Below the pieces are notes generated by a model. The model was not told the DNA's origin. It was given only the letters and a program-made list of their open reading frames with translations, and did no database searches. Position numbers and translations under genes: made by a program. Positions 1-51,249 of a stretch of DNA of 51,249 nt are shown here, in pieces. How positions within the stretch are numbered: position 1 is the stretch's first letter; each line of letters begins with the position of its first letter. The stretch is from the NCBI GenBank assembly GCA_029863005.1, contig JAOTWF010000011.1, positions 1-51,249 of the forward strand, read 5' to 3'. Origin of the DNA: Gammaproteobacteria bacterium (GTDB lineage: Bacteria; Pseudomonadota; Gammaproteobacteria; Acidiferrobacterales; Sulfurifustaceae).

Positions 1-866
1 TTGCTCGCATTTAACACTTTGTGCCCGGGTGGCAGGCTCAATAAAGCGATCGCCACTTTTTGCGCGAGTGCATCGGATGTATGGCGTACTTTGGCGAATG
101 GCCACTCGGGGTAGAGCCGGGTACTGAGCGCGAACGGAAAACCCGCTACTTGCTGCGGGTTGAGGATGCGGACCTGCTCTAGCTGAATCTTGCCGGCGGC
201 GGCCATGCGCTCCAGCGTGTCGGTTCGAACCACTCCCGCGTCTACCTCCCCATTGAGTACAGCGTGCACAATCGGGTCTTGAGGCAGACCGACAAACTTG
301 ATTTCGGTGAAATCCTTGAAAGGATCTATGCCGCGATCCTTGAACTCGCGCCAGGCCATGAGGAAACCGCCGAAGGCACTCTTGCCGACTGCCATGAATG
401 TCCGCCCTCGAATGTCTTTCAGATTTTTTACATGCGGATGGTCGATTCGCGTGAAGATCACCGAGCCAAACACGGTATACGGCTGTCCCTGACGAAGATT
501 ACGCAACGTCAGCATGCGCGTGACACCATAACGCGCTTCCAGCTCGACATACGATCCGGGATTGGTCAGCACGAAATCCACTTCGCCGCCCGCTACCGCG
601 GGACCGATGGAACGGTTGTCGAGCGACATGATGCTGAAGCGATAACCTGGAATCTGCTGCGTCAGGTAGTCAGCGGTTGGTGACCATAAATTCAGACTAT
701 CTTCACGGTGCGCGAGCAACCCAATACGCACCGCCTGGTCAGCAGCCCAACCGGCGGTAGGTGTCAACATAGCGATCAGAACCAGCAGCATGCATGCTTT
801 TGGCTGGAAACCGGCCCGAGGGGGAATTCGTCCGTCATTTCCTGCGCTGATAGCCACGAGATACAT
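1..866 (-). CDS. PhnD/TtrS-type periplasmic binding domain protein, partial (probable sensor)
   Basis: The reading frame is open from an ATG at 866 to the left edge, so the C-terminal part is missing. The visible 288 residues have a leader region (hydrophobic run MLLVLIAML about residues 26-34, cleavage probably after GWA) followed by a type-2 periplasmic binding fold of the PhnD/SsuA/transferrin class. Recognisable stretches are DFVLTNPGSYVELEA, AVGKSAFGGFLMAWRE and DAGVVRTDTLERM. This version is the one usually fused to a membrane-spanning histidine kinase (TtrS-like) or to PAS/GGDEF modules, so a signalling output beyond the edge is likely; this is inference, and a free substrate-binding protein remains possible. 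The ligand cannot be read from the sequence. The start is uncertain: an internal ATG at 791 would give a cleaner, shorter signal peptide, while the ATG at 866 has GGAG only one base upstream. Confidence 0.75.
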   Translation of the reverse strand, partial: MYLVAISAGNDGRIPPRAGFQPKACMLLVLIAMLTPTAGWAADQAVRIGLLAHREDSLNLWSPTADYLTQQIPGYRFSIMSLDNRSIGPAVAGGEVDFVLTNPGSYVELEARYGVTRMLTLRNLRQGQPYTVFGSVIFTRIDHPHVKNLKDIRGRTFMAVGKSAFGGFLMAWREFKDRGIDPFKDFTEIKFVGLPQDPIVHAVLNGEVDAGVVRTDTLERMAAAGKIQLEQVRILNPQQVAGFPFALSTRLYPEWPFAKVRHTSDALAQKVAIALLSLPPGHKVLNAS

Positions 867-1007
867 ACTCCGAGTTGTAGTTGATGTATTTAAAGTACTG
901 CAGTTATTACGACACAAAACTAAGGCTGCATAATTCGTACCAAGCTCAATAATAGCCCATTGCACCGGATAATGGCGTTCCTGCTGCCAGCGTCGCCGCC
1001 GTGGCGT

Positions 1008-1856
1008 TTACTTGTGAGCTAGCGGCGCGGCGGACAGGATTTCCGTCAAATAAGTGACGAAACGATCGCGATACTCGCTTTTCTGAAACGCTTGAATGTG
1101 GCCACCATCCGGAACAATCCATAACTGCTTTGGTTCGCGCGCAAGCTCGAACAGGCTTAGCCCGTGATGCAGCGGCACAATGGGATCCTGATCTCCGTGG
1201 ATAATGAGCAACGGGATGGGGCTGATGTCCGCCATGGCCCGAGACGGGTTGTATTCTCTCGATATGGTCCATGACAACGGCCATTGCAACGGCCAGGTCA
1301 GCCAGAAATCGGACAGTTTTTCGCGCGTGATCTGACGATAATCAAAAAAAGCACTTTCCACCACCACCGCGCGGATGTGCCCACGATAGGCCGTGTGCGC
1401 CACACGATACAAGGCGATGGCACCGCCGAGGCTCTGACCGAAAACCACAATGCGATTGGCATCCAGTCCCGGGCGACCAACCAGCATCCGCAAAGCGCTC
1501 TCTACGTCATCCTGCACACCGGTCAATGTGGGCTCGCCCGCGGATAAGCCGTATCCACGGTAATCCAGCAGGAACACGTTGAAGCCTCTGGGCGGCAACC
1601 AGCGCACTGACATGATGTGGGTGCTGATGTTTTCGGCATTGCCATGCAAAAACAAAATAGTCGCCAGCGCCCTGCCCTGCGCGGGCAGAAACCAGCCGTG
1701 CAGGTGGGTACCATCGTTTGCGTTGAAATACACGTCTTCATACGCCAACCCGAGTTGCCCGGGAGTCTGCACGTGTTCGCGGTAGGGAAAGAAAAAGGCA
1801 TTGCTGCAACCAAGAAGGCTGAGCAAGAGCAAGCCAATGACCAATAAACGCTGCAT
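1008..1856 (-). CDS. lipoprotein alpha/beta hydrolase (S33/Hydrolase_4 type)
   Basis: This 282-residue protein begins with a lipoprotein signal ending in the lipobox LLGC, so Cys17 should be lipidated and the enzyme anchored in the envelope facing the periplasm. The hydrolase core shows the oxyanion strand LFLHGNAEN (about 68-76), the nucleophile elbow GQSLGG with Ser142, an acid in HGDQDP (Asp222 or Asp224) and the catalytic His253 in GGHI. This pattern fits the serine aminopeptidase S33/BEM46-like group, whose bacterial substrates are mostly unknown. I chose the ATG at 1856 because it gives the lipoprotein signal and because it overlaps the stop of the DUF4105 gene by one base (TAATG), which suggests translational coupling. 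A longer frame reaches further upstream inside that gene and is not needed. The actual ester or peptide substrate is not predictable. Confidence 0.88.
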   Translation of the reverse strand: MQRLLVIGLLLLSLLGCSNAFFFPYREHVQTPGQLGLAYEDVYFNANDGTHLHGWFLPAQGRALATILFLHGNAENISTHIMSVRWLPPRGFNVFLLDYRGYGLSAGEPTLTGVQDDVESALRMLVGRPGLDANRIVVFGQSLGGAIALYRVAHTAYRGHIRAVVVESAFFDYRQITREKLSDFWLTWPLQWPLSWTISREYNPSRAMADISPIPLLIIHGDQDPIVPLHHGLSLFELAREPKQLWIVPDGGHIQAFQKSEYRDRFVTYLTEILSAAPLAHK

Positions 1857-3775
1857 TAGAAATAGAAATGCAGGGAGAGATTTCCGCTGTTCCAGTAATC
1901 GTGGAATTCCTGTTTCCGGGACAGGCCCAGCCGCAGCGCGCTTTGCCGGCTCAGCGCATAGCGCTGCTCCAGCACCAGATCGCGCGACCAATGATCGTCG
2001 CCAAGGCCATAACGCAACGAGCGGGCCGACAGATGGACTCCCCAACGATCCGTCACATTGGCCAGCAAGCCGATGGCGGGGCCGGCGCCCAAGGCATAAT
2101 CCCGGTCAAAACGGGAACCAACGTCCAGCGCTGCTTCGATAAAACCGTAGTAAACGACACCGCCATCAAACTTTTCTGGCGTACTGTAAGCAAGCCCGGG
2201 GCCACCATTGAGCCGGAAAACCAACGGCTCTTCATTGCCGGGAAAACGCTTGCGTGTCCAGCCGATATTGACTTTCCATGAAACCGGGTGGAAAAAATCA
2301 TTGCGTGGCGACAGCGAAACGATGTCCAAGGGTTTAAATTCCTCCAAACGCAGGCCGTCATCGCCGCGGTAGTGACGCCAGCGCATGTCAAAAAACTGGA
2401 TCTGCGCGCCACGCGTGTAACCGGCGTCATGATCGAGCAGGTCGTGATAGGTCGGACGCACATGAATCTCCTCGAAATGGCGGCCGTCACGACTACCCGC
2501 CCCGATGCCGATGCGCGACGTCTTGTGGCCCTCGTCCGGTCGAACCGACGGTACCGCCACCTCCGGTTTCTGTGGTGGAACCTCCAGCCGGCTGCGTGCC
2601 AGCAGCAAGTTGCGCATATGCGAGAAAGCGTTAGCCGCCTTGCCGCCGCCAGTGGTCGCTTCATAAGCCGTGTACTCATAGCCGAGTTCCAGCACCCTAG
2701 CCTGGTCCAACGCTGGCAGTTCGCGTATGCGATCGTTGTTTGCATCGATTCGCTGCTGGCCCAGATCCCTGGCGAGTCTGCCCTGATCCGCCGACATTTG
2801 CTTCAGCCGTTGACGCATGATGGTTACACTGGCAGGACGATACACCACGCGTTTGAGCAGACCCGCCTGGTCGGTCACGGCACGCACGGTATCAGATGGA
2901 ATCGCCCACCACCGGAAACGGTCCGTCAACTGCAATCCGGGACGGGCCACTTCTAGTAACGACAACAGATGGTAGGCGCAGTTTTCGTCAAAAAAATAAT
3001 AATCAAAATGGGTTGGACCCAACTCCCACACATGCATCAACAGCCGGTCAATTTCTTTAGGGGTGAGCGTCAGCTGATATTCCCAAACGTCGCGGTTCTC
3101 GATATCACTGTATTCCCTGACTTTGAGATAATAAGGCGTAATAGCGAATACTCCGGGATAACCCCCGAACAATCCCCGGACCGCGAATATCAGGCCGCTG
3201 GTTTCATCCGTGCCGGCGGCATAGCTGATGGAATAGGCCAACAAGCGTGTTTTTTCATCCTGATCCCTGGCATCAATGCGCAGCAATGTATGGCCATACA
3301 TCGAGGCCGGATTGTTCAGGTAGGCAGCGGGAAAGACCAGCGTAACTTCGTGCGGATCGAGACTGGCGTGCCACTGATAAAAACGCTTGCAAGGCTGCGA
3401 TGGCAGGCGCGCCGGGTCGAATTGCAGTTCCTGTTTCAACCACTGGTAGCGCGCGATAAACCGGCACTGGGGGTTTTGTGTCTTGTCGGTTTCCTCTGAC
3501 GTGGAGAAAAAGGCGGCGAGTGTCGCTTCCAGTTCGGCCGCCGCATCGGTCTTGCCATGAGGCGCATTGAAAAATTCAGAGTCATCGGCAAGACTGCGTT
3601 TTCCCGGCCAGTAGGGGTAGGGTTTGTAATGCAGCAGGTTGAGCCACTCGGCGCGCTGTGACAGATTTGCCTGTCGGGCCCGTTGTATCAGCTCTTCGAG
3701 ATAGGCATTGTCGGACGCGAAAACCGCGAACGGCGACCACAAAAAGATAAACAGTAGAATCCAGCGCCCTGGCAT
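1856..3775 (-). CDS. DUF4105 family envelope protein
   Basis: The protein has 639 residues with a signal peptide (about 1-20, cleaved near VFA-S). The N-terminal half carries the DUF4105 (Lnb periplasmic domain) pattern, including YGHTLLRID and DENCAYHLLSLLE; the His and Cys in these two motifs resemble a papain-like or NlpC/P60-type pair, but that is inference. The C-terminal third has alternating hydrophobic residues and ends in LSLHFYF with a terminal Phe, typical of an outer-membrane beta-barrel. The family is common in proteobacteria without an agreed function. The gene is followed with one-base overlap by the lipoprotein hydrolase, so the two are probably made together and may act on the same envelope substrate. 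There is no strong ribosome binding site before the ATG, but the signal peptide supports this start. Confidence 0.85.
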   Translation of the reverse strand: MPGRWILLFIFLWSPFAVFASDNAYLEELIQRARQANLSQRAEWLNLLHYKPYPYWPGKRSLADDSEFFNAPHGKTDAAAELEATLAAFFSTSEETDKTQNPQCRFIARYQWLKQELQFDPARLPSQPCKRFYQWHASLDPHEVTLVFPAAYLNNPASMYGHTLLRIDARDQDEKTRLLAYSISYAAGTDETSGLIFAVRGLFGGYPGVFAITPYYLKVREYSDIENRDVWEYQLTLTPKEIDRLLMHVWELGPTHFDYYFFDENCAYHLLSLLEVARPGLQLTDRFRWWAIPSDTVRAVTDQAGLLKRVVYRPASVTIMRQRLKQMSADQGRLARDLGQQRIDANNDRIRELPALDQARVLELGYEYTAYEATTGGGKAANAFSHMRNLLLARSRLEVPPQKPEVAVPSVRPDEGHKTSRIGIGAGSRDGRHFEEIHVRPTYHDLLDHDAGYTRGAQIQFFDMRWRHYRGDDGLRLEEFKPLDIVSLSPRNDFFHPVSWKVNIGWTRKRFPGNEEPLVFRLNGGPGLAYSTPEKFDGGVVYYGFIEAALDVGSRFDRDYALGAGPAIGLLANVTDRWGVHLSARSLRYGLGDDHWSRDLVLEQRYALSRQSALRLGLSRKQEFHDYWNSGNLSLHFYF

Positions 3776-3800
3776 GAGGTACCCGCAATCACGGGAAAGA

Positions 3801-3836
3801 TAAAAACGGCACCCAGCTTACAACAGCTGGGTGCCG
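3801..3836 (-). terminator. rho-independent terminator of the DUF3015 gene
   Basis: A perfect 12-bp inverted repeat (3807-3818 and 3825-3836) encloses a 6-base loop. Read on the minus strand it lies just after the stop at 3859 and is followed by TTTTTA (3806-3801). This is one of the clearest terminators in the window and separates the DUF3015 transcript from the DUF4105 gene at 3775. Confidence 0.92.
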
Positions 3837-3858
3837 CGGTGAAACGACAGCTTGGCAA

Positions 3859-4356
3859 TTAGATCGACAGAGAATACTGAGCGAGCTCACTGTCCGACGC
3901 CAATACCTGCTTCAGAGAGGCAAGCACCTGATCAGTGGTTGAATTGTCGGATGAGAATATACGCCCAAAATTATCCTTGGTGACCTGGAAGAATGCGGCC
4001 TTGTGCTGATCGTGAACACCTATCAGTTTGGCCAGGGACTCCAGTGACTCACCGCTGCCGGTGGACATATCATGCGCCAGTTTTTCCTTGTTGCCGTCGA
4101 TAAACATCGCGGTTTTCCAGGTGGACTTTACCACGCCATCCTGGGTACAGCCTGAGGTGCCAGACGAAATGCCGAAAGTCTGGTTGCCGGACGTTCCGTT
4201 TGTGGTCGCCCCGAGTACCTGGGGAGCAATTCCGCGTTGGCCATCAAATGCCTTGCTGCCCCAACCGCAAGTTCCGATATTATTTTCCCCGGCCGCCATG
4301 GCACCGGTTGAGAACAATCCCACTAAAGCGACCGCAACGAGCTTCCTGTTCAGCAT
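3859..4356 (-). CDS. DUF3015 family secreted protein
   Basis: This 165-residue protein starts with a clear signal peptide (MLNRKLVAVALVGLF, cleavage after AMA near residue 21). The mature part begins with NNIGTCGWGSKAFDGQRG and continues with repeated Thr/Ser/Gly around GNQTFGISSGTSGC, which I recognise as the DUF3015 pattern. Two mature cysteines (in GTCGWG and SGCTQDG) could form a disulfide. The family is exported and of unknown function. AGGAGA stands 5 bases before the ATG. The gene is monocistronic: it has its own terminator downstream and diverges from the small lipoprotein gene at 4563 across a 206-base AT-rich spacer that should hold both promoters. Confidence 0.85.
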   Translation of the reverse strand: MLNRKLVAVALVGLFSTGAMAAGENNIGTCGWGSKAFDGQRGIAPQVLGATTNGTSGNQTFGISSGTSGCTQDGVVKSTWKTAMFIDGNKEKLAHDMSTGSGESLESLAKLIGVHDQHKAAFFQVTKDNFGRIFSSDNSTTDQVLASLKQVLASDSELAQYSLSI

Positions 4357-4562
4357 TAAGTTATCTCCTGATATTTAAGGGATGATGCAACCTAAATTAC
4401 TCTAACAACCTTTTCATTTATATGCATAGTTATATAAAGAGTCAAGGCAAATGCGGGAATTTCGGCATCCACCACATGTTCTGTTATTGGTTCAGTCATC
4501 AGACACGCGTGGAATACGGATTAATCCGCCAAGCCAGTAAGATCAACCGACAAGTGGAGAAT

Positions 4563-4961
4563 ATGAATAATTGCAAAATAATAATTTCGCTAGTATTGCT
4601 TCTTTCCGGATGCAGTAATTTTTATCTCGACACCAGCGATCTCTTGAGGACGCAGAATACCGAGAATCTCAAAAAATTGACTGTCGGTCTTCGCCTGGAA
4701 GTAGCCAAAGAATTAATGGGGACCGAACCTTCCAAAAGCTTATTCATGTGGATCGATAATCCATACCGTATCGAAACCCTGAAGGGCAAGGACGGGAAAA
4801 ACTATGAGGTCCTGTACTACTACACCGAACTGAAACAGCGCGACGACAAGATCACCGACGATGAATTGACCCCGCTCGTCTTCCAGGATGGAAAACTGAT
4901 TGGCTGGGGCTACGCCTACCTTGACCAGAAAGTTCCACCCAGGCCGGTATATACCCGCTAA
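4563..4961 (+). CDS. small lipoprotein, DUF3192-like
   Basis: This is a 132-residue protein. The ATG at 4563 gives a lipoprotein signal with lipobox LLSGC (Cys17), and GGAG lies 3-4 bases upstream; the open frame extends further upstream but the extension has no signal-peptide character. The mature domain reads like the SmpA/OmlA-type small-protein fold: VGLRLEVAKELMG is a typical first helix, followed by strands around YRIETLKGKDGKNYEVLYYYTE and the C-terminal LTPLVFQDGKLIGWG. This resembles DUF3192, though I hold that assignment loosely. It should sit in the outer membrane facing the periplasm. It ends 12 bases before the end of the convergent ZIP transporter gene. Confidence 0.8.
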   Translation: MNNCKIIISLVLLLSGCSNFYLDTSDLLRTQNTENLKKLTVGLRLEVAKELMGTEPSKSLFMWIDNPYRIETLKGKDGKNYEVLYYYTELKQRDDKITDDELTPLVFQDGKLIGWGYAYLDQKVPPRPVYTR

Positions 4962-4973
4962 GCATCAGATGTA

Positions 4974-5807
4974 TCAATGCAGGGTGGAATGGGTTGCGAA
5001 GATCACGAGGATGCCGAGCCCAATCAACACCATCTGCTGCGCCGTGGCGCTGAACTCGGGGCGCTTGTGCAAACCGGGTATCAAATCAGCCACGGCAATG
5101 TATATGAAGCTGGACGCGGCTATGGCGAGGACATACGGCACGAGGATGTTGGCCAGGGACAGGGAAAAGAAGGCAATGACACCGCCGATGATAGTGGTTA
5201 ATCCGGTCAGCGCGTTGTATAGCAGCGCCCGCCCCCGGCGGTATCCGCTCTGGAGCAGAATCGCAAAGTCGCCGAGCTCTTGGGGTATTTCGTGAGCAAT
5301 GACAGCGATGCTCGTGATGACACCGAGGTGAATGTCGGTCAGGAAGGCGGCCGCAATCAGTACGCCATCCACCATGTTGTGGATCCCGTCACCAATGAGT
5401 ATCAGCTTGCCTGCCGCCGCATCGCGTGCACGCTCCACGTCCGGGATATGCGTCTCGGTCACTCCCTGGGCTTTGTCTTCCGGGATATGCGTGCTTCCAT
5501 GGACGTCACAATCATGGGTATGACAGTGGCGCCAGATCACCATTTTTTCGAGAAAGAAAAAAGCAAGTATCCCGCACAAAACCGTGAGCGTGACGCGATG
5601 CGCGTCCACCCCTGGTGTCTCGAAGGCGTGCGGCAGGATCGCCAGGAACGAGGCGCCGAGCAGCGTGCCGATGGCGAAACTTACCATCGGAGACAGCATT
5701 CGGGTGCGAATCGATTCCGGCAACAGCAGAAATGTGGCCGCCGCCAGAACGCTGAGCACGCCACCGAGCGCGGAAAATACAATAATCCAGAGAATCAGTG
5801 AATCCAT
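4974..5807 (-). CDS. ZIP family divalent metal transporter
   Basis: This 277-residue integral membrane protein has about eight hydrophobic segments in the ZIP arrangement. A His-rich cytoplasmic loop (HCHTHDCDVHGSTH, about residues 94-107) follows TM3. The two metal-site helices are present: HNMVDG (about 143-148) in TM4 and HEIPQELGD (about 172-180) in TM5. ZIP proteins move Zn2+ and sometimes Fe2+ or Mn2+ into the cytoplasm. The substrate here is likely zinc, inferred only from the family and the His-rich loop. It lies 41 bases downstream of pgeF on the same strand, itself a zinc-binding protein family, but co-transcription is not proven. No zinc-responsive operator is obvious upstream. Confidence 0.9.
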   Translation of the reverse strand: MDSLILWIIVFSALGGVLSVLAAATFLLLPESIRTRMLSPMVSFAIGTLLGASFLAILPHAFETPGVDAHRVTLTVLCGILAFFFLEKMVIWRHCHTHDCDVHGSTHIPEDKAQGVTETHIPDVERARDAAAGKLILIGDGIHNMVDGVLIAAAFLTDIHLGVITSIAVIAHEIPQELGDFAILLQSGYRRGRALLYNALTGLTTIIGGVIAFFSLSLANILVPYVLAIAASSFIYIAVADLIPGLHKRPEFSATAQQMVLIGLGILVIFATHSTLH

Positions 5808-5848
5808 ATTGGGAAATCGCCCGACGAGAAAACGGGCATCATCTTAGC

Positions 5849-6616
5849 CTACCGCGCGTTTTTATCCAGCCAGATGAGCGAGGCCATGCGACCGCAGGTG
5901 CCGTCGCGCCGGTGAGAATAAAAATGGTCACGTTCGCGCAAGGTACAACGCAGGCCGCCGTAGATCTCGTGCACCCCCTGCGCGCGCAATTTCCGACGTG
6001 CAATGTCGTACAGATCGGCAAGCCAGCGTCCGGGACGATGGGGGATGGCCGTGAAACATTGCGAAAAATCGCGATCCTGGCCGACGAAAGTTTTTCTCAC
6101 TTCGTCACCTACTTCATAGGCTGATGGTCCAATCGCGGGACCAAGCCAGACCAGGAGATTTGCCGTCGGAAGTTTGAGCCGGCGCAACCCCTCTTCGATG
6201 ATCCCGCTAGCCAGACCGCGCCATCCCGCATGCAGAATTCCAATGCGCGTGCTGCGCCGGTCGCACAGGAACACGGGCAGACAGTCCGCGGTCAACACCG
6301 CACAGACCACACCACCCGTGCCGGTAACACAACCATCCGCTTCCTCGCTGGGTCCGGCATCGAAGGCATCGATGACCCGGTTGCCGTGCACCTGCGTGAG
6401 CCACAACGGTTCAGCAGGTAGCTGGAGAACATCCTTCAATAACACCCGATTGTGTTTGACGCTCCCAGGTTCGTCGCCCACGAGATTGCTGAGATTAAAA
6501 GTTGCATACGGCCCGACGCTGAATCCACCGTGGCGCGTGGTCGTCAGCGCCTTCACCTGCGCCGGTGCCGGCCAATCAGGGATAATGAACTCGAGAGTGT
6601 TGATCGTCGCCGCCAT
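5849..6616 (-). CDS. pgeF: peptidoglycan editing factor / multicopper-oxidase-like PgeF
   Basis: This 255-residue protein belongs to the PgeF/YlmD (DUF152, laccase-domain) family, which in E. coli keeps wrongly charged UDP-MurNAc-L-Ser out of the cell wall and in other bacteria shows purine nucleosidase or phenol oxidase activity. Signature pieces are LTQVHGNRV, TADCLPVFL, HAGWRGLASG, GPAIGPSAYEV and the C-terminal FYSHRRDGTCGRMASLIW. The His of QVHGN, the Cys of TADC and the His of HAGW are the conserved metal ligands. It follows rluD on the same strand after 75 bases, the same order as E. coli rluD-pgeF. The ATG at 6616 gives the usual family N-terminus. Confidence 0.93.
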   Translation of the reverse strand: MAATINTLEFIIPDWPAPAQVKALTTTRHGGFSVGPYATFNLSNLVGDEPGSVKHNRVLLKDVLQLPAEPLWLTQVHGNRVIDAFDAGPSEEADGCVTGTGGVVCAVLTADCLPVFLCDRRSTRIGILHAGWRGLASGIIEEGLRRLKLPTANLLVWLGPAIGPSAYEVGDEVRKTFVGQDRDFSQCFTAIPHRPGRWLADLYDIARRKLRAQGVHEIYGGLRCTLRERDHFYSHRRDGTCGRMASLIWLDKNAR

Positions 6617-6691
6617 GGAATATGAATGTCCTAGTCGTGGCAGATATTACAAGGGATGCGCGGGTGTCGCTACCGTTGATAGACTTTTTGC

Positions 6692-7660
6692 CTAATTGTG
6701 AAGCTTGGTATCCTGCGCCAGCGCTCCCATCAAATGACTCATATCCTCTGGAACGGAAGTGGCCCATTGCAAGCGCTTGCCCGTTTCAGGATGAACCAAT
6801 GACAGCTTGAGAGCATGGAGGGCTTGGCGCTTGAAACCGCGCAACGCGTTTTTCAGACTCTCACTGGCCTTCGCGGGAATTCGTAAACGTCCGCCATACA
6901 CCGGGTCGCCGACAACAGGAAAATGCAGATGTGCCATGTGCACGCGAATCTGGTGCGTGCGTCCTGATTCGAGCTTCACCTGCACCAGCGTATGAGCGCG
7001 GTATTTTCTCATCACGCGGTAGTGGCTGACGGCGGGCTTGCCCTGATGGCTTACGGCCATGCGCGTGCGTTGGGTGCGGTGACGCCCAATGGGGGCTTCA
7101 ATGGTGCCACCGGCGACCATGACACCGTAGACGATGGTAAGGTATTCGCGCTCAACTTTATGTTCCCGTAGTTGTTCAATCAGATTCTGACGGGCACGTT
7201 CGGTCTTCGCCACCACCAGCAAGCCCGAGGTGTCTTTATCGAGCCGATGCACGATCCCGGCGCGCGGAAGTTGCTTGAGTATTGGCGCGTGCGCGATCAA
7301 GGCATTCAGCAAGGTTCCTTCCGGATTACCCGCTCCCGGGTGCACCACCAATCCGGGTGGCTTGTTGATAACAAGCAGCTCGTTGTCCTCGTGCACAACC
7401 TCCAGTGGAAGCGACTGCGCTTTCCAGCCTGAATCCACTGGCGGTGGAACCATCAGTTCCACCGCGTCACCCTCTCGCACCTTGTCACGTTTCCTTGGTA
7501 CTCGGCCGTTGAGGGTAACGCGCCCGTCTTCGATCCATTGTTGCAACCGCGAACGTGTGATATCCGTGAATAGCATCGACAACGCCTGATCGAGCCGTTG
7601 TCCGGCCAGCCCGGGCGGGATGCTTGCCGACAATCTGGATTCCTGTTTCAGGTTTTTCAC
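6692..7660 (-). CDS. rluD: 23S rRNA pseudouridine synthase RluD
   Basis: This 322-residue enzyme should make pseudouridines 1911, 1915 and 1917 in helix 69 of 23S rRNA. An S4 RNA-binding domain occupies about residues 20-75 (RLDQALSMLF, SRLQQWIEDGRVTLNG), followed by the RluA-type catalytic core with the motif HRLDKDTSGLLV, whose Asp is the catalytic residue, and the downstream RTHQIRVHMAHL. Length matches the family. It starts at a GTG. It is divergent from bamD (69 bases between the starts), the same arrangement as in E. coli, and is followed by pgeF. RluA or RluC would be alternatives by sequence class, but the bamD/pgeF context decides for RluD. Confidence 0.95.
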   Translation of the reverse strand: MKNLKQESRLSASIPPGLAGQRLDQALSMLFTDITRSRLQQWIEDGRVTLNGRVPRKRDKVREGDAVELMVPPPVDSGWKAQSLPLEVVHEDNELLVINKPPGLVVHPGAGNPEGTLLNALIAHAPILKQLPRAGIVHRLDKDTSGLLVVAKTERARQNLIEQLREHKVEREYLTIVYGVMVAGGTIEAPIGRHRTQRTRMAVSHQGKPAVSHYRVMRKYRAHTLVQVKLESGRTHQIRVHMAHLHFPVVGDPVYGGRLRIPAKASESLKNALRGFKRQALHALKLSLVHPETGKRLQWATSVPEDMSHLMGALAQDTKLHN

Positions 7661-7729
7661 GGGTCTTTTCGATGAAGTGAAATCGGGTTAAGCTGCCGCG
7701 ACTTTATACGTTGTTTCGGGGTAAATCGA

Positions 7730-8512
7730 ATGTATCGCCTCATCGGGCCACTGATCGCCCTCATATTCATGCTGATTGCCGGATGTTCCGGTATCACGGA
7801 GGATCCGACCAAGAACTGGTCGCCGGAAAAATTCTATACGGAGGCCAAGAAGAAAATCGAGGATGGCGACTACGAGACTGGGATTAAATACTTTGAAACA
7901 CTCGAGGCACGCTATCCCTACGGCCGCTACGCCGAACAGACACAACTGGAAATCGCCTACGCTTATTACAAATACGAGGAACCGGCGCTGGCGATTGCGG
8001 CGGCTGAGCGGTTCATCCGCTTGCATCCAACGCACCCCAACGTGGATTACGCTTACTACATCAAGGGATTGGTGAATTTTCGTGGAGAGAAAAACCTAGT
8101 GAACTGGCTCCTGGGTTCCAAGGACGACCTTGCCGACCGCGATCCCAAAGGCGCGCTCGAATCCTACAATGCCTTCAATGAAATCGTGACTCGTTTCCCC
8201 AACAGCCGCTATGCCGCCGATGCACGACAGCGCATGGCCTATTTGTTTGAGGCCCAGGCAAAATATGAATCGCTGGTGGCGCGCTTCTATTATGAACGCT
8301 CAGCCTACGTGGCGGCTGTCAATCGCGCCAAATACGCTTTGGAGAAATATCCACGCACGCCCTCCACAGAAGACGCGCTCGGGATTATGGCGTTGTCCTA
8401 CAAAGCCATGGGAGTTGATGACCTCGCCACCGATACCTTGAAGGTGCTCCGCCGGAATTTTCCAGATAGCCGGTATATCGGCAAGATCGCCGCGCAAACA
8501 ACCCACCGCTGA
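7730..8512 (+). CDS. bamD: outer-membrane assembly lipoprotein BamD
   Basis: BamD is the essential lipoprotein of the BAM complex that folds beta-barrel proteins into the outer membrane. The 260-residue product has lipobox LIAGC (Cys19) and five TPR-like repeats, starting with the characteristic FYTEAKKKIEDGDYETGIKYFE (about residues 35-56) and including PNSRYAADARQRMAYL and FYYERSAYVAAVNRAKY. Length is close to E. coli BamD (245). It is divergent from rluD and converges on glnB with only nine bases between the stops. Confidence 0.96.
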   Translation: MYRLIGPLIALIFMLIAGCSGITEDPTKNWSPEKFYTEAKKKIEDGDYETGIKYFETLEARYPYGRYAEQTQLEIAYAYYKYEEPALAIAAAERFIRLHPTHPNVDYAYYIKGLVNFRGEKNLVNWLLGSKDDLADRDPKGALESYNAFNEIVTRFPNSRYAADARQRMAYLFEAQAKYESLVARFYYERSAYVAAVNRAKYALEKYPRTPSTEDALGIMALSYKAMGVDDLATDTLKVLRRNFPDSRYIGKIAAQTTHR

Positions 8513-8521
8513 CCGTCGCGG

Positions 8522-10569
<2,048 letters not shown>

Positions 10570-10570
10570 G

Positions 10571-11443
10571 TCAGGCCAGCACAGCGCGCATGCGCGCGCC
10601 AATATCTGCCGGAGAGCGCACTGTGTTCACGCCGGCCGCCTCGAGGGCGCGGAATTTTTCCTCGGCCGTTCCCTTGCCGCCGGCGATGACGGCACCCGCA
10701 TGGCCCATGCGCTTGCCCTTGGGCGCGGTGACTCCTGCGATATAGGCCACCACCGGCTTGGTCACGTTATCTTTTATAAAGGCCGCCGCATCCTCCTCCG
10801 CCTGCCCGCCAATCTCGCCCACCATGACAATGCCGCGCGTGCTCGGGTCGGTCTGGAACATTTTCAGGCAATCGACGAAATTCAGCCCCTGAATCGGGTC
10901 ACCGCCGATGCCGAGGCAGGTGCTCTGGCCTAGCCCCTCCAGCGTGGTTTGATATACCGCTTCATATGTCAGGGTACCGGAACGGGAAATAATGCCGACG
11001 TTGCCCGGCTTATGAATGACTCCCGGCATGATACCGATCTTGCATTCGCCCGGGGTGATGATGCCGGGACAGTTGGGCCCAATGAGCGACACGCCGGAAT
11101 AACGGGCCAGTGCCGCCTTGACCTTGCGCATGTCGCGCACCGGGATACCCTCGGTGATGCACACGATCACCTGGATGCCCGCGGAGGCGGCCTCCAGGAT
11201 GGAATCAGCGGCATATGGCGCCGGCACGTAAATCATGGTCGCTGTCGCACCAGTTGTTTGCACCGCCTCGCGTACGGTGTTAAACACTGGAAGATTCAAA
11301 TGCTTTTGCCCACCCTTGCCCGGCGTCACGCCGCCGACCATCCGAGTGCCGTAGGCAATAGCCTGTTCCGAGTGGAACGTGCCCTGCTTGCCGGTGAAGC
11401 CCTGGCAAATCACCCTCGTATTTTTATTAACCAGTATGCTCAT
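10571..11443 (-). CDS. sucD: succinyl-CoA synthetase alpha subunit
   Basis: This 290-residue alpha subunit binds CoA and carries the phosphohistidine of the enzyme that converts succinyl-CoA to succinate with formation of ATP or GTP. The N-terminal CoA-binding Rossmann domain starts [19 protein letters not shown], and the active-site His lies in [14 protein letters not shown] near residue 245. The start overlaps the sucC stop as ATGA (11440-11443), so the two subunits are translationally coupled in the usual sucC-sucD order. nadE follows after one base. The sucAB genes that accompany sucCD in E. coli are not in this window. Confidence 0.97.
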
Positions 11444-12600
11444 TTGATGGCCCCGACAACCTGCTGGGCGGCACTGGTCAGGCTGTCGGCTGCAATGATC
11501 TTCAATCCGCTGTTCTTGAGGAGCGAGCGGCCCTTGTCTACATTGGTGCCTTCCAGCCGAACAACCACTGGAATCTCGATACCCACTTCCTTCACCGCCT
11601 TGATGATCCCCTCGGCGATGAGATCGCAGCGCACAATGCCACCGAAGATATTGACCAGGATGGCCTGGACATTTGTATCGGACAAAATCAGCTTGAAAGC
11701 CTCGGCCACTTTGTCGGCCGTGGTGCCGCCGCCGACATCAAGAAAATTGGCAGGCTTTCCGCCGTGCAGTTTGATCAGGTCCATGGTCGCCATGGCCAAC
11801 CCGGCGCCGTTGACCATGCAGCCGATATTGCCCTCGAGCGCGATGTAATTCAGCCCGTGTTCGCGCGCCGTCTGCTCCTTGGGATCGTCTTGCGCGGGGT
11901 CGCGCCATTCCTCCAGCGCTTTCTGTCGGTAAAGCGCGCTGTCATCCACCTGGATCTTGGCATCGAGCGCGATCAGTTCTCCGCCGCCAACTACCGCGAG
12001 CGGGTTAATCTCTACCAAGTTGAGATCGCGCGCGCAATAGAGATGATAGATGCTCTGCATCATCCGCGTGAGCGCCGCGACCTGCGCATCGTTCAATTCA
12101 AGGGCGTATCCGATTTCACGGCACTGATACGCCTGCAGACCGGCCACGGGATCGACAACCGCCTTCAGGATTTTATCCGGATGCTGGGCTGCGATTTCCT
12201 CGATGTCCATGCCGCCGGCGCTGGAGGCGATAAACACGATACGCTCGAGTGCGCGGTCCAGCAGGCAGGCCAGATACAACTCGCGCTGCACGGCGCTTGG
12301 TGCCTCGATCAATAGTCGTTGCACCGGCTGACCGGCAGCGCCGGTCTGGTGTGTCACCAGTTTTTTTCCCAGCAGGTGTTCCACAGTGTTCTTCAGCGCT
12401 TCGCGCCCACTGATTTTTTTCACTCCGCCGGCCTTGCCACGACCGCCGCCGTGAATCTGCGCCTTTACCACCCAGCTGTCACCGCCGAGTTCATCCGCGG
12501 CCTTCAGCGCTTCGTCCATGGAAAAGGCCGGACGGCCGGGGGGGGCCGGCACGCCGTATTCAGCAAGCAGGATTTTGGCCTGGTATTCGTGAAGATTCAT
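11440..12600 (-). CDS. sucC: succinyl-CoA synthetase beta subunit
   Basis: This 386-residue subunit has an N-terminal ATP-grasp domain ([16 protein letters not shown], then [17 protein letters not shown] about residues 44-60) and a C-terminal ligase domain with [13 protein letters not shown] and [13 protein letters not shown]. Length equals the E. coli subunit (388). It is the first gene of the sucC-sucD-nadE-glnB run; the 72-base gap to the end of macB upstream is the likely promoter space, although macB is on the same strand and I see no terminator between them. Nucleotide specificity cannot be told by eye. Confidence 0.97.
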
Positions 12601-12672
12601 GTACTTGTCTTATTGTTCAGAAAACGGCTAATCGTGAGACGGGAAATGTATCACATCCCGCCCGGCGATCGC

Positions 12673-14622
12673 TCACTCGTAGCGCAGTGCATCGATCGGA
12701 TGGAGGGCGGCGGCCTTGCGCGCGGGATAAATGCCAAACAGGATTCCGATCCCGGCAGAAAACATGAATGCCAACAGCACGGCGTCCGGCGAGACTGACG
12801 TCGTCCAACCGGCGAGCATCGACATCAAGGTTGTCATGATCCAGCCCAAGGCAATCCCGGCAAGGCCACCGACGAGACTCACCACCAGCGTTTCGGCCAG
12901 AAACTGCCAGAGAATATCCTGCCTGCGCGCGCCTACGGCTTTGCGCAGGCCAATCTCGCGCGTGCGTTCGGTCACCGAGACCAGCATGATGTTCATGATG
13001 CCGATTCCTCCCACCAGCAGGGAAATCCCGGCGATGGCGGCGAGCAGGAACGACATAGTGCGGCTGCTTTCCGCCATGGTGGCCTGGATGTCCGCAAGAT
13101 TTCGCACCTCGAAAGCATCCTGGCGCTGCATCGGTGGCACCCGGTGGCGATCCAGCATGAGTTGCTTGGCTTCGACGATAATCGGCGGGAGGTGGTCGGC
13201 GCTGGCAGCTTCGATGTCGATGTAATCGACATAATTTTTTCCGAGCAGTCGATACATCGCTGTCTGCACCGGAATGACAACGATATCGTCCTGGTCGCGC
13301 CAAGCATTCGCGCCTTTTTCGGGAAGTATGCCGATGACCTGGAAATTGATCTTGTTGAGCTTGATGTACTCGCCCAGCGGATTCTGTTCGCCGAAAAGTT
13401 CGCGCACCACCGTCAACCCGATGAGCGCCACGCGCGTGCGTCGCTGGTTCTCTTTCTCCGTAAAAAAGCGTCCCAGCTGAGGCTGGGCGGCGCGCATGTT
13501 TTCGTACTCCGGACCCGTTCCCAGAATTTGGGTGTTCCAGTTACGGTTGCCGAAGGTCACGCGCGCGCGGCCCCGAACCGAGGGCGAGGCCTGTTTGACA
13601 CCCGCCACACGTTCCTTGATAGCGGCGACATCATCAATGGTCAGCCGTGTCGTCTCGCCCGCCTCCTGCGCCACACCGCCGATGCGCACCGCCCCCTGGC
13701 GCAGCACCAGCAAATTCGATCCGAGGGATGCCAATTGCGTCTCGATGGCTTTCTGCGCGCCCTTGCCCAGCGCCAGCATCGCGACCACGGCGGCCACGCC
13801 GATCAGGATTCCCAACATGGACAATCCTGTACGCACTTTGTTGTTCGCCAGCGCGCGCAACCCCTGGTGGAGATGCTCGCCGATTTCCTGAATATGCCAA
13901 CGGTGCGCTTCCCGGTTTTCAGGCTGCGATGGCGGTGCCGCGCGCGCCGCCTGACCTGTTTGTTCATCGGATTGAATGACGCCATCGCGCATGCGAATAC
14001 GCCGGCGCGCCTCACGCGCGATTTCTTCTTCATGTGTGACAATTACAATTGTGATCCCCTGACGATTAAGCTCCTTTAAGACTCCCATGATTTCCTGTTG
14101 GCTGGCGGTGTCGAGGTTGCCGGTCGGTTCATCCGCGAGGATGATGCGGGGCTCGTTGACGAGGGCACGGGCGATGGCCACACGCTGCTGCTGTCCGCCG
14201 GAAAGCTCGTTCGACTTATGGTGGATACGATCAGCCAGCCCGACCTGCGCCAGCAGTTTTTTGGCACGTGTCATGTCAAGTTCATGGCGTGAGTACAGCA
14301 GCGGCATGGCCACGTTCTCGCCCGCACTGGCACGCGGCAACAAGTTGAACTGCTGGAAAACAAAACCAATGGCTTCGCGGCGCATCACCGCCAGCTCGTC
14401 CTCCTGGAGATGCGAAGTTTCCCGCCCCAATAGGTGGTAGGAACCTGTATCGGGCACATCGAGCAGGCCAATCATGTGCATCAAAGTGGATTTTCCCGAT
14501 CCGGAGGGCCCGGTGATGGCAACGAATTCACCTGGCTTAATCGTAAGCGAAACACCACGCAAGGCCTGCACGCGGGTATTGCCCATGCGGTAGGTCTTGT
14601 TAACGTCCTGGAGTTCGATCAT
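12673..14622 (-). CDS. macB: MacB-like ABC exporter, ATPase fused to FtsX-type permease
   Basis: This 649-residue protein joins an ABC ATPase (1-225) to a MacB/FtsX permease. Walker A is GPSGSGKST (38-46), the signature is LSGGQQQR (140-147), and Walker B plus catalytic Glu is IILADEP (160-166). A transmembrane helix near 270-290 is followed by a periplasmic domain of about 200 residues and three C-terminal helices ([20 protein letters not shown], a second near 570-600 and a last near 610-635). MacB dimers drive export of peptides, toxins or macrolides from the periplasm through TolC. I start it at the ATG at 14622, 13 bases after the macA stop, because [12 protein letters not shown] is the normal start of such ATPases; the longer frame adds a sequence without family character. 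The substrate is unknown. Confidence 0.93.
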
Positions 14623-14635
14623 CTCCGAGGCAAAC

Positions 14636-15610
14636 TCACTTCTTCTTTCGGCCGAACGGCATGAGCGGACTGGAGGAAGCGGCACCGTTACCGCCAGCGC
14701 GCAAACGCTGCACCAGAAGCTTTTCGCCCTCACTTATACCATCGAGAACTTCGGTGTGGCGGCCATCGCTCAACCCCGTCTTGACCCCCCTTTTCTCCGG
14801 TTCTCCTTTCGGTTTTGACGGTGGAAGCAGCACGTACGTTTTTCCCTCGCGGTTTTTCACCGCTTCGCTCGGGATCAGTAACACGTTCTGGCGCGACTCG
14901 AGCACAAAACTGACATTGGCTGTCATGCCACTGCGCATGAAGGTCGGCGTCTTTTCAGGCAGGACATCGACTTCATAGGTCGTGACGTTATTCACGGTCT
15001 TGGCATCATACGCAATCTGATCAACCACCCCGGTGAATGGCTGGTTCGGATAGGCATCGAGCTCGACCCGGGTGCGTTGGCGCAAGCGGATCCGCGCGAT
15101 ATCGGTTTCATCCACCTGCGCCTTGACCGTGAGCCGGTCGGACATAATTAATACAGCGTCATTGCTGGTAAAGGTCTGCCCCGGTTCGATGTTACGCAGA
15201 ATTACCGTGCCGCTGATCGGAGCCAACACTGGCGTAGCGCGATAGAGCTCTTCCCATCGCTTGAGTTCTTCGGGTCCTCGGGCGCGGGCGGCATCAATCA
15301 ATGCCGCGCGCTCGGTCGAGCTCATCCAGGCCAGAATTTGGCCCTTGGTGACCGTTTCACCTTCCTTGACCTGAACCTGTTCGGCGCGCCCGGCGATGGG
15401 CGGCTTGATTTCCAGACGGTTACGGGGCTGCACCACGCCAGTGCTGAGAATCGTCACCGCCAGATCACCCCGCGTCGCGCTGACTTCGCGATATAGCGGC
15501 TGGGCCTTGTCGCCAGCGAACCAATAATAATATGCACCGATTCCCAGTAGAACGGTCAAGCTCATAATGATGATCCAGCGATACTTCCGCGCGGTTCCCG
15601 ATATATTCAC
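14636..15610 (-). CDS. macA: MacA-like periplasmic adaptor protein
   Basis: This 324-residue adaptor of the HlyD/MacA family links the MacB-like pump to the outer-membrane channel. It has an N-terminal membrane anchor (about 11-31), two biotinyl-lipoyl half-motifs (PPIAGRAEQVQVKEGETVTKG and APISGTVILRNIEPGQ), and then beta-barrel and membrane-proximal domains. Between the half-motifs only about 45 residues occur (ERAALIDAARARGPEELKRW is the helical core), so the alpha-helical hairpin that reaches TolC is much shorter than in E. coli MacA. It overlaps the end of the TolC-like gene by four bases (ATGA) and is followed by macB after 13 bases, so the three are one operon. Confidence 0.9.
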   Translation of the reverse strand: MNISGTARKYRWIIIMSLTVLLGIGAYYYWFAGDKAQPLYREVSATRGDLAVTILSTGVVQPRNRLEIKPPIAGRAEQVQVKEGETVTKGQILAWMSSTERAALIDAARARGPEELKRWEELYRATPVLAPISGTVILRNIEPGQTFTSNDAVLIMSDRLTVKAQVDETDIARIRLRQRTRVELDAYPNQPFTGVVDQIAYDAKTVNNVTTYEVDVLPEKTPTFMRSGMTANVSFVLESRQNVLLIPSEAVKNREGKTYVLLPPSKPKGEPEKRGVKTGLSDGRHTEVLDGISEGEKLLVQRLRAGGNGAASSSPLMPFGRKKK

Positions 15611-16893
15611 GGTATCACCCCCACGCCCTGGGCTTGTTCCCAGGCCGCTTCGGCCGTCACGCGATCGCGCTGGCTTTGCAAGAATGTTTTTTGTCGTTGA
15701 ATAAGATCGTTTTCGATACGGTCCCAGTCTTCGAACGACATGAGACCGTTGTTGTAGCGAGAGCGGGCTATTTCCGCACGCGTGATGGCAGCTTCCAGAA
15801 AGGCGCGATCCACCTTGAGCTTCTCCTCGGATTCGACATAGTTGGCGTAAGCCTGTTTGAGTCGAACCAGCTGCTGGCGTTCCACATTGTCCTTGTTGGA
15901 AGACACGGCTTCGAGCGTCGCCACGGCGCTTTGGGTCGTGTAGTAATCCTTGCCTCCGCTATAAAGCGGGATCGTAAGATTCAAACCGACGGTGCGTCGG
16001 TCCTGGTCAGGCGTCCAGTCCTGGCCTTCGCGCGCCAGCGAGCCGGTCAGGTCCACACTCGGGAAAAAACCTCCGCGTGCGAGCGTGACATCCGCCATCG
16101 CCGATCGTTCTCGTGCTCGGGCCTGCGCCAGCTCAGGCAATTGCTGCAGCAACTGTTGGAAATCCGGAGCCGCTCCCGGTGTGGTTATTGGCACGTTGCC
16201 CAACACCTGCAATCCGGACGGATCTCGGCGCCCCAGCACCCGCGCCAGCGATGCCTGGGACGAGGCCAGTGCCTGACTCGCCTGCAAGTTTTCGTAGCGC
16301 GCTTGCGCGAGCGTGGCGCTCGTCAACAGAAACGATCCCTTGTTCTCGCGCCCGCCTTCGAACCGCAGCTCTACCAGTCGCAGGTTTTCTTCCAGCCGTT
16401 GTACGATCTTTTCGGTGAGTGTTACGTTGTTCTGGGCGAATTGCAGGCCGGTAAATGCCGACTTCAGTTCCTGACTCAACCGGGCCTTCACTACTTTCAG
16501 ATTCGCCTCGGCGTCGGCGAAATTGGCCTCCCCCTGATCAATCCGGGCGCTGTCCTGAAAACCGGAAAACAGGTTCTGGCTCAGTGACAGCGAGGTACTG
16601 TAAGTGGCGCTGTTTGAGGTGGCACTGCCGGAACTGTCGTTGTATCCGGCACCCCCCGATAGCTGGGGAAGGTTGCCGCTGTGCGCGGCTTTGGCAGAGT
16701 GTCCCGCCGCCGCTTGGTTGGCGCGCGCGGCGCGCAGTTCCGGGTTGGCGGCCGCTGCCTCCTCGACGCTGGCCTCCCAGATCAGTGCGGGCGACGGTGC
16801 GGCCCACAGGGACGGCACCAGTCCAAGCAACAGGACCAAAAACAGCGTATTAATGATGGCGATCATGCGAGTGGCGGCCACTATCAGACCCAT
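15607..16893 (-). CDS. TolC family outer-membrane efflux protein
   Basis: This 428-residue protein has a signal peptide and two outer-membrane-efflux repeats. The first repeat includes LSLSQNLFSGFQDSARIDQG (around residue 100-120) and the second TIPLYSGGKDYYTTQSAVAT; both contain the typical strand (NLFSG / PLYSGG) followed by long coiled coils. Trimers form the exit duct across the outer membrane. I favour the ATG at 16893 with GGAA eight bases upstream; another ATG at 16866 gives a shorter signal peptide and cannot be excluded. It is the first gene of the TolC-MacA-MacB operon. TolC-type proteins of this length are also used by RND pumps and type I secretion, but the neighbours assign it to the MacAB-type pump. 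Confidence 0.9.
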   Translation of the reverse strand: MGLIVAATRMIAIINTLFLVLLLGLVPSLWAAPSPALIWEASVEEAAAANPELRAARANQAAAGHSAKAAHSGNLPQLSGGAGYNDSSGSATSNSATYSTSLSLSQNLFSGFQDSARIDQGEANFADAEANLKVVKARLSQELKSAFTGLQFAQNNVTLTEKIVQRLEENLRLVELRFEGGRENKGSFLLTSATLAQARYENLQASQALASSQASLARVLGRRDPSGLQVLGNVPITTPGAAPDFQQLLQQLPELAQARARERSAMADVTLARGGFFPSVDLTGSLAREGQDWTPDQDRRTVGLNLTIPLYSGGKDYYTTQSAVATLEAVSSNKDNVERQQLVRLKQAYANYVESEEKLKVDRAFLEAAITRAEIARSRYNNGLMSFEDWDRIENDLIQRQKTFLQSQRDRVTAEAAWEQAQGVGVIP

Positions 16894-17120
16894 GTGCTTG
16901 TTCCAGGCCAATTTATACGCGAGTGGCAATTTGCCATTGTGATGGGCCGGCCGGTTAGATTATCGCGGCAAACCAGAGACAGGCAAGTACTCAAACAATG
17001 ACCCTTCTTTGAAACATCTCTGGAGTGGTGCCTTTAAAACATCATCCTGCTTAACCTACTAATTTTCGGGTTAACCATTTCACCGATGCATAGTCGAATT
17101 CACACGTTTAGAATGAAAAA

Positions 17121-18281
17121 ATGTATATCAGCGTCATTGACAGCTTGGAGAAAGTTAACGCCAACGATTGGAATAGCCTCTCCGGCTCCACGAATCCTTT
17201 TCTGCGGCATGAGTTCCTTGTGGCTTTGGAGCACACCGGCTGTGTCAGCCCTAAAACCGGTTGGCTGCCACAACATCTTGTGGCTTACGAAAATGGTCCA
17301 CTTCGAGGGCGGTTGTTGGGCGCGGTACCCATGTATCTCAAAAATCACTCCTACGGGGAATATGTTTTCGACTGGGCCTGGGCCAATGCCTATGCCCGGG
17401 CCGGCGAAAATTACTATCCCAAGCTCGTCATCAGCGTTCCATTCACCCCGGCCTCCGGCACGAAGTTGCTTACTGCTCCTGATGCAGATTCCGCCACAAT
17501 AAAAAAGAAACTGATTCAAGCTGCCTGGCGGCATCGGCAGGAAACCTGCGCCTCATCCCTGCACTGGCTGTTCGTGACCGACGAGGAAGCACAAATCCTT
17601 GGACAAGATAACCACCTGCTGCGGACCGGATACCAATTTCATTGGGCCAACCCGGGGTATCACGATTTCAACGATTTCCTCTCAAGCTTCACGGCAGAAA
17701 AACGTAAAAAAATAAAACGCGAACGCCGACATGTCCGGGAGGCGGGGATCACGATGGAAACCCTAACCGGTGATTCAATTACTTCCGTCCACTGGGATAT
17801 TATTAATGAATTTTACCTGTCAACCGTTCGCGCCCACGGCGCTTACGCCTATGTCTCGCGCGAATTCTTTCATCGAATGGGAGAAACGATGAGTGATCAG
17901 GTCGTGCTTATCCTGGCACGCCGGGAACAAGAGTACGTCGCCGGCGCATTTAACCTGCGCGGTACGGATACGCTGTATGGCCGCTACTGGGGCTCCCATG
18001 GTGAATACCACAGCCTGCATTTTGAAACCTGTTATTACGCAGCGATTGAATACTGCATCGCACAGCGACTGCTTCGTTTTGAGGCCGGCGCCCAAGGTGA
18101 ACACAAGCTGGCTCGCGGCTTTACCCCGGTGGTGACACGCTCGGCACATCGTCTGTCGCACCCGGATTTCAGCCTCGCGATAGCGGATTACCTGGCGCGC
18201 GAACGACTCGACGTGAATGCCTGCGTCAACGAACTGAATGAACATATTCCGTTCAAAAAGGAAACTGCCGCGGAAAACTAA
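17121..18281 (+). CDS. GNAT / FemAB-like acyltransferase family protein (COG3146-like)
   Basis: This 386-residue soluble protein belongs to the DUF482/COG3146 'predicted N-acyltransferase' group, which has the double-GNAT fold seen in FemABX enzymes. Recognisable parts are [13 protein letters not shown] near the N-terminus, the basic motif [21 protein letters not shown] (about 193-213), [21 protein letters not shown] and the C-terminal [18 protein letters not shown], all conserved in the family. FemABX relatives move amino acids from aminoacyl-tRNA; the substrate of this group is not established. It is the first gene of an operon with aat (5 bases apart) and bpt, two other double-GNAT-fold aminoacyl-tRNA transferases, which makes a tRNA-dependent or N-terminal modification role a reasonable inference. 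Confidence 0.88.
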
Positions 18282-18286
18282 CAATC

Positions 18287-19021
18287 ATGTTTGTTCTGAA
18301 GCCTGATTCAGCAGACTTGCGCTTCCCCCCGGTGGAGCTGGCCTCGCCTGAAGGTCTTCTGGCCGTAGGCGGCGACCTGCGGGCCGAACGGCTTTTGGAG
18401 GCTTACCGCCACGGGATTTTCCCCTGGTTCAACCCGGGCCAACCGATCCTGTGGTGGTCACCCGATCCACGTGCCGTGCTGCTCCCGCCGAAACTTCGCA
18501 TCTCGCGCAGCCTGGGCAAAACACTACGCCAGAAAAAATTTGTGATTACATTGGATCAAGCTTTTCGCGATGTTATTTCCTCCTGCGCTCAACCCCGGAG
18601 CGCGCGCATTGGACATGGGACCTGGATCACACTGGAGATGATCGAAGCGTATTGCGTCCTGCACGAACGTGGCATGGCCCACTCCGTGGAATCCTGGAGT
18701 GATGGTGAACTTGTCGGCGGGCTTTATGGCGTCGCCTTGGGGAGTGCTTTTTTCGGGGAATCGATGTTCACGCGGGCCACGGATGCATCCAAGGTAGCGT
18801 TTGTCTATCTCGTGCGGCAACTGGAACAGTGGGGTTTTTCACTGATCGACTGTCAGTTGCCTTCAGGGCACCTATTCAGCCTGGGCGCGGAGGAGATCCG
18901 TCGACGTGATTTCATGGATCATCTCGAACGTGCGCTTCGACAACCCGACCGTCCGGGTCACTGGCGCTTCGAAATGAATCCGGCAATACTTACGAACAAC
19001 CGATCACTGCCCGAGCCATGA
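18287..19021 (+). CDS. aat: leucyl/phenylalanyl-tRNA--protein transferase
   Basis: Aat attaches Leu or Phe from charged tRNA to proteins with N-terminal Lys or Arg, marking them for ClpS-ClpAP degradation. The 244-residue product has the family blocks [59 protein letters not shown] and [17 protein letters not shown], with the conserved Glu of FGESMF in the active site. Length is near that of E. coli Aat (234). It stands between the GNAT gene and bpt, and its stop overlaps the bpt start by four bases. Confidence 0.97.
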
Positions 19022-19752
19022 CGAGCCATCACAAACAACCGGAGATTTTCCTCTCCATGCCGCACGCGTGCAGTTACCTGTCCAGGCGCACCGCCACCTC
19101 GCTGTTTCTCGATCCCCGCCAGCCGCTCGACAGCCGTCAGTATGCCAACTTCATGCGCCTGGGTTTCCGGCGTAGTGGCGACCTCGTTTACCGACCGCAT
19201 TGCCGCACCTGCAATGCCTGTATTCCGGTTCGCATTCCGGTGAACCGTTTCCGGCCAAATCGAGGGCAACGGCGCGTCTGGAAACGCAATCATGATCTGT
19301 CAGTGATCGCGCGACCTCAGGCTTACCATCAGGAACATTTCGAGCTGTATCAGCGCTACCAGGCCTCGCGACATCCCGGTGGCGGCATGGACGATCCTGA
19401 TCCACAAAAGTACATGAACTTTCTCGGGTCGCGGAATATTGAGACTGTTTATTATGAACTTCGGCGCGCTCAGACGCTGTTGGGAGTTGCCGTCACCGAC
19501 ATCCTCCCGGATGGGCTCTCGGCGGTATACACCTTCTTCGACCCTGATGAAAAACAGCGCGCGCTCGGCATCTTTGCCGTTTTGTGGCAAGTCGAGCAGG
19601 CCCGGGTGCGGCAACTGCCTTGGCTTTACCTTGGATACTGGATCAAGGAATGTTCGAAAATGTCCTACAAGGGTCATTACCGTCCGCTGGAAGCCTTTGT
19701 GCAAGGCCAATGGGTCAATTTGGAGGATCCCCGCACTCGCCACGCACCGTAG
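19018..19752 (+). CDS. bpt: aspartate/glutamate leucyltransferase (Bpt)
   Basis: Bpt transfers Leu from tRNA to proteins beginning with Asp or Glu, extending the bacterial N-degron set. The 244-residue protein shows the N-terminal [16 protein letters not shown], the cysteine motif [15 protein letters not shown] (about 60-74), and the C-terminal [21 protein letters not shown], all typical of the ATE1/Bpt family. It starts at ATG 19018 in the ATGA overlap with aat, so the two transferases are translationally coupled. E. coli lacks Bpt; Vibrio and many other gammaproteobacteria have it beside aat. Confidence 0.96.
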
Positions 19753-19827
19753 CCTATTGCATAGCTGGCACGTCCATTGCATCTCTGTCAGGCATTCGCC
19801 GGATATGCCGGCCAGGGTGCTACCAAC

Positions 19828-20082
19828 ATGCTAAGTTTTCTCTATCGTCTCGTTGAACACTATCACCGCGAACACGGTCTGCATCCGAACCTGCTGTACT
19901 TGAACCCAATGCACTATCAGAAGCTTTTGGAATGCCTTCCGGAGATGGAAAATCAGGAGGAAGTTTCCAGGTTTCTGACGATGCAGATCATCATTAACCC
20001 GGAGGCCGTGCATCCCTACGTGGCGTGGTTACCGGGCAACATCGGTTCCGGTCTTGTCCGCGAGCGGGAACGCGTGCTCTGA
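19828..20082 (+). CDS. small conserved-looking protein of unknown function
   Basis: The frame gives 84 residues from the ATG at 19828, 75 bases after bpt and 105 bases before infA. The sequence (MLSFLYRLVEHYHREHGLHP, then NLLYLNPMHYQKLLECLP and IIINPEAVHPYVAWLP) is compact and well structured, with no low complexity, no signal peptide and no cysteine motif. It looks like a small folded cytoplasmic protein. The ribosome binding site is weak (GGG about 10 bases upstream), and a longer in-frame start at 19777 is possible. I do not recognise the family; the position in the aat-bpt-infA run suggests it is transcribed with them. Confidence 0.65.
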   Translation: MLSFLYRLVEHYHREHGLHPNLLYLNPMHYQKLLECLPEMENQEEVSRFLTMQIIINPEAVHPYVAWLPGNIGSGLVRERERVL

Positions 20083-20187
20083 CCTCCCCCTTATCAGCAG
20101 TCCTTCCGGATCGCTCCTGAAACAGCTTTACGCCCACGCGTGACTGCGGCATCATACGCCGCCTGTAAAATTCATTTAAGGATTGGC

Positions 20188-20406
20188 GTGGCAAAAGAAG
20201 AGCATATTGAAATGGAAGGAACGATCACCGAAACCCTTCCCAACACCTTGTTCCGGGTCAAACTCGACAACGGACACGTGGTGACCGCGCACATTTCCGG
20301 CAAGATGCGCAAAAACTATATCCGCATCCTGACCGGTGACCGAGTTACCGTGCAGCTGACTCCTTACGATCTCACCAAGGGCCGAATCACCTTCCGCGCC
20401 CGCTAG
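20188..20406 (+). CDS. infA: translation initiation factor IF-1
   Basis: IF-1 binds the ribosomal A site during initiation. The product is 72 residues, exactly the normal length, with the OB-fold sequence [35 protein letters not shown] and [11 protein letters not shown]. It starts with GTG at 20188: this position matches the family N-terminus ([10 protein letters not shown]) and has AAGGA about five bases upstream, while the in-frame ATG further up adds unrelated residues. It lies between the bpt operon and the convergent clpA gene; E. coli has the same infA/clpA/aat neighbourhood, but the tRNA-Ser gene found there is absent here. Confidence 0.97.
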
Positions 20407-20426
20407 TCTCTTAACGGATTGATAAT

Positions 20427-20457
20427 AAAAAACGCCGGCGCCCACCCACACGCCGGC
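20427..20457 (-). terminator. rho-independent terminator of clpA
   Basis: A GC-only 7-bp stem (20434-20440 and 20451-20457) with a 10-base loop lies between the convergent infA and clpA genes. Read on the minus strand it is followed by TTTTTT (20432-20427), 20 bases after the clpA stop. On the plus strand no T-run follows, so it is assigned to clpA, though the stem may slow both transcripts. Confidence 0.8.
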
Positions 20458-20477
20458 ATTGTAGACGTAGCAACTAG

Positions 20478-22739
20478 TTAGGCCGGGGTTTTATCTGTGG
20501 AAGGGATGAAGTTGAACGACAACCCCTTTTCATCCGCCGTCACTTTCACATGTCCACCCGAAGCGAGGCTGCCGAAGAGCAGCTCGTTGGCCAAGGGCTT
20601 TTTGACCTTTTCCTGGATCAGCCGTGACATGGGGCGCGCACCCATGGCCGGGTCGTGTCCGTGCTTGGCGAGCCAGGCGCGCGCGGCATTGTCCAGCTCA
20701 ACAGTGACATGCTTGTCCGCCAGTTGTGCCTCGAGCTCAAGAATAAACTTGTCCACCACATGTCCGATGGTATCTTCGTCCAATGGCTTGAACTGGATGG
20801 TGGCGTCCATGCGATTACGGAATTCCGGACTGAACAGGCGCTTGATTTCCTGCAGCTCGTCCCCGGCGTGGTTCTGCTTGGTGAAGCCGATGCTTGACCG
20901 GCTTAAGCGCTCGGCGCCCGCATTCGTCGTCATCACCAGAATGACATTACGAAAATCCGCCTTGCGCCCATTGTTGTCCGTGAGCGTGCCGTGGTCCATC
21001 ACCTGCAATAAAAGGTTGAACACATCCGGATGCGCTTTTTCTATTTCATCCAGCAGTAGCACGGAATGCGGATGCTTCACGATGGCTTCCGTGAGCAATC
21101 CCCCCTGATCGAATCCGACATAACCGGGCGGCGCGCCGATCAAACGCGAGACGGTATGCCGTTCCATGTATTCCGACATATCGAAACGGATGAGTTCCAG
21201 GCCCATGATGCGCGCCAATTGCCGAGTGACTTCGGTCTTGCCCACACCCGTGGGTCCGGCGAACAAGTAGGAGCCGACCGGTTTTTCCGGATGGCCCAGC
21301 CCAGAGCGCGACATCTTGATGGCCGTCGCCAGGGCCTCAATGGCGTCATCCTGGCCAAACACCACCATCTTGAGATCACGCTCGAGCGTCTTCAACGCCT
21401 CGCGATCCGAGGTCGAAACCGTCTTTGGCGGAATCCGCGCAATCTTGGCGACGATATCCTCGATATCGTGCACGCCGATGGTTTTCTTGCGGCGGCTCGG
21501 CGGAAGCAGGTGCTGGCTGGCACCGGCCTCGTCGATCACGTCGATGGCCTTGTCCGGCAAATGCCGGTCGTTGATGTAGCGATGTGCAAGCTCCACCGCA
21601 CTGCGCAACGCCTGTTGCGTGTAACGCACACCGTGATGGTTTTCGAAGCGGTTCTTCAGACCGCGCAAGATCTCCACCGTCTCTTCGACCGAGGGTTCGG
21701 TAACGTCGATCTTCTGAAAGCGGCGTGACAGCGCCCGATCCTTTTCGAATATGTTGCGATACTCCTGGTACGTCGTCGAGCCGATGCATTTCAAGTCACC
21801 CGACGCCAGTACTGGCTTCAGGAGGTTCGAGGCGTCCATGGCGCCGCCCGAGGCGGCCCCCGCACCAATGATGGTGTGAATCTCGTCGATGAACAGGATC
21901 GTATTGTCCTGTTTCCTGAGTTGTAGCAAGACCGCCTTCAGGCGCTTCTCGAAATCCCCACGGTACTTGGTACCGGCCAGCAGCGATCCCATGTCGAGCG
22001 CATAGATGGTGCTGTGCTGGAGCACGTCCGGCACTTCGCTGTCCACGATTTTCTTTGCCAGCCCCTCGGCGATCGCGGTTTTGCCCACGCCGGCCTCGCC
22101 AACGTACAGCGGGTTATTCTTGCGTCGACGGCACAACACCTGGATGGTCCGCTCCACTTCCCGACTGCGACCGATCAACGGGTCGATCTTTCCCACTCGC
22201 GCCTGTTCATTGAGGTTGATGCAGAATACCTCGAGTGGGCTTTTTTCAGTGCTGGCGCCCTCCTCGCTTTCCTCTGAAGCGGGAAGCTCGTTCTGATTCT
22301 CCCCTGGAACCTTGGAAATGCCGTGCGAAACGTAGTTCACCACGTCGAAGCGGCTGATATTCTGCTTGTGTAGGAAATAAACAGCGTGCGATTCCTTTTC
22401 GCCGAAAATAGCGATCAGGACATTGGCGCCGGTAACCTCCTTCTTGCCCACGCCCTGAACGTGTAACACGGCACGCTGGATTACACGCTGAAAACCAATG
22501 GTCGGTTGGGTATCGATCTTGCTCCCCGGGGCAAGTTTGGGCACATTTTCTTCAAGAAAAGCGTTCAGGCTGCGACGCAGTTCATCGATGTTGCCACCGC
22601 AAGCGCGCAGTACGCGTGCGGCAGAAGGATTGTCGAGCAGTGCCGCCAACAGATGCTCCACGGTAATGAACTCGTGGCGCTTTTCACGCGCGCCCTGGAA
22701 TGCGCTGTTCAATGAAAACTCAAGTTCTTGCGACAACAT
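20478..22739 (-). CDS. clpA: ATP-dependent Clp protease ATP-binding subunit ClpA
   Basis: ClpA is the AAA+ unfoldase that feeds substrates, including ClpS-delivered N-degron proteins, to ClpP. The 753-residue protein has the N-domain with two Clp repeats (1-145), a D1 AAA domain with Walker [10 protein letters not shown] and Walker [10 protein letters not shown], and a D2 domain with GPTGVGKTE and [14 protein letters not shown]. The pore loop GYVGFDQGG in D2 and the C-terminal ClpP-docking region are present. The linker between D1 and D2 lacks the long coiled coil of ClpB. I take the ATG at 22739 ([11 protein letters not shown]), with GGAGG seven bases upstream. clpS lies directly upstream, the usual order. 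Confidence 0.97.
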
Positions 22740-22799
22740 GGCACCGCCTCCGGGCACTTGCCCTGCATCAAAATTCATCCCTGTTCGAAAATCTTCCCC

Positions 22800-23117
22800 T
22801 TATTCCGGCTCCATGGTGCATTGCAACGGGTGCAGGTGTTCCTGCGCGTACGCCAGCACCTGGCGCACCTTGGTCTCCGCAATCTCACGGGTGTAGATCC
22901 CGCATATCCCTATCCCCTTCTGGTGCACATGCAGCATGATGCGGGTTGCGTCTTCCCGGTTCTTGGCAAAAAACCGTTCCAGAATAATTACGACGAACTC
23001 CATTGGAGTATAGTCGTCGTTCAGGAGGATGACTTTGAACAGCAGGGGCTTCTGGAGCCGGGGTTTGGCTTCCTGGACGACTGGACCGTCTAAATAATGC
23101 TGGGGCTTGTCGCTCAT
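22800..23117 (-). CDS. clpS: ClpAP adaptor ClpS
   Basis: ClpS recognises proteins with N-terminal Leu, Phe, Tyr or Trp and hands them to ClpA. The 105-residue product has a flexible N-terminal tail and the core [16 protein letters not shown], whose Asn-Asp pair contacts the N-degron amino group, followed by [26 protein letters not shown] with the conserved His of HVHQKG. Length matches E. coli ClpS (106). It precedes clpA by 60 bases on the same strand and diverges from the cold-shock gene. Confidence 0.96.
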
Positions 23118-23416
23118 ACCTTAAAGATTACACCATACATTCAGGGAACCCGCATTCTGTCTTGCGAATTCAAGCACATTGTGCGACCTGTACCTGAAAC
23201 TTCAACCCCTGAGATTCTGGCATAATAATTGAGGTTCTTTTGCGTTTAGCCGGGTGTCGGACCATCTCATGGCGCCCCGCGTGCCTTGCTTGACTTGACC
23301 GAAAAAAGAAGGATGATGGTTGAGGCTGCGCCTTGGCTCAGGCAGGTGTAAGAGGTGGGTGCGGTATCTGAGTTTCTGAAGGATGCGGCGCTTTATCAGC
23401 ACCAGGAGGGGGATGT
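23118..23416. promoter_or_regulatory. divergent clpS/csp intergenic region with probable long csp leader
   Basis: This 299-base spacer holds no convincing gene. It must contain the clpS promoter (leftward) and the cold-shock gene promoter (rightward). A CATAAT hexamer at 23221-23226 could be a -10 site for the cold-shock gene, which would give a leader of roughly 185 bases, in line with the long thermosensing leaders of csp mRNAs. A good -35 match is not visible, so the promoter call is tentative. AGGAGG at 23404-23409 is the ribosome binding site of the downstream gene. Confidence 0.35.
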
Positions 23417-23626
23417 ATGCCACTAGGTACTGTCAAGTGGTTTAACGCCAGCAAGGGGTATGGATTTATTACCCCCACAGATGGCGGTGATGATGTCTTC
23501 GCACATTACTCCGCAATAGAAATGGAAGGATACAAGACCCTTAAAGAGGGTCAGCAGGTCGAGTTTGAAGTTCAGGAAGGCCCCAAGGGCCCCCAGGCTT
23601 CCCACATACGTTCCCTGCCGAAGTAA
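23417..23626 (+). CDS. cold-shock domain protein (CspA family)
   Basis: This 69-residue single-strand RNA/DNA-binding protein has the OB-fold with RNP1 KGYGFI (about 13-18) and RNP2 DVFAHY (about 26-31), preceded by [11 protein letters not shown]. CspA-family proteins melt RNA structure and are often cold-induced, but many members are constitutive; the leader here leaves that open. The ribosome binding site AGGAGG is seven bases before the ATG, and a strong terminator follows 26 bases after the stop, so it is monocistronic. Confidence 0.95.
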
Positions 23627-23651
23627 CCGGCGTTAGATCCTAAAAATTTCT

Positions 23652-23676
23652 AACCCGGCCATGCCGGGTTTTTTCT
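23652..23676 (+). terminator. rho-independent terminator of the cold-shock gene
   Basis: An 8-bp perfect stem (23652-23659 and 23663-23670) closes a 3-base loop; the 3' arm ends in TT and runs into TTTTC. It stands 26 bases after the stop of the cold-shock gene and reads in the same direction. Confidence 0.92.
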
Positions 23677-23778
23677 TCGCCTTGGCCCGGCGGACACCCT
23701 TATATCCGGGAATAGTGCCGCCGGCTTGCGCGTCTACAAACACATCCATTTGCGCAGAACAATACCAAGGATAGCATC

Positions 23779-24432
23779 GTGCATGTAATGACCTCCATAA
23801 CGCGTTACTCCCTTGTGCTCCCGGCTGTTAGTTTCATTGCCTTGGCCCCGATTAATGCCTTATCCGAAACGGTTGCTTTGAGTGTTGACGACGATCAAGT
23901 CAGCGTCTGGAATCGTTTTGTGGATTCGCTGGTCGGCCTCCATGAGAAAGGCATCGCCGGGCGTGAGATCCGGACATCTGAGCTCACAGGAGGATATGGA
24001 GGTGAATTTGCGAAGGGTTTCACATATCGTGAAGTGAGTTACCACGATGCAAAATCCGGGCAGCTGCTGAGTCGCATCCGACATGAGCAAAACAAGCCAG
24101 AGAAGCTTCAGGTAATCGACGTTTACATCTATGATGCTACCGGCCGGGTCATTCGGGACTATACGGCCATGTACCTTCCCAGGGGTCGCCATGCGCCGGT
24201 ACGCACTTTCATCAATCTGCATCAGTATAGCGAAAAACTTCATGGCTTCCGGCAGTTCGACGCCTCGGGTAACCGTCTGTACGAACAGTGCCGCGGCCAG
24301 TTCGCTGGCCACGTCGTCGATCTCGATCTTGAAGATTATCAAATCAAACCAGGTATCACGGCCACCAATGACTATCAGATGTGTTTCGGGAAGCTCCCGG
24401 ATACGGCGGAAAAGTATCTGATTCCAAACTGA
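23779..24432 (+). CDS. secreted protein of unknown function
   Basis: The frame encodes 217 residues starting with a signal peptide (hydrophobic core SLVLPAVSFIALAPI, cleavage near ALS-E, about residue 29). The mature part is rich in charged residues and strands, for example FTYREVSYHDAKSGQLLSRI, KLQVIDVYIYDATGRVIRDY and HGFRQFDASGNRLYEQC, and has two cysteines late in the chain. I do not recognise the family. GTG at 23779 has AAGG about eight bases upstream; an ATG three codons later is the alternative start. It ends five bases before the TPR protein gene, so the pair is probably one transcript working in the periplasm. Confidence 0.75.
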   Translation: MHVMTSITRYSLVLPAVSFIALAPINALSETVALSVDDDQVSVWNRFVDSLVGLHEKGIAGREIRTSELTGGYGGEFAKGFTYREVSYHDAKSGQLLSRIRHEQNKPEKLQVIDVYIYDATGRVIRDYTAMYLPRGRHAPVRTFINLHQYSEKLHGFRQFDASGNRLYEQCRGQFAGHVVDLDLEDYQIKPGITATNDYQMCFGKLPDTAEKYLIPN

Positions 24433-24437
24433 ACGCG

Positions 24438-25289
24438 ATGATGCTCCGGCGAAGAACTATCTCCGACACGGTTATACCCCCAATTACGTTTGGGAGACGA
24501 GTTTTTCATATCGTTCTTTTCTCCCTAACTCTGGCGTTCCCGTTCGGTGCGTTCAGCGAGCCGGCCATGCTGGATGTACCCACGGATAGTGTTCAATTGC
24601 AGAAAATGGTAATCGATCTTGACCGCCGGATTGCCGGCAATCCCGATGATGCGCAAGCCTATCTCAAACGTGGTGAGGCCCTTTTCAAGTTGCAGGAGTT
24701 TGACAAGGCCATCGAGGACTTCAGCGCCGCCCTTCGGCGCGATGACAAACTTGATGACGCGTATTTCGGCCGCGGGATGGCGCTCGGGCGACGCGGGCAG
24801 ATTAAAGATGGGATTGCGGATCTGAGTGTCTACCTCCAGCGTCATCCGGACAGCTCGCTCGCCTACACCAAACGCGGTGTCCGCTACATCTGGATGGGCG
24901 ACCTGGAAAAGGCCGAGAAGGACTTAGAACGGGCCATCGCCCTGAATGCCAGGAATGCCGAGGCGCATGATGATCTTGGGGTGATTCTGGCCCAACGCGG
25001 CGATTACGCCGCCGCCATTAGCCACTTCCAGGCGACACTCCAATCAGACCCCAGCTATCAAAAAGCGCATCACAATCTGGCAATGGTTCATTACATCACC
25101 GGTGAGTATCAAAAAGCGTTGACGTCAGTCAATGCGTCGCTGAACCTCCTCTCCGAGTCGCGCGATTCGATGATGCTGAAAGCGGCCATCCTGGAATCGC
25201 TGGGGCGGCACGGGGAAGCCAAGGTGGCTCGGGAGGAGGCAGAGTTCATGCCGGAGGGAAACCGCAGCGAGCGCGCTGCCGTACAGTAG
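24438..25289 (+). CDS. periplasmic TPR-repeat protein
   Basis: This 283-residue protein has an N-terminal hydrophobic leader (VFHIVLFSLTLAFPFGAF, about 20-37) and then roughly five tetratricopeptide repeats, for example AQAYLKRGEALFKLQEFDKA, SLAYTKRGVRYIWMGDLEKA, AEAHDDLGVILAQRGDYAAA and QKAHHNLAMVHYITGEYQKA. TPRs mediate protein-protein contacts; no catalytic domain is attached. The start is taken at 24438, five bases after the stop of the preceding secreted-protein gene, although the ribosome binding site is poor and a second ATG follows at once. The adjacent secreted protein is the obvious candidate partner. The gene converges on icd with 23 bases between. Confidence 0.8.
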   Translation: MMLRRRTISDTVIPPITFGRRVFHIVLFSLTLAFPFGAFSEPAMLDVPTDSVQLQKMVIDLDRRIAGNPDDAQAYLKRGEALFKLQEFDKAIEDFSAALRRDDKLDDAYFGRGMALGRRGQIKDGIADLSVYLQRHPDSSLAYTKRGVRYIWMGDLEKAEKDLERAIALNARNAEAHDDLGVILAQRGDYAAAISHFQATLQSDPSYQKAHHNLAMVHYITGEYQKALTSVNASLNLLSESRDSMMLKAAILESLGRHGEAKVAREEAEFMPEGNRSERAAVQ

Positions 25290-25312
25290 GCTTTCTGTGC
25301 ACGAAAGTAATC

Positions 25313-26566
25313 CTACATATGACCGATGATGGCTTTCCCGAAATCTGAACAGCTAACCTGGGTCGCACCGGGCATCTGCCGCGCAAAATCATAAGTAACC
25401 GTTTTGGCGGAAATCGCCCCTTCCACTCCTTTTAAAATCAAATCGGCGGCTTCCATCCAGCCAAGATGGCGAAGCATCATCTCTGCCGACAGAATCATGG
25501 AGCCGGGGTTGACCATGTTTTTGCCCGCGTATTTTGGCGCGGTACCGTGCGTGGCTTCAAACATCGCCACGGAATCGGACAGGTTGGCTCCCGGCGCAAT
25601 ACCAATACCGCCGACTTGTGCGGCCAACGCATCGGAGATGTAATCGCCATTAAGATTGAGCGTGGCGATCACGCTGTATTCCGCCGGGCGCAGCAGAATT
25701 TGCTGCAAGAAGGCGTCTGCGATCACGTCCTTGATCACGATTTCCTTCCCGGATTTCGGGTTGTTCAGGTGCATCCACGGGCCTTTGTCGAGGGGCTGCG
25801 CACCGAATTCATGCTGGGCAAGTTCATAACCCCAGGTCTTGAAACCGCCTTCGGTGAATTTCATGATGTTGCCCTTGTGCACCAGTGTCACGGAAGAGCG
25901 GTCGTTTGCGATGGCGTACTGGATCGCCCGGCGTACCAGGCGCTCCGTGCCTTCACGTGACACCGGTTTGAGACCGATTGCGGAGGTTTCCGGAAAACGG
26001 ATTTTCTTCACGCCCATCTCGCGTTGCAGGAAAGCGATCAGTTTCTTCACCTCGGGCGAACCGGATGGCCATTCGATCCCGGCATATATGTCTTCGGAAT
26101 TCTCCCGAAAGATCACCATATCGACCTTCTCCGGCTCCTTCACCGGGCTGGGAACGCCGGTGAAATAGCGAACCGGACGCAGGCAGACATACAGATCAAG
26201 TTGTTGGCGCAGCGATACGTTGAGCGAGCGAATCCCGCCGCCGACCGGTGTTGTCAGCGGACCCTTGATCGAGACGACATAATCTCTGACTGCCGTGAGG
26301 GTCTCCTCCGGCAACCAAGAATTGTTCCCATAGGTAGCCACGGCCTTCTCACCCGCGTAGACCTCCATCCAGGCAATGGTACGCTTGCCGCCATAGGCCT
26401 TGGTGACAGCTGTATCGACGACCTGGCGCATTACTGGAGTTATGTCCCGGCCGATGCCATCGCCTTCGATGAAGGGAATAACTGGCTTGTCCGGGACATT
26501 GAGGGAGTGATCCTTGTTGACCGTGATTTTTTCCCCACCCGGGATCTTGATGTGCGTGAATGCCAT
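25313..26566 (-). CDS. icd: isocitrate dehydrogenase (NADP-dependent)
   Basis: The enzyme oxidises isocitrate to 2-oxoglutarate in the TCA cycle. The 417-residue protein is of the homodimeric E. coli type (416 residues), with [11 protein letters not shown] near the N-terminus, the substrate loop [12 protein letters not shown] with Ser114 (equivalent to the IDH-kinase phosphorylation site), and the signature [17 protein letters not shown]. The ATG at 26566 has CGGAG six bases upstream; the frame continues upstream but only as antisense of the next gene. It is divergent from rluE (84 bases between starts), as in E. coli. No aceK is in the window, so actual phosphorylation is unknown. Confidence 0.97.
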
Positions 26567-26650
26567 GATTCTCTCCGAGAAAACTGGCGCGAATTCTATC
26601 ATCAGAACAGCCCGTGCGGAGGTTTGTTCTCCCACGTTACACTTCGCGTC

Positions 26651-27196
26651 ATGTCCCTGCTGATTCTCTTCAACAAACCCTTTGGCGTCTTGACGCAGTT
26701 CACTGACACCGCCGGCCGCAAAACCCTGGCTTCCTATATAAAGATCCCCGGTATATATCCCGCGGGGAGGCTCGATCGTGACAGCGAAGGTCTGCTGCTG
26801 CTCACCGACGATGGACGTTTGCAACAGCGGCTGTCCGATCCGCGCTACAAACTCCCGAAGTCGTACTGGGTGCAGGTGGAAGGCGAGCCAGACGAACCGT
26901 CACTGGAGCAGCTGCGTTGTGGCATCATCCTCGATAGCAGGCTTACACAGTTGGCTGCTGTCCGACGTATCCCCGAGCCTGCACTTTGGCCGCGTAATCC
27001 GCCAATAAGAGTTCGCCAATCAGTTCCAACTTCGTGGCTCGAAATCACGCTGACCGAAGGACGTAACCGCCAGGTTCGTCGCATGACCGCGGCGGTGGGA
27101 TTTCCCACGCTGCGCCTGGTGCGCCATGCCATCGGTAAATACACACTCGCCAACCTGTCGCCAGGACAATGGCGTGAAGCCGATGTGGAAGTTTGA
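26651..27196 (+). CDS. rluE: 23S rRNA pseudouridine synthase RluE
   Basis: RluE modifies U2457 of 23S rRNA. The 181-residue protein is of the short RsuA/RluE class without an S4 domain. It begins [17 protein letters not shown], carries the catalytic Asp in [18 protein letters not shown] (about 38-55) and ends with the family motif [17 protein letters not shown]. It is divergent from icd and followed by the Nudix gene after 12 bases, matching the E. coli order rluE-nudJ-mnmA, which supports the RluE assignment over RluB or RsuA. Confidence 0.94.
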
Positions 27197-27208
27197 TAAG
27201 GTTGAATC

Positions 27209-27700
27209 ATGATCTGGAAACCTAATGTTGTGGTCGCGGCCATCATTGAACGCGCCGGAAAATTTCTGCTGGTCGAGGAAAAGGCTGATGGCCGGCTCGT
27301 GCTCAATCAGCCTGCCGGACATCTGGACGAAGGTGAAAGCCTCCTGGATGCCGTGGTGCGCGAAACGCTGGAAGAAACCGCCTGGCACTTTTCGCCGGAG
27401 GCGTTGCTCGGGATCTACCGCTGGAGGCATCCCGTTAAGGGGATCACATATCTGCGTTTCGCCTTCATTGGTCGCGTGACACGCCATGACGAAAAACGGG
27501 CGCTCGATCATGAAATCGTGCGCACACTGTGGTTAACCCCGGAGGAAATCCGCACTGAAGGCGCCCGGCATCGCAGTCCGCCGGTGCAACGCTGTCTTGA
27601 TGATTACCTGGCGGGACAGCGATATCCCCTCGAACTGATCAAAGACCTGACCGTACCGGCAGCTTTGACCGTCAGCCGTCATATCTTATCAACACCATGA
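27209..27700 (+). CDS. nudJ: Nudix hydrolase NudJ-like (phosphatase)
   Basis: E. coli NudJ hydrolyses HMP-PP and nucleoside di/triphosphates. This 163-residue protein has the Nudix box at about residues 38-60: GHLDEGE followed seven residues later by RETLEETAW. The metal-binding Glu residues and Arg are intact, but the usual Gly near the end of the box is Ala. The flanking sequence (YRWRHPVKGITYLRFAFIG) also fits NudJ. It lies between rluE and mnmA, the E. coli position; its stop overlaps the mnmA start as ATGA. Confidence 0.92.
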   Translation: MIWKPNVVVAAIIERAGKFLLVEEKADGRLVLNQPAGHLDEGESLLDAVVRETLEETAWHFSPEALLGIYRWRHPVKGITYLRFAFIGRVTRHDEKRALDHEIVRTLWLTPEEIRTEGARHRSPPVQRCLDDYLAGQRYPLELIKDLTVPAALTVSRHILSTP

Positions 27701-28797
27701 AGATCTTCGTCGGCATTTCCGGTGGCGTGGACTCGGCCGTGGCGGCACTATTGCTCAAGCGCCAGGGACACGAGGTCACCGGCCTTTTCATGAAAAACTG
27801 GGAGGAAGACGACACCGCGGGTCATTGCGGTGCGGAGGAAGACCTGAAAATGGCGCAAGTGGTCTGCGAGCATCTCGAGATTCCACTCCGCACTGTGAAC
27901 TTTTCCTCGGAATACTGGGACCGTGTATTCAGCTATTTCCTGGACGAATACCGCGCCGGTCGCACGCCCAACCCGGACGTGCTGTGCAACAAAGAGATCA
28001 AATTCCGGACTTTTCTGGATCATGCCCTCGCACTCGGCGGAGACCGAATCGCAACAGGTCATTATGCGCGGGTTGATATGGCGGCCGGGCGATTTCGCCT
28101 GCTCAAGGCACGCGACGGCGCCAAGGACCAGTCCTATTTCCTTTATCTGCTGGGACAAGAAGCGCTGGCACATACGCTGTTTCCCGTGGGGGATCTCACC
28201 AAAACCGAGGTGCGCCATTTGGCGCAGGAGGCCGGATTACCGAATTATGATCGCGAGGATTCCACCGGCATTTGTTTTATTGGCGAACGCAATTTCAAAT
28301 CGTTTCTCGGGCGCTATCTGCCCGCGCAACCGGGCGAGATGCGCACCCTCGAAGGCGTTATCAAGGGAAAACACGATGGCGTTATGTTCTACACCATCGG
28401 TCAGCGACACGGGCTTGGGATTGGGGGAGAAGGAGAAGCCTGGTACGTGGTGGGCAAGGATGTCGCCCTCAATATTCTCTATGTCGAGCAGGGAGAGCAC
28501 CATCCCGCGCTCTTCAGCCAGTCGCTGTCAGCTGGGCAGCTGCACTGGGTAAGCCATGAACCATTGCCCTGGCCACGAAAGCTGCACGCCAAAACCCGCT
28601 ATCGCCAGCCAGACCAGGACTGCACGGCCAAGGCGCAGAACATGGGTCTGTGCGTAAAGTTTGCAGCCGCACAACGCGCCATCACGCCCGGGCAATCAGT
28701 GGTCTTCTACGATGGTGAGGAGTGCCTGGGCGGAGGAATTATTGAATCCGCCGTGCCCATCACACAGACTGTTGCAGCACAATCGGCGCAGCGGTGA
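27697..28797 (+). CDS. mnmA: tRNA-specific 2-thiouridylase MnmA
   Basis: MnmA puts sulfur on U34 of tRNA-Lys, -Glu and -Gln. The 366-residue product has the PP-loop GISGGVDSAVAA (6-17), the first active-site cysteine Cys97 in NPDVLCNKEIKF and the persulfide-carrying Cys193 in STGICFIGER, all at the expected spacing. The C-terminal beta-barrel domain (LHAKTRYRQPDQDC onwards) is present. It starts at 27697 in an ATGA overlap with nudJ. In E. coli hflD separates it from purB; here purB follows after 70 bases. Confidence 0.97.
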   Translation: MKIFVGISGGVDSAVAALLLKRQGHEVTGLFMKNWEEDDTAGHCGAEEDLKMAQVVCEHLEIPLRTVNFSSEYWDRVFSYFLDEYRAGRTPNPDVLCNKEIKFRTFLDHALALGGDRIATGHYARVDMAAGRFRLLKARDGAKDQSYFLYLLGQEALAHTLFPVGDLTKTEVRHLAQEAGLPNYDREDSTGICFIGERNFKSFLGRYLPAQPGEMRTLEGVIKGKHDGVMFYTIGQRHGLGIGGEGEAWYVVGKDVALNILYVEQGEHHPALFSQSLSAGQLHWVSHEPLPWPRKLHAKTRYRQPDQDCTAKAQNMGLCVKFAAAQRAITPGQSVVFYDGEECLGGGIIESAVPITQTVAAQSAQR

Positions 28798-28825
28798 TCC
28801 GGCAATTTCCCGCTTGATCTGGTAA

Positions 28826-30280
<1,455 letters not shown>

Positions 30281-30323
30281 CCTTCCAGATCTCTACCAAA
30301 ATCTCGTATTGGTCTATAACTAT

Positions 30324-30360
30324 CTTGATGGCGGCGATATTTCGCCATCAAGTGATTTTT
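30324..30360 (+). terminator. rho-independent terminator of purB
   Basis: A perfect 10-bp stem (30324-30333 and 30343-30352) with a 9-base loop is followed by TGATTTTT. It stands 44 bases beyond the purB stop in the same direction and only seven bases before the next start codon, so the next gene probably needs read-through or a promoter overlapping the hairpin. Confidence 0.82.
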
Positions 30361-30367
30361 CGCAAAC

Positions 30368-30883
30368 ATGGACATGGCCAAGAATTCATCCGCCCCCGAG
30401 ACTCCGCCATCACGCCGGATTATCCGGGAGCGCCGGGAAGTCAGCGATTTTCTGTCAATGCTGGCAGAACATGCCACGCGTGAGATTCTCATCTTCGCGC
30501 CGCGGCTGGAGGGCGATTTTTTCAATAGTTCCCGTTTTTCGCGCGCCCTGGCGAGTTTCGCCGCGCGTCACCGCCAGAATCTAGCTCGTATCGTGGTCGA
30601 AGACACGGAACAGGCGATACGTGATAACGATCGCCTGGTGGGGCTGTGCCGGCGGTTGAGCGATTTCATTCACATGCACCAAGTGTCCGAAGAACACTTG
30701 GGAATGAATGATATGTTTATCGTCGTGGATCATCGCAGTTACCTGCATCAGAGCGATATCACCAAACCGGATTGCGTAGCCCACTCACATGATGGGCACG
30801 AAGCAGTGTTGCTGGCGCGGCGTTTCAATGAGATCTGGGATCGCAGCGAACCTATTATCGCGCTGCGCGCGGTGGGACTGTAG
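30368..30883 (+). CDS. stand-alone PLD-like-fold domain protein (DUF7931-like)
   Basis: This 171-residue cytoplasmic protein lacks a signal peptide. The pattern SDFLSMLAEHATREILIFAPRL at the start and MNDMFIVVDHRSYLHQSD followed by EAVLLARRFNEIWDRSEP at the end resembles the phospholipase-D-like domain often fused behind GNAT acetyltransferases in gammaproteobacteria, but here it stands alone and no HKD catalytic motif is visible. It may therefore be a binding rather than catalytic module; this is inference from remembered family features. It is followed by the NlpC/P60 lipoprotein gene after 14 bases. Confidence 0.65.
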   Translation: MDMAKNSSAPETPPSRRIIRERREVSDFLSMLAEHATREILIFAPRLEGDFFNSSRFSRALASFAARHRQNLARIVVEDTEQAIRDNDRLVGLCRRLSDFIHMHQVSEEHLGMNDMFIVVDHRSYLHQSDITKPDCVAHSHDGHEAVLLARRFNEIWDRSEPIIALRAVGL

Positions 30884-30897
30884 TTTCCGGAGTAGCA

Positions 30898-31365
30898 ATG
30901 CGGCATCGATTTATCCCGGTTCTGACGTGTTACTTCACGCTGACTGTTTTATCCGGGTGTGGACACGCGCCCGCCGTTGATTCCGCGCCTACGCTGGCCA
31001 GCCGTGCCGCGGATCACGCAATTACCATGGTGGGTAAACCCTATCGCTATGGCGGCAATACCCCGAAAGGTTTCGACTGCAGCGGACTGGTGCAATACAG
31101 CTACGGTCGCGTTGGCGTAAAACTCCCGCATGGCACACGGAATCTGCTGCAGATATCACGCCCGGTTTCACGGAATAAACTGCAGCGAGGCGATCTGGTT
31201 TTTTTCACCCAGGAAGGCAAAAAATCCTCACACGTGGCGCTATATCTCGGCAACAGCCGTTTCGTACATTCCCCCTCCAGCGGTAAAAATGTGTACGTCG
31301 CTGGGCTCAACGAACCCTACTGGCAGCGCCATTTTACGGAAGCACGGCGTCTCGAGATTGATTGA
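30898..31365 (+). CDS. NlpC/P60 lipoprotein, probable cell-wall endopeptidase
   Basis: This 155-residue lipoprotein has lipobox LSGC (Cys21) and a complete NlpC/P60 domain: catalytic Cys61 in GFDCSGLVQYSY, His112 in SHVALYLG and third polar residue His124 in RFVHSP. NlpC/P60 enzymes cut D-Glu-meso-Dap (or similar) bonds in peptidoglycan stem peptides. It resembles Spr/MepS and NlpC of E. coli and should act in the periplasm from a membrane anchor. Its stop is followed by the secretin-domain gene with one base between (TGAgATG), so they are coupled; a role in opening the wall for an envelope complex is possible but inferred. Confidence 0.93.
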   Translation: MRHRFIPVLTCYFTLTVLSGCGHAPAVDSAPTLASRAADHAITMVGKPYRYGGNTPKGFDCSGLVQYSYGRVGVKLPHGTRNLLQISRPVSRNKLQRGDLVFFTQEGKKSSHVALYLGNSRFVHSPSSGKNVYVAGLNEPYWQRHFTEARRLEID

Positions 31366-31366
31366 G

Positions 31367-32224
31367 ATGCTTCACGGCCACCCGGCCATGAGTATCTTTG
31401 CCATGGCGCTGACAGTTTTCATTTCTGTCGTCAGTGCTTGGGCCGAAGAGGCACGCCTCATTCAGCTGAAGCACCGCCCCGCCGCAGAAGTGATTCCCCT
31501 GGTTCGCCCCTTGCTTGGCCCGGACGATGCACTAAGCGGTACAGGCTATCGCCTGATCATCCGAACTTCGGATAAGAATTTTAAGGAAATCGAACGCATC
31601 TTGGGACAAATCGATGTGGCTCGTGTGTCGTTACGAATCACGGTTGAACAAGCCACTGCTGACGAGCACGGTCGCACATCACATTCCGTGTCAGGTGAAA
31701 TCCGGTACGGCGATAAGGCGCGTATCACCTTACCTGACAAATCCTCGGATAAAGATGGACTCATCGTCCAAAAGGACAAGCTACGCTACAACACACTCCG
31801 TCGCACATCGACTGCCCGCAACGCCAGCACCCAGACAGTCATGACACAAGACGGGCAACGCGCCTATATTCGCATCGGCCAGTCGATTCCGCATGTAAAA
31901 AGAATCCTGGCACTCAGCCAGCATCAATGGATATTGTTGCAAGAGGTCGAATTGCAGAATGTGACGACCGGATTCGAAGTGTTACCGCACGTGCGCGGGG
32001 ATCGGGTGCAATTGGAAATAACGCCCCGCTTGTCGTCCCTGCAAAACCCCGGGACCGGGCTCGTGAATTTTCAGGAGCTCTCCACCACGGTGAATACAAA
32101 ACGCGGGGAATGGGTGGACCTGGGACAGATACTCGGAAACCGTAGCGAAGTTGAGCGCGCCATCCTGGAGAGTGCCGTCTCGACGTCAGGTGAACGCCGT
32201 ACTGTGAGACTCAAGGTCGAATAA
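31367..32224 (+). CDS. short secretin-domain protein (N1/NolW plus partial secretin region)
   Basis: This 285-residue exported protein has a signal peptide (FAMALTVFISVVSAWA-E, counted from the ATG at 31367 or the in-frame ATG at 31388). The first half resembles a secretin N1/NolW domain (IQLKHRPAAEVIPLVRPLLG, then FKEIERILGQIDVARVSLRI). The second half resembles the start of a secretin core (VTTGFEVLPHVRGDRVQLEITPRLS and NFQELSTTVNTKRGEWVDLG). Bona fide secretins of type II, III or IV-pilus systems are 450-700 residues, so this is a mini-version that probably lacks a complete pore. It is coupled to the NlpC/P60 gene one base upstream. Function is unknown. Confidence 0.78.
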   Translation: MLHGHPAMSIFAMALTVFISVVSAWAEEARLIQLKHRPAAEVIPLVRPLLGPDDALSGTGYRLIIRTSDKNFKEIERILGQIDVARVSLRITVEQATADEHGRTSHSVSGEIRYGDKARITLPDKSSDKDGLIVQKDKLRYNTLRRTSTARNASTQTVMTQDGQRAYIRIGQSIPHVKRILALSQHQWILLQEVELQNVTTGFEVLPHVRGDRVQLEITPRLSSLQNPGTGLVNFQELSTTVNTKRGEWVDLGQILGNRSEVERAILESAVSTSGERRTVRLKVE

Positions 32225-32227
32225 CAT

Positions 32228-33082
32228 TTAGGGCTTGGTTCCGGCCGCGAAATGGGTTTCCACGTCCAGCCACAGGCCCTTTTCGGTCATCAACGGCTGC
32301 AGCTCTGTTAGATGTTGGGTCATGAGGTCCTCACGCTCCGCGGGTGGAATTAATTCAAGCCTGCCCCGCATGCCGCTGTTCCAAAGCACGTCCCACCACT
32401 GCGATTCATCCTTGAGGTGATATCCGACTTGTTCAGTTGTCACCTCTATTTCCTTAAAACCCGCCTGGAACAACAGTTCCCGGCAGCGCTCCGGCTCGGC
32501 CAGGCGAATTGACGCCATCGTGGTCTTTTCATCCGCACTCATAAAGCCGTGATGCTCCAGCCGTGTGAGCAACCGTTCCATCATCGGCTGGAATGCCCGC
32601 TTGCCGAAAGCCGTGAACATCACTCTCCCGCCCGGCTTCAGGACGCGCGCCCATTCCCGGATTCCTGCCACCATGTCGGGCAGCAAGAAAATGCCGAACG
32701 AGCAGATAACGTAGTCAAAATAATCGCGACGGAAATCGAGGGAATTGGCATCCATCACATGCAGGTCGATATTCCGAACGCCGAACTTTTCAACTTTCTC
32801 TTGCAAACGATCCAGCATGGACTCGGCTAAATCGATCGCCATGACGCGACCCTGTTGACCGACCGCCTGCGCGGCGGCCAACGCCACCACGCCAGTCCCG
32901 GTGGCGACATCCAGTACTCTTGACCCAGGGGCCGGATTAATACGACCAACCAAGCGATCCGCGCAGAAGGGAAAGAAACGCAGCGCCGGGTCATCGTATC
33001 CGGCCGCCACGAGGTTAAATACTGAAATCACCCGCGAACGCGGATCTATTTCATTCATAGGGAGAATGATGTCAGAACCCAC
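32228..33082 (-). CDS. class I SAM-dependent methyltransferase (UbiE/COQ5-like)
   Basis: This 284-residue enzyme has a Rossmann SAM-binding domain: motif I VLDVATGTGVVALAAA, acidic motif II VMAIDLAESML, motif III HVMDANSLDFRRDYFDYVIC and post-motif LKPGGRVMFTAFG. The start SRVISVFNLVAAGYDDPALRFFP is of the UbiE/COQ5-type group, but no substrate can be named. It starts at GTG 33082, which has GGAG five bases upstream; an ATG eight codons later lacks a ribosome binding site. It converges with the secretin-domain gene (three bases between the stops). Confidence 0.87.
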   Translation of the reverse strand: MGSDIILPMNEIDPRSRVISVFNLVAAGYDDPALRFFPFCADRLVGRINPAPGSRVLDVATGTGVVALAAAQAVGQQGRVMAIDLAESMLDRLQEKVEKFGVRNIDLHVMDANSLDFRRDYFDYVICSFGIFLLPDMVAGIREWARVLKPGGRVMFTAFGKRAFQPMMERLLTRLEHHGFMSADEKTTMASIRLAEPERCRELLFQAGFKEIEVTTEQVGYHLKDESQWWDVLWNSGMRGRLELIPPAEREDLMTQHLTELQPLMTEKGLWLDVETHFAAGTKP

Positions 33083-33578
33083 ATTCTCCGCAACAGGTCA
33101 GTGTTGTGGAAAACGGCGAGGCAGGCGGCGGCCAGCGGTCCTGGGGACGGGAACCCGGGTGGGGTTCCATGGCCCAGACATATGCAGAGATACGCCTAAC
33201 GCTCCTTGTCATTTGATGGAGGATCGTCCCCAGGAGGATGTCCGCCAGCCGGAGGTCACCTAATGTGACGTTTTCTGTGTATCAAAATCCCGGCGAGGAT
33301 ACATTGATGCACATCAAGCGGCATACTGCCAATGTCGATATTCCCGTTGCTGACCAGGCGCATGTTAAACCTGTGGAACCCACAAATATTTTGGATCTAC
33401 CTTAGGCCGTGCCAGACTGAGGCCGCGACTTGCCACCACAGGCTCGATAACGCGCCACCCGTCGGGTTGCCCGCCCCAACTATCGATATACCGCGCCAGG
33501 ATTATGGGCCCAGGCCTATACTTATTTGTGCGGCACCCCTTGCTGCAACGCAACTTTTTGAATGGACAAGGATGTCCT
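33083..33578. other. 496-base intergenic region containing nested inverted repeats
   Basis: No convincing gene lies here; open frames lack ribosome binding sites. From 33125 to 33250 there are inverted repeats set inside each other: GGCGG near 33125 against CCGCC near 33243, an exact 11-bp pair (33139-33149 with 33225-33235), and inside it a 7-bp hairpin (33150-33156 with 33162-33168). A short hairpin with a T-rich tail (33255-33276) follows on the plus strand. The right part, to 33578, carries AAGGA at 33568-33572 as the ribosome binding site of the zinc-ribbon gene. Confidence 0.6.
33125..33276 (+). ncRNA. candidate structured RNA element
   Basis: The nested pairing (outer 5 bp, central exact 11 bp, inner 7-bp hairpin with 5-base loop) followed by the GTCAC/GTGAC hairpin and TTTTCT at 33255-33276 has the look of a small structured transcript with a weak terminator, read on the plus strand. 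Several GGA triplets stand near 33218-33253. I could not match it to 6S RNA, SRP RNA, RNase P RNA, tmRNA or a riboswitch class I know. It could also be a leader of the zinc-ribbon gene 300 bases on, or DNA-level symmetry. Confidence 0.3.
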
Positions 33579-34535
33579 GTGACGGCAATGAGCATATTCC
33601 AGAAAATCTGTCCCGGTTGCATGATTACTCTGCCGTTGGATACGCACGTCTGCGCCTGCGGTCACCCATTTGATCATGACGATACGGAAGGATCTCTTTC
33701 CTCAGAAGAGATCCGGGTTAAGGCCGAGGAACTCTACGAAAGTTATCTGGCGGCGCGTGTTGAACAGGCTACGAGCAGCGTCATGTCGGCCCAGGCCGAA
33801 TTCGCGCGCGATCCGGAAAGTCCCGTAAAATCCCAGCGTGTCGCTGACGCGATTCAGGAGTCGGAAGCGGCGCGTGTCGCTCTGTCCGAACAATCCGCCC
33901 GCGTGCGAGAATTGAAAAAGGCCTTGCCGGCGGTATCGCCACCTCCCCGCCCCTTGCCGCTTTCCGTTGCGCCAAAAAAACTTCCTACACAATTGAAAAC
34001 CGTCCCGGCACCCACCCGCGCCCGGACGATGGCCAGGGCCGTTATGGTTGCTGCAAGTTTATCGATCTCTGCGCCGGTGCGTTCAAAACAGATTCCGCGG
34101 AAAAGTATTCCAGTCCCGCATGAGAAAAAACTTGTTCCCACTCCCGTGACGATATCACCGAAAGATCTATTGCCACCGGTCCAGAGCAAGACCCCGAACA
34201 CGGCCTTCCGTCAGGCGCAGGCGGCCAAGGCTGAAAAATTCCTGCATAGTGAACGAAAAACGGAATCCGAGATACCGAAAAATAACAAAATCCAGGCTGA
34301 CAAACCAAAGGTAAAGCCGGAACCACTTCCCCCAAATCCGGTATTCACCAAGTCCGCGCCTCGCTTGCTGGCCTCGGACAAGAAGGAATGTCCGAACTGT
34401 ACTGCCAGTGTGGAGAGCAAAACCAATCGCTGCCGTTGCGGGTTTGAATTTTCATCAAGCGAGCAGTTAATTCCCGCGCTGAGCATGAGCGAGGAAGAGC
34501 GCGCTGAGTTCGCCAAGATATTCACTCTTCCTTAG
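33579..34535 (+). CDS. double zinc-ribbon protein with long Pro/Lys-rich linker
   Basis: This 318-residue protein has one zinc ribbon at each end: CPGC plus CACG at about residues 11-29 and CPNC plus CRCG near 272-290. A helical, Ala/Glu-rich segment (about 45-110, ELYESYLAARVEQATSSVMS) is followed by a Pro/Lys-rich low-complexity linker (about 115-265) holding FRQAQAAKAEKFLHS. It is a longer paralog of the protein at 39471-40070, with the same order of parts. No signal peptide or membrane segment is seen, so it should be cytoplasmic. GTG at 33579 is chosen because AAGGA lies six bases upstream and the N-terminus then matches the paralog in length. I do not recognise a named family; function is unknown. 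Confidence 0.8.
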   Translation: MTAMSIFQKICPGCMITLPLDTHVCACGHPFDHDDTEGSLSSEEIRVKAEELYESYLAARVEQATSSVMSAQAEFARDPESPVKSQRVADAIQESEAARVALSEQSARVRELKKALPAVSPPPRPLPLSVAPKKLPTQLKTVPAPTRARTMARAVMVAASLSISAPVRSKQIPRKSIPVPHEKKLVPTPVTISPKDLLPPVQSKTPNTAFRQAQAAKAEKFLHSERKTESEIPKNNKIQADKPKVKPEPLPPNPVFTKSAPRLLASDKKECPNCTASVESKTNRCRCGFEFSSSEQLIPALSMSEEERAEFAKIFTLP

Positions 34536-34622
34536 ATCTGCATCAAGGATGCTTGGAATCAGGATTCCAGAGAGCACTCCTTCTTCTAACGGCTGGGGAA
34601 GAATAAGCGGGTAAGATGACGT

Positions 34623-35342
34623 TTAACGGGGGCGGCTCAACTTGAAATGCTCTCCGCGAAAGCTCAAGACGGCACCATCCGAAACAATATCTTCGACGCG
34701 AATCCCCTTCTCGATTTCGCTGCCCTGTTGGTATTCGCGGTTGTTGATGAACAGAATCCGCTGGGATTGATCGTGAGAATACACGTGGATGGTGACCGCC
34801 AAGGGAGGCAGGGCTCGCTGGAAATCCTGAGGCATTTCCTGCAAAAGTGGAGTGTTGTCGGTCTCCAACGGTATGGCCGCTATGGCCACGGAAGTCTCGC
34901 TTGACTCGATACGCTGGGTCTGCACAGGTTTTTTCTTGGGACGCACCGCCACAATTTTCTTTGGGGGAGGAGCAGGAACAGAAACTTTCGCCTGATCCGA
35001 TAAGTCGAATACGGGAATGATTTCTTTGGCGGAAACGGGTGAAGGGGCCGGGGTTTTCTCAACTACCGTGGAGGGTGGAGGCTCCGCTGGCGGTGCCGGC
35101 ACTGTCGCGACCGGCTCACTCGGCGCGGGTTCCACTGACATCTCGGGGAGACTCCCAACCGTGTTACGCCAGAAGAGCAGGGCAGCCGTGAGCAGCGCGA
35201 GCAATAAGACGATTCCCAAAGCGAGCCACCAGCCGCTAACCGGGAGCGAGAGCGTTATATTGTGAACGGCGCCGGTACGCGGCTTCGCTCCGGGTTGTCG
35301 CGCTTGCTGCGACTTGCGAAGGGCATCCAAAATATAAGACAT
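34623..35342 (-). CDS. gspB: GspB-like general secretion pathway protein
   Basis: This 239-residue bitopic inner-membrane protein begins MSYILDALRKSQQARQPG, the hallmark of GspB/ExeB/OutB. One transmembrane helix (about 36-57, WWLALGIVLLLALLTAALLFW) is followed by a long Pro-rich periplasmic stretch and the C-terminal GspB domain (LPPLAVTIHVYSHD through RGEHFKL). In Aeromonas the ExeA-ExeB complex helps place the type II secretin through the peptidoglycan. It follows the GspA/ExeA-like gene by two bases. No other gsp gene is present in the window. Confidence 0.88.
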   Translation of the reverse strand: MSYILDALRKSQQARQPGAKPRTGAVHNITLSLPVSGWWLALGIVLLLALLTAALLFWRNTVGSLPEMSVEPAPSEPVATVPAPPAEPPPSTVVEKTPAPSPVSAKEIIPVFDLSDQAKVSVPAPPPKKIVAVRPKKKPVQTQRIESSETSVAIAAIPLETDNTPLLQEMPQDFQRALPPLAVTIHVYSHDQSQRILFINNREYQQGSEIEKGIRVEDIVSDGAVLSFRGEHFKLSRPR

Positions 35343-35344
35343 GC

Positions 35345-37036
35345 TCAGCGCACCTCCGCCCGGGTATTGTTGGCGGTGAGGGTGGGCGATTGGCCGGTGA
35401 CATAGCTCTGCAATTTGGCAAGCGTGACCTGGCCCACCACGCCATCGGAGGCGAGACTGTGTCGGCTCTGAAATTGCATCAGTTGGGCCTGAAGATCTTT
35501 GTCGAATACGTCTTTGGCGTTTGCCGTCAGTGGCTCACCGCGGTATCGCGCCAAGGCATCCCGCAGCCAGACAACGGCTTCTCCGCGATCACCCAATCGT
35601 AATATCTCCTGTTTCGGCACCGAAGGTTTCCACAGCAACAGGTATTTCCCAAACCAGAGGCGACCCACGTCCTGCACGGCGAATTCCTGCGACAAACTCC
35701 CCATTACCAGTGACACCTTATCTGCTGCCAAGGCAGACACCAGCACATGGTGCTTGGTGCCTGTAGAGTCCTGCAATTCGATGACGGCCGGGCGGTTATG
35801 CTTGCGCAGATTGTTCCAGGTTCCAGTTTGGTAAATGCAGTGCAAACCGGCCTTCAAGGCACGTTCGCAACCGGTTGCCCCGCTCAGGGAGGCGTAATCC
35901 ATACCCCAGCGATCGAACAGATTTTTCATGGCCGTGTCAGTATCCGTCCTGGCCTCGGGATTTACGAGAGCTACCTCAACTCCGGCGGGCGTTTTCGGGG
36001 AGGTCGTCGCGGCATTGGCTTCGTCGGACGCCACCGTGACGGCCGCCGCCGATGTGGGGTCAGGCGCAGCGGACGATGCCGCGGACGGAGCGGCTGGCGC
36101 AGTCGTTTCAACGGTTGATGAAGGTTGGATCCACCGTGGCCAGCCGTACCAGAAAGACACTGCCAGCATGACGGCCAGGGCCGACCCCGCCACCAGCTTC
36201 CAGGGATTGACGCGCCTTCGGGGGATGGCACCGGAACCGAGCTCTTTCGCGGCGCGCTTGATAATGCGCACATCCACCATGTTTTCACCGTGCGTATAGG
36301 CCCCCAGCAAAGCGCGGTCGCAAAGAATGTTGATCAATCGCGGAATGCCGCCCGTGAGCACATGGGCATGGTGCAGCGCCGAGTACTTGAAAAGCAGCCG
36401 GCGTGCGCCGGCGACACGGCAGCGGTGAGCGATGTAATAGCGGGTTTCATCGTGTGTAATCGCCGCCAGGCTGTAGCGCGCCGTGATGCGCTGTGCCAAC
36501 TGGCGCAGGTCCTGCTGCGCCAGCATGTTGCTTAATTCCGGCTGACCGATCAGGATAATTTGCAGCAGTTTCTGTTTGGTGGTCTCAAGGTTGGTGAGCA
36601 GCCTGATCTGCTCCAGCACTTCCCGGCTGAGATTCTGAGCCTCATCAATGATGAGCACGGTGCGTCGGCCTTGCGCATGGGTGCGTAAAAGATGGGTATT
36701 GAGCGCATCGATCAACTGTTTGAGACTGGTGCTTTCACCGGGATAGGGCACGCGCAGTTCATCACAAATCGCGGCGACAAATTCGGATACCGTCAACACC
36801 GGGTAAAGTATCAATGCCACATCCACGCCTTCCGGGAGACGCTCGACCAGCGCCCGGATCAGGAGCGTCTTGCCCGTGCCGACTTCGCCCGTGAGCTGCA
36901 CAAATCCCCCGGCCTCGCTCAAACCGTACTGCAAATGTGCCAGCGCCTCCTGGTGCCCCCGGCTCAGGTAGAGATATTGCGGATCCGGCGGGATGGAGAA
37001 TGGGTTTTCATGCAAACCAAAATATTGGAGATACAT
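35345..37036 (-). CDS. gspA: GspA/ExeA-type AAA ATPase with peptidoglycan-binding domain
   Basis: This 563-residue protein starts MYLQYFGLHENPFSI, standard for ExeA. Its cytoplasmic AAA domain has Walker A GEVGTGKT (50-57) and Walker B VLIIDEAQ (127-134). A single transmembrane helix near residue 285-300 leads to a periplasmic part with an Ala/Thr-rich linker, a C39-like region (MKNLFDRWGMDYASL ... HHVLVSALAADK) and a C-terminal peptidoglycan-binding domain (LGDRGEAVVWLRDALARYRG ... SDGVVGQVTLAKLQSYV). With GspB it should use ATP to open or mark peptidoglycan for secretin assembly. The ATG at 37036 is preferred to one ten codons upstream by family convention. MshM-like proteins share this architecture. 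Confidence 0.92.
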   Translation of the reverse strand: MYLQYFGLHENPFSIPPDPQYLYLSRGHQEALAHLQYGLSEAGGFVQLTGEVGTGKTLLIRALVERLPEGVDVALILYPVLTVSEFVAAICDELRVPYPGESTSLKQLIDALNTHLLRTHAQGRRTVLIIDEAQNLSREVLEQIRLLTNLETTKQKLLQIILIGQPELSNMLAQQDLRQLAQRITARYSLAAITHDETRYYIAHRCRVAGARRLLFKYSALHHAHVLTGGIPRLINILCDRALLGAYTHGENMVDVRIIKRAAKELGSGAIPRRRVNPWKLVAGSALAVMLAVSFWYGWPRWIQPSSTVETTAPAAPSAASSAAPDPTSAAAVTVASDEANAATTSPKTPAGVEVALVNPEARTDTDTAMKNLFDRWGMDYASLSGATGCERALKAGLHCIYQTGTWNNLRKHNRPAVIELQDSTGTKHHVLVSALAADKVSLVMGSLSQEFAVQDVGRLWFGKYLLLWKPSVPKQEILRLGDRGEAVVWLRDALARYRGEPLTANAKDVFDKDLQAQLMQFQSRHSLASDGVVGQVTLAKLQSYVTGQSPTLTANNTRAEVR

Positions 37037-37407
37037 TATTCTGCACGCACCGGGAGTGTCTGCCATCGGCCAGCCGTCTTGCTAGCCGATGGGGGGGATG
37101 AAAAATCAGGGTATCTGTGGTCCATCATAGGAACTTCCACTTTGCTGACTGGTGTTTTCCACTGTTTCGGATAATCGAGGAGCATAAGATAACATTAATT
37201 GTGCCTGCCCGGCTCTCAAGGAATACTGCCGATTTGCCCAGTCTCGGATCACCCAAAGACGACGAAACGCGCTGTTCTTGGCCACACTATTCTCTCCGCG
37301 TGCGCCGAAGGGGCAAAAAAGACCCCCGGTTCGATTAACCGGTGGATCGGTAACTCGGGGAAACAGATAATGAAATACAGATTACACGTGAAAACAAGAC
37401 TGGGGCT
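37037..37407. other. 371-base intergenic region upstream of gspA
   Basis: Genes on both sides read leftward. No coding frame here has a good ribosome binding site or recognisable protein. The left part should contain the gspA promoter; no confident hexamers were picked. The right part holds the terminator candidate of the 62-residue protein gene at 37315-37342. Confidence 0.6.
37315..37342 (-). terminator. candidate terminator downstream of the 62-residue protein gene
   Basis: A 6-bp stem (37326-37331 and 37337-37342) with a 5-base loop is followed, on the minus strand, by five bases and then TTTTTT (37320-37315). It lies 66 bases beyond the stop at 37408. The gap between stem and T-run weakens the call. 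Confidence 0.5.
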
Positions 37408-37596
37408 TTACTGGTGGCGTCCGAGTTTGTGAACATCTTCTCCGGTAGTTTTCGCGGCCTGCACGATCTTGCGAAGATCGGCCAATTGGTCCTGGAGCGC
37501 CTTGATCGCCTCCGCCACTTCAATTGACTCCCGGCTCGTTTCGGTTTTCACCTTATTTCCCGGTTGCATCTTTGCTCCTCGCGGCGCCTGACTCAT
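37408..37596 (-). CDS. small hydrophilic protein of unknown function
   Basis: The gene encodes 62 residues from the ATG at 37596, which is preceded by AAGGAGG with four bases between, the strongest ribosome binding site in this part of the window. The first 20 residues are basic and polar (SQAPRGAKMQPGNKVK); the rest is a likely helix or coiled coil (SIEVAEAIKALQDQLADLRK). There is no signal peptide, membrane segment or cysteine. I do not recognise a family. A frame ten codons longer exists but its start lacks a ribosome site. It lies downstream of the flavoprotein gene and its tiny partner on the same strand. Confidence 0.72.
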   Translation of the reverse strand: MSQAPRGAKMQPGNKVKTETSRESIEVAEAIKALQDQLADLRKIVQAAKTTGEDVHKLGRHQ

Positions 37597-37692
37597 GTAA
37601 CCTCCTTGTACCGATCCAACCGACATGAGAGTTTTGATGCTCCCTGCGCCTGACTAGAGACGGCAAGCGTGTCCGTTCATTAAGGCGGAAAA

Positions 37693-37905
37693 TCAGTGAA
37701 AATACAAGTATAGACCGTTTCCAAGCAGAGATAGGGTGATGGCCGCCGATGTCAGACCGACAATCGTATATGGCGCTGCTCGCCTGCCATATACCCGGGC
37801 TGTGGATATCTGATGAGACAGAGATGCGACAGGTGTGCGTTTTTTGCATATGCTTTTCTGGCTGTTTTCTTTGATACATAAGACTTGATTCGTCCATATG
37901 CTCAT
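37693..37905 (-). CDS. tiny membrane protein coupled to the flavoprotein gene (candidate)
   Basis: The frame gives 70 residues from the ATG at 37905, which overlaps the flavoprotein stop as ATGA. The N-terminal half is basic and polar with two cysteines (VLCIKENSQKSICKK); the C-terminal half has one hydrophobic helix (YTIVGLTSAAITLSLLGNGL, about 47-66) and ends soon after. A tail-anchored small protein is therefore plausible. A competing frame (37553-37897) overlaps it and has no such coupling. With no recognisable homology, the call rests on the overlap and the single membrane segment. Confidence 0.42.
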   Translation of the reverse strand: MSIWTNQVLCIKENSQKSICKKRTPVASLSHQISTARVYGRRAAPYTIVGLTSAAITLSLLGNGLYLYFH

Positions 37906-39245
37906 TCTTTCAGCACACACTTGCGATAGAGGTCCCTGAGTATTCCCTCCGGATCATATTTCTTTTTCAAACGATCATAAATCGGTTTGTTATAAAGTTT
38001 CCAGAATTGTTCAAAAGTGAAATAGGAATCCGAATACAATGATTTCATTCCCCCGAGGGCTATGACCTTTTCCTCAATCTGCCGGTTGTAAAACCCCGGT
38101 GATAATTTTTCACGACCACGCACTGCATCCCAGAAGCCGAAATTGATGTAGAGTTTCCGTGGATCCAAACGATACAGATCAAAACGGGCTGTTTCGTCGT
38201 AGGCGCGGGTGGGGCAGATCCAAACCGGCATGAAACGGATGGCAGTATGATAAAAAGCCAGGAACTCCACGGCATGCTCGATGGGTATTTCGACATCCTG
38301 GATTATGGATTCGCTGTGATAGCCGAGCAGGCGTTCGATCTTCCGGCTCAACTTCCAGCGACTGTTGAGCCGCATGATCTTCGTGTAAGTCACCGAGTTG
38401 AGGTGGCGTTTACCGAAGAGTCGGCGAATAATCGGATTCTGGGCAAGGAGGTTCTTTGAGCACCAGAACCAATCTGTATCCCAGCGCCAGAGATAATCCT
38501 CGGTCGTGAGAAAATCCTCAGCTCGTACACGCAGCGATTTGTAATAGATGTTTTTATATGTGTAATCGCTGGTATAAGGCGCCTCATCAACGAATTGACC
38601 AAGCGTGATCACCATCTCTCGCTGGCTGAAAACGACACCATCGACAAAATCGAGATCAATTTGTTCGCATTTATCTTCGAGATCGGCAAAAAAATCCGCC
38701 GGGCGGGTATGTCTAATATGGGTCAGCTTCACGTATTTCTTCACAGGAACGGTTTTGGCTTTTATCGAAAGGCAGTAACCGAGCGTCCCGTAGGAATTGG
38801 GGAATCCGTAAAACAGGTCGCGGTATTCATTCTCAGGCGTGCAATTCACCACGCGACCATCGCTAAGCAGTATTTCCATCTCCTGTACGGTCTCGTGCAC
38901 CAATCCGTAGCGGAAAGACGACGATTCGATGCCGCATCCGGCCGTCGCCCCGCCGATGGTGATGGATTTCAGCTGCGGAACGACCGCCGGCATGACGTTG
39001 TGTTGGAGGCATTCAGCCACAAGTTTCACATAGGGGGTCATGCCTTCCACGACAACCTGTGATTTCTCCTGGTCGACGTGCAGCACCTCATTGAAGTCAC
39101 GCACATCCAGTCTGTTTGAAGAAATGGCACGACGGTCACGGAACAGGTTGGAAGTTGTTTTTTCAAGGCGGATATTCCCGCCCCGGGCGGCGCGCAGCAC
39201 TTCCTTCAGACGCCGGGTTTTTTCCGTGTGCTGGGTCATGTCCAT
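37902..39245 (-). CDS. FAD-binding oxidoreductase, DHCR24 (delta-24-sterol reductase)-like
   Basis: This 447-residue protein is a PCMH/VAO-type flavoprotein. The FAD-binding_4 domain spans about 20-190 with SSNRLDVRDFNEVLHVDQEK, VVEGMTPYVKLVAECL and the pyrophosphate/flavin loop LKSITIGGATAGCGIESSSFRYG. The C-terminal region (WFWCSKNLLAQNP, IQDVEIPIEHAVEFLAFYH, LYINFGFWDAVRG) and the final LKKKYDPEGILRDLYRKCV match DHCR24-like reductases found in bacteria. In eukaryotes DHCR24 reduces the sterol side-chain double bond; the bacterial substrate is unknown and need not be a sterol. The ATG at 39245 is one of two close starts (39239 is the other). It lies between the two zinc-ribbon paralogs. Confidence 0.88.
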   Translation of the reverse strand: MDMTQHTEKTRRLKEVLRAARGGNIRLEKTTSNLFRDRRAISSNRLDVRDFNEVLHVDQEKSQVVVEGMTPYVKLVAECLQHNVMPAVVPQLKSITIGGATAGCGIESSSFRYGLVHETVQEMEILLSDGRVVNCTPENEYRDLFYGFPNSYGTLGYCLSIKAKTVPVKKYVKLTHIRHTRPADFFADLEDKCEQIDLDFVDGVVFSQREMVITLGQFVDEAPYTSDYTYKNIYYKSLRVRAEDFLTTEDYLWRWDTDWFWCSKNLLAQNPIIRRLFGKRHLNSVTYTKIMRLNSRWKLSRKIERLLGYHSESIIQDVEIPIEHAVEFLAFYHTAIRFMPVWICPTRAYDETARFDLYRLDPRKLYINFGFWDAVRGREKLSPGFYNRQIEEKVIALGGMKSLYSDSYFTFEQFWKLYNKPIYDRLKKKYDPEGILRDLYRKCVLKE

Positions 39246-39470
39246 ATCACCGTCACGATACTGAAAATGCCACCTTGGTGCCAATCTCAATCAGGCGTAA
39301 GCTGTTGTAACAACAGACCAGACACTACTGGTCATCCTTCCCGGGTCTGCTCCGGCTCGTCGTCTGTCGTGTTTAGACTCGGCGAAAACGTATTCGGCGT
39401 CTATAATTGATTTACGGCCTCGGATAATTTGTTTCAGGAAGCTGGGAGACTTAAAGACAGGGAAATCCTC

Positions 39471-40070
39471 ATGAGGACTTACAGCATTTATCAGAAGCCT
39501 TGTCCGGCTTGTGGTGCCGTGGTGGCTGTCGAAACGCAGAACTGCACTTGCGGATATGGTTTTGACTCTATGAGCACGGACGAACGGCTCCCCGAAGAAC
39601 AGGCCCTGCTAGATGAGGAACTGTTCCAGGCCTATCTGCTGGCGCGTATTGACCAGGCCGTGGAGACGGTGGAATACGCGCGTGCCGAATTTGCCGCCGA
39701 AACTTCCAATCGCCGCAAGGCCGATAAACTGATCTTGGCCGTGCAGGAAGCCCTCGATTTGCGTGACGAGCGTGACGCGCAGACGTTGAAAATAGCGCAA
39801 CTGCGAGAATCCCTGCCCGCCAAATCGGAAGCCCCGTCTTTGTCGGCAGAAGCCACCGAGGCCTTCCGGGCGCAACAGGCGGCCAAAGCAGAAAAAATCA
39901 TGGAGTCATTTACCAACACCCAAACCAAAACCTGCCCACACTGCAAAACGGTGCTTCCGGTCTCGTCGGCCCTTTGTCTATGCGGATACATTTACGCGCG
40001 CAATCACTTCATGCTGCCGCGAGCCGTTGACAGATCAACGCGCGGCGAAATTTACCGCACTAAAGATTAG
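39471..40070 (+). CDS. double zinc-ribbon protein, short paralog
   Basis: This 199-residue protein has zinc ribbons at both ends: CPAC plus CTCG at about 11-29 and CPHC plus CLCG near 158-176. Between them is a helical segment (ELFQAYLLARIDQAVETVEY ... LKIAQLRESLP) and the motif FRAQQAAKAEKIMES. All these parts align in order with the longer protein at 33579-34535, which adds a long linker. AGGGA lies seven bases before the ATG at 39471. No signal peptide is present. The fold suggests nucleic-acid or protein binding; nothing more can be said. It diverges from the flavoprotein gene and converges with the PilZ gene. Confidence 0.85.
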   Translation: MRTYSIYQKPCPACGAVVAVETQNCTCGYGFDSMSTDERLPEEQALLDEELFQAYLLARIDQAVETVEYARAEFAAETSNRRKADKLILAVQEALDLRDERDAQTLKIAQLRESLPAKSEAPSLSAEATEAFRAQQAAKAEKIMESFTNTQTKTCPHCKTVLPVSSALCLCGYIYARNHFMLPRAVDRSTRGEIYRTKD

Positions 40071-40086
40071 GCTTCTCTCCTCACGG

Positions 40087-40404
40087 CTATTTGCTGTACA
40101 AAAGATTGACTAACGCGGTATAAGTCCGGTCTTCGTAGCGGCGGAACTGGAGTGCCATACCATCTCTGTCTGAGCGCACGACATAGGCAGGGACGCGATG
40201 GATATCGTACTCATCATCTTCCATGAGCGTCAGGACCGCTTCCACCGGTGTGCCAGGAGAGATTTCGTCTTTGCTCATTTCCAGTCTGGCCCCGTTAAGA
40301 CTGAGGTCACGCACTTTCCACCGTTTTGAATAGGTAAGATCCTGGTTTACAAGAATATTGAGCGGTATTCTTTTGCGAATGCTCTGGCGTTGTTCGGCCT
40401 TCAT
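40087..40404 (-). CDS. PilZ domain protein
   Basis: This 105-residue protein is essentially one PilZ domain. The c-di-GMP-binding residues are present: RKRIPLN (about 10-16) for the RxxxR motif and DLSLNGARLE (about 33-42) for the D/NxSxxG motif. It should bind cyclic di-GMP and pass the signal to a partner protein. The diguanylate cyclase at the right edge of the window could supply the messenger, although they are not linked in an operon. It converges with the short zinc-ribbon gene, with 16 bases between the stops. Confidence 0.92.
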   Translation of the reverse strand: MKAEQRQSIRKRIPLNILVNQDLTYSKRWKVRDLSLNGARLEMSKDEISPGTPVEAVLTLMEDDEYDIHRVPAYVVRSDRDGMALQFRRYEDRTYTALVNLLYSK

Positions 40405-40610
40405 GTGTCACCTGATAGGGGGAACCTAGAGAATTCATATGATCTTATTGTCCTGGTAAAAGATCAACTTACCCTGTCTAGCAGTCATTTGATGCGTCTT
40501 TGACCACTACCAACAGCCGAGATTTTGACTTTTGGCATGTTTCTGGCGTATATCGGGATTCAGAGAATGAATGCGTAAATTCTCACTTTCACTTTAGAGA
40601 GTACATCCAA

Positions 40611-40940
40611 ATGTCCAAGATGATGATCGCGCCGATGTTTCTGGACGCCGAACCATTGCGCAAGCGCGTACCGACGACTGATGAGAACGGGAAAGCTTTA
40701 AGCGATTTCATGGTGCTCTTTCCCGGGCTGGTCAAGAAACCGCAACATCTCATCCAAGCCACGATTGACGACATCCAGACCGTGTTTGCCCGCTTCGGTC
40801 ATGTGGTGGTTTATGCTGAGCTAAACTTGAAATTGAGTCTGCTGTGGGTGAGCGTTAAACCGGTCACCGGCGTGCAATTTCAGATCACCGAGGCGCTGCG
40901 CGCCACCATACCCGAGGCGCGTCTGGTTTCACACATTTGA
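40611..40940 (+). CDS. small protein of unknown function
   Basis: The product is 109 residues from the ATG at 40611 (MSKMMIAPMFLDAEPLRKRV). The frame extends upstream to about 40500, but that part has no protein-like character. The sequence looks folded and cytoplasmic, with alternating strand and helix (ATIDDIQTVFARFGHVVVYAELNLKLSLLWVSVKP, split here only for description as a strand-rich core). No cysteine cluster, signal or membrane segment is seen. The ribosome binding site is weak. I do not recognise the family. It diverges from the PilZ gene across 206 bases. Confidence 0.6.
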   Translation: MSKMMIAPMFLDAEPLRKRVPTTDENGKALSDFMVLFPGLVKKPQHLIQATIDDIQTVFARFGHVVVYAELNLKLSLLWVSVKPVTGVQFQITEALRATIPEARLVSHI

Positions 40941-40997
40941 AGAAATAATGGGGACGCTGGCGAGGCCAAACGCGCCAGAAGAAACGGCCGAAGCGGT

Positions 40998-41180
40998 TTA
41001 ACGTTTGGTGCTGTTCACATCCAACAGATCAGAGGCACGACGACCGACGGTCTGACGCCGGTTAGATTTACTTGGCTCCCAGCGAATTTCCTTGCGACGC
41101 TCCGCCACATTGCGGCGGCTGAATTTGCGCCGGTCTATGCCCTTGTATCCCGTTTTACCGTTTGTGTAGACATTTGCCAT
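40998..41180 (-). CDS. small Arg-rich protein
   Basis: This 60-residue, strongly basic protein has repeated RR pairs (GIDRRKFSRRNVAERRKEIR and SNRRQTVGRRASDLL). GAGGG lies four bases before the ATG at 41180, which supports real translation. The RR-repeat layout resembles small proteins I have seen in other gammaproteobacteria, without function. Nucleic-acid or membrane-surface binding is possible. The 446-base region upstream holds the branched inverted-repeat element at 41322-41376, which would lie in its 5' leader if transcription began beyond it. Confidence 0.7.
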   Translation of the reverse strand: MANVYTNGKTGYKGIDRRKFSRRNVAERRKEIRWEPSKSNRRQTVGRRASDLLDVNSTKR

Positions 41181-41321
41181 GGTACCCTCGTCCGGTCAGA
41201 TTCTGGCAGTTACCCCTGACCACTGTTTGATATATCAAATAATTAGCAGAAACCATGCCAATAAGCCGGCGAGCCTCATATCTACAGCAGAGATGAGCCT
41301 ATTCTGGATACCTTTATTCAT

Positions 41322-41376
41322 CCAACCGGCCCCACCAAGGAGTGTCTTGGGGCGTTAAAACGCTTCCCCCGGTTGG
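41322..41376. repeat. branched inverted-repeat element (possible three-way-junction RNA)
   Basis: An exact 8-bp outer pair (41322-41329 with 41369-41376) encloses two hairpins side by side: a 5-bp stem extended by two further pairs past a bulge (41331-41340 with 41345-41352) and a 4-bp stem (41352-41355 with 41360-41363). Such an arrangement could fold as a three-way junction on either strand. It is followed by no T-run on either side. Confidence 0.5.
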
Positions 41377-41569
41377 CCCGCTCCGCCATCACCCCGTCAT
41401 GCCACGCGGGCGACCGGGCAGATCAGGGCGTTCGGGCGCACACCCATCAAGGCTGCCGATTCGTCCTGCTCGAACTTGAAACGCCGGAAGACCTCGGAAG
41501 GACAACTTTCCAAGGGAATCGCGAAACCAAACGCACCATCAGCGATCGGCCGCAGAACTTAGGATGGAT

Positions 41570-41615
41570 AAAAAAAGATGCCCGGTAAAGACAACGAATC
41601 ATCACGGCAACCGGC
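41570..41615 (-). terminator. weak terminator candidate of ilvD
   Basis: A 5-bp GC-rich pair (CCGGT/ACCGG, 41610-41614 and 41582-41586) with a 23-base loop is followed on the minus strand by a seven-T run at 41576-41570. The T-run is strong but the stem is short and the loop long, so this is a low-confidence call. Confidence 0.3.
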
Positions 41616-41626
41616 GTGACCTTACC

Positions 41627-43309
<1,683 letters not shown>

Positions 43310-43401
43310 GCCATTCTCCAGACGTGAAATAAAATCCTTCCGGCATATTGCGGCCACCGGATGCGCGTCATTCTATAAATGTTCCGGAATGAAGAATACC
43401 C

Positions 43402-44184
43402 TCAGAACTGGTATTCAATTCCGGTGCGATAGGTGGTGTCGGTTTTTTCGATTAACTGCGGCGGACGGTTGTCGTGTGCCATGTCCAAGGAGATTTTGAG
43501 ATCCAGGCGCCGGGTCAGGTTCACGTGCAGCGAGGCCTGCTCCAGCGCACGAAAATCCTGGAAATCACTGGTGGCGGGCTGGTAGTAAGTCGTGCTGGCC
43601 AGGCGCACAGTTTCATTCAACTGGTACTTCACGATGATATAGAAATTTCCGCGCACCAACGTATCCACCCCGGCATCCGTAGCACCGGCCAAGGAGTCCA
43701 GCTCCTCGCGCGAGAGAAAACCTCCCAGCCCGGCGGTGAGCACCAATCTGCCATCATCCGATCTGAATGCTTCCCGGCGCACGCCGCCGCCCAGAAGCCC
43801 GCGGAAAGAAAGCCGGGTGAATTCATTTTCCTCCGCCTGCCCGAAGGCCTCCCAGGCCCATTTCGGTGTCAGCTCGTGAATATGACGCGCGTGCACGAAA
43901 CTGCGGTTGGTATCACGGATACCGCCGGTCTTGCCGGAATCATGATTAAAAACGATGAAATCCGTTACGGGTCGGTAGTGCCACTGCAATCGACCGCCAA
44001 GGCTGGTGGTGGATTTATCGGTGTTGCCCGACTGTCCGGTGACCGCGAGAGAGAATTGCCCGCTGAAGCCGGCCTCCGGTTCTTTCACCCGGGTGTCTTC
44101 GGTATTGACTATCGCGGCGGTGGGTGAGGCCAGCAACAATAGAACCAACGGCGCTCCGAGGCGCCAATCACTTCTTATTTCCAT
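43402..44184 (-). CDS. DUF481 (YdiY-like) outer-membrane protein
   Basis: This 260-residue protein has a signal peptide (LVLLLLASPTAA-I, about 13-25) and a series of amphipathic strands ending in IEYQF with a C-terminal Phe, so it should form an outer-membrane beta-barrel. The phrase GFSGQFSLAVTGQSGNTDKS is the DUF481 signature, as is the block around FGQAEENEFTRLSFRGLLGGG. The family, typified by E. coli YdiY, has unknown function. It is followed by ilvD after 92 bases and preceded by the ACT protein gene after seven. Confidence 0.9.
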   Translation of the reverse strand: MEIRSDWRLGAPLVLLLLASPTAAIVNTEDTRVKEPEAGFSGQFSLAVTGQSGNTDKSTTSLGGRLQWHYRPVTDFIVFNHDSGKTGGIRDTNRSFVHARHIHELTPKWAWEAFGQAEENEFTRLSFRGLLGGGVRREAFRSDDGRLVLTAGLGGFLSREELDSLAGATDAGVDTLVRGNFYIIVKYQLNETVRLASTTYYQPATSDFQDFRALEQASLHVNLTRRLDLKISLDMAHDNRPPQLIEKTDTTYRTGIEYQF

Positions 44185-44191
44185 CCCGAGA

Positions 44192-44602
44192 CTAGCTGGC
44201 GTTGAGCGCCCGCGCGGCGCGACTCACGTCCTTCTGCTTGACCCAAAGAATCGCGCCGAATCGGCCACCTCCGGCACACACGGCATCAACCGCTGTGACA
44301 TTGATCCGTGAGTTGGCGAGCTTTGTCAGCACTCCCGCAATCGCGCCGCGTTTGTCGTTGCCGCGAATCAGAAATCCTGTCTTCTTGGCACGCAGTCGCA
44401 ACTTCAGCCGGCGTGCGGCAGACAAGAAGGAAGCCGGGTTGGCGGGAATGAAATCCATTTGAGAACGACGTCCACTGGGAAAACCCGTAAATGCCAAGAG
44501 ATTGATCCCGTATTTTGCGAGTGCCGCGAGCGTTCTGGCGGCCTCGCCGGCGCGGTTAGGAACCTGCATCGCGAAGTAACTGACCTTCTTTGCTGTGGCC
44601 AT
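44192..44602 (-). CDS. tandem ACT domain protein
   Basis: This 136-residue cytoplasmic protein consists of two ACT-type regulatory domains. The first begins KKVSYFAMQVPNRAGEAART with AKYGINLLAFTGFP and the second GFLIRGNDKRGAIAGVLTKL with ANSRINVTAVDAVCAGGGRF. ACT domains bind amino acids and often act as dimers. No catalytic domain is attached. ATG 44602 is preceded by AGGAGG with about six bases between; the longer frame upstream is not supported. The DUF481 gene follows after seven bases; why these two should be joined is unclear. Confidence 0.88.
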   Translation of the reverse strand: MATAKKVSYFAMQVPNRAGEAARTLAALAKYGINLLAFTGFPSGRRSQMDFIPANPASFLSAARRLKLRLRAKKTGFLIRGNDKRGAIAGVLTKLANSRINVTAVDAVCAGGGRFGAILWVKQKDVSRAARALNAS

Positions 44603-45100
44603 AAATATCCTCCTGCTGATGTGATCGCCGATGATGGATGCTCGGCCATCATATCCCATCAGAAATAATACCAACAGCTTTCAATCCGTTGCGTTTTTTC
44701 CAGAAAGATCATTTCTTGTAATACAAAAGTTGCACAGCAAGCAGATAACCGTTAACTCACCGCAAAAACGGGGTGAATGCTGGAATCTGCGGGTCAATAA
44801 AGGTAAAATCACTCGCAGATATTCCTTCCATCGGCCCTCACCGCGCTGCCACAATGGCTCCAGGCGACAAGGGCGAATGTCGTTACAGTTTAAAGATTCC
44901 GGCAATGCCGTATCGTGCCATAAAGTCCGTCATGTGCTCCATTTCAGTATTTTCTCGGCCCCCGCGTCGAGTTTCAGCCAGACGGTCCCAAGCTTTCTTC
45001 GTGTAATGGGATAGATACAATAATTCATTATGGAAAAATCGAATTCGACCATGGCCGGTAAATCTTTTTATCGCAGCGTGCAGCAACATTAAAACCCTCC
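44603..45100. promoter_or_regulatory. divergent intergenic region upstream of otsB
   Basis: This 498-base region should hold the promoter of the otsB-mscS-otsA operon (rightward) and of the ACT/DUF481 genes (leftward). Apart from the 68-residue candidate at 44883-45089 no coding frame is convincing. AT-rich stretches occur at 44665-44780 and around 45015-45075. I did not find a confident promoter or operator sequence. Confidence 0.4.
44883..45089 (-). CDS. candidate small protein antiparallel to the otsB promoter region
   Basis: The frame gives 68 residues (MLLHAAIKRFTGHGRIRFFH at the start, DFMARYGIAGIFKL at the end). GGAGGG stands five bases before its ATG, and the composition looks protein-like (SHYTKKAWDRLAETRRGGRE). 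However, I recognise no family, the neighbouring region is otherwise non-coding and the Shine-Dalgarno could be chance, since its complement lies directly before the otsB start. If real it would be divergent from otsB with 11 bases between the starts. Confidence 0.33.
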   Translation of the reverse strand: MLLHAAIKRFTGHGRIRFFHNELLYLSHYTKKAWDRLAETRRGGRENTEMEHMTDFMARYGIAGIFKL

Positions 45101-45898
45101 ATGCGCGCCCTGCACCAACAACTCAGTCTTGCGAATTTTTTCCAGCATCTTCGGACAGCGCCGGAACGCGCCTTACTGCTCGATTACGATGGAACGCTGG
45201 CCCCGTTTCACATTCATACGCACGAAGCTATGCCTTACCCCGGAGTGCGCGAAATCCTCGACACCATCATGCAAAGCGGTCATACCCGCCTCGTCATCGT
45301 CAGTGGGCGCTGGACACGCGACCTCAAACCTTTACTCGGTCTGAAGCGGCTTCCGGAGATTTGGGGGTCACATGGCTGGGAACAACTCAAACCCGACGGA
45401 GAATATGCCGTGGCCCCCATGGACGAAAATGCCCTGCGCCATTTGGTGGAAGCCGATACCTGGACTGCCGAAGTGGAATCCCGGGGAGGCCGTTGCGAAA
45501 TGAAACCCGGAAGTCTCGCGATCCATTGGCGCGGACTCTCGCCTGAAAACATCAACGAGATTCAGGCTCTGGTCTCCGAGAATTGGAATTTGCAGGCAAT
45601 GGAAAAAAGCCTGGTTTGGCACGATTTTGATGGCGGCATTGAGTTACGAGTCCCCGGCCGCCACAAGGGATTCGTCGTGGAATCCATCCTTTCCGAAATG
45701 GGCACGGATACCGCCGCGGCTTACCTCGGTGACGACGCGACAGACGAGGACGCCTTCAAAGCCATCCGTGGCCGGGGGATTGGCGTGCTGGTGCGTCCAC
45801 AATTCCGCCCCACGACGGCGGATTTCTGGCTGCAACCCCCGGAGGAACTTCTTGAATTCCTGAAGCAATGGCACGAAACCAGCGCTAAGACGTCATGA
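45101..45898 (+). CDS. otsB: trehalose-6-phosphate phosphatase
   Basis: OtsB removes phosphate from trehalose-6-phosphate to give the compatible solute trehalose. The 265-residue HAD phosphatase has motif I LLLDYDGTLAPF (about 26-37), motif II VIVSGRWTRDL and motif IV YLGDDATDEDAF, with the C2 cap between (SLAIHWRGL, VWHDFDGGIELR). Length agrees with E. coli OtsB (266). It has no evident ribosome binding site before the ATG at 45101. Its stop overlaps the mscS start (ATGA), tying it to the channel gene and through it to otsA. Confidence 0.95.
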   Translation: MRALHQQLSLANFFQHLRTAPERALLLDYDGTLAPFHIHTHEAMPYPGVREILDTIMQSGHTRLVIVSGRWTRDLKPLLGLKRLPEIWGSHGWEQLKPDGEYAVAPMDENALRHLVEADTWTAEVESRGGRCEMKPGSLAIHWRGLSPENINEIQALVSENWNLQAMEKSLVWHDFDGGIELRVPGRHKGFVVESILSEMGTDTAAAYLGDDATDEDAFKAIRGRGIGVLVRPQFRPTTADFWLQPPEELLEFLKQWHETSAKTS

Positions 45899-46971
45899 AC
45901 CTGCTCGAGCAAGTTTACTTCGGAAATCCGCTGTACGACTGGATCGTGGCGGTCACGATCAGCATCGTGCTGGTACTAATCCTCCACATCGTCAAACGCA
46001 TCATCCTTCGCCGCTTAACCGCCCTGTCACGAAAAACCGAGAACCGCCTCGACGATTATGTCGTGGACATTCTGAGCCATACGCGTTTCCTGTTTCTGTT
46101 CATCGTCGCTTTCTATTTCGGCATGCAGTATCTGGAACTGCCGCCGAAGCCGACCCGTTATCTCGATCACTTTGCCGTTATCGCCTTGCTGGTTCAAGTC
46201 GCCTTCTGGGGAAATCGCGCCATTGCTGTTTGGCTCAAGGACTATTTAAAGCGCAACCGGGAGACCGACGCTGCCAGCGCCACCACGGCTTCCGTGCTCG
46301 GATTCATGGGACGGGTAGTGCTGTGGTCAGTCCTGTTGCTAATGATACTGGGCAATCTCGGTTTCGACATCACCGCGCTGGTGGCGAGCTTAGGCATTGG
46401 CGGCATTGCCGTGGCACTGGCATTGCAGAATATTCTAGGCGATATCTTTGCGTCATTGTCCATCGCCCTGGACAAGCCGTTTGTGATCGGTGATTTCATT
46501 ATCGTGGATGAGGTCCTCGGGACCGTGGAATACATCGGATTGAAAACCACCCGTCTCCGCAGTCTCGGCGGCGAACAGATCGTATTTTCCAATAATGATC
46601 TGCTGAAAAGCCGAATTCGTAATTACAAGCGCATGTTCGAGCGCCGCGTGGTATTCGGCTTCGGCGTGGTCTATCAGACGACACATGTGCAACTTAAACA
46701 GATTCCGATGATGGTGCGGGAAATCATCCAGGGTCAGGAGAAAACCCGCTTTGACCGCGCCCACTTCAAGGAATACGGTGACTCGTCGCTGGATTTTGAA
46801 GTGGTCTATTACGTTCTTAGCCCCAATTACAACGTCTACATGGACATTCAGCAGGCCATCAACCTGGCAATCTTCGAGCAGTTCGCCAAGGCGGGCATCG
46901 ACTTCGCCTATCCGACACGCACCCTTTACGTGACCCAGGACGGGGCGGTGCCCGCTGAAACCCGTAAATGA
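45895..46971 (+). CDS. MscS family small-conductance mechanosensitive channel
   Basis: This 358-residue membrane protein has about four to five N-terminal hydrophobic segments and the MscS core: the pore-lining TM3 with Gly/Ala packing (ALVASLGIGGIAVALALQNI, about 158-177), then the beta-domain LDKPFVIGDFIIV and the segment GTVEYIGLKTTRLRSLGGE and FSNNDLLKSRIRNY. MscS channels release solutes on hypo-osmotic shock. The start overlaps otsB (ATGA at 45895) and the stop overlaps otsA (ATGA at 46968), so it is sandwiched in the trehalose operon. Confidence 0.94.
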   Translation: MNLLEQVYFGNPLYDWIVAVTISIVLVLILHIVKRIILRRLTALSRKTENRLDDYVVDILSHTRFLFLFIVAFYFGMQYLELPPKPTRYLDHFAVIALLVQVAFWGNRAIAVWLKDYLKRNRETDAASATTASVLGFMGRVVLWSVLLLMILGNLGFDITALVASLGIGGIAVALALQNILGDIFASLSIALDKPFVIGDFIIVDEVLGTVEYIGLKTTRLRSLGGEQIVFSNNDLLKSRIRNYKRMFERRVVFGFGVVYQTTHVQLKQIPMMVREIIQGQEKTRFDRAHFKEYGDSSLDFEVVYYVLSPNYNVYMDIQQAINLAIFEQFAKAGIDFAYPTRTLYVTQDGAVPAETRK

Positions 46972-48482
46972 TCCCGACCATGGAAAAACACAATCGACAC
47001 AGCGGATTGATAGTGGCCTCGAACCGGTTGCCGGTGGCACTGACGCGCGCGGAAGACGGAGCCTACCGCATCGAGCCCGGCAGCGGCGGTCTGGTGTCCG
47101 CCCTGCTTCCGGTTTTGCGCGACCGCGGCGGCACGTGGGTCGGCTGGCCAGGCATCAGCGGCGACATTATGAACATCGACGCCCTGCTGGAAGAGGCGAC
47201 GCAACAGGCAGGTTACCAGCTCAAGACGGTGGCGCTTACCGAGGATGAAGAGCGCAAGTTCTATAACGGGTTTTCCAACGAAGTGATTTGGCCCCTGTTT
47301 CATGATTTGCAATTGCTGTGCAAATTCGATCCCAGCTACTGGCGTGTGTATCAAAACGTCAACCGCCGTTACGCGGAAGTTCTAAAACAGAACAGCATCG
47401 ATGGCGACTTTATCTGGGTGCATGACTACCATCTCATCAACGTCGCGCAGGATTTGCGGCAACTCGGTGCCAGGGTGAAGACGGCCTTTTTCCTCCATAC
47501 GCCGTTTCCGCCGCTTGATATCTTCGTCAAGCTGCCGTGGCGTTTCCAGTTGTTGCACGCGCTGGTGGAATACGACCTGATTGGTTTTCAGACCCTGCGC
47601 GATCAGCGCAATTTTACCCAGTGCGTCCGCACCCTGATGAAGGACGTGGCCGTGCGCGGACGAGGACAATTGCTCACCTTGCGAGACAGCGAACGCGAGG
47701 TGCGCGTCGGCAGTTTCCCGATCGGGATCGATTTCAATGCCTACGCCAAACGCGCCGCCAGCCGGGAAGTCACCGACCGGGCGGCGGAACTGCGGAACAC
47801 GCTACCCAACCGTCAATTGATCCTGGGCGTGGACCGGCTGGATTACACCAAGGGCATTCCCGAACGCCTGGAGGCCTTCCGCAACGCGCTGGTACGCTAT
47901 CCGGAACTGCACAACCGCGTCACGTTAATCCAGGTCGTGGTGCCGAGTCGCGAGGACATCCCGCAATATTTTGAGCTCAAGACCCGCATCGAGCGATTGG
48001 TTGGAGAAATCAATGGGCAGTTCACACAACCCGGAGGCTGGGTACCAATTCACTACGTGTTCCGCAGCCTGGACACTGACGATCTCCTGGCTTACTACCG
48101 GGCGGCGGAAATTGCCCTGGTCACCCCGCTCAAAGACGGCATGAATCTCGTGGCCAAGGAATATTGCGCGTGCAGCATCGAAGAGGATTGCGTGCTGATC
48201 CTGAGCGAATTCGCCGGGGCCGCGGCCCAGTTGCAGCGCGGGGTCTTGCTGGTCAACCCCTATGACATCGAAGGAGTGGCGGACGCCATTCACCACGCCT
48301 TCACCATGGGCGACACCGAACGGCGCGCTAGCATGCGACATCTGCGGCGTTCTATCCGTGAACAGGACATTTTTTGGTGGGTGGATTCGTTCCTACGCGC
48401 CGCCATCGCCAAGGACTTAAGTGCGTTCCCCTTGCCGGATGATTACGTCCCGCACAGCGACATCGGCGGTATGTCGCTTTGA
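46968..48482 (+). CDS. otsA: trehalose-6-phosphate synthase
   Basis: OtsA couples UDP-glucose (or another NDP-glucose) with glucose-6-phosphate. The 504-residue GT20 enzyme shows [60 protein letters not shown] and [14 protein letters not shown], all hallmarks of the family, with length close to E. coli OtsA (474) plus a slightly longer C-terminus. It starts at 46968 in an ATGA overlap with the channel gene; an ATG four codons later is an alternative. It completes the otsB-mscS-otsA operon. Confidence 0.96.
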
Positions 48483-48518
48483 CCGGTACGCCGGATTCGC
48501 GAAACCTCTATTATCCCC

Positions 48519-49520
48519 TCACAGTTCAGCCAACACCGAACGACGCAGGAATATTAATCCCACCAGTATCACCAGCGAAATCGCCCAGATCATAAGGTAG
48601 GTGATCATCGACTGTCGGGCTTTCTGCTTTTCCCACCATGTGCGTGGATGGATTCCCTTCATCAGAAACACCAGCTTGGCCGCAAAATTCACGCACACCA
48701 CGTTGACGGCCAGCAGCAGCCCCGCCCCGGTGGCCAAAGCATACTGGCCGCTGCCCAGCATGAGTCCGAAGGTGGCCGCCGGTGGCAGCAAGGCGACCGC
48801 GACCATCACCCCCACCAGCACGCTCGATAATCCAGTCGTCAGCGACAGCGCCGCGGCGGCGCCAGAGGCGAGTGCCAGCGCCACGGAATCCAATCCGACG
48901 TCGGTGCGCGCCAGCAATTCTTCGCTCTCGATATTAAGCGGCCACACAAGGGCAATAATGACCGAAAGCACCAGCGTCATGCCCAATCCAGCCAAGCTGG
49001 TCTTCAGGGAGCGCCACATCAGCGCTGTGTCGCCGAGCGCAGTCCCGAGCGCCAACGCGATGTTCGGCCCCAGCAGGGGCGCGATCACCATAGCACCGAT
49101 CACGACCACCATGTTGTCTTCGATCAGCCCGATCGCCACAACGATGGTGGATAGGAACACCAGGACCAAATAGGTGCTGTCGAGGCGGGCATTTTTTTCA
49201 GTATCGTCGTAAAGCTCTTGCCGCGTGATGGCCATGGCGCGCGCCGCGCGGCGGGCGACTTCTTCCTCGCCGATCGAGGATCGCGGCAGCGCGGCCTCGA
49301 CCGGGATCACCAGGATCCGCGCTTCAGGATCGCTGGTGAGATAACCCTCCAGAGCATCGAGCACTTTCTGAGTCTGTTCGTCGGCCACCAGCAGGCGCAC
49401 GACTTGACGACCATCGGCGTCCTCAGCGCCCAAACGATGATCCCGAACTTCCTGCTGATTGGCGATGCCGACAATGGTATCGAGATGCCCCTTGCTCGCC
49501 GTGACCTCGATGATCTTCAT
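48519..49520 (-). CDS. DUF389 (TIGR00341-type) membrane protein
   Basis: This 333-residue protein has an N-terminal cytoplasmic domain of about 115 residues (MKIIEVTASKGHLDTIVGIA) and then about seven transmembrane helices with the DUF389 motifs MVVVIGAMVIAPLLGPNIALA, VDVALASGAAA-type helices and VAVALLPPAATFGLML. The family is widespread and has no known function. ATG 49520 has GGAGG about nine bases upstream; the upstream extension of the frame is not supported. It converges with otsA (36 bases) and diverges from pyrD. Confidence 0.9.
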   Translation of the reverse strand: MKIIEVTASKGHLDTIVGIANQQEVRDHRLGAEDADGRQVVRLLVADEQTQKVLDALEGYLTSDPEARILVIPVEAALPRSSIGEEEVARRAARAMAITRQELYDDTEKNARLDSTYLVLVFLSTIVVAIGLIEDNMVVVIGAMVIAPLLGPNIALALGTALGDTALMWRSLKTSLAGLGMTLVLSVIIALVWPLNIESEELLARTDVGLDSVALALASGAAAALSLTTGLSSVLVGVMVAVALLPPAATFGLMLGSGQYALATGAGLLLAVNVVCVNFAAKLVFLMKGIHPRTWWEKQKARQSMITYLMIWAISLVILVGLIFLRRSVLAEL

Positions 49521-49627
49521 TAATGCAATCCTCCTCCGCTCTTTCTGGCGCATCCCATTGCTCAGACGACTGAACCCTAAATCGCTACTGATTGTATGGA
49601 TGATTGAGTTATGATGCACCTACCGAC

Positions 49628-50737
49628 ATGGCCACCTGCGCCTCGTACAGATTGATCCGCCCGCTGCTCTTCTGGCTTCCCGCCGAAACCAGCCACCAAC
49701 TGACCTTCTTATTATTGCGCCTGTTGTATCGTCTGCCCGGTGCGGATGCGCTGACACGTGCGATTTATTCACGTCATCCGACATCCTTGCCAGTCAGCGT
49801 CATGGGGCTGGACTTTCCGAATCCGGTGGGACTGGCGGCCGGTCTCGATAAAAACGCGGAACATATTCGTTCTCTATCGGATTTCGGGTTCGGGTTCCTT
49901 GAGCTCGGTACCGTCACTCCCCGGCCACAACCGGGAAACCAGAAACCTCGTTTGTTCCGCCTGCCTCGGCAGTCGGCGCTGATTAACCGCATGGGATTCA
50001 ATAATGTCGGCATCGAAAGGTTCATCCTCAATCTGACGCGCGAGGACAGATCCTGCCTTGTGGGGGTCAATATCGGTAAAAACCGTGACACGCCGATGGA
50101 ACAAGCGGCCGATGATTACCTTGCCGCCCTGCGCACGGTCTATCCGCATGCGGACTACATCGCCGTTAATATTTCATCCCCCAACACCACTGGCCTGCGC
50201 GATCTGCAGAACGAGGAGAATCTCAACGATCTGCTGCGCCGGCTGAAAGCGGAACAAATGACGTATGCTGAAAAAACTGCGCGGTACGTGCCCATCGCCC
50301 TTAAGATCGCCCCTGATCTGGACGATAGCCAGTTGGCGGCGATCGCCCGTCAGGTGCTGGAACACAAGTTCGATGCCGTGATCGCTACCAATACGACCAT
50401 CACCCGGCCCGGCTTGGGATCAGATCCACTCGCACGCCAGAGCGGCGGACTGAGCGGAAGGCCGCTCAAGACACTCTCCACGGAAATCATCCGAAAACTT
50501 TATGGTCATCTTCAGGGGAACGTTCCGATCATTGGCGTGGGGGGCATCGAGAATGCGCAAGACGCCTGGGACAAGCTCGTCGCCGGCGCCGATCTGATTC
50601 AGATCTACACCGCGCTGATATACGAGGGACCGTGCGTGGTTAAGGCAATTACCCGTGGACTATCCGAACGCGTACAGGCAGCCGGAAAAGCAACCCTCAC
50701 GGAAGCGTTGGAACAGGCCCGGGCAACGCACAATTAA
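49628..50737 (+). CDS. pyrD: dihydroorotate dehydrogenase (quinone), class 2
   Basis: PyrD oxidises dihydroorotate to orotate in pyrimidine synthesis and passes electrons to the membrane quinone pool. The 369-residue protein is class 2: an N-terminal membrane-associating helix pair (RPLLFWLPAETSHQLTFLLL), then FMN-binding GLAAGLDKNAEHIR, the catalytic Ser in NISSPNTTGLRDLQ and the late IGVGGIENAQDAWDKLVAGA. I take ATG 49628; a TTG eight codons upstream is possible but poor. Alone, not in a pyr operon. Confidence 0.95.
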   Translation: MATCASYRLIRPLLFWLPAETSHQLTFLLLRLLYRLPGADALTRAIYSRHPTSLPVSVMGLDFPNPVGLAAGLDKNAEHIRSLSDFGFGFLELGTVTPRPQPGNQKPRLFRLPRQSALINRMGFNNVGIERFILNLTREDRSCLVGVNIGKNRDTPMEQAADDYLAALRTVYPHADYIAVNISSPNTTGLRDLQNEENLNDLLRRLKAEQMTYAEKTARYVPIALKIAPDLDDSQLAAIARQVLEHKFDAVIATNTTITRPGLGSDPLARQSGGLSGRPLKTLSTEIIRKLYGHLQGNVPIIGVGGIENAQDAWDKLVAGADLIQIYTALIYEGPCVVKAITRGLSERVQAAGKATLTEALEQARATHN

Positions 50738-50774
50738 CGATAACCCACGATCAGCCCGCCGCCAGATAATGACG

Positions 50775-51249
50775 TCACGGCTGAGTCGCCGCCGGGCGGG
50801 CTGTAATCACACAGTTGCGGCCTTTCTTCTTGGCGCGGTACAGCGCGTCGTCGGCGCTCTGAATCAGGGTTTGAAAATCGTGGGCATTCTGGCCGAAGCA
50901 GGCCACTCCAATGCTTACGGTGATATTCAGCTTTTTCAGCTTCGGATGTAGCTTAACGGGCACGTCCAGGGATTTGTGTTCGATGGTTTTGCGCAAGCGT
51001 GCCGCCAGGTTCGCCGCGGTTTTCAGGGGCGTGCTCGGGGCCATCACCATGATCTCCTCCCCGCCATAACGCATGACGACATCCGTCGTTCTTACCGTAT
51101 TGACGACCACCTGGGCCAATTCCGCAAGCACGACATCGCCCACTTGGTGACCATAGCTGTCATTGATGCGTTTGAAGTGATCGATGTCGAGCAATAGCAC
51201 AGAAAGCGGTATGCCATAGCGAGTAGCGCGGGCAATCTCGGTCGAGAGG
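50775..51249 (-). CDS. GGDEF diguanylate cyclase, C-terminal part (cut by the window edge)
   Basis: The gene enters from the right edge and ends at 50775, giving the last 157 or so residues. They form most of a GGDEF domain: RATRYGIPLSVLLLDIDHFK, then NDSYGHQVGDVVLAEL, the active-site loop GGEEI in MRYGGEEIMVM, and the inhibitory-site RTTD five residues before it. The loop ends in Ile instead of Phe; the metal-binding acidic pair is intact, so activity is likely. The domain makes cyclic di-GMP. Any N-terminal sensor domain is outside the window. The partial PilZ-based pathway in the window (40087-40404) could use its product. Confidence 0.9.
   Translation of the reverse strand, partial: LSTEIARATRYGIPLSVLLLDIDHFKRINDSYGHQVGDVVLAELAQVVVNTVRTTDVVMRYGGEEIMVMAPSTPLKTAANLAARLRKTIEHKSLDVPVKLHPKLKKLNITVSIGVACFGQNAHDFQTLIQSADDALYRAKKKGRNCVITARPAATQP

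Follow-up and report, generated by a model that had tools for sequence, protein, structure and literature searches.

Two genes in the window, the 51,249-nucleotide stretch of gammaproteobacterial DNA analysed here, encode paralogous proteins that, judged from sequence and profile searches, form a previously unnamed family. From the N-terminus, the layout is a zinc ribbon, a hairpin of two helices of about 35 residues each, a variable and disordered linker with an embedded FRxxQAAKAEK helix, and a second zinc ribbon. In the genome samples searched, the family appears to be specific to Acidiferrobacterales, an order of environmental bacteria, and nearly universal within it. We tentatively propose that its members are soluble tether (adaptor) proteins of this order, which would hold two partners, at least one of them suggested to be nucleic acid or nucleoprotein, and would be expressed under stress.

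Features of the locus:
33516-33523, + strand: CTATACTT box, sigma-S-like -10, 5' of the long copy; exact in 9/9 long orthologues of the genus
33579-34535, + strand: long paralogue, 318 aa, GTG start
33609-33662, + strand: N-terminal zinc ribbon of the long copy (C11, C14, C25, C27, G28)
33702-33923, + strand: helical hairpin of the long copy, residues 42-115 (block pLDDT 96-98 over 51-110)
34206-34238, + strand: FRQAQAAKAEK helix in the disordered linker of the long copy (predicted helix 208-229)
34389-34442, + strand: C-terminal zinc ribbon of the long copy (UPF0547 match)
34623-35342, - strand: GspB (T2SSB, PF16537), convergent neighbour, not judged part of the system
35345-37066, - strand: GspA/ExeA-like ATPase, neighbour only
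37902-39290, - strand: FAD_binding_4 oxidase, neighbour in 19/41 loci
39401-39408, + strand: CTATAATT box 5' of the short copy, one mismatch from CTATACTT
39471-40070, + strand: short paralogue, 199 aa, ATG start at 39471
39501-39554, + strand: N-terminal zinc ribbon of the short copy, residues 11-28 (UPF0547 match)
39591-39812, + strand: helical hairpin of the short copy, residues 41-114 (block pLDDT 90-96 over 51-110)
39864-39896, + strand: FRAQQAAKAEK helix of the short copy (predicted helix 130-148)
39933-39986, + strand: C-terminal zinc ribbon of the short copy (UPF0547 match)

Two-ended layout of the family

Both open reading frames proved to be real and to carry the motifs that the sequence-only reading had quoted: ELYESYLAAR in one and ELFQAYLLAR in the other, AAKAEK, and CPxC..CxCG twice. 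The extra length of the long copy is, as that reading held, a linker of about 150 residues; it contains 19% P, 12% K and 11% A and has a net charge of +19. The aligned start codon of the long copy is GTG in 8 of the 9 genomes of the genus and ATG in the remaining one (G016), and CAAGGA is aligned upstream of this start in all nine.

A ribbon at each end was confirmed by the Pfam model UPF0547 (PF10571), which matched two stretches per protein; the two proteins scored 40.1 and 37.4 bits, both above the gathering cut-off of 29 bits. Zinc binding is likely from membership in this ribbon family. The model has 26 positions, and the hairpin, the linker, the embedded helix and the two-ended arrangement fall outside it. 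In a Pfam-A scan at E 0.05, UPF0547 was matched by 23 of 25 members. The scan listed 23 families for these 25 members, and beyond the ribbons no listed family is shared among them. Searches of Pfam, NCBIfam and PDB sequences returned only ribbons, weak coiled-coil matches or chance matches, with nothing in NCBIfam near a cut-off for either protein. The earlier statement that no named family has this layout thus stands, and none of the three collections gave a whole-chain match to a characterised family. Searches of the open-licence literature gave no paper on a zinc ribbon in the order or the genus, and among the papers listed by broader searches none is, judged from its title, on the family.

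Conservation was followed in three sets of sequences. Among 28 aligned members, the four cysteines and the glycine of the N-terminal ribbon are invariant, as are F31, Y55, L56, R59 and Q62, and so is Q136 of the FRxxQAAKAEK motif. Y55, L56, R59 and Q62 sit in the first helix of the hairpin. In a wider alignment of 25 members from six families of the order (family f3 is not included), the four cysteines, the glycine, Y55, L56, R59 and Q62 are again invariant. The third set contains 60 clean members, which are 66 distinct heads minus 2 truncated ones and 4 containing runs of N; matches that lack the head motif are not among these 66. The cysteines of the N-terminal ribbon are kept in 57 of the 60, the second knuckle being CxC in 47 and CxxC in 10, and the CxxC form still leaves four possible ligands. 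By motif patterns, the N-terminal ribbon is not recognisable in the other 3. At least one C-terminal ribbon is present in 55 of the 60 (two in 8) and none in 5, so that most relatives retain the cysteines. The FRxxQ motif occurs in 45 and was missed by pattern in 15. Since some members are without the N-terminal ribbon, the C-terminal ribbon or the FRxxQ motif, a two-ended grip would not be universal. A candidate C-terminal tail, LPxLxLS, was dropped as a conserved feature after its pattern matched only 25 of the 55 members with a C-terminal ribbon.

The part between the ends behaves differently. Across the 60 clean members, between 15 and 480 residues separate the head from the C-terminal ribbon. 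The linker is not conserved in sequence, but it carries a net positive charge in 26 of the 27 long members counted, those of 250 aa or more that have a C-terminal ribbon and a linker of 60 residues or more. The exception is L086, with a net charge of -11, and L100 has just +2. With its conserved ends and varying spacing, the family lends itself to comparative study of a linker protein with two ends. The parts themselves, ribbons and a helical hairpin, are ordinary.

Structure models were made with AlphaFold2 from 14 alignment rows. The hairpin is predicted at helices 41-76 and 81-114 in the short copy, with arms of 36 and 34 residues, and at helices 42-77 and 82-115 in the long copy. The hairpin block has a pLDDT of 90-98 over residues 51-110 across both models, and the linker has low confidence and is predicted to be disordered. 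A separate helix is predicted over the FRxxQ motif in both models. The mean pLDDT is 72.9 for the short copy and 65.8 for the long copy. Because pTM is low (0.38 and 0.33, respectively), we make no statement on how head, helix and C-terminal ribbon sit together. A reading of the DPxN loop as part of a TPR was rejected, as the predicted helices, with 36 and 34 residues, exceed the length of TPR helices.

The short model was compared with known structures. Foldseek gave 316 matches at E <= 10 and none at E <= 0.001. The best VIA-align Z was 11.7, to generic helical hairpins, and helical models need about 13 according to its note. DksA, Gre, HP0958 and CT398 are absent among the matches listed by the two programs, which is no evidence against those folds. 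A coiled-coil hairpin and a zinc ribbon also occur together in DksA, and the hairpin of the present proteins could act in the secondary channel of RNA polymerase like the coiled coils of DksA and GreA, with the ribbon as a globular anchor. The length of the two arms fits such a role, and many members have a tip resembling D-P-x-N/D-x-x-K. However, the ribbon here precedes the hairpin, and the acid of the tip is not conserved in all members. Generic hairpins dominate the VIA-align list, and the lack of a DksA or Gre chain among the structure matches listed weighs neither way. We regard a DksA-like or Gre-like action as improbable.

The closest architecture in the literature compared appears to be that of HP0958 and CT398, although there is no sequence match. 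The HP0958-type family is DUF164 (PF02591), and HP0958 is also named FlgZ. In its members HP0958/FlgZ, CT398 and MSMEG_4306, as here, a long coiled coil is joined to a zinc ribbon. The order differs: DUF164-type proteins have an N-terminal coil and one C-terminal ribbon, whereas here a ribbon (11-28) precedes the hairpin (41-114) and a second ribbon follows the linker. The DUF164 model was not among the 23 families listed for the 25 members at E 0.05. According to excerpts of PMC5947703, HP0958 and CT398 bind RpoN and regulators of export ATPases, and HP0958 also binds mRNA. The ribbons of eL40 and bL32 were among the PDB sequence matches to the family profile (E 0.003 and E 0.42), but these matches are weak and cover one ribbon only.

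Distribution and age of the two copies

The genus of the window includes MAGs named Sulfuricaulis, which NCBI places in the order Acidiferrobacterales. The MAGs that supplied six close loci are named Sulfuricaulis (two), 'Candidatus Muproteobacteria' (two) and Gammaproteobacteria (two). With a single protein as query, matches were found in 20 of 20 genomes of the taxonomic family and in 53 of 57 of the order. A broader family profile matched 56 of the 57, regaining three of the four genomes that the single-protein search had missed; one of these, G035, has a ribbon-length match only. There are 1-6 matched stretches per genome of the order. The earlier description of a lineage-specific locus falls short, as the family extends across the order. 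A gene found in nearly every searched genome of one order and, apart from its ribbons, in none of the outside samples described below is a marker of that order, and it probably serves something that the members share.

Only G053 among the 57 genomes had no match in the profile search. HtpG was likewise without a match there, as was a gene that lies beside the family gene in the sister genome G054. A stretch missing from the assembly is as likely here as a joint loss, and these data do not separate the two.

Outside the order, no match extended beyond the ribbons in samples of 369 genomes of the class and 398 of the phylum; these searches scored at most five or six candidates per genome, and a weak full-length relative could escape them. 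Ten genomes of the class sample matched. Four of them are the order's own, each matching over most of the model, and the six outside the order cover just 30-37 model positions, which is the length of a ribbon. In the phylum sample 34 genomes matched, G000 and 33 others. In the 33 others the matched stretches are no longer than 63 model positions and miss the hairpin, apart from one row that runs from model position 8 to 222 on just 84 bases.

The paralogy of the two proteins was borne out by BLASTP, with 36% identity over 119 N-terminal residues (E 2e-22). Pairwise BLAST gave no end-to-end alignment of the C-terminal parts. A profile built from the C-terminal half of the short orthologues matched the tails of 9 of 9 long orthologues at E 2.2e-13 to 1.5e-4, with E 1.7e-8 for the long copy of the window; the best E among 2,700 shuffled controls was 0.041.

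In a tree of the heads (61 rows and 122 columns, six matches without the head motif left out), the nine short copies form one clade and the nine long copies another, each with support of 100/97. Because each copy forms its own clade across nine genomes, the duplication is at least older than the genus. A recent tandem duplication of a local gene is ruled out by the same separation in all nine genomes. Of 58 inner branches in the tree, 20 are well supported and 21 are open, which leaves the deeper order of events unsettled. More than one copy is also present in several other genera of the same taxonomic family, some of them close together (G006, G008, G010 and G019).

Both copies are under purifying selection. 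For four genome pairs, a simple Nei-Gojobori script gave dN/dS values of 0.14-0.23 (short copy) and 0.24-0.28 (long copy). Horizontal transfer by plasmid or phage is not supported for the short protein, which by tblastn at E 0.001 had no match in 72,556 plasmid records or in 50,697 phage records. Within the window, the 4.9 kb that separate the copies contain gspB, gspA and the FAD oxidase, identified by Pfam, and two small open reading frames of 77 and 114 aa. The claim that the pair lies outside any mobile element rests on the three large genes, and for these it holds.

Neighbouring genes and the upstream box

We compared 41 loci with a family member. Within 700 bp of the family gene, gspB occurs in 8, HtpG in 9, a DnaJ-like gene in 4 and the FAD oxidase in 14. 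Anywhere in the locus, the FAD oxidase is present in 19, purB in 16 and ilvD in 14. The HtpG cluster was identified by the PF00183 match of its representative, and the DnaJ-like gene was named from its first residues alone.

The sequence-only reading had also suggested a link to the gspAB genes between the copies, and the two proteins could be accessory proteins of type II secretion that work with GspA and GspB. In favour are the 8 loci with gspB within 700 bp. By genome, GspB scores above the cut-off in 23, and 14 of these have gspB and a family gene convergent within 3.3 kb on one contig. These 14 comprise 9 of 9 genomes of the genus, 4 of 5 of f6 and 1 of f7; since the convergent pair recurs in three families of the order, the adjacency is old. 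Against a joint function, gspB is convergent with the family gene in all 8 close cases, and in 9 of the 23 genomes it is not adjacent to the family gene on the same contig (in G048 and G056 gspB is at a contig start and adjacency is not judgeable). In addition, the family is matched in 33 of 34 genomes without an above-cut-off GspB, including all 18 of f2, with G035 counted by its ribbon-length match. The co-occurrence survey thus gave no cassette. The link to gspAB is positional and not obligate, and a role in type II secretion seems to us unlikely by a wide measure.

The zinc centres of DnaJ bind clients, and the ribbons could do the same if the proteins were co-chaperones of HtpG or of a DnaJ-type protein. 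The proximity of HtpG-cluster and DnaJ-like genes in the loci counted above agrees with this, as does G053, where family and HtpG matches are both missing. However, the closed genome G011 and the drafts G015 and G016 gave no HtpG match and keep both copies, which rejects an obligate link; G053 also misses the third, flanking gene and may equally have an unassembled stretch; and the neighbours vary in orientation (convergent, divergent or same). We give the co-chaperone explanation little credence. Since the family is kept without GspB or HtpG, the neighbourhood seems to be inherited gene order, in which the family gene stands independently.

Each copy looks like its own transcription unit. Upstream regions were collected for 57 family genes, leaving out members without a recognisable N-terminal ribbon and head motif or with fewer than 120 bases upstream. 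The exact CTATACTT box was found in 18 of the 57, and in 15 of the 18 from the genus, whose sequences are related, so that these occurrences are not independent events. With one mismatch at most, the box occurs in 26 of the 57. Among 343 control genes of the same loci (mechanical open reading frames of 250 aa or more, some of which may have a misplaced start), there was 1 exact box and 8 with at most one mismatch. In shuffles the frequencies were 0.25% and 4.2%, respectively. A TTGACA-like -35 box was not clearly beyond shuffles, with a mean of 3.44 vs 3.73 mismatches.

The -10 box of sigma-38 is given as CTAtacT, with no distinctive -35, in excerpts of PMC3923258, and as KCTAYRCTTAA in excerpts of PMC5650638. 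The pattern upstream of the family genes fits sigma-S promoters as these excerpts describe them. RpoS scored over the cut-off in 13 of 14 genomes tested. Outside the genus the exact box was found in 3 of 39 regions, all three in the same family of the order; because exact boxes are so few there, we infer probable sigma-S control for the genus of the window and a few relatives. The -10 box of sigma-70 is described in the PMC3923258 excerpts as similar, which counts against specificity for sigma-S.

A proposed role as two-ended tethers

The contrast between the parts fits a tether between two partners: the ends and one face of a helix are conserved, and the strap between them changes in sequence and length while its charge is mostly retained. 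HP0958 and CT398, with their coil, ribbon and several reported partners, offer an analogy. In this proposal the N-terminal ribbon and the hairpin would together make a rigid head, and the invariant Y-L-x-x-R-x-x-Q face of the first helix would dock it on one conserved partner. A mostly disordered, usually basic linker, with the FRxxQAAKAEK helix embedded in it, would lead to the second ribbon, which would grip another partner. At least one of the partners may be nucleic acid or nucleoprotein (the nucleoid, the ribosome or RNA polymerase), which is suggested because the linker is positive and ribbons are present. In the genus, each copy would have its own promoter and would probably be switched on through sigma-S in stationary phase or under stress. 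We infer the partners, the tethering and the stress role.

Two observations on composition belong here. Ribbons also bind proteins, and this counts against the nucleic-acid reading. The short copy has a pI of 5.4 and a short linker; its pI, the acidic linker of L086 and the weakly charged one of L100 count against a basic tether.

The same charge pattern could instead belong to proteins that protect the nucleoid or the DNA in stationary phase, combining a histone-like linker with ribbons. The P/A/K-rich positive linkers of most long members and the sigma-S-like promoter of the genus are compatible with such a function, and excerpts of PMC8579941 describe FA519 of Filifactor alocis as binding zinc and forming large complexes with DNA. 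The acidic short copy, with its short linker, speaks against it, and we find DNA protection a doubtful explanation, if one with some substance.

The tether proposal can also be drawn in a stronger form. The family would then be a core protein of the order, a stress-phase tether with a freely evolving basic strap that bridges the nucleoid or the ribosome to a machine, duplicated in Sulfuricaulis into a short acidic and a long basic copy. We think this fuller version unlikely as a whole.

FA519 is likened to the present proteins by description. The PMC8579941 excerpts present it as a zinc-ribbon protein of 225 aa tied to oxidative stress and DNA, with one C-terminal ribbon vs the two found here. 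It illustrates, as far as those excerpts go, that an uncharacterised zinc-ribbon protein can prove to be zinc-binding and linked to stress and DNA.

Sequence upstream of the long ribbon gene

We aligned the region upstream of the long double zinc-ribbon gene (33579-34535, + strand) across nine genomes. About 30-45 nt 5′ of its sigma-S-like -10 box (33516..33523, + strand), a block of roughly CCACCTGTCGG..GGCCCCA.A.ATCG appeared by eye to be conserved.

Window 33400-33523 and orthologous upstream regions: region of the upstream block (alignment of nine genomes; conservation judged by eye)

This block may be a site for an activator, or it may mark where the neighbouring unit ends.

Genes beside the ribbon genes

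The FAD_binding_4 oxidase (window 37902-39290) accompanies a ribbon gene in 19 of the 41 loci, in varying orientation. A Pfam search found no family closer to it than FAD_binding_4. In two genomes from the window's genus, the long ribbon gene has a PAS-GGDEF-EAL protein next to it on the side where gspB lies.

L063:5766-8231: PAS-GGDEF-EAL protein (Pfam)
L069:11246: PAS-GGDEF-EAL protein (same protein cluster as the L063 gene)

Chaperone genes

Of the 41 loci retrieved from across the order, 10 hold an HtpG-cluster gene, whereas the Hsp90/HtpG search gave no match in G011 (a closed genome), G015 or G016, all from the window's genus. The sole HSP90 match in the window's own genome is a contig-end fragment (G000:C121:24-416), and three sister genomes are without any. 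This fragment may be real or may be contamination.

In four loci of family f2 (L083, L084, L086 and L101), a DnaJ-like gene lies close to the ribbon gene. Between the two genes is an ORF of ∼102-112 aa, which may be CbpM.
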